Positions 1 to 64,000 of a DNA stretch of 64,000 nt are shown in pieces. The translations under genes were made by a program, and so were the position numbers. Within the stretch, counting starts at the first letter, position 1; every line of letters starts with the position of its first letter. The DNA is from Cinnamomum chago. Taxonomy: Eukaryota; Streptophyta; Magnoliopsida; Laurales; Lauraceae. Under the pieces are notes generated by a model. That model saw nothing but the letters and a program-made list of their open reading frames with translations. It was not told the DNA's origin and searched no databases. Where the stretch lies: NCBI GenBank assembly GCA_038049695.1, contig CP142458.1:43989501-44053500 (forward strand). Reading direction: 5' to 3'.

Positions 1-1000
1 ATTGGATTCCTCACTTTGTTTTCAATCCAAGTTGTTAACTTTCTTAATCATGCTTAGACAAAATCTTTGTTTTTCTTTCATAGCATGAGTCGTTTACTTG
101 GTTGAAACATTGCTTGTTGTTTTCATTCATTTAATCATTAGTAAAATTAGTTTGGTTTTGAAAACAACATTGCACATGCATCACATGTTCTAAGTTAATC
201 ATTTTCATACAACTTGTGATTCTTTGATTTTCATATCATTAACAAGTTATTTTACATACATGTGATTTGCATTAAACTTCAATCAAATCTTTTATGTGCC
301 TTAAACTTTGAAATGCTTTGAGCATACATTTGAATAAGCCTTCTTTTTAAACTTGATTGAAGTTATCACACACACACATCATGAGCATTCATCTTTGCAT
401 TCATATAGTGTTTGTGTGAGTTTGTTTTAAACTTTCAAATCCGCCTAATTAAGAGGCAATTTCATTGAGCTTAATTTGTATCTCTTAGAGTGATCTTTTG
501 TGAAGACACCATCTTAGAGAAATCTTTATTTGTAAAGGTTATTGCTTAGCCTAAGAAAAGCATTGTGTAAGGTTATTGCTTAGCCTAAGAAAAGCATCTT
601 GTAAAGGTTATTGCTTAGCCTAAGAAAAGCATTTTGTAAAGGTTATTGCTTAGCCTACAAAAGCACATTGAGAGGTTGTTGTTTAGCCTAGAAAAACAAC
701 ATTGTAAGGGTTATTGCTTAGCCTAGTAAAAAGCATAAATAGTGAAAATCCGGTGGGGTGATTGGATCACAAGCCGGTAGTGGACGTAGGCATTGAGGCC
801 GAACCACTATAAACCTTGGTGTTGTGGTGCTTGCATTTGTGGTGATTCATTTATTAGCTTCCGCATATTGTATGGTTAATCATCACATGTGACTAGTTTT
901 TGTTAAGAAATTAATATTTGTTTAAATTGGTCACAATTGTAGTTCACCCTATTCACCCCCCCCCCCCCCCCCTCTAGGGTTAGGATCCCAAGGACTTTCA
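1..1000 (+). repeat. X 5' LTR, 3' portion
   Basis: It matches the solo copy at 58443-60343 from 'attggattc' onward and ends in CA directly before a tRNA-iMet-type primer-binding site. It contains a six-unit tandem repeat (530-740), a motif with GAGGCCGAACCACTATAAA (about 797-815) and a long C run shortly before the end. The start of this LTR lies outside the window. Confidence 0.9.
530..745 (+). repeat. Variable-number ~33-bp tandem repeat in X LTR
   Basis: Six imperfect units of about 32-36 bp, each with a core like GGTTATTGCTTAGCCTAAGAAAAGCA. Each unit can fold on itself (CTTAG/CTAAG). The other X LTRs have different unit numbers: about six at 17940-18150, five at 59905-60090 and four, on the opposite strand, at 25295-25420. 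Confidence 0.9.
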
Positions 1001-1002
1001 AT

Positions 1003-1020
1003 TGGTATCAGAGCCAAGTG
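1003..1020 (+). other. X primer-binding site
   Basis: TGGTATCAGAGCCAAGTG lies two bases after the LTR end. This is the usual complement of the plant initiator-methionine tRNA 3' end used by copia and many chromovirus elements. Confidence 0.9.
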
Positions 1021-1101
1021 CTCTATATTTTAGGAACAAGTGTTTGGTACTCTTGATTAGGTGTAAAAACCTAGAGACAAAAACCCTAGAGTTGTCCTTG
1101 C

Positions 1102-2142
1102 ATGAAAATCATTAGAATGGACTCCACTATGCTAGACTTTGTAGATTCTTCTAGACCCCTCATTCTTCCTTCTATTGGAGATTCAAATCCTAAATTAAAT
1201 GAATATCAATTTGATTCAAAAGAGGAAGAAAATGAGTATGATGAAGATGATCTTCAACAAGCCTATAATGAATTATATACATTATCTTCAAAGCTTGATA
1301 AGAGAAATAAAAGTTTAAAAGAAGAATCTAAAAGGCTAAACCAAGAATTAGACTCTTCTAAAAATGAACTTAGAGAAAAAGGTGAATTTATAAATTGTTT
1401 AGAATCTAAGTTCGTGATCTCTTTAAATAATCTATCTAACATTCAAGATGAACTAAGAGAATTAAAGATGGATTATGATAATGTCAATAAGGAAAATTTA
1501 AAACTAAGAGATCAAATAAAAAGGCAAGATGAAGACATTGACAATTTAGAAGCCAAGTTGATTAAAAGTAAGTTAAAAACCAAAGAACTTGGACCTAATG
1601 TTGTTAATGAACTAAAACTTGAATTAAAACTTGCCAATGAAGAGCTAAGCAAATATAAGGAAATTGAAAATGAACTTTCTAAAGTCAAAAATGAAAATCC
1701 AATCCTTATAACCAAAGTCACTCAACTTGAAGGGTATAAACAAAAGTATGAGTGCAAGTTTACCCAAAGTGAAGAAAGACTTGAAAAATTATTTAAATTG
1801 GGTAAACCTCATGGAGATAGGACGGGTCTTGGATTTAATGGGAATATGTCTCATGACCCTAAATTCACCAACACTTTTGTGAAAGGTGAGTCCTCATTAT
1901 CTAGCACACCTTCTCCCTTGCCCAAAACTAAATGTATTTATTGTGGCATTGAAGGGCATTTTAGGTTTGAGTGCAAATTAAGAAGAAGCCATGTGTCTAA
2001 ACCCATCTTTGAACCCAAAAAGGTAGAATCAAAATCTATGAAGGGTAAGACACTAAAACTCAAGGAAAACTCCAAAAAGATTAAACAAGTTAAACCATTT
2101 AAAATGGAGTCTCCTAAGATAGATTCTAAAAAGTTTAAATAA
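1102..2142 (+). CDS. X gag-like protein (346 aa), copia/SIRE type
   Basis: The ORF begins about 100 bases after the primer-binding site, as expected for gag. Residues about 1-50 are acidic. Residues 50-230 are rich in E, K, L and N with heptad-like spacing and read as a long coiled coil. Residues 234-245 (GKPHGDRTGLGF) match a motif seen before the nucleocapsid in SIRE/Maximus gags. A CX2CX4HX4C knuckle follows (C278, C281, H286, C291), and the tail to 346 is lysine-rich. Gag coats the RNA and forms virus-like particles in the cytoplasm. No capsid-type N-terminal domain is obvious. A further lysine-rich open stretch lies at 2155-2514. It is treated as part of a fossil element. Confidence 0.75.
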   Translation: MKIIRMDSTMLDFVDSSRPLILPSIGDSNPKLNEYQFDSKEEENEYDEDDLQQAYNELYTLSSKLDKRNKSLKEESKRLNQELDSSKNELREKGEFINCLESKFVISLNNLSNIQDELRELKMDYDNVNKENLKLRDQIKRQDEDIDNLEAKLIKSKLKTKELGPNVVNELKLELKLANEELSKYKEIENELSKVKNENPILITKVTQLEGYKQKYECKFTQSEERLEKLFKLGKPHGDRTGLGFNGNMSHDPKFTNTFVKGESSLSSTPSPLPKTKCIYCGIEGHFRFECKLRRSHVSKPIFEPKKVESKSMKGKTLKLKENSKKIKQVKPFKMESPKIDSKKFK

Positions 2143-2514
2143 GTTAAACCAAGCTTGAAAGAATCTATAGACAAAAAGCTTCTCAACCTATCTCCCTTAT
2201 ATAAACCCATGAAAGAACTTTTGAATAAAGTAACAAAGTTAAATTTAAAATTCAAAAGTCAAGTAAAGGGAGAAAATAAGAAGAAAAGAAAAGTGAATCA
2301 ATCCCCAAAGAAACAAACTCACCAACATCAAAAGACTAATCACCAATCTAAGCTAAATTTAGTCAAATCTAAATATCATGGTGATAAGTTTAAATTGAGA
2401 ATTTATCAAGTCAAATCTCCTTTAGTTGGTGAGAAGTTCAAACTAGACCTCAAAGTTCAACCCTCTCAAGACCTTAGGTGGATCCCAAAAGTTATTTACT
2501 TAGACAAACCTTAA

Positions 2515-4490
2515 GGCCTTGAACCTCATTGACCAACCTATTCTTTAATAGTTAAATCTCTTTGTTGGTCATGTTGCATTTGCATTTTGCTTTTATATAG
2601 TTACATTTATTAAAATGCATTGTTTCTTTATGATCAATTGATTTTGTTTTCATGCACCATTCTTGTTACATATCATGGTTTTCAAAATCTTTTGATTATA
2701 ATTTCATCATGTTTGATTTGCTTTTTGCACACATATGTCTTGCATTGCATTTCTTTACATGATTAATTGATTGTGGTTTTTAAAGCTTTCATAGCTAATT
2801 TATTCATGATCAATTGTTGTTGAATCATTTGTGTAGATGTCATAGTAATATTATTTGAACAAATGATTTGAATCAATTCAAGTTTTTCCATGGATTTCTA
2901 AGTTATACTTTTATATGGAAAATCATTGTTTTGAAAAATCAACTTGTATGTGTTTCATTTAAGTTATATCTTTTAAAATACAATGTTGAAAATTGATCTT
3001 CAAAATCATTCTTTTTATGCTCATTGTTGGATTTTGTTTATCAAAATGATTTGAAGATTGGTTGAATGGAAATGCTCTATAACCTCATTAGTTATAATCC
3101 TCTAAGCATGTTCCATGTTCTCATTTCCTTTTCTTTTAGTTTCTTTTTCTTAGAATTGGAAATGAATGTTGTTTGCATTCTTGCTTATTTGTTTATATTC
3201 TTTTTATATGCAAATGACTATTGGTTCCATGTATGGTTGTGATCTTAGTAATATTTGTAGAAACCATACTAGAGGCAAATCCATCCTATATGCACTCTAG
3301 TCATATCTTTTTGGATGGTTATGATGTTGATTCATGGATATTTTCTTAGTGATGTCATTCTTATACATGTTTCAACTTCATAGTAGTGTTCTTAATCATA
3401 TGAAACTCTTTGAAACCCATTTCTCATATTTCTATATGTTTGATGGATATCTTAGATGTTGAATTCATATGATTTTGACACTTTGGAAATTGCATGCATT
3501 ACCAAGTCATATCCTTTTGCATTGCAATTTGCCTTGTTCATCACTATGCTCATTAGTCATTTCCTTAAAAGTGATGAATATCCATTTATGATGTTTGATG
3601 GAATTTGGTGTTTGTCACATCCTTGCTCTTTATCATGTTGTCAAATTCAATTGGTTTCATTTGGTATAATTTAAGATTGATTTGATTTCTTGTGATTGTG
3701 ATAGACCTTGTGTACAATGGATTGAGCTTGATAGTTATATATTTGTTCCATGTCACACACCATTAGCATCATAATGTTCATGTTGCCACCTCTCTTGCTC
3801 TTATAGGTATATCTCATGACCACCATGTTTATGTGTTCATAATATTGGTTGGTTATTAGTTGAGGTTGGCTTCATGTTTGAATTTCATTTCACTCATCTT
3901 GCACTTTAATACTCATATCTATTGATTGAATGAAATGATTTCAAAACTTACATAGCATATGATTTTCATAAGTTACAATTATTTAATGCTATGTTTAGTA
4001 AACCCCATTGTATCATGGATAGCTCTAACTTGGATTTATCTTAATAGTTATATTCTTTATAACTCCATTTTAGAGTGATTGATTTAATAGTCATATCCTT
4101 AAATCTCAATTGGTACTCTTTGTTTTTCCAATTGATATCCATGATTGCTTTTCTCATTAGACCTTGCTCTCTTTTGGTAATTTGATCATATTGAGCCTTA
4201 TAGTTAAATGAATATAATCCTTTCCTTGAAGTTGACCCTCACTTGGTTAAACCATCTACTTCTTGAACCAAATAGTTATATCTTGTCAAATGTTTGACAA
4301 AAGAAGAGAATGGATTGAGGGGGAGTGTAAACCTTCATAGGAAGTATTAGTTTTGATCAAATTCACCCTTGGATAGCCTTTAGACCCTTAGAGATAACTT
4401 CCATACATGATAGCCTGTTATGTATTTCATTTTCGATTTCATTTGTTAATAGGTGCTACTAAAGGTATTCTCCTTGTCTCATGTGTGTAG
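2515..4490 (+). other. X internal region without coding signal
   Basis: Strongly AT-rich sequence with many short phrases built on TTGATT, CATTTG and ATAGTTATAT. Only small ORFs occur and none resembles a pol domain. It occupies the place where an autonomous copia element would carry protease, integrase, RT and RNase H. Confidence 0.6.
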
Positions 4491-4496
4491 GTACCT

Positions 4497-4926
4497 TTGC
4501 AATTTAATGGCAAAGGGGGAGAGAGAGTTCGAGAGTTCAAGTACTCGAAGATCTCCTATTCTTCAAAGGGGGAGAGAGCGCTCAAGCTCTCAAGAAGGGT
4601 GAAGAGAATATCCAAGCTTCCCAAGGGGAGAGAATGCATATCTTGCCAAAGGGAGAGAGAGGCATGGTCAAAGGGGGAGAGCAAATAGAAGAAAGAAAGC
4701 TTGGAGCTAAAGAAGATGCTTGGCCATAGAGAGGAAGATGAAAAGAAAGCTTGAAGGATGATCAAGCACCAAGCATCAAGAAGATTGAAGAAAAGAGCCC
4801 AAGAGCCCAAGCTAAGAGAAGAAGCATCCAAGAAGATTTCAAGACTTGTCCAGCTTAGGGGGAGCTGAAGACTTGTTGTGTTAATTCAATGATAAGTAAG
4901 TTGCCATCAAATTGCAAAGGGGGAGA
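4497..4926 (+). other. X purine-rich 3' region and polypurine tract
   Basis: Repeated GGGGGAGAG-type purine blocks lie at about 4515, 4570, 4625, 4650 and 4675. AAAGGGGGAGA (4916-4926) stands immediately before the LTR start TGTTAGGG. The last block is the plus-strand primer for the 3' LTR. The earlier blocks resemble the multiple polypurine tracts known from SIRE-like elements. Confidence 0.8.
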
Positions 4927-4927
4927 T

Positions 4928-5726
4928 TGTTAGGGATTTTGTATTTGCAATTTGATGGATGCATTAACATATTCACATCATTTGAATTTACACTCATGCA
5001 TTGGTTTGGAAAACCTTGAAATCTGTGTTTATACATGCATTGGTTTTTAGATTTGGAAAAGTATTTGTTTTATGCATGTTTTGGTTCTAAACTTGGATGC
5101 ATTGGTTTTAGAATCCAAACTCTTTTGAAAACCTAATTCTTTGTGCATTATATTTGGAAAATCATTTTGAGAATTTAGGTTTGAGACTTGCATACATTCA
5201 TATCATTTTTGTATGCATTGTTTTTGAAAAAGAGTTTTTAGAAATCAAGCTAGCCCTTGGTTTTAAACTTTTGAATCATGTTAGGCTTTGGGTGTTTCAT
5301 GTTTTTAATCATCTTAGTATGACTTATAACATGTTATTTAAGCTTGGTTTAGTGGCCCAAAAATACCCCCAAAGGAATACCTTCAAATAGGCAAAAGTTG
5401 GATTTTTTGCAAAAAGGGGGGTGTCCCGGCAGTGTTGCCGGTCGACCGAGACCTGTGTCCCGGTCGACCGGGAACACTGCAGGCAGAAACTGCCTGGGAG
5501 CACCAACGGTCAGAAATGTGACCGTTGTGTGATCCCGGTCGACCGAGGCCTGTTTCCTGGTCGACCGAGGACTAGCCGTTGGGCACTTTTTGCTATATAA
5601 ATGAGTTCTTTCCTTTGTCAAAAGTTGGAAAATTTTAAGCCTTCTTTGAGGAGCTTTGAGACAAGACAAAGGGGATGAACTAAGAGAGACCAAAGAGTCA
5701 TTTGGTGAGCTAAAGCTTGGATTAAT
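4928..5726 (+). repeat. X 3' LTR, left part (U3 and promoter)
   Basis: It starts TGTTAGGGATTTTG after the polypurine tract and matches the first ~800 bp of the solo LTR at 58443. It is cut at 5726 by chromovirus E1 and resumes at about 17746. The LTR segment between those two points, about 475 bp in the solo copy, is not found on either side. Confidence 0.9.
5439..5601 (+). promoter_or_regulatory. X LTR palindrome cluster and TATA box
   Basis: Four GGTCGACC-centred palindromes lie at 5439-5448, 5461-5470, 5536-5545 and 5559-5566, followed by TATATAAA at 5594-5601. An inverted pair CAACGGTCA/TGACCGTTG sits between the second and third. The same order recurs in the solo LTR (58943, 58965, 59051, 59072, TATAAA at 59110) and, on the other strand, at 26705-26890. 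This places the sites just upstream of the likely core promoter. Confidence 0.7.
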
Positions 5727-8700
5727 TGTCGCGACCCCGGACCGGGAGATCCGGGATCGGGACTAAGGATTGATGTTAGGATGATCCACATCTGTTTAAT
5801 AATACCATACGATTTATTTAATTTCCCACAGGTGTCCGCGGTGAGGATTTCACAACCTTGCATGAATATTTCTTTTGTGTGCGGAAGCGTGTAGCAAATC
5901 AAATAGTAGACTATCGCTAGTCATAAAAGCAATGACATCAAGTGTAAATACTGTATCAGAATGAGCAATGATATATATATCGCAAGTTCCCCAATAATTG
6001 TTAAAGTTAGACAAAATATCAATTATTTACATTCCCCAAAAATAGAGGCCAACAAAGGCCAATATAAACAAAATAATAGCCCAAAAGAATGGTTAAGTAG
6101 ATCTCCCAAAATGTTACGCTTCTCGGAGCAATCTGATGTCTACATGACATCGTCAGCACGCCACTCAACTAGAGGTTGCGGTTCGCCTACCGCCTCCTCT
6201 GGCTCCTCCTCAAGGAAGCCGGCAACGGGACCTGAGTACCAAAGCAAAGGATCAGACACAACGGTCTGGCAAGAGAAAGCAAGGATACAACAATATATAA
6301 TGTAAGAAATCTCTTGGAAAGCGTGTAAATCTGATTAAACAATAACTCTCATAAAACAGGTAAATCATTTGCTATAAAACAAGTAAACAAGATAAAACAT
6401 ATCAGGTATCCAAGGATTCGGGAACTAACAAGGTGGCAATCACATAAAGCTAAGTCCTCTGTCACTAAAGTGACAACAGTATCACGGGACGTTGATCTCA
6501 GTCACACAAGGTGAGGAGAAACAACGTATACATATATACAATATAATTATACGGGAACGGGACCACGGTAGCGAACCGGGTATCGGGACGGGACCACGGT
6601 ATTAGACCGGGTATCGGGATCCAAACTGCAGCTGGCGGGACGGGAGAGGGATTTCCAAGTCAGTGGATTAGACTGACAAGGTATCCAAGCTTAGTGATGC
6701 CGACTCATAGGATAAAACCAATCGAGACATATCAAGTATTCAAGTACAGTCAATAAACGGGTAAAACGGGGGTGCTCAAGGGCACAATGTCTTTCCATAT
6801 CGGGCAATACATTTCGGGACAATTCACTGTCACTATTGTAGCTCCAAAGCTTTCGAGAAAACAAGTCATGCGATGAAATTCCTGGGAATGAGGTGAAACA
6901 ATGCACTATAATGAATTTCGGGCAAAATATCAATTTAGAATCCAATTAAGTGAATAGGGGTCCCGTATGTCTATTATAGCCCTTACTTGGTACTCTTTGA
7001 GTTTTGAGACATTCCGGGCTCCTTATGCACTTCTACGACTTTCCAAGATTTCAAATGACATATTTGTGATATGGTTTCTTTCACGGAGGCCTTGTACAGT
7101 GCCTCGAGGATCTCCTTCAACTGATAAAGCTCAGTGCTCGATCGAACCGGAGAAATTGGCTCGAATGAGGAATCCTCTGAAATCTGGGGAATTTCGGTCA
7201 CCTGGGGTCACCTGGCGGTTAGCCGCCGCTGGGGCATGCGGCTAGCCGCTGGGTGACCGCCCAGCTGACCGCCACTGTGCTGCAGGAAATACAGCTTACT
7301 GGAAGGCTGACCGCCCAAATACGGTTACCTGGCGGTTATCCGATGATGCGTTCGGCGGTTAGCCGCTGGGTAACCGTGGGGCTGACCGGATTTCAGGGGA
7401 GATTTCTGATGCTCTCGGGAAAGGTAACCGTGAGTGGCGGTTAGCCGCCGATGTCTCCGGCGGTTAGCCGCTGGCTAACCGTGAGGCTGACCGCATTCGG
7501 AGGTGGAAAATGAAGCTCTCTGGAAAAGTCACCGTGAATGGCGGTTGGCTGGCGGTTAACCGCCTATAGGTTCGGCAGTTAGCCGCTGGCTAACCGTGAG
7601 CTGACCGCCCGGTACAGAAAGGCTCACTGTGTTCAGTTTTGAGTCATTTTCTTCCTCCAAACCCTCTTCCTCACATCCACCAAGTCCTACAATTAACAAT
7701 GAGCTAATAGCTCCCCCAATGCATCTCTTTACACTTCTCCAAATCCCCACTATGAGTGCTCTCCATCACTTCTTCCATGTCAAGTCCAATGCAAAGAAAA
7801 AGGGAAGTAAACCATTTCACAAACATTCATCTAAGCTATCACAAGGACAATAAATGCTCTACTAACATGTTTATAAAACCTTGAATGAAACTATCAAGAT
7901 ACATTATGAGCATTTATTTCAAACAAACCTCATTAAATGAAAGTATGGAAAATCCATAAAGACTACACCAACTCATTTCAAAATTTAAAACATCCAATCA
8001 TTCACTTGCCTCTAGTCCAAGCTAGCTGAAAACAAGCCTTTTATCACCTCTATTGCTCAAAGCCAAGCTACAAATCAAAAATCCCAAAAACAACCCTAAA
8101 ATGGGTTACACAAGGAATGACAATGTACAAACCAACAATAATGCAAATGTAGTACCTCAAAGCCTAGGAGACAACAAATCTAGAAGATGAGAATGATCAC
8201 TTACCTTGAAGGTCCTCTAATGGAAATGGTAAGCTCAATGAAGGTCTTGGAATGGAGGGTTCTCTTCACAAATGGTACCAATGGAAAGCTTGAGAGATGT
8301 GGGAGTGATTGGTGAGCTTCATTGCTTGATTGATGAACTATTGGTGTGGCTTGGAGATGAAGAAGCAAGAAGAAGAAGAAGAAGAGAAAGCAAGGGAAAA
8401 ACCCTAGACTCAACAGGTTGTGCTGGAGCAAGAATGGGAAGTGAGTGAGAAGGAAGAGATGGGTTCTCTTTTGTTAACAAGTGAAGCTTGGGTCCCACAA
8501 CTTAAGGTACTATATTAGCTGAAATCATCTCTTTCGGGACCTCGGATGGATTCGACTAAGAAGGAAGAATTGATCGTCGAAATATCTAGTTTCCAAAAAG
8601 TATATGTTTCGCGGGTTTTGAGAATAATAAGTTTTGGGTACAGATTTGGTGTGCAATGACTGTTTTGCCCTCTAGGCTATGAAAATCGGGTTTCAGGATC

Positions 8701-8991
8701 TCGAATGAAGACGGGATCAACATGAAAGTTGTTAAGATCTACAAGATGCATGCAACGGGCCAAAAACATAATTCACAATAAATCGGGAAATTCCTCGAGA
8801 AAATACAAAGCCGAAAAGGGAACCCCCAAAGGGCCCCACAAGCTACCAAAGCAAATCAAGACAATCGAATTAGCCCAAAACCATAATCAAAGCTAATCCA
8901 AACCCAACTTAACCAGAATCACTAATCGAGCTTAGTACTAACACGCAACTAAATTAGCACTAATCGGGTTCACTCGGGTCGGGGTCTTACA
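5727..8991 (-). repeat. E1 3' LTR (3265 bp)
   Basis: In plus-strand reading it runs from TGTCGCGACCCCGG to GGGGTCTTACA, so on the minus strand it is TG...CA. It is preceded on the minus strand by the polypurine tract at 8992-9005. It holds a ~420-bp GC-rich block of nested palindromes (7190-7615). Matches 13903-17163 throughout. Confidence 0.95.
7190..7615. repeat. E1 LTR palindromic tandem block
   Basis: Degenerate units of roughly 120-150 bp built around GGCGGTTAGCCGC, GGTAACCGT and GCTGACCGCC, including the perfect palindrome GGCGGTTAACCGCC near 7552. The same block is present in the other LTR at about 15365-15785. Such sequence can form hairpins and is rich in CpG. Confidence 0.85.
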
Positions 8992-9005
8992 TCCTCCACC
9001 CCTTA
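8992..9005 (-). other. E1 polypurine tract
   Basis: On the minus strand this reads TAAGGGGTGGAGGA and is followed at once by the LTR start TGTAAGACC. It is the expected plus-strand priming site. Confidence 0.85.
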
Positions 9006-12000
9006 GGGCATTTGGTCCTCCAAATGAAACATAAGACTCACCTCTGGTAGAAGATGTGGGTACTTCTTCTGCACTTGATCTCGTAATTCCCATGTTGCCT
9101 CTTCCGGTCCATGGTTCTCCCATAGCACCTTTACCCACTGAATAGTCCGAGTCCTCAACTCTTGTTCTTTTGTGTCGATGATCTCTACGGGCTTCTCTAC
9201 ATACGTAGCATCCCCTCTGATCTCTAATGGTTCATGCCGGAGTACATGCGAAGGGTCGGGGACATACTTCTTCAACATGGACACATGAAAGACGTTGTGT
9301 ACGCCAGATAACTCAGGTGGTAAGGCTAGTCTATAAGCCACTTCACCGATCTTGCTCACAATGTCATATGGTCCGATGTATCTCCGTGATAACTTGCCCT
9401 TCTGTCCAAACCTCAACGTTCCCCTTGTAGGTGACACTTTCAAGAAAACCTTATCTCTTTCCTCGAGCTGTAGATCTCTGCGGTGGGAGTCTGCAAAGCT
9501 CTTCTGTCTACTCCGGGACACTTTCAGACGCTCTTGAATCAACTTGATCTTGTCGCTGGTCTCACTAACCATAGTCGGTCCATGGAAACTGCGAGTGCCG
9601 ACTTCTTCCCAACAAACAGGTGTCCTACACCTTCTGCCATACAAGGCTTCGAAAGGAGCCATTCCAATGCTCGAGTGGTAGCTGTTATTGTACGCGAACT
9701 CGCACAACGGTAGAGTCTCATCCCATTGAGTCTTGAAATCTAACACACAAGCACGGAGCATATCCTCAAGAGTCTGAATCGTCCTCTCTGATTGGCCATC
9801 TGTCTGAGGGTGATACGCTGTGCTGAACTGTAATCTCGTACCCATAGACTCGTGCAATGTCTTCCAGAACCTCGAGACGAATCTGCTGTCTCTGTCGGAA
9901 GTGATAGAAACTGGCTGCCCGTGACGACTGATGATCTCGCTGACAAACAACTCTGTCAAAGGTAGCATGTGCATCTTCTTCCCAGTCTTCATAGCAAGGA
10001 AATGCGCTGACTTGGTGAGACGGTCCACAATGACCCAAATCGCATCGTTACCCCTGCTAGTCCTCGGTAATCCCGAAATAAAGTCCATGGTAATGTGCTC
10101 CCATTTCCATTCCGGAATTTCTAATGGTTGTAACAAGCTTGGAGGCCTCTGATGCTCTGCCTTTATCAACTGACAAGTCATACAACGGGAGACAAACGCT
10201 GCAATCTCTCTCTTCATATTGTTCCACCAAAATTTGCCCTTCAAGTTCTGATACATCTTTGTGCTGCCTGGATGCATAGAGTACTTAGTGCTATGAGCCT
10301 CAGTCATGATGTCATTCCTCAAATCTTCGATGTTAGGCACACACAGACGGTCACGGTAATACAAAACTCCATCAACGATACGAAAATCAGGACGTTCTTC
10401 TATATACTCTGAAATCTTAACCAACTCTGGATCCTGTAACTGACTGTCCTTGATCTTCTGAATGAAAGAAGGTTCTGACACTGTCATATTAGCCAACACG
10501 ACACCCTTCTTTAGAGGTTGCACGTCTAGACTCAACTCTTCAAATTGCTCAAAGATACACGTGCCACTTAGGTTTGCCAAACCTACTGATTTCCTACTCA
10601 AGGCATCTGCAACTACATTGGCCTTCCCCGGGTGATACTTGATTGGAAAATCATAATCTTTTATATATTCCATCCATCTTCTCTGCCTCATGTTCAAATC
10701 TTTCTGTGAAAACAGATACTGTAAGCTGCGGTGGTCGGAGTGGACTTCGAACTGCTCTCCATAGAGGTAATGTCTCCACATCTTCAACGCGAACACAACC
10801 GCTGCTAACTCCAAATCATGGGTGGCATAGTTCTTCTCGTACTCTTTCAACTGTCGAGATCCATAAGCAATCACTTTTCCCTCTTGCATCAACACGCAAC
10901 CAAGTCCAACATTCGAAGCGTCGGTAAAAATGGTAAAACCGCCGCTCCCGGATGGCAAAGTAAGGACTGGTGCTGTAGTCAATCTCTTCTTTAGCTCTTG
11001 GAAACTCTCTTCACACTGCTCTGTCCACACATATGGTGCATTTTTCCTTGTCAACTTCGTCAAAGGTGACGCAATCGACGAAAATCCCTGCACAAACCTC
11101 CTGTAATAGCCTGCCAATCCTAGAAAACTCCTGATTTCTGTCACATTCTTCGGTCTTTCCCAATTCACTACTGCTTCAACCTTGGACGGATCTACCGATA
11201 AACCTTCTCTAGAGATAATGTGCCCCAAAAATGCTACTTGGTCTAGCCAAAATTCACACTTGTTAAGCTTTGCATACAGCTGGTTCTCTCTCAAGAATTG
11301 CAATGCAATCCTCAAATGTTCTTCGTGCTCTTCCTTGGTCTTGGAGTACACCAAAATGTCATCTATGAACACTACAACAAACTGATCCAGATACTCTACA
11401 AATATCTTGTTCATCAAAGCCATGAACACTGCCGGTGCATTAGTCAGCCCAAATGGCATCACTAGGAACTCATAGTGGCCATATCTTGTCCGGAAAGCTG
11501 TTTTCAACACATCTGCTTCTCTAACTCTCAACTGATGGTAGCCGGATCTCAAATCAATCTTCAAAAAGTAAGATGCACCTTGCAACTGATCAAACAATTC
11601 ATCTATTCTTGGTAATGGATACTTGTTCTTGATGGTCACTTGATTCAATCTTCTGTAATCAATACACATCCTCATCGAACCATCTTTCTTCTTAACAAAC
11701 AACACTGGAGCTCCCCATGGTGAAACACTCGGTCTCACAAAACCTTTGTCCAACAACTCTTGCAATTGGGTCTTCAATTCCCCCAACTCTGCTGGAGCCA
11801 TTTTATATGGTGCAATAGATATCGGAGCGGTCCCTGGTAGCAACTCGATAGTGAAATCAATCTCTCTCATGGGTGGCAAACCTGGGATCTCCTCCGGAAA
11901 AACATCCGGGAACTCCCAAACAATTGGAATCTCCTCCACCCCTTGGGACCGTTTATCCTCCGTGATAAACGCTAAATAAGCCTCACATCCACTTCTCCAA

Positions 12001-13772
12001 AGTCTGTCAGCCTTCAACACTGAAACAAACCTTGCACGAGGACTCCTCCTCTCTCCCTGAAACAACACCCCTGCTGGTGTCTCATCTAACTTGAAAGTAA
12101 GGGTCTTATGGAAACAATCCATTGTGGCATGGTACCCTGCCAGCCAATCCATCCCTAGGATGACATCATAATCAAACATCTCCAAAGAAATGAGATCTGC
12201 GGTTAAAACCACTTCTCCTATCTGGACTGTGCAACTAGGATAAAAGGTTCTACAAACAACTTGTTTACCTACTGGGGTTGCCACAGTCAAAATGAACTCC
12301 AGTTCTATAGCATGCATATCAATCAACTTAGCAAATTTATGGGATACGAAGGAGTGTGTGGAGCCAGGGTCAAACAAAATCATAGCTTTAATCCCACAAA
12401 CAAGGAGTGTACCTTCCACTACGTTACCCGCTGCCTCTGCATCCACTCTATTGACTCCGTAGATTTGGCCTCGCTGCTGTGGCCTGCCTTGGGGTGCATT
12501 CCTATTCTGCTGTGGTGGACGCTGCTGTCCCTGTTGACGAGCTTGCTGCTGTGGCTGCTGCTGCTGTCTAAATTGTTGCTGCTGTGGTGCTTGCTGCTGA
12601 AGTGGCCTAGGCTGGTTTTGGACAACCAATGCATGTTGTGGTGGTGGTGGACGTTGTGGCCCTTGCTGCTGCTGCTGATGGCCCTGTCTGTTTGGCCTAG
12701 GGCAATCCCTCATCCTATGGTCCATCGAACCACATCTGAAGCATGCTCCCGTCATAGTGCGACATTCAGCACTAGGATGGTTCTTCCCACAGTGGGTGCA
12801 TACCACTGGATTCTGCACATTAGGCCCTGTCCTCTGCCTCTTATTCTGATGGTTCCTTTGTTGCTGGAAATTCTGCTGCTGCTGTGCTTCTCCTTTGCCT
12901 TGCACTTTGAGAATCTTGTTGTGGAAGTTTTCGAACTTGTAGGCTCTCTTCACAGCTTCATCAAAAGTTACCGGTGGTACCACTCCGGTGGCATCTCTCT
13001 CAATGAAGGGATTAAGCCCCTCAAAGAATTTGGCAATCTTCTTCTCAACGGTATCCACCAACTCCGGGGCATACCTGGACAATCTCTCGAACTTAGTGAG
13101 GTATTCGAGAACTGTCATGTTCCCTTGGACAAGCTGTTGAAACTCTATGGCCTTCTGCTTCTTTATATGGGCAGGTACATATTTGTCATGAAACTGCCTC
13201 TTGAAATTTGTCCAAATCTCAGCATCAGGCATAGCTCTGTACTCCTCCCTGACTGTCTTCCACCATCTATCAGCCGTACCAACGAAAAGGGATGATGCTA
13301 GCTTCACTCTATCTGCTCTTGTACACTGAAAGATCTCAAAAATGTTCTCGGTATGCTCTAGCCAATCATCTGCAGCTATTGGATCTTCTTCCCCAAGGAA
13401 TTCCTTCGGAGCTCTTTTCCGGAACCGTTCAAACAAGGCATTTGGATCATGTTGCCTTTGATTTATGACTATAGCTGGTTGGGGTTGAACTGGTTCGGGT
13501 CTCCTCTGCAAGACCTCAAGTAACTGCCTCTGCATTTCAGTCATCTCCCTAGCATAGTCTTCCTCTCTCTTTAGCATTTGCTCTTGCAATCTAGCTTGAT
13601 TTTCATTGGCCTGACGCTGCTGATCAAGCATTGCCCTCATCATATCTTGAAATTGATTAGGTGGATTATTCTCCACCATATCCTCTTCTAGAGGCCCTGT
13701 ATGATTACTATTGCTTGCCGTAGGGTTACCATTCAATGGTCTCTTACGTGGAGGCATGATGCTGCAAAACAA
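9003..13772 (-). CDS. gag-pol: E1 gag-pol polyprotein with chromodomain (1589 aa)
   Basis: One uninterrupted ORF; the likely start is the MPPRKRP methionine at residue 6. Parts in order: gag domain about 107-260; two knuckles at about 325-357, the second CX2CX4HX4C; a glutamine-rich linker to about 435; protease around DPGST (468-472); reverse transcriptase about 690-850 with FIDD at 802-805; RNase H about 945-1060; integrase zinc-binding HHCC at 1159-1200 and core acidic residues D1230, D1293 and E1329 (D,D-35-E); GPY/F motif at 1467; chromodomain about 1523-1575. The order PR-RT-RH-INT-chromodomain defines chromoviruses, and sequence style and PBS fit Tekay/Del. The proteins would form particles, copy the RNA and integrate; the chromodomain is thought to guide integration to heterochromatin. 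Confidence 0.95.
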
Positions 13773-13881
13773 ATTGTTAGCACATAATAATATAAAGGGT
13801 CACACATTGCTCACACGATACTATCTAACGGATCCTCGCCACGTCCTTAGGATTTCTAGTTTCTTTTAATTGCTTGAAACA

Positions 13882-13899
13882 CGTCTCGATCTGATACCA
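13882..13899 (-). other. E1 primer-binding site
   Basis: On the minus strand TGGTATCAGATCGAGACG follows the end of the 5' LTR by a few bases. It is the plant initiator-tRNA type. About 110 bases of leader separate it from the gag start. Confidence 0.85.
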
Positions 13900-13902
13900 G
13901 TC

Positions 13903-16900
13903 TGTCGCGACCCCGGACCGGGAGATCCGGGATCGGGACTAAGGATTGATGTTAGGATGATCCACATCTGTTTAATAATACCATACGATTTATTTAATTT
14001 CCCACAGGTGTCCGCGGTGAGGATATCACAACCTTGCATGAATATTTCTTTTGTGTGCGGAATCGTGTAGCAAATCAAATAGTAGACTATCGCTAGTCAT
14101 AAAAGCAATGACATCAAGTGTAAATACTGTATCAGAATGAGCAATGATATATATATCGCAAGTTCCCCAATAATTGTTAAAGTTAGACAAAATATCAATT
14201 ATTTACATTCCCCAAAAATAGAGGCCAACAAAGGCCAATATAAACAAAATAATAGCCCAAAAGAATGGTTAAGTAGATCTCCCAAAATGTTACGCTTCTC
14301 GGAGCAATCTGATGTCTACATGACATCGTCAGCACGCCACTCAACTAGAGGTTGCGGTTCGCCTACCGCCTCCTCTGGCTCCTCCTCAAGGAAGCCGGCA
14401 ACGGGACCTGAGTACCAAAGCAAAGGATCAGACACGACGGTCTGGCAAGAGAAAGCAAGGATACAACAATATATAATGTAAGAAATCTCTTGGAAAGCGT
14501 GTAAATCTGATTAAACAATAACTCTCATAAAACAGGTAAATCATTTGCTATAAAACAAGTAAACAAGATAAAACATATCAGGTATCCAAGGATTCGGGAA
14601 CTAACAAGGTGGCAATCACATAAAGCTAAGTCTTCTGTCACTAAAGTGACAACAGTATCACGGGACGTTGATCTCAGTCACACAAGGTGAGGAGAAACAA
14701 CGTATACATATATACAATATAATTATACGGGAACGGGACCACGGTAGCGAACCGGGTATCGGGACGGGACCACGGTATTAGACCGGGTATCGGGATCCAA
14801 ACTGCAGCTGGCGGGACGGGAGAGGGATTTCCAAGTCAGTGGATTAGACTGACAAGGTATCCAAGCTTAGTGATGCCGACTCATAGGATAAAACCAATCG
14901 AGACATATCAAGTATTCAAGTACAGTCAATAAACGGGTAAAACGGGGGTGCTCAAGGGCACAATGTCTTTCCATATCGGGCAATACATTTCGGGACAATT
15001 CACTGTCACTATTGTAGCTCCAAAGCTTTCGAGAAAACAAGTCATGCGATGAAATTCTTGGGAATGAGGTGAAACAATGCACTATAATGAATTTCGGGCA
15101 AAATATCAATTTAGAATCCAATTAAGTGAATAGGGGTCCCGTATGTCTATTATAGCCCTTACTTGGTACTCTTTGAGTTTTGAGACATTCCGGGCTCCTT
15201 ATGCACTTCTACGACTTTCCAAGATTTCAAATGACATATTTGTGATATGGTTTCTTTCACGGAGGCCTTGTACAGTGCCTCGAGGATCTCCTTCAACTGA
15301 TAAAGCTCAGTGCTCGATCGAACCGGAGAAATTGGCTCGAATGAGGAATCCTCTGAAATCTGGGGAATTTCGTCACCTAGGGTCACCTGGCGGTTAGCCG
15401 CCGCTGGGGCATGCGGCTAGCCGCTGGGTGACCGCCCAGCTGACCGCCACTGTGCTGCAGGAAATACAGCTTACTGGAAGGCTGACCGCCCAAATACGGT
15501 TACCTGGCGGTTATCCGATGATGCGTTCGGCGGTTAGCCGCTGGGTAACCGTGGGGCTGACCGGATTTCAGGGGAGATTTCTGATGCTCTCGGGAAAGGT
15601 AACAGTGAGTGGCGGTTAGCCGCCGATGTGTCCGGCGGTTAGCCGCTGGCTAACCGTGAGGCTGACCGCATTCGGAGGTGGAAAATGAAGCTCTCTGGAA
15701 AAGTCACCGTGAATGGCGGTTGGCTGGCGGTTAACCGCCTATAGGTTCGGCGGTTAGCCGCTGGCTAACCGTGAGCTGACCGCCCGGTACAGAAATTCTC
15801 ACTGTGTTCAGTTTTGAGTCATTTTCTTCCTCCAAACCCTCTTCCTCACATCCACCAAGTCCTACAATTAACAATGAGCTAATAGCTCCCCCAATGCATC
15901 TCTTTACACTTCTCCAAATCCCCACTATGAGTGCTCTCCATCACTTCTTCCATGTCAAGTCCAATGCAAAGAAAAAGGGAAGTTAACCATTTCACAAACA
16001 TTCATTTAAGCTATCACAAGGACAATAAATGCTCTACTAACATGTTTATAAAACCTTGAATGAAACTATCAAGATACATTATGAGCATTTATTTCAAACA
16101 AACCTCATTAAATGAAAGTATGGAAAATCCATAAAGACTACACCAACTCATTTCAAAATTTAAAACATCCAATCATTCACTTGCCTCTAGTCCAAGCTAG
16201 CTGAAAACAAGCCTTTTATCACCTCTATTGCTCAAAGCCAAGCTACAAATCAAAAATCCCAAAAACAACCCTAAAATGGGTTACACAAGGAATGACAATG
16301 TACAAACCAACAATAATGCAAATGTAGTACCTCAAAGCCTAGGAGACAACAAATCTAGAAGATGAGAATGATCACTTACCTTGAAGGTCCTCTAATGGCA
16401 ATGGTAAGCTCAATGAAGGTCTTGGAATGGAGGGTTCTCTTCACAAATGGTACCAATGGAAAGCTTGAGAGATGAGGGAGTGATTGGTGAGCTTCATTGC
16501 TTGATTGATGAACTATTGGTGTGGCTTGGAGATGAAGAAGCAAGAAGAAAAAGAAGAGAAAGCAAGGGAAAAACCCTAGACTCAACAGGTTGTGCTGGAG
16601 CAAGAATGGGAAGTGAGTGAGAAGGAAGAGATGGGTTCTCTTTTGTTAACAAGTGAAGCTTGGGTCCCACAACTTAAGGTACTATATTAGCTGAAATCAT
16701 CTCTTTCGGGACCTCGGATGGATTCGACGAAGAAGGAAGAATTGATCGTCGAAATATCTAGTTTCCAAAAAGTATATGTTTCGCGGGTTTCGAGAATAAT
16801 AAGTTTTGGGTACAGATTTGGTGTGCAATGACTGTTTTGCCCTCTAGGCTATGAAAATCGGGTTTCGAGATCTCGAATGAAGACGGGATCAACATGAAAG

Positions 16901-17163
16901 TTGTTGAGATCTACAAGATGCATGCAACGGGCCAAAAATATAATTCACAATAAATCGGGAAATTCCTCGAGAAAATACAAAGCCGAAAAGGGAACCCCCA
17001 AAGGGCCCCACAAGCTACCAAAGCAAATCAAGACAATCGGATTAGCCCAAAACCATAATCAAAGCTAATCCAAACCCAACTTAACCAGAATCACTAATCG
17101 AGCTTAGTACTAACACGCAACTAAATTAGCACTAATCGGGTTCACTCGGGTCGGGGTCTTACA
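13903..17163 (-). repeat. E1 5' LTR (3261 bp)
   Basis: Near-identical partner of 5727-8991, with the same TG...CA ends on the minus strand. As the 5' LTR of a minus-strand element it would supply the promoter. Small length differences include a purine run near 16545. Confidence 0.95.
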
Positions 17164-17745
17164 TCCTCCACCCCTTAGGGCATTTGGTCCTCCAAATGAA
17201 ACATAAGACTCACCTCTGGTAGAAGATGTGGGTACTTCTTCTGCACTTGATCTCGTAATTCCCACGTTGCCTCTTCCGGTCCATAGTTCTCCCATAGCAC
17301 CTTTACCCACTAAATAGTCCGAGTCCTCAACTCTTGTTCTTTTGTGTCGATGATCTCTACGGGCTTCTCTACATACGTAGCATCCCCTCTGATCTCTAAT
17401 GGTTCATGCCGGAGTACATGCGAAGGATCGGGGACATACTTCTTCAACATGGACACATGAAAGACGTTGTGTACGCCAGATAACTCAGGTGGTAAGGCTA
17501 GTCTATAAGCCACTTCATCGATCTTGCTCACAATGTCATATGGTCCGATGTATCTCCATGATAACTTGCCCTTCTGTCCAAACCTCAACGTTCCCCTTGT
17601 AGGTGACACTTTCAAGAAAACCTTATCTCTTTCCTCGAACTGTAGATCTCTGCGGTGGGAGTCTGCAAAGCTCTTCTGTCTACTCCGGGACACTTTCAGA
17701 CGCTCTTGAATCAACTTGATCTTGTCGCTGGTCTCACTAACCATA
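17164..17745 (-). mobile_element. Extra copy of the 3' end of the E1 internal region
   Basis: Directly outside the 5' LTR, the polypurine tract and the last part of the polyprotein (integrase tail and chromodomain) appear again, matching 8992-9576. The sequence then passes straight into the X LTR with only AG shared at the join. The layout LTR-internal-LTR-internal fragment is what remains of a tandem array made by unequal LTR recombination followed by loss of one end. It is a remnant. Confidence 0.9.
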
Positions 17746-18402
17746 GCCTTCTTTTTAAACTTGATTGAAGTTATCACACACACACATCATGAGCATTCAT
17801 CTTTGCATTCATATAGTGTTTGTGTGAGTTTGTTTAAACTTTCAAATCCGCCTAATTAAGAGGCAATTTCATTGAGCTTAATTTGTATCTCTTAGAGTGA
17901 TCTTTTGTGAAGACACCATCTTAGAGAAATCTTTATTTGTAAAGGTTATTGCTTAGCCTAAGAAAAGCATTGTGTAAGGTTATTGCTTAGCCTAAGAAAA
18001 GCATCTTGTAAAGGTTATTGCTTAGCCTAAGAAAAGCATTTTGTAAAGGTTATTGCTTAGCCTACAAAAGCACATTGAGAGGTTGTTGTTTAGCCTAGAA
18101 AAACAACATTGTAAGGGTTATTGCTTAGCCTAGTAAAAAGCATAAATAGTGGAAATCCAGTGGGGTGATTGGATCACAAGCCGGTAGTGGACGTAGGCAT
18201 TGAGGCCGAACCACTATAAACCTTGGTGTTGTGGTGCTTGCATTTGTGGAGATTCATTTATTAGCTTCCGCATATTGTATGGTTAATCATCACATGTGAC
18301 TAGTTTTTGTTAAGAAATTAATATTTGTTTAAATTGGTCACAATTGTAGTTCACCCTATTCACCCCCCCCCCCCTCTAGGGTTAGGATCCCAAGGACTTT
18401 TA
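17746..18402 (+). repeat. X 3' LTR, right part
   Basis: It matches 338-1000 almost base for base, including the six-unit 33-bp tandem repeat, the GGCCGAACCACTATAAA motif and the C run. It ends the X element on the right. Confidence 0.92.
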
Positions 18403-19047
18403 GGTATCAGCATTTTTGTATGGGTATGCCAGATTTTCTATTCTACTTGGAATTTAGAAATGGTGATCCGGAGATCCACCTTCGCAAGTAGAAAGGAAAT
18501 CAACCTTTTTTCTAACTTTCCATTGCACATATATTTAAGAAAAGAGAGTTTTTTTTAATGTCGTTAGAGGCGATTTTGTTTGCCGTGAGAGGCGATTTTG
18601 CCGTGAAAGGCAATTTACAAATCTTATCAAAATGAAAACAAGAATTGTGAGTTTTTTTTCCCTTAAAGAAAATACAAAATACAACAGAAAAGTAAGAAAG
18701 GGAATCTGACTTCTCAGGGGATTGCGGGGATCCGTTCAGATCGACGGTCGCAAGTCATGTATGGACTTTGCCATCGTCCTTCAGATGAGAACGTTTGATG
18801 CTTTGATTCTTTGACTTGGCTTGGACTTCAGTTTTTTAGAGGATAAAGACCGAGGGAAGGTCCTATATCCAATAAAAAACAAAGAGACGGGCTTAAAAGC
18901 CACGTCTGGGTCATGTTGAATAGGAGAAGAGATGGCTTTGCCTTGGGGGGTTGCCCCCTAAGGGACTTTAATCACCTTGTGGTCTTTGTTGCAACAGGGT
19001 TTCTGCAGAATAGCAGAGCTTCTGTGAATTCTGGACGATCTTTCTGG
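18403..19047. other. Unassigned sequence between X and Y
   Basis: No gene seen. Three short imperfect repeats built on GAGAGGCGATTTTG lie at about 18562-18613. With 32892-35738 it forms the older sequence into which Y inserted. Confidence 0.5.
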
Positions 19048-19052
19048 CTGAT

Positions 19053-20360
19053 TGATGAGAGTCTAAAAGATACATTTTAGGCCCCTTAATGAGGACTTGG
19101 TTATACCGTCGAAAGAGATTAATTAGTTTAATTATGTTATTTTATTGTTTGTAGGTATTACAAATGCAAGGAGAGAAATTCAGAGATAAAATGAAAGAAA
19201 TCTCACAAAGCATGACAAACCGGAGTTGCAAGTAAGAAATCTGCCAAATATGGGAAGAGACTCAAATAAGAAAGCAAAGCAAGAGTCCGAACATGCCTTG
19301 GACATCCAACATGGGTCCCACTCATCCCATAGCATGCCAACATGGAAGGTCTTCTAATTGCACCATTATTCTCGGAATTTTCAGAGGCAGCAACTTGAAA
19401 TGGTCAGAACTTTCAACTCGAGTGTCGGATTCGTGAAATCTACATACCGTTGGAAAGCTCTTTTCGAGTTGATATCCGTGGAGTTCAAGATTGTATAAAT
19501 CGGAGCTATATCGAGGGAGATATGACCTTGCGAAGTTTGCTGTGATGACCAATGGGCCCGGACCCGACGGGAATCCGACTCCTGCACGAATTGAAGACCT
19601 TTTTCACCCCAAAACTTATAAATAAGAGCCCAAACTCGTTTTTGAGGATATTCACATCTTGGGAGAAGTTCTGGAGGCTTTCTTGGAGCTTGGGGAAGAG
19701 CATCAATGGGAATTTCGTCAAGACTTCTTCGTCAATCGTCTTCCATGAGTAACTAAATCTCCATCTTAGGGTTGTGATGAAACTTTAGTTTTGTGTTTAT
19801 GGCAATGTATAGGTTCTAGGGTTTTATTTTAAATGCTTTGATTATATGACATTGATTTAATCCATTGATTGGATTCGTTTATTAATGCAATATCTCTTTT
19901 GGTGTTTTATTCTTGTAGTTTAGAATACCAAGTCATATAACATGATGCTTGAATGAATGTGTTTGTTAGATCTAGGATAATCTATGCCATAGAGATAGGT
20001 TATGCCCTGATTTGCATCCACTACCCTTATTTGGTGACTCTGTGAAGGTTTGTAACCAGAACGAGACTGGAAAGCATTGACAGTGAAACCCTAGACCTAT
20101 ATTCGCCATTGCACAGGCTATCGTGGATTCATACCCTAAGACTTTTCTCAAATTGGATCAAAACTTGTCTTTTATTTGTTAATTTAGAAATCATTAATTT
20201 GTTAATCAAAACCAATCAACCCATTACTTCATTTTCTAATAGGATTAGTTTAGGAATTTAGGAAACAACGCAACTTAGCCTTTTTGTCCCAGTGGATACG
20301 ATACTCGGTTAACATCTCTGCTTTTGCAAGCGGAGATAATAGCGGAGAATAATTTATAAT
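19053..20360 (+). repeat. Y 5' LTR (1308 bp)
   Basis: Starts TGATGAGAGTCTAAAA and matches 31579-32886 along its whole length. TATAAATA at about 19617-19624 is a good TATA box and is also present at 32143 in the partner. Confidence 0.92.
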
Positions 20361-20391
20361 TGCAACCATATTCTAGGATTGATCATAATTT

Positions 20392-20409
20392 TGGCGCCGT
20401 TGCCGGGGA
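20392..20409 (+). other. Y primer-binding site
   Basis: TGGCGCCGTTGCCGGGGA about 30 bases after the LTR. This sequence is characteristic of Athila/Tat-group elements. Confidence 0.9.
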
Positions 20410-20453
20410 CAATTAGCACGGTTGTTTGTTTCTTTTAATTCTAATATTATTAG

Positions 20454-20457
<4 letters not shown>

Positions 20458-20498
<41 letters not shown>

Positions 20499-20500
20499 TA
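20458..20500 (+). repeat. (TTA)n microsatellite in Y leader
   Basis: About fourteen TTA units shortly after the primer-binding site. Confidence 0.95.
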
Positions 20501-20810
20501 GCTTTATTCACATTGTTTACTATCCTTACTGCAGGGCATTGATTTTAACACAGAATCCTAGAATTTGTGCAAGGATCTACGAGAGTTCATAAAGCTTTGC
20601 TCAAAGAAATCTTTCCTCTCCTCCCAAGGTCACTGTAAGCCTAGACTTTCTGATTCTTTTCATATAATTGCAGTAAATTTTTGTGTGTGCATGCTTGGTC
20701 GTCACTCTTGTCATCCAAATTTTGTTTCTTTAGACCAAAATTTAGAGCGAGCCCTTAGGAAAATTAGATCATCTAAACATCGTTCTGCTGTCTCACACAC
20801 AAATTCATTA

Positions 20811-20866
20811 ATGGCTGAAGAAAGAAAAGAGGAGGAGGGTCCTGAGGCTCCACCTCTCCGACCCTT
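20811..20866 (+). pseudogene. Start of Y gag region, before S1
   Basis: A short coding-like stretch beginning MAEERKEEEGPEAPP resembles the acidic start of Athila gag. It is cut by the solo LTR S1. Listed as a fossil part. Confidence 0.5.
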
Positions 20867-21599
20867 TGTCACGCCCCCGAACCGAAACCTCGGGGGCGGG
20901 AATGGGATTAAGGATAAATGTATTTTTCTCCCAAGATCCGCGTGTGTGAAGACAACACATTCTGAATATTTTGCGGAAGCATTTGTGGCGTTGCGACCCG
21001 AAGTCCGTGGCCATCGGATTCCGCGTCGCACTCAACCTTTAGCCCATAGCTATTATATCAAGAATCATACCAGACTGGAGTAAACATCACAATAAATTAC
21101 AGAGCTGACAGTAACAGGATATTACATTCCCGAATATGTTCAAGTTACAATTATCAATGTACATTAATTAAGAATCCCAAGAAAAAGGCTAATAAAAGCT
21201 ATAAACTACTACCCAAATGTGACGTAGCTCCGATGTCGGACTCAATGTCTACATGACATAGCCGACAAAACAACCTGCAAGGCATGGCTCCAAAGCCAAC
21301 AAAACACTCAACTCGGGGCGAATAAATCTGAACCTGAGTACCAAAAGTAGTGGGTCAGACACGACGGTCTGGCAGGTGGATGAAAAGATCACAAATATAC
21401 TAAAGAGTAAAACATATAATAAATCATGCTAATCGATCAAGTACTGCATATAATTAAACGGGTGCAAAGTCGGGAATCTCGGGGAAAACTTGTATTCATT
21501 TCAAGCACGGGTAAAACATGAACATCTAATAAAACATGTATTAATATAGTGGTTTGACAAAACAAACGTTCATTTGAAACTTAAGTAAAACACAAGTAT

Positions 21600-22070
21600 A
21601 CAACAATTCAGGTATCCACAACAGTCTAGCAAAACCAATGTCCCTTTGAAACATATGTGAAAATACGGATATTTAACAAACCGGGTGTTCATTTAAAACA
21701 AGTGTAACCCAAGAAATCTGACAAGACTAATGTTCGTTTAAACCTATTCCAAGATATGGATATTTAAACAAATCGGGTATCATGTAGAATAGGTATAAAC
21801 ATAGGAATCTGGCAAAACAAGTGTCATCAAAAATATATTTCAAACCATGGATATTTGACAAATCGGGTAATCATTTAAAACGTGTATAAACATGGGAATC
21901 TCACAAGTCAAATGTCATTTAAAACAAAGCACGGATATTTAACAATTCGGGTTTTCGTTTAAGACATGTGAAATCATATAAATCTAGCAAAATCATTTAT
22001 CGTTTGAAACATATGTAAAAGCACGGGTATTCGCCCAACTGGCGTTCCTATAAAACATGTACGTGTGCAA
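21600..22070. repeat. ~90-bp degenerate tandem array in S1
   Basis: Recurring phrases of the type AATCTGGCAAAAC, CATTTAAAACATGTGTAAA and CGGATATTTAACAAATCGGG repeat with a spacing of about 84-91 bp, giving about five units. The array is missing from the E1 and E2 LTRs and accounts for much of the extra length. Confidence 0.75.
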
Positions 22071-23274
22071 AGGACATAAAACAATATAATAGTGACTGGA
22101 TTTACAATAGAGAGCATTAACACTTATCTAAATAACAACTTTCATAAAAGCAATGAATCATTTAACTGAAAACAAGTAAGCAATATAAACCATGTCGGGT
22201 GTCCAAGGAATCGGGAACTGGCAAGATGGCAATCACAAGAAGCTAAGTCCTCTATCACCGAAGTGACAAGAGCGGGACGTTGGTCTCAGTCACACAAGGT
22301 GAGGAGACTCAACGTAAATCATATACAATAATAAATATACGGGAACGGGACCACGGTAGCGAACCGGGTATCGGGACGGGACCACGGCAATAACCGGGTA
22401 TCGGGATCCAAACTGCAGCTGGCGGGACGGGAGAGGGATTTCCAAGTCAGTGGATCAGACTGGCAAGGTATCCAAGCTTAGTGATGCCGACTCATAGGAT
22501 AAAACCAATCGAGACATATCAAGTAATCAAGTACAGTAAATAAACGGGTAACGGGGGTGCTCAAGGGCACGTAAATAAACGGGTAAACGGGGGTGCTCAA
22601 GGGCACACTGTCATTTCATCTCGGGCAATGCATTTCGGGACAATAACTGTTACTAAAGTAACTCCAATGCTTTCGGGGAAACAAGTAAATCAAGTACAAT
22701 AAATAAACGGGTAAAACGGGGTGCTCAAGGGCACACTTTCATTTCATATCATGTGATGCAAATCTCGGGAAATGAGGAAATATAATGCACTATACCATTT
22801 CGGGAAGAATATTGATTGCAAGATCTACTTAAGTGAATAGGGGTCCCGTATGTCGATTATGATAATTACTTGGTACTCCTTGAGTTTGAAGACATTCCGG
22901 GCTCCTTATGCACTTTTACTATTTTCACAACTTAAAATGAGCTTACGGGTAGTACTAGATTCCATACTAGGAAAAATCAAGGTTATAGACGGTCCATCCT
23001 AGGCATGACGTTAATTCGGAAACATCGACCAACCTATTCAGTCATCGAAAGGAATGGAATTCGCGATAACCAAGGCAAAAGACTTATATTTGGATATAAA
23101 GGAGTTATCGCGTCATTCCATCCCGTTCAAGATTGAAACGGATTGAACTTCGATGCCACTAAACTAACCGTGAGAAGCGTCGGCACAAGACATCTCACCC
23201 ATAGTCCAATTAGTCCAAAAAGGGTAGCCAAGGTCCCACCTAGCACTAAGGAAAAAAATAAAAATCTCAAAATC

Positions 23275-23435
23275 CACCGGTCCGATCGATCGGCCAAAAT
23301 TTTCTGAACAGGTACCGATCGATCGGTCGAAATTTCTACACAGGGCCCGATCGATCGGTACAAAAACCCTTACAGTTACTGACAGACCGATCGATCGGTC
23401 TGAACGTCCGATCGATCGGTCCTGGGCGCAGTGCA
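23275..23435. repeat. S1 palindrome cluster, CGATCGATCG core
   Basis: Five copies of CCGATCGATCGG-type palindromes within about 150 bp, each surrounded by GGTCC/GGACC-like bases. E2 carries a four-copy version at 37395-37525. Confidence 0.9.
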
Positions 23436-24802
23436 GGTCCGGGACTTCTGATTTTTCTCTTTTTCTTTCCTTTCCTTCCAACATATAATCAATCACATAA
23501 AACTATAAACAAGGGGGCTTAAACACATGTTTCCAAGACATTAAAATGAGCTAAAGAGCTCCTCATTTCAAGTTCCTCCATTTCCATCCTTTCCATCTAT
23601 TCCATCCACAATAAAACTCAAAGTGGAGAAAACTCATTCATGTGAAACCATTTGAAATTCTTGACAATAGGATGCATGTACTTTCAAGAGCTTAACAAGA
23701 AAGAATAACTCATCAATAAGCACATCTCATAATCAATATTTATCATATCAAAAACAACTATTAAAATTACCAAAACCATCAATGAAATCAAGATTTTTAT
23801 CACAAAACATGTTAATAAGCAAAACAATCCATTCATCCACTTGCCTTTGACTCTAATCAAGCAAATCAAGCTCCTAATCACCTCTCAAGCTCAAGATCCA
23901 CAATCTCTACAAAAACCCCCAAAACAACCCAAAAATGGGTTAAACAATGAAATGACAATGAAACTTTCCAATAATCAAGGTGGAGCTTCTCTAAGGCTAG
24001 AAGATTACAAATCTAGAAGATGGGAAGAATCACTTACTTGGATGACCTTCAAATGAGAAGAACAAGCTCAAGGAGGGTTTCAATGTTGGTGGATTTCTCT
24101 TCTAATGGCATCTATGTAAAGCTTGCAAGGTGGAGAAGAGAATGGTGATCTCCATTTCTTGAGTGATGATCTCTTGGAGTGGCTTGGAGATGAAGAAGCA
24201 AGAAGAAGAAGAAGTTGCACAAAGGGGAAAACCCTAGGTTCAGCTGGAACAAGAAAATGGAGAAGGAAGGAGATGGGTTCCCCTTATAAGCAAGTGGGGT
24301 TTGGGTCCCACAACTTAAGGGACTAGGGTGGCTGAAATCATCTAATTCGGGACCTCGGATGGATTCGACGAAGAAGGAAGAAATGATCGTCGAAATATCT
24401 AGTTTCCAAAAAGTATATGTTTCACGGATTTCGAGAATATCAAGTTTTGGGTACAGATTTGGTGTGCAATGACTGTTTTGCCCTCAAGGCCAAGAAATCG
24501 GTTTTCGGGTTCTCAAATGGATACGAGATCAACATGAAAGTTGTAGGATTCCTCAAGATGAATGCAACGGGCCAAAAACACGATACGAAACCAATCGGGA
24601 AAATCTCTCAAGAAAATGCAAAGCCGAAAAGGGAACCCCCAAAGGGCCCCACAAGCTACCAAAGCACTCAAAAGCCCAAAACTAGAAGAAAACCCATTCT
24701 AGCTCACAAACTCAACCCAACAACTACTAATCCCACTAAAAGAACTAATCCACAAATAAAACAACACTAATCCAAGAGATTAGGGGTCGGGTTCTCACAC
24801 CC

Positions 24803-25031
24803 TTGAAGGAGCACTATACTCCATCCGAATACGCGTCACCATCGTGTATTCAGCTGCCTATAGTACAGGCAGCTCAATATGAAATCAAGCCAAGCACAAT
24901 CAATCTGATCCCTTCGTTCTATGGCTTGCACAATGAGGACCCGTACAACCACATTGATGAGTTTTTGGTTATTTGCTCCACAGTGCGAATAAACAATTTC
25001 AGTAGTGAGGCCCTAAAATTGTTTCTCTTTC
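24803..25031 (+). pseudogene. Y gag region, part between S1 and S2
   Basis: Coding-like stretch with the Athila gag phrase FYGLHNEDPYNHIDEF. It ends where solo LTR S2 is inserted. Confidence 0.7.
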
Positions 25032-27268
25032 TGTAAAGTCCGGGGATTCGAACCCTAGAGGGGGGGTGAATAGGGTGAGCTCCAATTATGACCAATTACA
25101 ACCAATTTTAACTTCTTTAAAACAAACTAGTTACATGTGATGATTAATCATACAAGATGCGGAAGCTAACAAAAGAATCACCACAAAGCAATCACCATCA
25201 CACAAGTATTTATAGTGGTTCGGCCTCAATGCCTACATCCACTACCGGCTTGTGATCCAACACCCCACCGGATTTCCACTATTTATGCTTTTCAATACGC
25301 TAAGCAATAACCTTTACAATATGCTTTTCAAGGCTTAGCAATAACCTTTAGATTGATGTTTTTCAAGGCTTAACATCAACCTATACACTATGCTTTTATA
25401 GGCTAAGCAATAACCTCTTCAACCACAAGGTTGGTTATCTCACTAATATGTGTCTTTAATACACTAGATGGAGATTCATTTTAGCTCATTACATTTGCCT
25501 CTAAAATAGGCGGATATGGAAGTGATAAACTAATACACACTCACACTATGAATGCAAAGATGAAAGTATATGAAGTGTGTGTGTGTGGTCCTCAATCATT
25601 TTGAAAATGAAAGCTCATAAATGTATGCCTAAGGCTTTTGAAAGTTTTAGCTCATAAAACATTTATGATTGAGGAAGCAATGCAATCACATGTTAAAAGT
25701 AACAACTTGTTAATGATATCAAAGTTACACAAGTTGTATGAAATGGATTAGCTCTAAACATGTGATGCATAGGGATGTCAATCAAATCAACAATGTAGCT
25801 CAAAACATAAAAATAGATTTGATTGAAGTTAGGGGACAAATCATATGTAATTATAAATACAACTTGAAAAAGATTTACCTATTAAAGTAAGGCAAGTTGT
25901 GAAACTTTAAAACAATAATACACATATGATTTGTAAAGATGTTGAATCCAAAACATAAGATACATTTGAAAGAGATTTTCTTATGATGGAAAAACAACAA
26001 CCAAAGATTCAATCAAGTATATGAATCATGTTACATCTAATTTCAAAGATGTTTCCATTAACATGATCTACTTAGATTTACCAAAGATTAAGTACTACTT
26101 GTATTGAATCAAATGGTGATGCATCCAAAACAATAGATCTATTCAAAGTATAAGACATGCTAAGGATACAACACATCATAGGTTAACATGCTACTAAGAT
26201 TTATCAAAGATAAAACAAAACATGAAAACATATGATTTGTAAAGAAGTTGAATCCAAAACATAAGTTAGTTTTGAAAGAGATGTTCTTATGATGGAAAAC
26301 AACAACCAAAGATTCAACCAAGTATATGGATCATGTTACATATGATTTCAAAGATTTTTCCATTAACATGATCTACTTAGATTTACCAAAGTTAAGTACT
26401 ACTTGGATTGAATCATATGGTGTTGTATCCAAAACAATAAATCAATTCAAAACATAAAACATGTTAAGGACACAACACAAACATAGTTTAACATGCTAGA
26501 AATGATTTACCAAAAATAAAACAAAGCATGAAAACATATGATTAAGGAAAGTAAAGCCTACTTGGTGATTTAACTTCATTAATCCAAGCTTTAGCTTTCC
26601 TAATGCTCCCCTTCATCCCTTGGTTCATTTCCCTTGAATATGCCTAAAAACCTCTCAAGGAGGGGCTTAAAATTCCCAACTTTTGGCAAAGGAAAGAACT
26701 CATATTTATAGCAAAAAGTGCCCAACGGCTAGTCCTCGGTCGACCTGCAAAGGGGTCTCGGTCGACCGGGAAGGCACAACGGTCATAATTTTTACCGTTG
26801 GCAGGTTTCAGTTCAAAAACCTGCAACTCGACCGACAGTGTTCCCGGTCGACCGGGACACAGGTCTCGGTCGACTGGCGACACTGCCGGGACACCCCCTT
26901 TTTGCAAAAAATCCAACTTTGCATATTTTGAAGGAATTTCTTTGGGGGACCTTTTGGCCACTAAATCAAGCTGGAAAAACATGTTTTAAAGATTCTAATG
27001 GTTTTTAAAACATGAACATAAAAAGCCTAAAAAGATTGAAAACTTTTAAAACAAAGGCTTGCTTGATTTCTTGAAAACTCTTTTCTAAAACAAATGCATC
27101 CAAGATAAAAAGACAAATCATGCATAAATCAATACTTTTACAAATCTTAAAAGCAATGCATGAATAAAACAAGATTTCAAGTTTATCTAAAACAATGCAA
27201 GTGTGTAAATCAAATGATGCGTGAATGATAATGCATCCATCAAATTGCAATCTACAAAATTCCTAACA
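25032..27268 (-). mobile_element. S2: solo X LTR (2237 bp) inside Y gag
   Basis: This is the reverse-oriented X LTR: it starts (minus) TGTTAGGAATTTTG at 27268 and ends at 25032, with the perfect target duplication CTTTC at 25027-25031 and 27269-27273. It contains the four GGTCGACC-type sites, the 33-bp repeats (four units) and a short G run (the C run of other copies). It is diverged from the other X LTRs and carries an extra duplicated block near 25920-26540. Confidence 0.93.
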
Positions 27269-28751
27269 CTTTCCGTTTTCATTAAAAGACAAAGCCAAGT
27301 ATTGGCTGAGTACTTTACCTCCAAACTCTATCAATTCTTGGGCCCAACTCCAACAAAAATCCTTGGACAAATATTTCTCTGTGGGCAAAACAAATCAGTA
27401 TAGGAGATCCATCACATCCTTCGCCCAAACCGACAGTGAACAGTTTCATGAGGCGTGGGATAGATTTAAGGATCTCCTTAGAAAGTGTCCTCATCACCAA
27501 ATTGCCAAATGGCAATTGGTGCAATTCTTTTATGATGGGCTATCACCCGAATGGCAAAACATGGTAGTAACCGCCAGTGGGGGATCAATTATGCTGAAAA
27601 ATGAGGATGAGGCATGGGAACTTTTTGAGAATATGAGTGAGACATTTCAGCACCATGCCTCCACTGCTAGATTGGAGAGCCCAGCAGCCTCGATTTTGCA
27701 GAAACCAAAGGGGGTATTTGAAATTCAGCCCTCTAATGAGCTCACAACCCAAGTGGCTGCCTTGACCCAAAAGTTAGAGCAGCTAATTTCTGGGGGACAA
27801 TCTCTCCAATCTTCATCTCCCCAGCCCCCTGCTCATCAAGATGCTTGCGCTTTATGCAACAGTCCCACTCACTTTGTGAGCAATTGTCCTGCAGCACCCC
27901 AATTTCCTGAGTTTGTGCAAGAGCAAGTGAATGCTGCACATGGGTTCTCCAAACCAGGTAATGATCCATTTTCGAATACTTTTAACCCGGGATGGCGCAA
28001 TCACCCCAACTTTTCATGGAAGTCGCCCGGTCAAGGCACTTCATTCTCTCAACCGGGAAATGGGCCTAATTCTCAATACAATCCTGCGGCCTATCGTTCC
28101 CAACAATCCTACCAGCAACCCAACCCTCAACCACCTCAAAGAACTCCATCATTTGAGGAGACAGTGCTGCAAGAGCTCAAAGAGCTCAAAGCAACCACTC
28201 AGCTGGTCCATTCCCACTCTCAATCCATAGCTAAGCTAGAGGTCCAGATCGGGCAAATAGCTAATGCTCTTAACAAAAGAGAGGAGGGACGCTTGCCTAG
28301 CCAACCCACGGTTAATCCTAAGAATTCTTTTGAGATGGGTAGTGGTTCGCAACATAATGATACCTATCATGAGCAAGCGAAAATGGTTGTCACATTACGG
28401 AATGGGCGTGAGGTTGAGACTAGGCCTGAGGAGCCTAGGCAAGATGTGAAAGAGCCCACAGCCAATCCCAAGAGCTCTCGGGTTGACATGGTTTCTAAGG
28501 GAGATGAGGCACCCCCATATGTGCCTAAAGTCCCTTTTCCCACTTGTCTTGACACACCCTCTCCCTTTAGTAAAAAGAAAGCAACCATGGATGAAATGTT
28601 GGAGGTGTTTAAGCAAGTAAAGATTAACCTGCCTTTGCTGGATGCTATCAAGCAGGTTCCTTCTTATGCTAAATTTCTGAAAGATTTGTGCACTCAAAAA
28701 CACAAATCAAAATCTCATGTGCAAAGAAGGTTTTACTTACCGAGCAGGTGA
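27269..28751 (+). pseudogene. Y gag region, main part after S2
   Basis: An open stretch covers 27363-28751. The first part matches the Athila/gypsy retrotransposon gag domain (phrases such as DKYFSVGKTNQYRR, EAWDRFKDLLRKCPHH and QFFYDGL). A CX2CX4HX4C knuckle (CALCNSPTHFVSNC) follows, then a Pro/Gln/Ser/Asn-rich part and a conserved phrase KVPFPTCLDTPSPFSKKK ahead of the protease. Gag would form the particle shell and bind RNA. The whole gag region of Y is divided by the two solo LTRs and is a fossil. Confidence 0.85.
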
Positions 28752-29662
28752 GCTCAATTCTCCATAATGACACTCCTCCCAAGCTGAAAGATCTTGGCAC
28801 TCCCACCATTACGTGCACAATTGGGAGTCACGTTATTGATCATGCATTGTTGGATCTGGGAGCGAGTGTCAATCTCTTGCCTTACTCGGTGTATGAGCAG
28901 ATTGGGCTAGGGGACTTAAAGCCCACTCCGGTTACCTTGCAGCTTGCTGATAGATCAGTTAGGGTGCCCCGGGGAATAATTGAGGATGTTCTGATCAAGG
29001 TCGACAAGTTCTTTTTCGCTGTCGATTTCATCGTCCTTGACACTGAACCAGTGCAAAACTCACGGAAGCACACTACTGTCATTCTTGGACGGCCCTTTTT
29101 GGCCACGGCCAATGCGAACATTAATTGCCGAACCGGAGTTATAGATGTTTCCTTCGGGAATATGAAAGTGAGGCTGAATGCTTTTAGGGCCTCTCATCAA
29201 CCTTCAGACCAAGATGACTGCTTTGCAGTCAATGTTGTTGATGAGATTGTCGAAAACGCTCCTCACCCTGAGGATACTCTGCCAGCTGTCATTGCTCCTG
29301 ATCTGTTCGACAGTCAGGAAGCTCAAATTTTGGATGTGTTGGAAATGCACAAGAGTGCACTCGGCTGTTCAATTGCCGAGTTGAAAGATATTGATCCCTC
29401 CATCTACATATCTTGTCTCCCTTGCATTGCTGATTTTACATTTTCTCGAGATATGCAGAGATTTTTAGATCCTAACCTGGAGGAGGTAGACATGAAAGAA
29501 GTGTTGAGTCATGTCTTTTTGCAAGTTTGGTTTGTACTTCTTAGGTTTTATTTGTTTCTGTTTATTGTGCTTGCCGCTAACATTCCACAGGTACTTTGGT
29601 CTGAGTTGGGGGGAGTGGTGGAGTCCATTGTTTTAATGGACCCGTCCTATCCTATGGGCTGA
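28688..29662 (+). pseudogene. Y aspartic-protease region
   Basis: Contains the retroviral-type protease motif DLGASVNLLPYSVYEQ and the later flap/ILGRPFLATA motif, both typical of Athila-group pol. After about 29460 the resemblance to the segment that leads into reverse transcriptase stops and the sequence passes into non-coding DNA. The protease would cleave the gag polyprotein. No RT, RNase H or integrase follows before the 3' LTR. Confidence 0.85.
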
Positions 29663-31578
29663 AAATACTTGACGTCTGGCTGACGACGTTAAACCAAGCT
29701 CTTGCAGGAGGAAACCCGATTGTAGATAGAGTCGTAGCATAGGTGTAGTGTCTTTTCGCCCTTTTTGTCGTTACAATTGAGTCCATTTTGGGTCACCCAA
29801 GATGGAGGAGGGGGATACCTTTAGGTAGTGAGTCCTAGCCATGATGGTAAAAAAAGAAAAAAAAAATTTCCAGCGTCTTGACGCTCGGAAAATTTTTATG
29901 TCAGGTTAGTCTCTGCCTTGGGGCGTCTGGACGCCCGGTTTGTTTCAAAAGCATGTTGTTCTTTGCCTTTGGGCGTCTGGACGCCCCACCTGGGTGTCTG
30001 GACGCCCGGAAAATTTTTAATATGGTCTTCTCTCTGCCTTGGGGCGTCTGGACGCTGGAAATTCTAAAAAAAAAAAATCCAAAAAAAAAAAATCTTTTTA
30101 CTTGTTTTCCTTACTGTTCTTTTTCTTAATTCTTTTGCACTTGTGTTGAGGTAGTTTAGGTTGTGTTTTCCTTTTTCAGTTGTACACCCTCCTGCGGGGT
30201 GGGTCTTTGGTGCTAACATTTTGCAGGTTCTTTCGTGCAAGTTGAGGGGTCTACCCGACTTTTCTTTACTATGCACCGTTTTGTTTAGCACTACCCAAGT
30301 GATATCCCTCCTTTTCCCTTTACTTTTATTGTCCTTTATCTTTTATTCTATGTTTAACATTGTGGACACTATTACATTCAGTTGGGGGTGGGGTATTGAC
30401 CTTGGGAGTAGTTTAGGGGTAGTTTTAGCAGTTTTATTTATGTTTCCTTGTTGTCTTTTATTTGTCTTTTCTTTTTCCTTGTCTTTTCCCTTTAAAAAAA
30501 AGGGAGCTTTTGCTATTTGTGGTAGTCTTTCGGGAGATTTCCAACCGGGTTTTTATGAAACGAAGATACCCTGTTTTTGGAACTTTTTGTGAGGAAAAAG
30601 AGAAAAATGGTTCATTATCTTGTTGTAGGAAAGAGTTTTTGAGAAAGTGTTGAATTATTGATCTCTCACTCAACACGTATTATATAGAAAATTTGAAATG
30701 TGAAACTATGATTTCCATACTAGTGAAAACTTCAGAGCAATTATGATGGAAAGCTGACCCTCGGTCATACTGAAGTCGGGCATATGGAAAGGGCTACCTA
30801 TTGTTAGGGACCGTTTTATAAGAAAAAAAAAAGTTGTGACTAGTTTGGGTTCGTAGCCTTTTTAACTCGAGCCAGTAAGCTCATAGGGGTATTGCCATTC
30901 CTAGTGCCCTAAGGACATTTGTCTTGGGAGTCATTGGCTGAATGCTCGTTACATGGGTTAATTAGAAAGCTTAAGGGACCTAGGCATTGCACAGTCATTT
31001 CTTAAAAAAAAGAAAAAAGAAAAAAAAAGAAAATCAAAATAGCGTTATCATGTCCTTTGAAAAACAATAGTGTGAAAGCCACCACAAATGCCTTGAGATG
31101 AATCATGTTAACTTTTACTGAGGTTCGGTGGCCCAGCATTTTGAAAAAAAAAAAGAGTGTTTTCACGGAAATTGCTAGTTGATCATTTTATGCTTTCATG
31201 CTTCTATATGTACACAATTTTCACCGTGCACGATCAATTTTTCCAGCATGATTTTGAGGATTTCGGACCAAAAGATAGGATTGGTGAACCACATTTGAGT
31301 GTGTATAGAAAACCCCAAAAATCAGGAATATTCGGTGTTCATCGATACCTTGGCGGAAAATTCTCCCTGTTTTTCTTTTATGTTTTAGGAATTTTGTGGG
31401 TAGATTCACTGCAAACCCTCACGAGACTATAACTCGTCCTCTATGGGGAACTTAGAGGTTTAAAGGCTTGCTGCACATGCTAAGTGCAGCCGTGCTCCCT
31501 ACGAAAGTGGCCTTAGTTAGTTCTTTTTCTTTTGTTTTAGCTTTGCTCGAGGTCTAGCAAACTGTAAGTTGGGGGGTG
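29663..31578 (+). other. Y 3' internal non-coding region and polypurine tract
   Basis: T-rich and A-rich runs, no gene. At 29876-30056 a motif of the type GGGCGTCTGGACGCCC recurs four or five times. The tract GTTGGGGGGTG (31568-31578) directly precedes the 3' LTR and is the polypurine tract. Confidence 0.8.
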
Positions 31579-32886
31579 TGATGAGAGTCTAAAAGTTACA
31601 TTTTAGGCCCCTTAATGAGAACTTGGTTATACCGTCGAAAGAGATTAATTATTTTAATTATGTTATTTTATTGTTTGTAGGTATTACAAATGCAAGGAGA
31701 GAAATTCAGAGCTAAAATGGAAGAAATCTCACAAAGCATGACAAACCGGAGTTGCAAGTAAGAAAGCTGTCAAATATGGGAAGAGACTCAAATAAGAAAG
31801 CAAAGCAAGAGTCCAAACATGCCTTGGACATCCAACATGGGTCCCACTCATCCCATAGCATGCCAACATGGAAGGTCTTCTAATTGCACCATTATTCTCG
31901 GAATTTTCAGAGGCAGTAACTTGAAATGGTCAGAACTTTCAACTCGAGTGTCGGATTCATGAAATCTACATATCGTTGGAAATCTCTTTTCGAGTAGATA
32001 TCCGTGGAGTCCAAGATTGTATAAATCGGAGCTATATCGAGTGAGATATGACCTTGCGAAGTTCGTTGTGATGACCAGTGGGCCCGAACCCGACGGGAAT
32101 CCAACTCCTGCACGAATTGAAGACCTTTTTCACCCCAAAACTTATAAATAAGAGCCCAAACTCGTTTTTGAGGATATTCACATCTTGGGAGAAGTTCTGG
32201 AGGCTTTCTTGGAGCTTGGGGAAGAGCATCAATGGGAATTTCGTCAAGACTTCTTCGTCAATCGTCTTCCATGAGTAACTAAATCTCCATCTTAGGGTTG
32301 TGATGAAACTTTAGTTTTGTGTTTATGGCAATGTATAGGTTCTAGGGTTTTATTTTAAATGCTTTGATTATATGACATTGATTTAATCCATTGATTGGAT
32401 TCGTTTATTAATGCAATATCTCTTTTGGTGTTTTATTCTTGTAGTTTAGAATACCAAGTCATATAACATGATGCTTGAATGAATGTGTTTGTTAGATCTA
32501 GGATAATCTATGCCATAGAGATAGGTTATGCCCTGATTTGCATCCACTACCCTTATTTGGTGACTCTTTGAAGGTTTGTAACCAGAACGAGTCTGGAAAA
32601 CATTGACAGTGAAACCCTAGACCTATATTCGCCATTGCACAGGCTATGGTGGATTCATACCCTAAGACTTTTCTCTAATTGGATCAAAACTTGTCTTTTA
32701 TTTGTTAATTTAGAAATCATTAATTTGTTAATCAAAACCAATCAACCCATTACTTCATTTTCTAATAGGATTAGTTTAGGAATTTAGGAAACAACGCAAC
32801 TTAGCCTTTTTGTCTCAGTGGATACGATACTCGGTTAACATCTCTGCTTTTGCAAGCGGAGATAATAGCGGAGAATAATTTATAAT
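31579..32886 (+). repeat. Y 3' LTR (1308 bp)
   Basis: Same length as the 5' LTR and about 98% identical by eye. Preceded by the polypurine tract; CAGAT follows it. Confidence 0.92.
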
Positions 32887-33594
32887 CAGATTCTCTTGAA
32901 TCTGATTGGGCCGTCAAAAATAATGAGTTAATGACAGCATTTAGTTGGGTCAATTAACAACATTAAGTGGTCTCCGGGGATTTGTTGAGTGGTGGGTCGT
33001 GCCGCGTCTTTTGGAATTCTTCTTGCGATGATCGACGATGGATCTTCATGTTGATCAATGTCAGATGACCATGCAACTTCAGACATAAATTGCTAATAGC
33101 GGGCCAGTACCATCTGTCTTGTCCATTTCTTGATTGATCAGACAGAAAGTGTACTTTCTTGGTCGGCCGGTTAGCGATCTCGGAGCGATCAATGATGATT
33201 ACATGCTTTTAACGGCGGATCCGTGATGTTGACGAAGATTAGTCGTTTCCGAGCATCAAAAATAAGATTTTCAGGAAATCACATGGGCTGGAACTCCCGA
33301 AACGCGAAAAGGATCGGAAAACGGGCCTTCTGGCGGAAATCCAGCGACCCGGATTTCCATGGTCGCTGGCGATCATGCGCCCATGGTCGACGGCGACCAT
33401 GGGGGAATTTTTTTCCCTTTGGTCACTGTTTTGTCAACCGTTTTTCAAGCTTTTTGTTTCGGTTTTTCTCCTGTATTTTTCTTGACATTTTTCTTCATTT
33501 TTTTGGCTTGATTCTCTTGAAGAAAACCTAACAAGAATCCGCGCAAATAAGAGCACAAAGTTTCCTATTTTTTAGAAAAGCCGAAGACTTTGTG
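32887..33594. other. Unassigned sequence right of Y
   Basis: No gene recognised. It continues the sequence at 18403-19047 into which Y inserted, and contains GGCGATCATG/CCATGGTCGACGGCGACCATGG-like small palindromes near 33355-33405. Confidence 0.4.
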
Positions 33595-34265
33595 GTCGAT
33601 TTTCCGTCAAGAGTCGAAACTAGGTCAAACGATGTCGGAATGACCTGAAATTTGAGGTGAAGCCTCCTGAGTAGTAAATAGGACCAACCATGGGCTTTGG
33701 TTTGAGTTTTGAATCCGTTTGGGGTCCTGTCGCTGCTAGGCTTGATTTTGCTGTGAAGAAGATGTCGCGTCTTGATGTGCAGTCAACCGATGTCCGTTTA
33801 ACCTGAAATTTGACAGGGAGCCTATTGGAGTTGTTTTGAGATGATCCATTAGCTCTGATTCGGATGTCATGGTCCGGGGTGTTCCGCCGCCGGTAGCCTT
33901 GATTTTCTTTCGGAGGGTCAAAGTCAGGTCAAACGTTGTCGGAATGGCCTGAAATTTGACGTTCAACCCTTTTGAAGCATGTTGAAGCCGCCCATGTGCT
34001 CTGTTTGACGAGTAATGGTCCCGGTGGTTCTCGCCGCCGAGGGGCTTGATTTTCTTTTGGAGCTTCGAAGTCGGGTCAAACGTCACCGAAATGACCTGAA
34101 ATTTGACGTGGAGCCTTTTGGAGGTATTTTGAGACCATCTGTAGGCTCAGATGAAGTTTTGAGGTCTTCGACGCCGCCGCCGCCAGGATCGCCTGTTTGG
34201 CTGCTGGAGGAGTGAAGTTGGGCCAAATGACGTCGGAATGGTCTGAAACTTAATTCTGACAAGAT
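33595..34265. repeat. Five-unit ~147-bp degenerate tandem array
   Basis: The phrase GGTCAAACGNTGTCGGAATGNCCTGAAATTTGACG (as pattern) recurs with its CCTGAAATTT core at 33644, 33802, 33948, 34095 and, changed, 34242: steps of 158, 146, 147 and 147. Each unit also holds a CGCCGCCG...GGCTTGATTTTC segment and a TTTTGAGA...CTCTGAT segment. Small minus-strand ORFs (33736-34086 and 34083-34313) run through it, with 49-codon periodicity, but show no known domain. Confidence 0.85.
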
Positions 34266-34329
34266 CTGATGCTTGAAGTAGCGTTGCCCGTTTGTAGTAG
34301 GATGTGGCTTCATGTTACTTCTTGATGTT

Positions 34330-34496
34330 GAAGAGGCAAAGTGACATTTTTGGTGTCAATATTGGTAAGGACATATTTATATCCTGAAGCAGTCAAGACA
34401 ATATCCAAGTTCTGTTTCCAGTCTACATAGTTGGATCCCACCAACTTATTCTAGTTGAGGATGGTCGCAAGTGGATTGAAAGTATTTGAATTCATG
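34330..34496 (-). pseudogene. Ty1/copia gag N-terminal fragment
   Basis: On the minus strand the sequence gives LVGSNYVDWKQNLDIVLTAS followed by GYKYVLTN, the well-known start of many plant copia gag proteins. Only this short piece is visible and it is degraded. Confidence 0.8.
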
Positions 34497-35126
34497 CTTG
34501 AAATACTATAGCACATAACCATACATTCAATTAAAGAATATAAATGACATTAGGGTTTAGTATTCTACCAAATTTATATGGAATCCTCGTAACCATTAAA
34601 TTCAAAATACATCGGAATACCAATCCCTTGGGGTATGCCTCCTTAGGGAGTGCAAATACCACCTAGATTGGTGCGGATCAAAGTTGGTCAAAATTGGGAT
34701 TAAGACTAACTATCCATGATCCCCCATCATTCATTATTATCTAGGTATCTCATATCAAAGAATGTATGACTCTCAATTAGCTTCGGTTTCTAAAATACAT
34801 GAGGCAAATCCTTGGGGATACTACATTATTATTTTAGTTAAGTGTGACCCACCAACTAGAATTGCATGACAACCGTTGCCGGCAGCTCCTCCTTGGGGAG
34901 TGGACCCTTGCCCCGTCTCACCAACACTATCCTAAGGAGATCCGTATCTAGTAACCGGAGAAATAAAAGCCTTCCATGGGGAATGGCCATTCTCATGATG
35001 GCGCGAGGCAAATACTTTCCTTACAGTGGACCTATGGTGGAAAACTATGGGGATTTCTCAGTTTAAATGCCCCGCTCCCACTTAATATTTTATAATAGAG
35101 GACTTTCCTTATAAGGTATTAGGGCC

Positions 35127-35170
<44 letters not shown>

Positions 35171-35738
35171 CATCAAATCATCTCATGATATGATCCAAGA
35201 TTGGCTCCAACTCAAGTTATTTTAAGAAAAGTCCAGTTTCTTAAATTAGTGTTACCAATGTGTCCATCTCATGGGTCATCAACACTAATTAGAACTCTTT
35301 CCAAAAATTAATTTGATTTGACCAATTTTAGTAACTTGCTATGTTTGGATCAGATTTGGAAACATTCTAAATCAAGTATTCATCCATAAATAGAAAGTCC
35401 TAAAATTAGAAACTAGTCCTCTCCTCCACATGGCCCTAGCGGAATAGACTTCTTGGACTTCTAGACTTTCCAAAACTTTGAAATTCGATAAACTCTTTGG
35501 GCAACTCCAAATCACTTTTGGTAATCTTCAAACTCTTTGATTAGGAGTCCAACATCGATTTCCTTCTTCGTCTCGGACATCGCCAGAATTTACAAATTTA
35601 GAAAAATCACATAAATTCCTATGTCTCTAAGATGAGACTTACTTACGTGGTAATCTAAACTTGGAAATCAAAGGGCTATAGGGAAATTCATCATGCTTTG
35701 CCCTTTCACGGGAAACCAAGGAAACCATGATGCCCTTT
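34497..35738 (-). other. Probable copia leader/LTR remnant
   Basis: Non-coding sequence that lies upstream of the copia gag fragment on the minus strand, with several CTTGGGGA/TCCCCAAG phrases and a (TA)n run at 35130-35167. It ends where E2 begins. Assignment rests on position only. Confidence 0.4.
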
Positions 35739-38736
35739 TGTCGCGACCCCGGACCGGACATTAGTGAAAATGATTTAGTGATGATTATCGACATCAACAA
35801 TATATGACTTATTTAATTTCCCACAGGTGTCCGCGGTGAGGATATCATAGCCTTGCATGAATATTTCTTTTAAGTGCGGAAGCGTGTAGCAAATCAAATA
35901 GTAGACTATCTCTAGTCATACAAGTATTAATATTAAATATCAAAACTGTATCAGAATGAGCAATGATCTATAGCATGTTTCCCAAAAGTTGTTAAAGTTA
36001 GACAAAATATCATTTAGTTACATTCCCCAAAAATTAGAGGCCAACAAAGGCCAATATTACAAAATAATAACCCAAAAGAATGGTTAATAAGTTCTCCCCA
36101 AAATGTTACGCCTTTGTAGCAACCCGATGTCTACATGACATCGTCAGCTCGCCACTCAACTAGAGGTTGCGGCTCACCTACCGCCTCCTCCTCAAGGAAA
36201 CCGGCAACGGGACCTGAGTACCAAAGCAAAGGATCAAACACGACGGTCTGGCAAGAGAGTGAGAAGATACAACACATATAATAGATGAAATATCTCGAAA
36301 AGCAAGGAAATCTGTTTAAGCAAGAACTCTCATAAAATAGATAAATCATTTGCTAGAAAACATGTAAACAAGATAAAACATATGAGGTAACCAAGGAATC
36401 AGGAACAAGCAAGATGGCGACCACACGAAGCTAAGTCCTCTATCACTAAGGTGATAGAGCAATAACTAGGCCCTGATCTCAGTCACTCAAGGTGAGGAGA
36501 AATAGGGGATCTCATATAAATACATATACTATACATGACCACGGTAGCGAGCCGGGCATCGGGGACCACAGTAGCAATCTGCGGTATCGGGACAAGACCA
36601 CGGTAATGACCGGGTAGCGGGATCCAAACTTCAGCTGGCGGGACAAGAGGGGGATCTCCAAGTCGGTGGATCAAACCGACGAGGTTATCCAAGCTTAGTG
36701 GTGCCGACTCATAGGTCAAATACAATCGAGACAATGCAAGTAAATCAAGTACAAATATATATAATCAAACGGGCAAGACGGGGGTGCTCAAGGGCACACT
36801 GACATATCATGTGGTGCAATGCACTTCGGGTCAAGTAACCATTTCAAGTGTACACAATGCTTTCGGGGAAAACAAGTCATGTAATGTAAATCTTGGAAAT
36901 GAAGAATATAATGAACTATACCAATTCGGGAAAGATAATGATTTTTAAGATCTATTTGAGTGAATAGGGGTCCCGTATGTCGATGATGGAAATGACTTGG
37001 TACTCCTTGAGTTTGAAGACATTCCGGGCTCCTTATCCACTCTTACGATTTTCAAAACTTAAATTGAGCTTATGGTTATAACTAGATATTATGATAGAAA
37101 AATCAAGACTGTAAACGGTCCATCCTAAGTATGATGTCAACCCGGAACCATCGAGCAACCTACTCAGTCACCGAAAGGAATAGAATTCGCGATACCCAAG
37201 GAAATAGACTTTGCATTTAGGTATGAAGAAGATATCGTGTCGTTCCATCCCGTTCAAGATTGAAATAGATTGAACTTCGATGCCTCTGAACCAACCGTGA
37301 AGACCATCGGCTCAAGAGGTCCTCACATATGGTCAAAAGAGTCCAAGGAGGGTAGCCAAGGTCCACAAAAAAATAAATATCAAAACTCACTTCGGTCCGA
37401 TCGATCGGCCGAAATTTCTGTACCAGTTATGCACAGAGTCCGATTGATCGGCTCAAAAAGGCTTACAGTTAAAGACAGACCGATTGATCGGCCTGTAGGT
37501 CCGATCGATCGGACCTGGGCGTGCAGTAGGTCCGGGAACCTGATTTTTCTTCCCCTTTTTTCCTTTCCTTCCAACATCTCAACAACCACATAGAACTATA
37601 ATCAAGATGACTTAAACACATGCTTTCCAAGACATTAAATGAGGCTATCAAGATGTATAAGGATCATTTATTTCAACCATGAAACATCAATAAAAGCAAT
37701 CAATGAAAGCATGAAAACCATAAATGCTTCACCAAATCATTTCAAACTTAAAAACATCCAAACATTCACTTGCCTCAAGTCCAAGCTAGCTGAAATCAAG
37801 CCTCTATTCACTTCTATTGCTCAAGGCCAAGCTACAATCAAAAACCCCAAAAAAAAACCCTAAAATGGGTTACACAAAGAATGAAAATGAAAGAACCAAC
37901 AATAATGCAAATGTAGCTTCTCAAGAGCTAGAGGAACACTAATCTAGGAGATGGGGATGATTACTTACCTTTAAGGTCCTCTAATGGCAAAAGTAAGCTC
38001 AATGGAGGTCTTGGAATGGAGGGTTTTCTCCATAAATGGTATCAATAGGGAGCCATGGTGAAGAGGAAGAAGAAGATGATCTCCATTTCTTGGTTGATGC
38101 AAGCTTGGTGTGGATTGGAGATGGAGAAGCAAGAAGAAGAAGAGAAAAGCAAGGAAACCCTAGGCTCTCCTCTTGTGCTGGAATATGAAGAATGAAATGA
38201 GTGAGAAATGGCTTCCCTTGTTAACAAGTGAGTTGGGTTGAGTTGGGTCCCACAACTAAAGGAGCTACATTGGCTGAAATCATCTCTCTCGGGTCCTCGA
38301 ATGAATTCGACGAAGAAGGAAGAAATGTTCGTCGAAATATCTAGTTTCCAAAAAGTGTATGTTTCGCGGGTTTCGAGAATATTAAGTTTTGGGTACAGAT
38401 TTGGTGTGCAATGACTGTTTTACCCTCAAGGCTATGAAATCAGATTTCGGGATCTCAAACGAGGACGGGATCAACATGAAAGTTGTAGGATTCCTCAAGA
38501 TGAATGCAACGGGCCAAAAACACAATTCACAACAAATCGGGAAAATTTCTCAAGAAAATGTAAAGCCGAAAATGGAACCCCCAAAGGGCCCCACTAGTTA
38601 ACAAAACACTCAAAGTAGCCTAAAACTAGAATCAGGGTTATTCTAAACCCAACTTAACCAAAAACACTAATCAAGCTTAGCACGAACACACAACTTAATT
38701 AGCACTAATCGGGTTCACTCGGGTCGGGGTCTTACA
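35739..38736 (-). repeat. E2 3' LTR (2998 bp)
   Basis: Plus reading TGTCGCGACCCCGGACC...GGGTCTTACA. Shares long blocks with the E1 LTR at both ends, but the middle carries four CCGAT(C/T)GATCGG palindromes (37395-37525) in place of the GGCGGTTAGCCGC block. Confidence 0.92.
37395..37525. repeat. E2 LTR palindrome cluster
   Basis: Four CCGAT(C/T)GATCGG copies in about 125 bp, in the same order and surroundings as the five-copy cluster of S1. Confidence 0.88.
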
Positions 38737-38747
38737 TCCTCCACCCC

Positions 38748-41700
38748 TTAGGGCATTTGGTCCTCCAAATGGAACATAAGACTCACCTCTGGTAGAAGAT
38801 GTGGGTATTTCTTCTGCACTTGATCTCGTAATTCCCACGTTGCCTCTTCCGGTCCATGATTCTCCCACAATACTTTCACCCACTGAATAGTCCGAGCCCT
38901 CAACTCTTGTTCCTTTGTATCGATGATCTCAACGGGCTTCTCTACATAGGTAGCATCCTCTCTGATCTCTAATGGTTCATGTCGGAGTACATGCGAAGGA
39001 TCGGGAACATACTTCTTCAACATAGACACATGGAAGACGTTGTGTACACCAGATAGCTCAGGTGGTAAGGTCAATCTATAGGCCACGTCACCAATCTTGC
39101 TCACAATGTCATAGGGTCCAATGTATCTCCGTGATAGCTTGCCCTTCTGTCCAAATCTCAATGTTCCCCTTGTAGGTGACACTTTCAAGAAAACCTTATC
39201 TCCTTCCTTGAACTGTAGATCTCTGCGATGGGAGTCTGCATAGCTCTTCTGTCTACTCCGAGATACTTTCAGATGCTCTTGAATCAACTTGATCTTGTCG
39301 CTGGTCTCACTAACCATAGTCGGTCCATGGAAACTACGAGTGCCGACTTCTTCCCAACAAACAGCTGTCCTACACCTTCTGCCATACAAAGCCTCAAAAG
39401 GAGCCATCCCAATGCTCGAGTGGTAGCTGTTATTGTAAGCGAACTCGCACAACGGTAGAGTCTCATCCCCCTGAGTCTTGAAATCTAACACACAAGCACG
39501 GAGCATGTCCTCTAAAGTCTGAATTGTCCTCTCTGACTGGCCATCTATCTGAGGGTGATAAGCTATGCTGAATTGTAATCTCGTACCCATAGACTCATGC
39601 AATGTCTTCCAGAACCTCGAAACGAATCTGCTGTCTCTGTCGGATGTAATAGAAACTGGCTGCCCGTGACGACTGACAATCTCGCTGACAAACAACTCTG
39701 CCAAAGGTAGCATGTGCATCTTCTTCGCGGTCTTCATAGCAAGGAAATGCGCTGACTTGGTGAGACGGTCCACAATGACCCATATCGCGTCGTTGCCTCT
39801 GCTAGTCCTCGGTAATCCCGAAATAAAGTCCATGGTAATGTGCTCCCATTTCCATTCCGGGATTTCTAATGGCTGTAACAAGCCTGGAGGCCTCTGATGC
39901 TCTACCTTTATCAACTGACAAGTCATACAACGGGAGACAAACGCTGCAATCTCTCTCTTCATATTGTTCCACCAAAATCTTCCTTTCAAGTTCTGATACA
40001 TCTTTGTGCTGCCTGTATGCATAGAGTACTTCGTGCTATGAGCCTCAGTCATGATGTCGTTCCTCAGATCTTCAATGTTAGGCACACACAGACGGTCACG
40101 GTAGTACAAAACTCCATCAACAACACGAAAGTCAGGACGTTCTGCTATATGCTCTGAAATCTTAACCAACTCTGGATCTTGCAACTGATTGTCATTGATC
40201 TTCTGAACGAAAGAAGGTTCTGACACCGTCATGTTAGCTAACAAAACACCCTTCCTTAGAGGCTGTAAGTCTAAACTCAACTCTTCAAACTGCTCAAAAA
40301 TACAAGTGCCACTTAGGTTCGCCAAGCCTACTGATTTCCTACTCAAGGCATCTGCAACTACATTGGCCTTCCCCGGGTGGTACTTGATTGGAAAATCATA
40401 GTCCTTGATATATTCCATCCATCTTCTCTGCCTCATGTTCAAATCTTTCTGTGAAAACAGATACTGTAAGCTACGGTGGTCGGAGTGGACTTCGAACTGT
40501 TCTCCATAGAGGTAATGTCTCCACATTTTCAACGCGAACACAACCGCTGCTAACTCCAAATCATGGGTGGCATAGTTCTTCTCGTGCTCTTTGAACTGTC
40601 GAGATCCATATGCAATCACCTTTCCCTCTTGCATCAACACACAACCAAGTCCAACATTAGAAGCATCGGTAAAAATGGTGAAACCACCTCTTCCGGATGG
40701 CAAAGTAAGGACTGGTGCTGAAGTCAATCTCTTCTTTAGCTCTTGGAAACTCTCTTCACACTGCTCTGTCCACACGTATGGTGCATTTTTCCTTGTCAAC
40801 TTCGTCAAAGGTGACGCAATCGACGAAAAACCTTGCACAAACCTCCGATAATAACTTGCCAATCCTAGAAAACTCCTGATTTCTGTCACATTCTTCGGTC
40901 TCTCCCAATTCACTACTGCTTCAATCTTGGACGGATCCACTGACAAACCTTCTCTTGAGATAATGTGCCCCAGAAATGCTACTTGGTCTAGCCAAAATTC
41001 ACACTTGTTAAGCTTTGCATACAGCTGATTCTCTCTCAAGAGTTGCAATGCAATCCTCAAATGCTCTTCATGCTCTTCCTTGGTCTTGGAGTACACCAAG
41101 ATGTCATCAATAAACACTACAACAAACTGATCCAGATACTCTGCAAATATCTTGTTCATCAATGCTATGAACATTGCCGGTGCATTTGTCAACCCAAATG
41201 GCATCACTAGGAACTCATAGTGGCCATATCTTGTCCGGAAAACTGTTTTCAACACGTCTGATTCTCTAACTCTCAGCTGATGGTAACCGGATCTCAAGTC
41301 AATCTTCGAAAAGTATGATGCACCCTGCAACTGATCAAACAATTCATCTATTCTTGGTAAAGGGTATTTGTTCTTGATGGTCACTTGGTCCAATCTTCTG
41401 TAATCAATACACATCCTCATCGAACCATCCTTCTTCTTAACAAACAACACTGGAGCTCCCCATGGTGAAACACTTGGTCTCACAAAACCTTTGTCCAACA
41501 ACTCTTGCAACTGGGTCTTCAACTCTTCCAACTCTGCTGGAGCCATCCTATATGGTGCAATCGATATAGGAGCAGTCCCTGGTAGCAACTCGATAGTGAA
41601 ATCAATCTCTCTCATGGGTGGCAAACCTGGAATCTCCTCCGGAAAAACATCCGAGAATTCCCAAACAATTGGGATCTCCTCCACCCCTTGGGACCGTTTA

Positions 41701-42884
41701 TCCTCCGTGATAAACGCTAAATAAGCTTCACATCCACTTCTCAAAAGTCTGTCAGCCTTCAACGCTGAAACAAACCCTGCACGAGGATTCCTCCTCTCTC
41801 CCTGAAACGACACTCCTTCTGGTGTCTCAACCAACTTGAAAGTGAGGGTCTTATGGAAACAATCCATTGTGGCATGGTACCCTGCCAGCCAATCCATCCC
41901 TAGGATGACATCATAATCAAACATCTCCAAAGAAATGAGATCTGTGGTTAAAACCACTTCTCCTATCTGGACTGTGCAACTAGGGTAAAAGGTTCTACAA
42001 ACAACTTGTTTACCTACTGGGGTTGCCACAGTCAAAATGAACTCCAGTTCTATAGCATGCATATCAATCAACTTAGCAAACTTATGGGACACGAAAGAAT
42101 GTGTAGAGCCAGGGTCAAACAAAATCATAGCTTTAATCCCACAAACAAGAAGTGTACCTTCTACAACATTACCCACTGCCTCTGCATCCACTCTATTGAC
42201 TCCGTAGATTTGCCCTCGCTGTTGTGGCCTAATCTGTGCCTGATGTGGCCTACCATGTGGTGCATTCCTGTTCTGCTGTGGTGGACGCTGTTGTCCCTGT
42301 TGACGAGCTTGTTGTTGTTGTTGCTGTGGTCTATGCTGCTGCTGCTGTGGTGCTTGTTGCTGTAGTGGCCTTGCCTGATTCTGAACAACTATTGCATTCT
42401 GTGGTGCTGGTGGACGCTGTGCCCCTTGCTGCTGCTGGTTCTGCCTATTCTGCCTTGGGCAATCTCTCATCTGATGGGCCATGGAGCCACATCTGAAACA
42501 TGCTCCTGTCAAGGTACGGCATTGTGCACTCTCATGGGTTTGTACCTCATGGTTCTTCCCACAATGGGTACAAACCAATGGGCCCTGAGCATTTGGTTTT
42601 GTCCTCTGTCTCTTGTTCTGATGGTTCCTTTGCTGGTGGTTCTGTTGTTGCTGAGCTTGTCCCTTGCCTTGGACTCTGAGAATCTTGCTGTGGAAGTTTT
42701 CGAACTTGCAGGCTCTCTTCACAGCTTCATCAAAAGTTACCGGTGGTACCACTCCAGTGGCATCTCTCTCAATGAAGGGATTGAGTCCCTCAAAGAACTT
42801 GGCAATCTTCTTCTCAACGGAATCCAAAATAATAGTTGCATTATATGAAACACTGGAGAAGATAGCGAACTGCGACACAGACAT
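38748..42884 (-). pseudogene. gag-pol: E2 gag-pol, incomplete (chromovirus)
   Basis: A long open stretch matches E1 from the end of the gag domain onward: CCHC knuckles ([14 protein letters not shown]), Gln-rich linker, protease DPGST, RT with FIDD, RNase H, integrase HHCC and DDE, GPY/F and chromodomain, ending in the same residues as E1 (HLEDQMP). The first ~20 residues of the open stretch belong to the flanking DNA, not to the element. The 5' part of gag is absent, so the element is a fossil even though much of pol reads through. It would have the E1 activities by homology only. Confidence 0.88.
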
Positions 42885-42892
42885 GATTCATA

Positions 42893-43130
42893 ACTTAAGG
42901 TGACCGATATTTTGATTCATTGTTGTTACTAATGGAAAAAAAACATTATTTTCCAACATTTTCTAATATTTTGGATTTTTTTGGATGTTTTTGTGAATTT
43001 TTGTTATTAAAAAAAATTCACATCACGACGACCGCGATGGACCGATAACTGCGACCGATACTGATATCATATCGGTTTTTGTCCCGGCCGATACCGCGAC
43101 CGATGCCGCGATTTTAAACCATGCAACCGT
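42893..43130 (+). repeat. Dispersed repeat R1, copy A
   Basis: Shares with 50795-51025 the ordered phrases AATGGAAAAA...ATTATTTTCCA, CGCGAY...GCGATGGACCG, and CGATATTGC/GATGCCGCGATTTTAAACCATG. The class is unknown. Confidence 0.65.
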
Positions 43131-44634
43131 TTCCTTGAATAACCCATCTTTGGTGGGCCCAGAAGGTCAGAATAACATAATACATCAGTTAAAACTTTAA
43201 TGAATGTAGTCATTGTCATTCACGTTATTGGCCCGGAGTCAATTAAAAGAGGAAAATTTGGCGACAACTCTAAAGGTTATTAGCTTACCCCAAAAAAAAA
43301 CCTCTAAAGGTTACAATTAGGTGGGCCCTATGTTGATGCATGCCGATCACAGTTTAGAATAGGATTGGATGCCTCAAAGTGCAATAAAGGAGGATCAATT
43401 ATAAATACAATCTATATTAATAACCATCTATCTAAGGCCCCAAAATTTAGGCTTGTTTGTTTGCATTTAGATACATAGGAATTCATGGTTACTGGTAGTT
43501 AAGTGGGGACGCCTCCCTTCCACATAAACAATCAGGATCAATTCCCAGTAGCTTAGTGGCGAGGCAATTTCCTCCCATAGAAAAAACTAGAAATAGTCCC
43601 AACTCTAGCACTAATGATGAGGGTCTTGGATGAGTATGTGTAGGTGTCTTAAGTATTTACCAAATCAATAAATAAAAAACATACTTAGGAAGTCATAGTA
43701 AAATGAACTCTATAAAGGATTTTTAAAGAGACGGGGGATGAAAAAACATAGGGTGAGGGTTGAACAATGTAAGGTAAAGATGTAGATAGGACCTTCACTT
43801 TCCTATATCTAATTACTAAGGTGATGGGAGGACATTTATTTATCATCTTGTCTTAAGTCTATATCCATATAAGGAAATGTTATTTGATGTTCATTTTTGA
43901 AATCTTTATTTTTTAACCACTTAAAGGAAATGAAACTCTATTTATTCAAATTTTAATGCAAAAAACAGGCCTTGATGAGAATATATGTACTTAAAAAACC
44001 ATAGAGATTTTTTATCCAATGGCCAGCCAGCCATTGGACCCTACTGAATTTACTATCATACATCAACATGGCCCCTAAAGTTACCGGCAGCTCCCAGAAT
44101 TTTCTCCTAGAATTTTCCTGGTGGTAGAATATTAGGTCCTCAGTTATTTGAATTGGCCCACAGATTGAAAAAGGTAAAGAAACCTCGTGTTTGAAGCAAA
44201 GGTCCATGTGCTTAAATGCTTCTTTTTTTGCATATTTTAACGTGCAACAAACAGTGGTATCATGATTAGCTGCATTTTATTTTGGATAAAGACAAAGGAA
44301 GCAACAAACAGTGGTATCATGATTAGCTGGATTTTATTTTGGATAAAGACAAGGAAACAAAGACTCGAGGGGAAAACAAATATAGGTTTCTCTTTCAATA
44401 GCCGTTTCCATGGATTTACCTCTCCGTTTTTGAAGCAACGTGATTACATGCATCCCACCCTTGTTGCAGTTTTGAAAATGTTCCAGCGTTTTGCCTACTC
44501 CACTTTTTGTTTTTCTTTTTTCATAATCTCTATGGAACTATACTGTTTTGGGCTGCTTCACTGTAGCTAGGTTTTTACTTATTTAAGTATGATTAGATTT
44601 CCATTAGATTTCCATTGTCTGTCTTCTATCATAG

Positions 44635-44673
<39 letters not shown>

Positions 44674-44692
44674 ATATAATATATCTATATAT
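43131..44692. other. Gene-poor sequence with a short tandem duplication
   Basis: No gene recognised. A 57-bp direct duplication lies at 44244-44300 and 44301-44357 (core CAACAAACAGTGGTATCATG), and a (CT)n microsatellite at 44641-44671. A small minus-strand ORF at 43953-44207 shows no known domain. Confidence 0.6.
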
Positions 44693-45058
44693 ATGGAAAT
44701 TTTTAAAAACTCTTCTTTTTGCTCCCCTATAATTTTAGAGTGTGGAGCTCACCTTAAGCCAATCCAATCATTTTGCACATACTAGCCCCCATTAATTGGT
44801 ATAAAGCCTAACTTTGACACTCGTCAGACTTTTACTCACTGTTGGATTGAAGTAACAAGAAAGTGATGCCTCTAAAACTATTAAACTTTGGGGTCATGGA
44901 CCAAGAGGTTAGGATAATCAAATGGAGTTGAAATTTTTTACATAGATGGATCTCATTTAGATTATTTCATCCAATGACATTCCATAGTTGTCATATACCA
45001 TAGTGGGCCCAATTGGGAGGAGCGTTATTTTTTTAAAAAAAAACTCCCTGGAGTTTTC

Positions 45059-45060
<2 letters not shown>
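44693..45060. mobile_element. Possible MITE (M4) between AT runs
   Basis: The ends show a loose inverted match (TTTTTAAAAACTC...GCTCCCCTATAATT against the reverse of AATTGGGAGGAGCG...TTTAAAAAAAAACTC), and both ends abut AT microsatellites like its neighbours. The match is imperfect. Confidence 0.35.
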
Positions 45061-45102
<42 letters not shown>

Positions 45103-45103
45103 A
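45061..45103. repeat. (TA)n(GA)n microsatellite
   Basis: About twelve TA units followed by GA units, directly left of MITE M1. Confidence 0.95.
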
Positions 45104-45116
45104 AGAGAGAAAGAAA

Positions 45117-45513
45117 GAGCAGGGCTCTCCTAAGCTTGAAGCTTACCAGCCTAAGGTAGAATAGTGTTGGTCCCACAAATAAAAGTTGCAAGTTGTTAAA
45201 AAGTGGGCATGAGGGATATATTGTGTTTATCATGGAGGATAAACAATCCCAAGGGGTGGAGGAAATCCCTATTGTGTGTGAATTTCCAAATATTTTTTCA
45301 AAATATATTCCAGGTTTGCCACCGATCAGGGAGATTGACTTCACAATAGATGTTTTTTGCATGATGTAACTGGAAAATTTAGTTCTGATTTGATTTATCT
45401 TGATTTTGGAGACAATCATCATGCAAAAAACAACGATAAACGACTTTCATTTGTGGGACCAGCACTATTTTAGCTTATGATAAGATAAGCTTCAACTTAG
45501 GAGAGCTAACCTC
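45117..45513. mobile_element. M1: TIR MITE with captured chromovirus pol fragment
   Basis: Long terminal inverted repeats: left CTCTCCTAAGCTTGAAGCTTA...AATAGTGTTGGTCCCACAAAT, right the reverse of ATTTGTGGGACCAGCACTATT...TAAGCTTCAACTTAGGAGAG. It shares these ends with M2. The part at about 45224-45353 is foreign to M2 and matches the stretch between protease and RT of E1. Superfamily undetermined; AT microsatellites on both sides hide any short target duplication. Confidence 0.85.
45224..45353 (+). pseudogene. Captured chromovirus pol fragment inside M1
   Basis: In the plus frame this gives [10 protein letters not shown] and, further on, PGLPPIREIDFTID, the same order as residues about 603-644 of the E1 polyprotein ([24 protein letters not shown]). 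It covers roughly 40 codons of the linker before RT, is clearly diverged from E1, and has no start or context of its own. Non-functional piece. Confidence 0.85.
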
Positions 45514-45531
45514 ATATATATATATATATAT

Positions 45532-45902
45532 GGAAATAATCAGGTGAGAACTGTTCTCACGGTTCAAACTCTGAGAACTATGGGTGGGGCCCACCTACCA
45601 CCCAATCCAAACATTGCAATGGGCAGGGACCCCCTTGTCAGTCACACACCCTGGGTTTGGCACCAATGCGAATGAATTGGACCGGTGGATCGACTATATA
45701 CCCATACAAATGGACTGGGCTTGTCGACTATGGATGAAGGGGTTAGGAACATGGGATTAGGGTCAAACTTGATATTCGGGGTGGTCCTACATAGATCATT
45801 CAATCACCATTAGGTTCCATCCCAAAATGGGACCCTTAGTGGGCTAGTAAATAAAGTTCTCACGGAGTATCCGTGAGAACAGATCTCACCGGATCAAATC
45901 CC
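45532..45902. mobile_element. M3: second MITE family
   Basis: Inverted ends GGTGAGAACTGTTCTCACGG (45543-45562) and CCGTGAGAACAGATCTCACC (45871-45890), with weaker pairing outward to GGAAATAATCA/GGATCAAATCCC. Bordered by TA repeats. No coding capacity. Confidence 0.8.
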
Positions 45903-45913
45903 GTATATATATA

Positions 45914-46157
45914 GGGACCAGCTCTCCTAAGCTGAAGCTTACCTTATCTTAAACTGAAATAGTGTTGGTCCCACAAATCAAAGTCGATTATCGTTGTTTT
46001 TTGCTTGATGATCGTCTTCAAAATCAAGATAAATCCAATCTGAACTGGATTTTTCAGTTCTATCATGCAAAAAAAAGATATAATCAACTTTGATCTGTGG
46101 GACCAACACTATTCCAGCTTAGGATAAGGTAAGCTTCAGCTTAGGAGAGCCCTGCTC
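45914..46157. mobile_element. M2: MITE, same family as M1 without capture
   Basis: About 244 bp. TIRs of about 100 bp or more: left GCTCTCCTAAGCTGAAGCTTACC, right its reverse with GGTAAGCTTCAGCTTAGGAGAGC, then both sides continue with ATAGTGTTGGTCCCACA. Almost the whole element can fold into one hairpin. (TA)n runs stand on both sides. Confidence 0.88.
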
Positions 46158-46189
<32 letters not shown>

Positions 46190-46523
46190 GATCCAATGCA
46201 CGAGTCGTGCACTAGATCAATGTACGTGCTATGTGGGGCCTACATTGGAGCCCCACTAGGACCGCAACCTAGGGGGTCAAAAGATCTCCCCTAGCCCTTC
46301 ATTTCTACAAAAAAATCAGGCCCACCCCTTTACCCTATCATCTCCATCTGGGACTCACAAGTTTCAAAGTGTATAGTACATTCGGATGGGTGTGCAGTTG
46401 ATCCAACGATCTTGTACATTCAGATAGGTGCAAAACTCGGGATCCATGTGAAATTAAGGGGTGTGTGTGGTCCATTTCGGATGGACCATTAGGTGGGTTC
46501 CACCCTCGGTGCGCAAGATGGGC
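46190..46523. other. Unassigned sequence between MITEs and hAT element
   Basis: No gene. An imperfect palindrome GCACGAGTCGTGC lies near 46198-46210. Confidence 0.5.
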
Positions 46524-46531
46524 ACAGGGCA

Positions 46532-47632
46532 TAGGCATGTCAAACGGGCCGTGCTCGGCGTGCCTCTTTTAATTTCTTTCTCCTTTTCGGTATTAAAATA
46601 AAAAATTAGAACACAAGCACGGAGAATGACAAAGATATTTAAGTGGTTCGATCAAACTCGACCTACTCCAGTGAGAATGATGGGAGGGTTCCAGTATTTA
46701 TAGACTTGACTTTATGAAACTCAAGGAGCCTGGGTTTTTTAATAAGAATCACCCGCATGATTTAGACAATTCAAAAATCCAACATTTGAAATTCATAGAC
46801 GCCTACCAGAAATGAATCCTGTAAATTCTTGAAACTAAAGGAGTCTGTACATGTGCAATGAGGATCCATATTAGGTTTGCCCATACCTGAATCTCCATTT
46901 ACATCCACTAGAGTGGCTGGTGACTTGGGTGGGTTTTTCAAATCTTCTGCTCCTTCCTGGATTCACCCCCTACATGAGGATAATGTGGAAAAAGGTGACA
47001 TTTGTTAACCTTGTTTTAGCAGAGGAACCTACTAGTAATGTTTATAGAAAGTTGCACCATGCTTTGAGATTATGCAATGTAGTCTACAAACTGGAGACTA
47101 GGTCTAGGAACTGAGATATGAAAGACCCCTAAAGTTCACATATGTTTGCCTACCATGGTTAATCCATTAATAGCACTTTGAACAAAAGCACCATAATTGT
47201 GAAACATGCACGCGCAAAGTCATGAAGAATCTTGACCAGTAAAGCATATAAATATAACACATTGTAAGTAAAGATATTTAAGTGGTTCGGTCAAACTCGA
47301 CATACTCCACTGAGAAGAATGGGAGGGTTCGAGTATTTATAGACTTTGTAAAATTGAAAATGACATAAAATACCCCTTATATGATCGTTTTATGGCTGTT
47401 GGGGTGGGGGTAAGGCGGGTAAAACGGATAATTTTTTTTAAAATAGCCATTTTTTAGATGGCTAGGCGGGTCGTGCCTAGTGGGCCAGGCCTGCCGTGCC
47501 TGGCAAGCTGTAGGGGTCAGCCCACGTGCCTGGAGGGCTAAACGGGCTTGACGTGCCCAGTACCCTCGGCCCAGGACAACCCACAGCACGGACCGTTGAC
47601 TGCGGCATGGCCCGGCCCATTTGACATCTCTA
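46532..47632. mobile_element. Non-autonomous hAT-like element
   Basis: The ends TAGGCATGTCAAACGGGCCG and the reverse of CGGCCCATTTGACATCTCTA pair as terminal inverted repeats (TAG..ATGTCAAAYGGGCCG). Flanking 8-mers ACAGGGCA (46524-46531) and ACATGGCA (47633-47640) match at 7 of 8, the target-duplication length of hAT elements. The GC-rich subterminal part (47450-47620) with GGCACG/CGTGCC repeats fits plant hAT ends. Two direct copies of a ~75-bp segment (46637-46705 and 47271-47345), each with TATAAATACT on the minus strand, lie inside. No transposase was recognised; the small ORF at 46920-47114 has no known domain. Confidence 0.75.
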
Positions 47633-47640
47633 ACATGGCA

Positions 47641-49704
47641 CACTTGATAACTATTATATATATATATATATAAACACATTGCACAAAGTGAAGTTTGTTG
47701 ATATCATAGAGCATTTCAAATCAAGCTGAACACCCAAACCCTACTAGAAAAACACAGAGTCTCTCATATAAATGGCAAGATGCATGCACCTTTTGTTTTT
47801 TCATGACGTGGGTATCCCTAAGGTTTTAGACCCGACTATTGTTGGAATTGTTGGACGTGGATATGAAGACTCCAAACACTTGGCCAGAGATCTATGTGTG
47901 TTCCAGTGTGAGATAGATCATGCGAACTCACTGCGAATGGTATTAGATATTCTGAATCAATAGCCAAGTGTTTACATCTCCCTTATATAGAGCAATTCTA
48001 AGGAGTCACAACCATCGTGGATTCTACCCTCTTGGAATCCCATATTTCTTCACCGACAGGAAGATAAGTCACATCCGAATTATATGCCGATACAAGACTC
48101 TTTACTAGAGTCTAATCCCAATCTAAACTTTTTTAGGATCGCAAATTAAGACTTCATCGGGATATTTATTTGTAGTTTAGCCACATGCGTAATTCAATGT
48201 GGATCTCATAATAGATGAGCCATACGATTTCATCAACTAATACCCCGGCCACGCAAATGCACTGAGGCAAATCAAAGATGGATTTCGACCAAGATATGGG
48301 AGCAAACCCTCCGCTTGCGCCACTCCACAAACTTGTAGGTGGATAGGATATATGCACTTTTACATTTTTGCCTTCTCTATTTCTGAGTGTCTGGATGATT
48401 TCTCATGTGCTATGCAACGCGCGTATTCATGTAAGTTTTCAAAATATGTACATGTTTGATGGGACATACCATTCAATCATTTACATGATGATCGAATTAG
48501 ACCATGCAAAACAATCAGTCGGGAAGACGATCAGACCACACATTATGCATTTTCGGTCTAGCTCGTGGCCCCACTTAGATGCATTTCTCTCACCTTGGAT
48601 AGATAGAGCTCATGCAAAAACCAGTCTTATCAGATTGTCCCCGCGCTTGATTGAACACTCTCACTTTTGTTTTACCAGATCTATTAAAGCAAGAAAAGGA
48701 AAGTTTAGGGCCTATCGGCCTCAGCTCGCAGGCCTAAATGGCATAATACAAAATAGAGTTTCAGAGGGGATTAGCTCTCCTTAAAATTGAAACAATAAAA
48801 AATTCCAATAGTGATCAAAAGAAACCAAATGAAATTTTAGGGATAAGCGTCCTTGAATTTTAATGTTATTTTAACCATAGAGTTTTTTGAGATTCAAACA
48901 AATGGTCAGAAAAAAGTTTGATGAGAATAAATTGGGCATGGTGTCAAATAATGGGAGAATACAAGTACGAAAGGAGATGCACTAATCAAAGATGAACCCA
49001 AGTGGGTCCCATAAAAGACAAGATTCTCCATTAACAGAAAGGACAAAAATGCACTATGGTTGAGTCCCAAGAGCTTTCTTTTTCCATTTTTTTTTAAATG
49101 CCCCTCCATTAGGCTCACTTTAGTGCATGAGATTCATGGAGTGGAGATATGGCTGGAGGTAAATCAAGGTGGGCCCTATAAGACATATCAGGTCTAAGGA
49201 GGCGGCCCTATACGGCTATGATGGGGCCCACATGGTTCCAAACAATCATATGTTTTGTCTTTAGATTTCTAAAGAAAGCTCTTAATTAGATATTTCTTGA
49301 TTGATGTTAAACTCGAACATCTAATTAGGAAATTATATGCAGAAACTTAATAAGAATGGTTGGTCATCATTATCTTTGCTGAAGGGAGATCTGGATGAAA
49401 GAAGATCAGGTCATCGACTTAAAGTTCTGAGTCATTTAAGTTTGATCATGGTTTAAATTCTCTACTGATACTAACTTGTGTCAGCTGAACCGGTTTCCGC
49501 CTGTACCAATACAATAAATTGTTGTAACTCTGTCTTAGTATTGGGTCCTTAAATTATCCCCAATTTCTCAAACAATATTGGCAGAATTTTCAAAATATTG
49601 GTAGGAGGTCGGGATTTTGAATTTCTCAGTCGAGTGTACAAAACCCACATTTCCCCCTCTTTTCTCCTATTCTACTCATTCCAAACATAGTTTTAGTTGC
49701 TCTT
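47641..49704. other. Gene-poor sequence
   Basis: Contains a (TA)n run at about 47655-47672. The ORFs at 47772-47963 and 48368-48784 show no recognisable domain, compositional bias or neighbouring signal. I see nothing else supportable. Confidence 0.5.
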
Positions 49705-49709
49705 CTTCT

Positions 49710-50155
49710 TGTTGGGGATGTGCAACCAAAGTCCCACATCGACTAGAAATGGGAAAGATCATGGGCAAATAAGTAGGACTAAGTACTCCATTGATCATGG
49801 GCCCCGGTGATGCGTAGGGAAAGCGCGGTACTCACGATTGGTGGATCCGTGGTGAGGCTCTCGAGTTGGCTCTCCTCGATGGAGCGGGCGGATGGATGAT
49901 CGTTTGAGGGGAGGCCTGGTAAAAATATCCAAAGAGATATGGTCCTTTGTTTGAGGGGAGGATTGTTGGGGATGTGCAACCAAAGTCCCACATTTGCTAG
50001 AAATGAGAAAGATCATGGGCATATAAGTAGAACTAAATACTCCATTGGAATGAGGCCTTTTGGGTAGAGTCCAAGAGCAAATCCATGAGGGCTTAGGCCC
50101 AAAGTGGACAATATCATACCAATGTGGAGTTTGTGGTAATCCATAGTACTCAACA
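49710..50155 (+). mobile_element. TRIM (miniature terminal-repeat retrotransposon)
   Basis: Two direct repeats begin TGTTGGGGATGTGCAACC: a short left one (49710 to about 49796) and a fuller right one (49964-50155, ending CTCAACA). The purine tract TTGAGGGGAGGAT stands just before the right repeat. The perfect 5-bp duplication CTTCT flanks the whole (49705-49709 and 50156-50160). No coding capacity. The repeat resembles widespread plant TRIM LTRs and has no 5S rRNA-like part, so it is not Cassandra. Confidence 0.88.
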
Positions 50156-50160
50156 CTTCT

Positions 50161-50317
50161 TATATTCCACTTCCAATAACTTCCAAGCCATTAGAAATAC
50201 CTATAGTTTATGAGTTTTCTACGGAAAAATCACATACAGCACTATCAAGGTTAGTATTTTGTATTTTTTAATTTTTTAAAGATTTATTTATAAATAGTTT
50301 AGAAATGATGATTGCAT

Positions 50318-50359
<42 letters not shown>

Positions 50360-51183
50360 TTGTGGATACCTTTCATTTTCTCTAGATCTACACATTTAAG
50401 GCTACATCTACCAATTGTGGAGTTTTAAAAATTGGAATTTTCTATTGAGATCTTGGAAGTCTTTGCAAAATAATTACTCAAATTTATTTGTAGTGTGTTT
50501 AAATTGTTTGTGGCTTCTTAGCAAATTTGACATAGATCTATTTTACTAGTGTCTAGATCGAAGAATATTTACTTTGAGATTTGGAGATTTTCTTAGATGT
50601 TAAAAGTTTTTTCTAATTAGTATGTAAATTCTTAAGTAGTATGAAAATACTTAAATTTCTCACTAATAGATAGCTCATAAGTCATAATCATGGCTTTGTT
50701 TTATAAAATATGTGATATTCCAACTTGTTTTGGTATATACATGTAATAAAGTTTATACAGTTTTAGATAAGATAGTGATACAAGATGCTATGACTTAAGA
50801 AAACCGATAGTTTCATTTCTAGTTGTTAGTAATGGAAAAATATTATTTTCCAGCATTTCATAATGTTTTTAGTTTATTTGAAAAAAAAATTAGTTTTTTG
50901 GAGTAAAAGAGATTTCATGCCGCGACAAGTGCGATGGACCGTGAACTTTGACAGTTACTAGTACTGAATTGATTTTTGAGATTGGCCGTTACCTTGATCG
51001 ATATTGCAATTTTAAACCATGAGTTCGAGTATAACGATAGGAATGCCTAAACTCTCATCTAGTTTTGGTTATGTATCATTCTCCCTAAGAATTAGCCATG
51101 AACACAAAATTGATAGTATGTATAATTAATGTCCACCTACACGCCAAACAAGTCTCTTTGGCTCTCACATCAATTGTCAATCC
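50161..51183. other. AT-rich sequence with repeat R1, copy B
   Basis: No gene. A poly(T) run of about 38 bases lies at 50321-50358. Dispersed repeat R1 copy B lies at 50795-51025, in the same orientation as the copy at 42893-43130. Confidence 0.6.
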
Positions 51184-51188
51184 ACAAG

Positions 51189-52168
51189 TGTTGCGACCCC
51201 AGACCGGGTCAAGGGCCTAATCCGGGATCGAGACGATATATGAGGTAAAGTGTTATCACAAGGTACACACATTTATTTAATTTCTCACAGGTTTCCGCGG
51301 TGAGGATATCACACATGCACACAAGACATTCACTTTTAAGGTGAGGATGCATGTAGCAAACTAAGTTTAGTAACCTTTCATCATGATTCAAAACCGGTGA
51401 CCCAAGTGTAAACCACATGGTGTTGAAGTGAGCAATGAGTAATGACATTTCCAAATAAAAGTTAATGTTTATATAAAAGGTGGATTAGTTAACATTCCCC
51501 AAAAATAAAGGCCAACAAAGGCCTGTACAACCCAAAAGAATGAGTTAGCCACAATCCCAAAAAGTGTTTCGCATCTCGTAGCCTGACCAAATGTCTACAT
51601 GACATCATCAGCTTGCCATTCGCCTACATGTTGCAGCTCTCTGGCCGCCTCCTCCGGCTCCTTCTCAAGGAAGGGGGCATCTGGACCTGAGTACCAAAAA
51701 TAGTGGGTCAGACACGACGGTCTGGCAAGTGGGTGAAAAGATATAACAACATAATAATAATTAAATTTACCTTGGAAAAACATTAAAAACCTGATAAAAC
51801 AATAATTTCCATGAAAGAGGATGCATTATCAATTAGAAAACATATATGCAATATAAAACATGAAAGGTACCAAGGAAACTGGAAACTGGCAAGATGACAA
51901 CCACACTGAGCTAAATCCTCCATCACTAATGTGATGAGAGAACGCTAGAGGCGTTGGTCTCAGACACTCGAGGTGACGAGAACCAACTAATTATATATAT
52001 ACAAGTAGCTAGACAAGACCACGGCCGCGGAACCAGATAACAAGACAGGCAGAATCCAGACTGCAGCAGGCAGGAGCAAGATGGGGACGCCAATTCGGTG
52101 GATCAAGCCGACAAGGTTGTCCAAGCTTAGTGGTACTGACTTATAGGTTACAAGCAAGAAATCAAGAC

Positions 52169-52207
<39 letters not shown>

Positions 52208-54187
52208 AGTAGGTGTGTAACAACTTAGCAGGTGGGACATGGTGCACATAGACACATAAATCACATTCATGTTTGGTCATGCATATATAGGCTAGCAGGA
52301 CACTTAAAGTGTATAATTCAGGATTTCTGGAACAGGCTAGTAAAATCACGTGAAAATAGGCGAGTGTATATGAAATCCAAGTACACGAAAACACAAGAAA
52401 GATTTCCACAAGATACCGGACTATGCATTGAGGATCCAAGGTTTAAATCAAGGTGTATAAAGGTCTCGTATGTCAGTTTTGTCACTGGCTTGGTACTCAA
52501 TAAAATTAAGGACATTCCAAGCATCCTATACACATTGATAATTCGGGAGTCCTCAATGTATTTCCGGGACGAGATTTTCTGCCCTAAATTCCCAAACAGT
52601 CATTCCTAACCATTTCATGAATATATAGTCTGAAACAGCCTTTCTTTCTTTTTGATTCCCAAAAACATACTGGGAGATCAGTCACTATCGGTCAGCAGGC
52701 TTGGCTAACCGACTGGTCACCGCCTAGTGACCGCCCCTTTAGAAACTGAAATTCTTCCTTATTGATATGGTGACCGACCCTGAGCGGTCACCAGGCCTAG
52801 CTGACCACCTAGTCAGCGGGCAATTCAATTTTTTTGAATTGTTTTCATCCTTTTCTACCTCCAAAACACTTCTCTCATAACTCACTTCTTTCCCTACAAT
52901 AAACTAAGCTTAAAAGCTCCTCCACTTTATCATTCAATACTTCCACAACATTAATCAAATTATCCCCTTTCCATCCACAATCAACCATAAGAGAAAAAGA
53001 GTCCATCATTTAAGAAAGTCCACATGTAGTATAAACATGATCAAATTTCAAAACAAGTTGTATATATTTCAAAAACACTATTAAGAGAGGGAGATGACTT
53101 ATCAATATGAACATTTCAAATTCAATGAAAGCATAAGAAGAAGCATAAGTACAAGAAGCAATGAAATCCATATTTCTTATAAAAACATGAAAACACTCAG
53201 CATCCAATCATCCACTTGCCTTGGCCTCCAAGGTGGTTAAACAAGCTCTAATCACACTCTCCAAGCCACAAATCCTCAAGCTACAAAAATCCCCAAAACA
53301 AATCTATTTAGAACCCTAAATAGCCAATACTAAGAAAGAGAAAGAGAAAGCTTCCAATAAGGAAGATGGGGACTCTCTAGGGCTAGGCAAACACAAATCT
53401 AGAAGATTAGAGAGATTCCTTACTTGTAGGTTCTTCAAATGGACAAGACTAGGTCAAAGAGAGCCCTAGGATGCTTGGTTTTCCTTCTTAATGCTATCAA
53501 TGGAGAGCTTGCAAGGTGGGGAAGAAGAAGATGAAACTTATTTCTCCATTTGGCAAGATCTTGGTGTGGATTGGAGGAGAAAAAGTAAGAAGAATGGAAG
53601 AAGAACACCCTAGGGCAAGAATAGCCACTCCTTCCACACTATTGGGCTGGAAAAAGGAGGATAAGGGGGAAAGGTTCTCTTTTATAGCAAATGGAGATGG
53701 GTCCCTCAATTGGCCAAACTTGACGGGTTAAAAACATGGTTTTCAGGACCTCGGATGAGTTCGATGAAGAAGGAAGAAATGATCGTTGAAAAATATAGTT
53801 TCCAAAAAGTATATATTTTGTAGGTTTTGGAGACATTGAAAATAGTGTCCAGATTTTGGACTGTTTTGCCCCTAACATTAGAAAAGTACGAATTCGGGGT
53901 CTCGAACGGGAACAAAGTCAACACGAAAGTTGTAGAGATTAACGAGATAAGTAAAACGAAGCTAAAACAAGAATTGTCGGAATCTCGAATAATCCCCCAA
54001 TCACATGCAAAGTTACTAAAAGAACCCCCAAAGGGTCCCACTAAATCAAGAAGGCTCTCAAAATCCCCCAAAGCTATTTTGAAAGCTATTCTAACTCAAA
54101 ACTTAATCAAAATCCGCTAAACACACTTAAAGCTAAAACAAGAAATAATTTAACATTAATCGCGGTCACTCGGGACGAGGTCTTACA
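51189..54187 (-). mobile_element. S3: solo chromovirus LTR (2999 bp)
   Basis: Plus reading TGTTGCGACCCCAGACC...GAGGTCTTACA, with the perfect target duplication ACAAG at 51184-51188 and 54188-54192. It shares landmarks with E1 and E2 LTRs (TTTCCGCGGTGAGGATATCA near 51293; ACACGACGGTCTGGCAAG near 51712; the end near 54150-54187) but is more diverged. A looser cluster of GGTCACC/GGTGACC sites occupies 52675-52820. Confidence 0.93.
52675..52820. repeat. S3 palindrome cluster, GGTCAC/GTGACC
   Basis: About ten GGTCA/TGACC half-sites, several paired as inverted repeats, at the same relative place as the clusters of E1, E2 and S1. Confidence 0.7.
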
Positions 54188-54424
54188 ACAAGATTAGACA
54201 ACTTCTCTTACAAAGGAAGTACAAAAAAGATTTTAAAAGAATTTATAAGAGGAAGATCTATAAGTGTTTTTTTTTAGTAGAAAGGGAGATCTATAAGCCT
54301 GTGAATTCAAAAATATTGAAATCTAAACCATAAATCACATATACCATTCATCATTGATATGATGATGCCTTTAGGTAGTTATCTATCTGATCCATTAAAA
54401 AAATGTGAATTTTATTGGTGGAGA

Positions 54425-54605
54425 ATTTTGTTTTTTTTTTTTTTTTTTTTTTGCAGCCATTGAAAGTCATTTTTAGCGGCAAATTCTTTTTCCCACCAAT
54501 AGAAGTGCCACAATGCCTCATTAGGCACCATCTAAGCTATTGTGGCACTTTAGCGGAACAAAACTGCCACTAAAAATGGAGTTACATTTTTTGCAGTGGG
54601 ATTTT
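54425..54605. mobile_element. CACTA-like remnant
   Basis: The right end reads, on the minus strand, CACTGCAAAAAATGTAACTC, a CACTA-type terminus. Inside, ATTTTTAGCGGCA and the reverse of TGCCACTAAAAAT, and AAGTGCCACAAT and its reverse, form an inverted pair. The left terminus is replaced by a poly(T) run. Short and decayed. Confidence 0.45.
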
Positions 54606-55663
54606 TTTCTAAGAGGTTAGCCGGTGTGTCCTTTTCAACTCATTTTCACAAAATCACACGATATTATTGGTCATGTGGATTTTTTTTTTTTTTGGATTGG
54701 TCATGTGGATTGATGGGACGGTGAAAGTGGCTACAAAGGAGCGTGAACAAAGGACGAGATTTTATGTCAAATGTCTTCAAATCTCTTATGATAATCAAGC
54801 TCACTTAAGGCTTTTTTGTTTGCTTAAAATATATAAAAATTCATGGTCAAGTGACACCCCCACCAAAAGATTATTAAAGAGTGGAAAACTGGAGGTGAGA
54901 GGTGAAGGAAATAAGGTTGCAATGTAGCGGAGATCTTTTTGACATTCTAGGATTTGAATCACATGGCTATTGGCAGGATATTCATTTCCCATCTTCCTTT
55001 ATTCAATTTATATATATAAGAAAGAGACTGATTTCAATTGAGAATTCAGCCTAAATTTATCTAATTGATTTTGACTATCTTGAGTTTGACCCATCCTAAA
55101 TCCTCCTTCAAAGCTCAATCTATTTCCAATTTAATTCTAAACCCCTTTATACAACCGTAACTCCTCAATCTTCCCAACTAACTCTAATGCATCTAATTCC
55201 TAGTTATTGCATTTGACTCTTCTTTAGAAACTGATTCCAAATCAAATCTTAAGTTCACATTTTGTCACTAAGTTTTCTTTTGAAACTACTAAAGTAAATA
55301 TTTTGCTTCGGATAAAATTCATTTTATATACTGGTGCTCTGGTTCCAAGATTTCCTTTTAAGAGAGCGGAAAGAGAAAAAGAATGTGGTGATTTTCAATA
55401 GATTTTTCAGGTATCAAAGGAAGTTTCTGATCTATCCCTTTCTTGCCTCCAATCTATTAGTGCCCTACTATTTCCTTTCTTGATAACTACGTTTTTTGAT
55501 TTGATGACTTTTGGGGACCTGTTTGCAGCCCCATACCCATACACGATTGTGATTGTTTCATTCATCATCATCGTTAGACTATTCCCCTCATCACCTCTGT
55601 CTTTCAACAGAAGTCATGGCCTTGATATAAATAACTCTCTCTATCTCTCATTTATTATTTACA
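54606..55663. other. Sequence without recognisable features
   Basis: A 16-base phrase ATTGGTCATGTGGATT is repeated around a T run at 54665-54711. Otherwise nothing is seen. Confidence 0.5.
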
Positions 55664-55677
55664 ATCTTAGAATTGAG

Positions 55678-55979
55678 GTTTTTACCGGAAAAACCACTTT
55701 ATGTGGTCAGTACACCGAACATGGAACATTAGGCAAACATGCACCTAACAGGGAATCCGTACAGGATTCTTAATTTTTTTTTTTTGCCATTTTTTTTGTA
55801 GTCGAATCTGACCTTCAGTTTCAGCATTGGAGGTCGAATTCGACCCTGAGATAGAAAGTGACCCTAATACATTTTAGTTTCCTGCGTCGAATTTGACCTT
55901 GTAAGAAACACTCGAAGGTCACATTCGACCGGAAATGTACATGAGTTTTTCTGACTTTAGGTATTGGGAGGGCAGTAAA
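55678..55979 (+). repeat. Left TIR of Pack-MULE-like element
   Basis: Inverted match of 56954-57241. Carries GGTCGAATTCGACC near 55832 and three weaker versions. Confidence 0.85.
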
Positions 55980-55987
55980 TGTACCTA

Positions 55988-56338
55988 ATACAACATCCTC
56001 AACATAAAGAGATTTATGAGTATGTAGAAACTTTACCTGTAAAGATGTAGGAAGCAGGCTATGCACCTGATACAACATCAGTTCTTCATGATGTTGATCA
56101 AGAAGAGAAGGAAACAATTCTTCGTGTCCACAATGAGAAGCTTGTTGTTGCATTTGGGATCATGAATATAGTTCAAGGGACAATGATCCAGATCATCAAG
56201 AACCTACAAGTTTGTGGAGATTGTCATACCGCAATTAAATTTATTTCCAAGATTATCAGTGGACAGATTGTTGTGAGAGATTCAAATCGTTTTCATCATT
56301 TCAAAGACGGGCTCTGCTCTTGTGGGGACTATTGGTGA
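55988..56338 (+). pseudogene. DYW domain of a PPR protein, captured fragment
   Basis: About 116 codons in one frame. It starts at QHPQHKEIY, the usual beginning of the E+/DYW region, and passes through [13 protein letters not shown], the HxE motif ([10 protein letters not shown]), the zinc-binding [17 protein letters not shown] and ends CSCGDYW followed by TGA at 56336-56338. DYW domains are cytidine deaminases that edit C to U in organelle RNA; the intact parent would be a nuclear gene for an organelle-targeted protein. One in-frame TAG stands at 56048-56050, just before EAGY. No PPR repeats, start codon or transit peptide are present, because homology begins right beside the left TIR. So it is a non-functional C-terminal fragment. 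Confidence 0.9.
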
Positions 56339-56454
56339 GATTGAATAAGAAAAAATAAATTTTACGGTACAAACTCATTGGGCTAGATTTCCAGTTAATT
56401 GTGCTGTCCTCATTTTGATGCTTGTGGGCAGATTGCTCTACTTCCCAACCAATT

Positions 56455-56660
56455 TTTATTATGCAAGATTGTCAATTGAGGGACTGTTTTGAGGATTCAA
56501 ATCATTTCATATATTCAAGAACTGGTTATGCTCCTGTTGGGCTTATTGGTGATATCACTTTATAAGGAATTTTGAAAACCAATTCTGATTCTTATGGTAC
56601 AAACCGATTGAGTTGGGTTCCACAGCTGTGCAGTCTTCACATGCTGCTTGTGGCCAAGAC
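56455..56660 (+). pseudogene. Decayed second copy of DYW 3' end and 3' flank
   Basis: Phrases at 56465-56560 (AAGATTGTCAATTGAGG, GAGGATTCAAATCATTT, GCTCCTGTTGGGCTTATTGGTGA) follow the order of 56253-56340 in the fragment above. The following ~80 bases match its 3' flank (TACGGTACAAACTCATTG against TATGGTACAAACCGATTG). This is a tandem duplication that has lost coding sense. Confidence 0.7.
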
Positions 56661-56953
56661 TGGCTTCCTTGTTTCATAGTTAAGGTCTGGCCTTTTTAGG
56701 CCTTGAGGCCTCTTGTATTCTTCAACGATATTGACTTCTGAAGATAAAAGAAATATCATCAAAGAGCTAACTACAAGAATCATCATCTTAGCCTCATCCA
56801 GACATCCAATCATTCTGGGGTCGGCAGCTAACAACAGGAATATTTAAGAATAGTTTAATTCCATATTTGTAATTTAAGAGGTGATTTTCATGCTTTTTCT
56901 TCATTTCCATTTAATTGAAATGAAAATGTCAATGACAAGCTGAAAAACTTTTG

Positions 56954-57241
56954 TACTGCCTTCCCTATACCTAAAGTCAGAAAAACTCATGTATATTTCC
57001 GGTCGAATGCGACCTTCGAGTGTTTCTTACAAGGTTAAATTCGATGCAGGGAACTAAAATGTATTAGGGTCACTTTCTATCTTATGGTCGAATTCGACCT
57101 CCTGTGCTGAAACTGAAGGTCGAATTCGACCACAAAAAAAGGTAAAAAATTTTTGGAATCCGATTCCCTATTAGGTGCATGATTGCCTAATGTTCCATGT
57201 TCGGTGTACTGACCACGTAAAGTGGTTTTTTCGGTAAAAAC
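56954..57241 (-). repeat. Right TIR of Pack-MULE-like element
   Basis: Inverted match of 55678-55979, differing by scattered substitutions and small indels. Carries GGTCGAATTCGACC near 57087 and 57119. Confidence 0.85.
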
Positions 57242-57250
57242 ATCTTGAAT

Positions 57251-58437
57251 CTTCTTTCTTTTGCATAATTGTAACGTCCCTTTGCCTTTTAAGCAATGAG
57301 GGGAGTGCGAAGAAGGGAGAAGGTAGTCCCACATAACTTATTATTGATTGTCAATCAATGATTTCTAATCATCATCACCATTGATTTTGAAGTTCCAGCC
57401 TCAGAGATGTTGATCTAAGAAGGGAACTTAGAATCAAAAGAACAATACAAATTTGAAATGAATTTTGGATTTCTTTTACCTGCCTCCTGAGAAGGGAATA
57501 GATAAGGATGTATAACGTGTTATATGTTAATTAGGGAGATTATGCTAGAAAAAGAAAATGCTATCTTCTTTTGAAAATAAATTAGGTAAGAGTAGAATTC
57601 TATCATAGTTTTTTGCTGATTTTTTCGTGAAATAGAGGAGAATGAACGAAAATGTACAAATATAAAAAATATAGAAATTATAAATGAGATATTAATGATA
57701 AAAAAATGTTTGGATGCTCCTAAGTGGTCCACGAGACCCATCCCATAGCTAGATCAGGATCCTCTGGGCGTAAGGCTTTGTTGTATTAAATTGTTAATTC
57801 TTTATAATATGACTTAGTTTTCTTTCAAAAATAATCTTGGTAGGGCCTAGATTTTATCATAGGATTTTCCATTGGTTTTTCGTGGTCTAAAGGAAAATGA
57901 AGCCCAAGAGGTTGGCAGCCCCATTTCATATTCTATTGTTGGAATTCGTAGTTGTGCAAACTGCCAATAAAAACTAGATTGATTTTCTTCACACTTTTTT
58001 CTAGAAACAATAAAAAGGAAAAAGTCTTAGGGGTCAATCTAATCCATAAAATAAAAATGTACAAATGTGAAAAAATAAAACGCGATTGCATTTTTAAGAT
58101 CATGATGTTGTTATAGAAGGAAAAAGAAAATCACAAGCTATTAGTTACATCTTAATCAAGAGATCACTATTTCTTAACATCTTCCATTTCTCACTTTTCT
58201 TCCTAAAAATCACATTGAAAATTATAATATGTGAAAACTTATAAATTCAATATGTAAGTTTAATGCATTTTTCTCCTTTTGAATTAGTTCTAATGTGTTG
58301 AAATTTAAAGAATTCTAAATAATATTTTTCTTTCTTTTGATTTTACTTACTTTCAATTTCATTTTAAATATAATATCAAATTTTAATATGCTTTTTCTTT
58401 TTTGGCCGGGCTCAGATATCAAAGAAAATCTTTTGAA
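57251..58437. other. AT-rich sequence without recognisable gene
   Basis: Only short ORFs. Two loosely similar segments near 57585-57650 and 57845-57900 (TTTTATCATAG...TTTTTCGTG) may be an old duplication. Confidence 0.5.
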
Positions 58438-58442
58438 CTGAT

Positions 58443-60343
58443 TGTTAGGGATTTTGTATTTGCAATTTGGTGGATGCATGTGCACTTTAGCATCATTTGA
58501 ATTCTCACACTTGCATTGTTTTAAGAAACCTTGAAATCTAGTTTTATACATGCATAGCTTTTAAGATTTGGAAAAGCTTTTGTTTTATGCATTTTTGGTT
58601 TTAAACTTGGATGCATTAGTTTTGAAACCCAAACTCTTTTGAAAACCTATTTCCTTGTGCATTATATTTGGAAAATCATGTTGAGAATTTAGGTTTGAGT
58701 CTTGCATACATTCTTCACAAAAAGAATCATTTTTGTATGCATTTTCATTTGAAAAGAGTTTTATCAAATCAAGCTAGCCTTTGGTTTTAATCTTTTGAAT
58801 CTCTTTAGGCTTTGGGTGTTTCATGTTTGTAAATGATTTAAAACATGTTTTTTAAGCTTGATTTAGTGGCCCATAAAGATCCCCAAAGAAAATCTTCGAA
58901 AATCCAAGAAATGGAAAAATGGGCTGTTTTTGGCAGGTGTCTCGGTCGACCGAGACTTGCCTCTCGGTCGACCGAGACAACTGTCGGGCGACTGTGCAAT
59001 TTCTGAACTGCAAGCTCCAACGGTCATTTTTTTTTACCGTTGTGCTTTACCGGTCGACCGAGACCCCTCCTGGTCGACCGAGACAACTAGCCGTTGGACA
59101 CTTTTTTGCTATAAAGTCCATTCATTTCCAACCTTTTTCAAGCTTGAAACTTGAACCTTTGAGACCATTTTGGAGCCATTGAAAGGGGATGAAGTTGGAA
59201 AGGCTAGGAGGTCTTTAGGAGAGCTAAAGCTTGGGATTAATGAGTTAAACCTCCAAGTAAGCTCTACCTTTATTAATCATAGTTATGTGCTTTGTTTAAA
59301 CTTTTGGTATATGATAATTAGCATAATAACTATGATGTGTTGAATCCATTCTTCTTCTAATCTTTGGTCTAATTAAGATTGGATTCTTCACCTTTGTTTT
59401 CAATCCAAGTTGTTAACTTTTTAAATCATGCTTAGACAAAATCTTTGTTTTTCTTTCATAGCATGAGTCTTTTACTTGGTTGAAACATTGCTTGTTGTTT
59501 TCATTCATTTAAGCATTAGTAAAATTAATTTGGTTTTGAAAACAACATGCACATGCATCACATGTTCTAAATTAGTCATTTTTATACAACTTGTTAGTTC
59601 TTGATTTTTATGTCATAAACAAGTTGAATTTCATACATGTGATTTGCATAAGACTTCAATCAAATCTTTTATGAGCTTTAAACTTTGAATTGCTTTAAGC
59701 AATATATTGAGAGAGCCTTCGTTTTAAACTTGATTGGAGTCATCACACACACACATCATGAGCATATACTTTTGCATGCATAGAGTGTTTGTGTGAGTTT
59801 GTTTTAAACTTTCATATTAGCCTATTCAAGAGGCAATTTCATTTGAGCTTAAATTGTAATCTCTTAGAGTGATCTTGTAAAGACACTTTCTTAGAGAAAG
59901 CTTTATTTGTAAGGTTATTGCTTAGCCTAAGAAAAGCATTTTGTAAAGGTTATTGCTAAGCCTATAAAAGCACATTGAGAGGTTATTGCTTAGCCTTGAA
60001 AAGCATCTTGTAAAGGTTGTTGTTGAGCCTAGAAAAACAACATTGTATAGGTTATTGCTTAGCCTTTGAAAAAGCATATTAGTGGAAATCCGGTGGGGTG
60101 ATTGGATCACAAGCCGGTAGTGGATGTAGGCACGTTGGCCGAACCACTATAAATATTGTGTCGTGGTGATTGATTTGTGGTGATTGTTTTGTTTAGCTTC
60201 CGCATATTGTATGGTTTATCATCACATGTGACTAGTTTTTGTTAAGATATTAAAATTGGTTTAAATTGGTCACAATTGTAGCTCACCCTATTCACCCCCC
60301 CCCCCCCCCCCCCCTCTAGGGTTAGGATCCTCAAGGACTTTCA
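58443..60343 (+). mobile_element. Solo X LTR (1901 bp)
   Basis: Runs TGTTAGGGATTTTG...AAGGACTTTCA, with the perfect target duplication CTGAT at 58438-58442 and 60344-60348. It is the most complete X LTR in the window and shows the full order: AT-rich U3, four GGTCGACC sites, TATAAA at 59110-59115, 33-bp repeats (59905-60090), GGCCGAACCACTATAAA motif, C run, end. Confidence 0.95.
58943..59115 (+). promoter_or_regulatory. Palindrome cluster and TATA box of solo X LTR
   Basis: CGGTCGACCG at 58943-58952, 58965-58974 and 59051-59060, GGTCGACC at about 59072-59079, an AACGGT/ACCGTT inverted pair around a T run, and TATAAA at 59110-59115. Same order as at 5439-5601. Confidence 0.7.
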
Positions 60344-60348
60344 CTGAT

Positions 60349-60955
60349 TATGTCACAATATATCATAGAACTTCCAAATCATCAATATATTTTCACCACT
60401 TTGTGTCAAACAACTACAGCCTCACCCACAAAAAAGAGTAGAAGAAGACTAAAACCATGAAATTTGATAAGATCACCCCATCCATCTTACTTTTATATAT
60501 TTTTTGTAATTCTTATTAATATGAAATAAAATAGAATTGTTGGTAAAAAAGTGTTACATAACCTTACTTTTATTTATTTATTTTAAGAAACATACCGAAA
60601 TATCTATTACTTTTATTTGATTTGATGCAATTCTAACTTTTCTTAATTAATTGGTGTTTCCTTGAAATTTTGACAATAATCGACGTCATGAGTAATGCAC
60701 ATGTAGAGCACATGAAGATAGATAGAGATATATTTATCTTTTACAAGAAGCAACTTTTAGTCGTCATGAAGAAAGGTAAATGATGATAATTTTATTAATG
60801 GGAGCGCAAGTCAAGAAAACTCAAATTTCAAGTTTCTTTGTAAATAATTTTCATCACAATAATTGTTTTACAAAAATATCATATTTTAAGTTTTTTTATA
60901 AAACTTAAAAATTGTGTATTAATTACTTATTTTAATTATATCTTTTAGGACGGAG
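60349..60955. other. AT-rich spacer
   Basis: No gene or repeat recognised. Confidence 0.5.
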
Positions 60956-62107
60956 GATGTCGTACCTCAGCAGTTGGTGGCTGAGATAGAGTTCCGGCTA
61001 ATGAGTTAACACACCTTGGGTAGTTACAACTGTTGGAGAGACCTAAGAGTTACGAGTTCGGGGATTAGCTACGAACAACTTCCGAGAATTGGGCATCTCC
61101 TTTCGCTTTAGTTGCGCGTAGTCTTCATTTGGAGGACCAAATGTTTTGAGTGGGGGAGAATGTAAGGACCCGACCTCTTAACCCTAGGATTAGCACTAAT
61201 TAATTTCATGATTAGGGTTACTAAGTGATATTAGAGGCCAATCGTGTGTTTTGAGGGATAGAACTTGGTTTGGGTCAGTTTTGGAGAGTTTTGAGAGGTT
61301 TTGTAGATAGTTCGACTTTTAGCAGGCCCAGGTTAAAAATTCAGGTAATTCAGGGGCATTTTGAGAATTTCATGAAATTTGCATCTTTAGCCCAAAAGTT
61401 CAGTCTTCACCTACTCAGTAACTTTTGTATTCAACTTGAATCCATTTGAGGCTTGGAAATCCTCCAATTGACCGATTCCATTATGATTGAAAGACTTTGA
61501 CCAAATGTTCACTTTTGCTCGGGACCTCAAAAGTATGTCAAACTTGGGTTCGTTGGGAAGAGGATTTTGTGGTGGTAAATTTTCCTATTTTGAGTTTCTT
61601 GATCCGATGTCCAGGAAGTCCAGTTTGACCCTCAACACTCTTTTTGAGGTGTCTACCCGTATTTCCAAAAACCACAACTTCTGTCTGCGATTTCCAAAAT
61701 ATTCTGATCTTAGGCTCGTTGGAAAGCTCTCCTCATAACCAACAATTGTTCTTCTTTGACCAAATCCAACCGAGGTCCCACTGACCTTCATTTTCACGTT
61801 ACAAGTTCTACTAAATGTGTAGCAAACTCGCATTGTAACTTTACACTAAATATCTTCACCAAACCCCACCTACCCCTATTTACTTCCTCTCCAACATTTA
61901 CGGCAACACATAATTTCTCTTATCTTGCTTTCTTCTCTTTCTTTATTTCTCCTTCCGTGGCCTCTTGCATATCACCAACTTAAAGTCTCCATTTGCGATT
62001 TTCGGCTACGCCAATTGATTTCTCACCGCCAACTACGCAATATACTTCATTTTGTTGGAAGTAGGTGGGCCTCGTGGATAGGTTTTAAAAACTTTTGACC
62101 CACTTGA
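60956..62107 (+). mobile_element. Chromovirus-like 3' end: internal tail, polypurine tract and LTR start
   Basis: TCATTTGGAGGACCAAATG followed by a purine tract (TGGGGGAGAA) and TGTAAGGACCCGACC at 61161 closely parallels the junction of E1 (TCATTTGGAGGACCAAATG, GGGGTGGAGGA, TGTAAGACCCCGACC). This marks the internal 3' end and the start of a plus-strand 3' LTR. The upstream coding part is not present. The LTR appears to run until a copia LTR begins at about 62108. Confidence 0.7.
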
Positions 62108-64000
62108 TGCAGGGATAAACTATCTATAAGGCTACAAACCCAATCTAGGATCCAAGTCCTCAAACTCATCAACCATGATTAGTAGATAACTCTATCTAGA
62201 AGATAGAAACAACATCCTACAAGCAACCACGAAATCCACAACAAGCAAGGAAGTAGATTATAACTTGGGAGCTTGGTTGTGCTCTAATGCAGAAGTTGAT
62301 CTCTTTCTTTGATGAAGAACTCTTTCACAAATCAAATCAGAATCTCCATGACTAAATCGTCTTCCCCGCTATGACCCTTATCAGATCTCTTTTCACAAGG
62401 AGATGGGTGGGATCTCCAAGCGAGAACAACTAGAAGCTCTAAGGAAACTAGAAGAGAGAAAGGAGGCCGAGCGTGCAATTCTCACTTGTACCTTGGGTTA
62501 TGGGTGTGAATTAGAATGCTTGGAATTAGCATAGCATGGACGTCCAAGGCCTCCCTAATTTATACCAAAAGCAACCTCCACTTACTAATAATTATTAGAA
62601 GTCTACTTCCACAATAATTAGTAACCTTTTATTCTTACTATTACCACTATTAGAAGTCTCACTTCCAATAGAAATAGTAAATTACTATTATCTCAATTAG
62701 AAGTCTCACTTCAAAAGAGATTGGTAACTTTCTAATTCCTTTCCTTTTAGAGTTCAAGTAGAAAAAGTAATTATCTAACAACTTGGGCTAGCGTGAGGAC
62801 CACTAGAGATTCCATAGAAAGTTGGCTCCAATTATGACACCCCGACCCTACATCTCATGTGCAATCCAGGCCCACAGTTAATTGCAAATAACTCCACTAT
62901 ATAAATACAATTGAACTCCAGTCTTAGGAATAAATTACAAGAAGACCCTAAACTTCCCTATGACCATAAGTAGGCCCCTTCATCTATATCCATTGATCAA
63001 TTGGTCTTGTCCACCAAATTGGATCCATATCTTAATATTCTTGAGACCCAATTGAGACCCAATTAATTATAGTGATCATCGCTACCTATCCAATTAACTC
63101 TTAATTGAGATGGGTGCACACTTGCTAATGATAAACTCAGTAATTGACACAAGGGGATAATGAGGATAGATTCCATCTTGACCATCGAATGTTCCTACAG
63201 TCATACTACCACGTGCCCAAGACACTGAGGTGTTGACTTACAACTGGCCTCATTCATTGGTGACTCAAAGAAAATGAATAGACCGAAACTTGAGTCCATT
63301 AATGTCTCAGGATTATAAGCTTTTTGCTATGGAATTATGAGAGCAAACCTTAAAGAAAAGATAGTTTTTGATAAGGTGCTTCTCATGGTCCTTCAATACA
63401 TCCAATGTACCAACATGATGATCCAGAGTCTTACACTCTGATGATTGAGACAAATCACACTATCTCATAGTGATCATAATGCTGCAATCTTGTCAGGAGA
63501 GATGCCTAATCTCATCACTGGTTATGAAACTATTTAAGCATAAGATTTACGACACATGTCGCCTGTATGTGGATCTCATCCATGCACATGTATTACATCT
63601 AATATACTTATGGACTCCGGTTCATCTCATGAACCATCATGTCATTCGTATTGGTTATGTGCAAGAAACAAAACAACATTCATCTCATGAAAGGAAAGCA
63701 TGATTATATTGATAAATAAATAAATAAATCAATTTATTACATCATCCACTGGATTGAGACCATATAATCTAACAATCTCCCACTTAGGTTCAATACCAGT
63801 CTGGGTTGCATCTCATGCCCATCCTATCTACTTGTTGCTCAAAGACTTTGGTAGTCAAAGGCTTAGTAAAGAGATCTACCAGATTGTCTGCAGAGACTAT
63901 CTTGGTGATTGCAATATCAACACTCTGCACAATCTCTCTGACCAAGTGATACTTTCTCTGTACGTGTTTTTGGCTCTTATGGTTCCTAGGTTCCTTGGAC
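62108..64000 (-). mobile_element. Ty1/copia element, 3' end, running off the right edge
   Basis: The minus strand holds the end of RNase H (63790-64000), then a polypurine tract (AAGTGGGAGAT at 63775-63785) and a 3' LTR starting TGTTAGATTATATGG at 63774. The other LTR end is placed at about 62108 (TGCAGGGATAAAC) by eye and is uncertain. Within the LTR a phrase TTAGAAGTCTCACTTC recurs three times at about 62613-62720. Confidence 0.75.
63790..64000 (-). CDS. Copia pol, RNase H C-terminal end (partial)
   Basis: The minus frame gives KEPRNHKSQKHVQRKYHLVREIV-type sequence (the conserved SKHIDIRYHFIRE-like segment of copia RNase H), then DNLVDLFTKPLTTKVFEQ, and a stop 16 bases before the LTR start region. 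RNase H removes the RNA strand during reverse transcription. Only the last ~70 residues lie in the window. Lineage within copia not determined. Confidence 0.85.
   Translation of the reverse strand, partial: SKEPRNHKSQKHVQRKYHLVREIVQSVDIAITKIVSADNLVDLFTKPLTTKVFEQQVDRMGMRCNPDWY

Follow-up and report, generated by a model that had tools for sequence, protein, structure and literature searches.

Pack-MULEs are a well-known phenomenon. In rice and other plants, they combine the terminal repeats and 9-bp target duplications of Mutator-like elements (MULEs) with a gene fragment in place of a transposase, and they occur in several copies whose donor lies elsewhere in the genome. An element sharing all these properties is described here from Cinnamomum chago. 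It lies in a 64,000-nucleotide stretch of DNA (C8:43989501-44053500; hereafter, the window) of a 1.06-Gb assembly of 14 contigs. Two properties set it apart from other Pack-MULEs: it carries the DYW end of a PPR gene, and its repeat family has two further cargoes. A comparable system is grapevine Cactavine-5, a CACTA family that contains a PPR coding and 3'-untranslated piece (PMC2528002). Two copies of this kind are reported there, in an element of the CACTA type that has a transposase frame (PMC2528002), while the present element has ends of the MULE kind, 9-bp duplications, and at least 17 loci. Among animal Pack-TIR elements such as Ssk-FB4, multicopy ones are ascribed to template switching (PMC8277862), and the joint filler found here fits this route. 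Ssk-FB4 is reported to be an animal protein family with signs of positive selection (PMC8277862), whereas the copies described here show no coding constraint. A MULE with a DYW cargo was not found in the literature searched, outside of which most subscription journals lie.

We estimate at about 95% the probability that the window element is one copy of a multicopy, non-autonomous Pack-MULE, the PPR tail of which was captured once, moved in trans, and then decayed. It is a well-documented further multicopy Pack-MULE and represents a phenomenon already known, leaving the picture of plant transposons or RNA editing unchanged. Its record of gene capture is unusually complete, with the donor, joints, filler, target duplications, transposase relative, and 17 loci in one assembly. 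Furthermore, it adds a PPR-DYW gene tail to the list of MULE cargoes and provides a clean test case for the question of whether captured copies affect the parent gene.

The transposon is 1,570 bp long (window positions 55675 to 57244) and is bounded by long terminal inverted repeats (TIRs) of the MULE kind (Table 1). The two repeats are identical at 267 of 291 aligned bases (92%), with three small gaps. In line with the original prediction, which was made from the sequence of the window, TIRs of about 300 bp enclose a DYW piece, and this arrangement recurs in the genome. The coding match had been placed within 10 bases of the TIR edge; it actually starts 17 bp away (55994 versus 55977). Except for the 16-bp filler and the 9-bp joint, the interior (55978-56953) is donor derived. 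The captured segment contains the end of the E+ motif, the whole DYW domain, the stop codon, and approximately 600 bp of 3' flank, and the element has no transposase of its own. An Rfam scan of the window gave nothing at the gathering threshold, and a tRNA scan of the window detected none.

Table 1. Layout of the element, in window positions
Feature	Position	Strand	Remarks
Left terminal inverted repeat, 303 bp	55675..55977	.	Starts with GAGGTTTTTACCGG; contains sites related to GGTCGAATTCGACC
Junction filler, 16 bp	55978..55993	.	With the next four bases, resembles donor DNA ~70 bp deeper in the captured segment
Captured PPR-DYW donor segment	55994..56944	+	From C6, L059:1581-2533
DYW reading frame, 114 codons and stop	55994..56338	+	TAG at codon 19; open at 56051-56335
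Partial second copy of the DYW end	56455..56555	+	Already present in the donor
Short joint, captured segment to right repeat (inner edge)	56945..56953	.	
Right terminal inverted repeat, 291 bp	56954..57244	.	Terminus GGTAAAAACATC in the window copy

The cargo is a fragment of a host gene, and the parent PPR-DYW gene that the original prediction proposed to search for was found on another contig, C6. When the 95-residue domain was searched against the genome in six frames, C6:77924637, in a 347-residue open frame, ranked highest among non-element matches (89%), and the remaining non-element matches listed reached at most 65%. The donor locus matches query positions 17-967 at 93%. Its 347-residue frame, the last exon, contains PPR, E, E+, and DYW domains, and an upstream 420-residue frame is PPR-like by eye. 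Judging by these frames, the donor appears to be an intact two-exon gene, apparently split by an intron. The 4.2-kb donor locus gave no match to the repeats. The Arabidopsis ortholog of the donor may be At3g26782, MEF14. MEF14 is listed as required for matR editing (PMC3982070).

Two ideas about the capture had to be revised in the light of the donor. The predominantly intronless structure of PPR genes had been thought to suit capture; this fits poorly, because the donor frame is itself interrupted, apparently by an intron, and the element took no more than the end of the last exon together with the 3' flank. In addition, the DYW end is present twice in the window (56240-56341 versus the partial second copy, 76% over 103 columns), and this had been attributed to a duplication inside the element. 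Since the donor too has a second, incomplete DYW end further downstream (79% over 73 columns), we reject a tandem duplication made within the element; the element contains one contiguous stretch of ~951 bp, duplication included.

The genome searches for other copies, also proposed with the original prediction, yielded counts that are lower bounds. The search with the left repeat gave 40 scored matches of 321 candidates. A 25-base pattern derived from the repeat, with up to three mismatches allowed, detected 100 end sites (49 and 51 by strand, the two of the window included); read backwards, the same pattern had no site in the whole genome. With the interior as query, at least 14 long matches (88 to 93%) were obtained besides the query itself, one of them being the donor (C6:77924580). 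At least 14 long DYW-class elements are present, counting the window copy, and at least 17 loci contain the captured piece between repeats. Fourteen of the latter are nearly whole and three are truncated: L062 retains only the 3'-flank part, and L063 and L064 only the DYW start. Repeat sequence flanks every one of the 17 loci on both sides, although it is broken or shortened in some.

We observed two further arrangements in this family. The DYW-class element at L064:3605-5413 is interrupted by ~1.6 kb, and the same 65 bp of element sequence occur on either side of the interruption. The insert carries a version of the TTGTAAAGGTTATTGCTTAGCCT tandem repeat, which is also found in the window (530-737, 17937-18144, and 59907-60080). 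Moreover, four identical repeat-end sites occur at a spacing of ~10.65 kb on C4 (86831699, 86842353, 86853005, and 86863650), which resembles a tandem array whose unit includes one end of the transposon family.

Target duplications were analyzed in 28 elements, of which 15 belong to the DYW class, 8 carry the second cargo, and 5 the third; L053, L054, and L061 were excluded because an end was broken or missing. An exact 9-bp duplication was detected in 10 of the 28, and at least 8 of 9 positions matched in 15, leaving 13 with fewer. When left and right flanks of different elements were paired as a control, exact matches were found in 0 of 756 combinations and matches of at least 8 of 9 positions in 6 of 756. 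The 9-bp duplication that the original prediction suggested looking for is therefore present family-wide but not in the window copy, the flanks of which match at 4 of 9 positions, with no clean duplication; a gapped reading is possible and weak. Target duplications of 3 bp and 8 bp define CACTA and hAT transposons, respectively. Exact 3-bp duplications were seen in 2 of 28 elements and exact 8-bp duplications in 1 of 28, compared with 10 of 28 for 9 bp, and both alternatives were rejected.

A long relative with the same outer repeats was found at C6:60200885-60212849 (L072, L073). It is 11,965 bp long, with repeat ends 11.9 kb apart, and is flanked by exact 9-bp TTGAATTTA duplications. Similarity of its ends to the query repeat is confined to the outermost 171 and 182 bases, with further partial matches inside. 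This relative encodes a degraded MULE transposase domain (PF10551, 24.9 bits, below the cut-off of 27.6; E 2.7e-5) and a SWIM zinc finger (PF04434, 32.0 bits, above the cut-off of 19.6; E 8.8e-8), in frames that are broken. With PF10551 below the cut-off and the frames broken, the long relative is no evidence of an active transposase for these ends. In a genome search with PF10551, none of the 150 scored matches (of 3,015 candidates) was near a listed repeat end, as judged by eye. The target duplications, the transposase relative, and the donor locus show, as originally proposed, that a Mutator-like element took up the DYW end and its 3' flank. In the long relative, a frame for a plant mobile domain is also present (PF10536, E 3.9e-9) and may represent a further captured gene fragment.

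The joints and the divergence among copies bear on how the cargo was acquired. At the left joint, a version of ACCTGATACAACATC precedes the first captured bases. This string occurs once in the donor locus, 71 bp further inside (L059:1652 versus 1581). A version of the filler is present in 13 of the 14 long copies and absent from L055; in L040, the first captured codons are lost. Interiors diverge by a mean of 9.3% between copies (91 pairs) and by 7.6% between copy and donor, and in 21 columns at least 85% of the copies agree against the donor. The shared columns and the divergence fit one capture followed by a burst, and a single capture is also indicated because the same left joint is found in 13 of 14 long copies. 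A lack of relationship between the DYW piece and the two ~300-bp segments, or their arrival by separate insertions, has next to no chance of being correct. The sole point for separate insertions is the window copy without a clean target duplication, but 14 long loci share the arrangement, and in 13 of these the left joint contains a version of one and the same filler. Chance similarity of the two arms was rejected on the basis of the arm alignment and the genome copies, and separate insertions of the TIRs and the DYW piece were rejected on the basis of the recurrent arrangement and the shared joint.

Because the joint filler resembles DNA within the captured piece, a template switch during repair or replication is likely. 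For multicopy animal Pack-TIRs, template switching followed by transposition has been proposed (PMC8277862). In the Pack-MULE described here, an element with ~300-bp repeats would have acquired, once and by such a switch in repair or replication, ~951 bp comprising the end of the last exon of the PPR-E-DYW gene and its 3' flank. A MULE transposase presumably provided in trans would then have moved the element, generating the 9-bp target duplications and leaving at least 17 loci, and the DYW passenger has decayed without detectable selection.

As predicted, the window copy contains a DYW domain in which HxE, CGDCH, and the terminal DYW are legible. At codon 19, the donor glutamine codon CAG is changed to TAG, so that only the last 95 codons are open. 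These 95 codons match the Pfam DYW_deaminase profile over its entire length (positions 1-93 of 93; E 9.8e-43), and the best match to DYW domains of solved structures was at 1.6e-43. Among the 14 copies, private codon changes comprised 63 nonsynonymous, 23 synonymous, and 2 stop changes, while 61.7, 22.2, and 4.1, respectively, were expected without selection from the mutation spectrum of the copies themselves. The pooled dN/dS among copies was 0.87. Compared with the donor, dN was lower than dS in 14 of 14 copies (pooled dN 0.055, dS 0.150). This difference would reflect constraint in the lineage of the donor, but it is also compatible with constraint that acted on the captured piece before the burst.

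We considered whether the captured domain could be a working stand-alone DYW deaminase supplied in trans. Such a protein has a precedent in DYW1, a stand-alone DYW protein of solved structure (7w86) that is reported to be able to act in trans with CRR4 (PMC3982070). The window copy, with its last 95 codons open and a full-profile match, and four copies without a stop or a frame-breaking indel (L042, L043, L051, and L056) could be read in the same way. However, in-frame stops are found in 8 of the 14 copies and indels in others, the private changes are as under no selection, and the first ATG of the 95 open codons in the window copy lies inside the domain, downstream of HxE. We regard this alternative as very improbable. 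The coding constraint expected of a functional DYW editing factor was not detected on the DYW frame, and the four intact frames are by themselves no evidence of function. A coding function was rejected, the private changes matching the expectation without selection. From the codon comparisons, the DYW piece is a decayed passenger, with selection undetectable among the copies, and it is presumably without function at present.

A different effect of the element would be regulatory: read-through or antisense transcripts might give rise to small RNAs that damp the parent PPR gene. The window copy has 230 exact 21-base windows in common with the last exon and 3' region of the donor, 862 of 1,659 donor bases are represented in the 14 long copies taken together, and the element has the form of an inverted repeat. 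One source refers to work by others on small-RNA effects of Pack-MULEs (PMC8277862). A sequence match alone is, however, expected following any capture, and the palindromic GGTCGAATTCGACC sites in the repeats are not notably conserved. We consider damping of the parent gene by this route unlikely.

The GGTCGAATTCGACC palindrome noted earlier in the TIRs is real, and four GGTCGAATTCGACC or related sites are present in the majority string of 54 repeat arms. Conservation across these arms was 0.895 in the 56 motif columns and 0.888 in the 244 others. When CpG was left out, the values were 0.931 and 0.893, a small difference. Special conservation of the GGTCGAATTCGACC sites was rejected, since their conservation hardly exceeds that of the remaining arm sequence. 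Such sites may, as originally proposed, have promoter or small-RNA activity.

The same repeats also enclose a second cargo of ~950 bp (8 copies analyzed) and a third of ~557 bp (6 copies analyzed, including a shortened one). Just inside one repeat, 8 of 8 second-cargo copies contain TTTTTCAGCTTGTCAT or a version of it that differs at no more than three positions, compared with 0 of 6 third-cargo copies. In the DYW class, the last part of TTTTTCAGCTTGTCAT continues into donor DNA, and the donor itself carries that part. Two origins are conceivable: in a DYW element, the PPR piece gave way to the ~950-bp cargo, or the joint first arose at an identity of ~13 bp. Because ~13 bp at the second-cargo joint are contiguous with PPR-donor DNA in the DYW class, one speculative reading is that a single MULE repeat family swaps cargoes by repair within elements and that its DYW class might feed small RNAs directed at the parent gene, a combination that we hold to be unlikely. 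In a tree of the 54 repeat arms, 1 of 51 inner branches was starred; the second-cargo arms lie to one side of a branch (93/88), and the first- and third-cargo arms are intermixed, so that the tree favors no particular order of captures and neither of the two origins of the joint.

The donor gene of the second cargo was not found among the 40 scored of 78 candidates. One ~100-bp part of this cargo recurs at more than 20 places. At C6:9926451-9927309, 84% identity to query positions 3-916 of the second cargo was observed without a listed repeat end; from its sequence, this locus may be a decayed element or the donor. Several matches to the third cargo, of up to 89% and without listed repeat ends, are found at C3:119.63-119.96 Mb (near 119.9 Mb). 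This is probably the third-cargo donor locus and perhaps a tandem gene cluster.

Outside the element but near it, an inverted pair of 22 bp built on TCTCGGTCGACCGAGA, with a spacing of 6 bp, is located at window positions 58934-58983. Elsewhere in the window, identical 131-codon stretches (5910-6305 and 14086-14481) flank a long Ty3-type retrotransposon frame (9003-13799), as would be expected if they were the long terminal repeats of a recently inserted element. Another frame related to it is present at 38748-42887.
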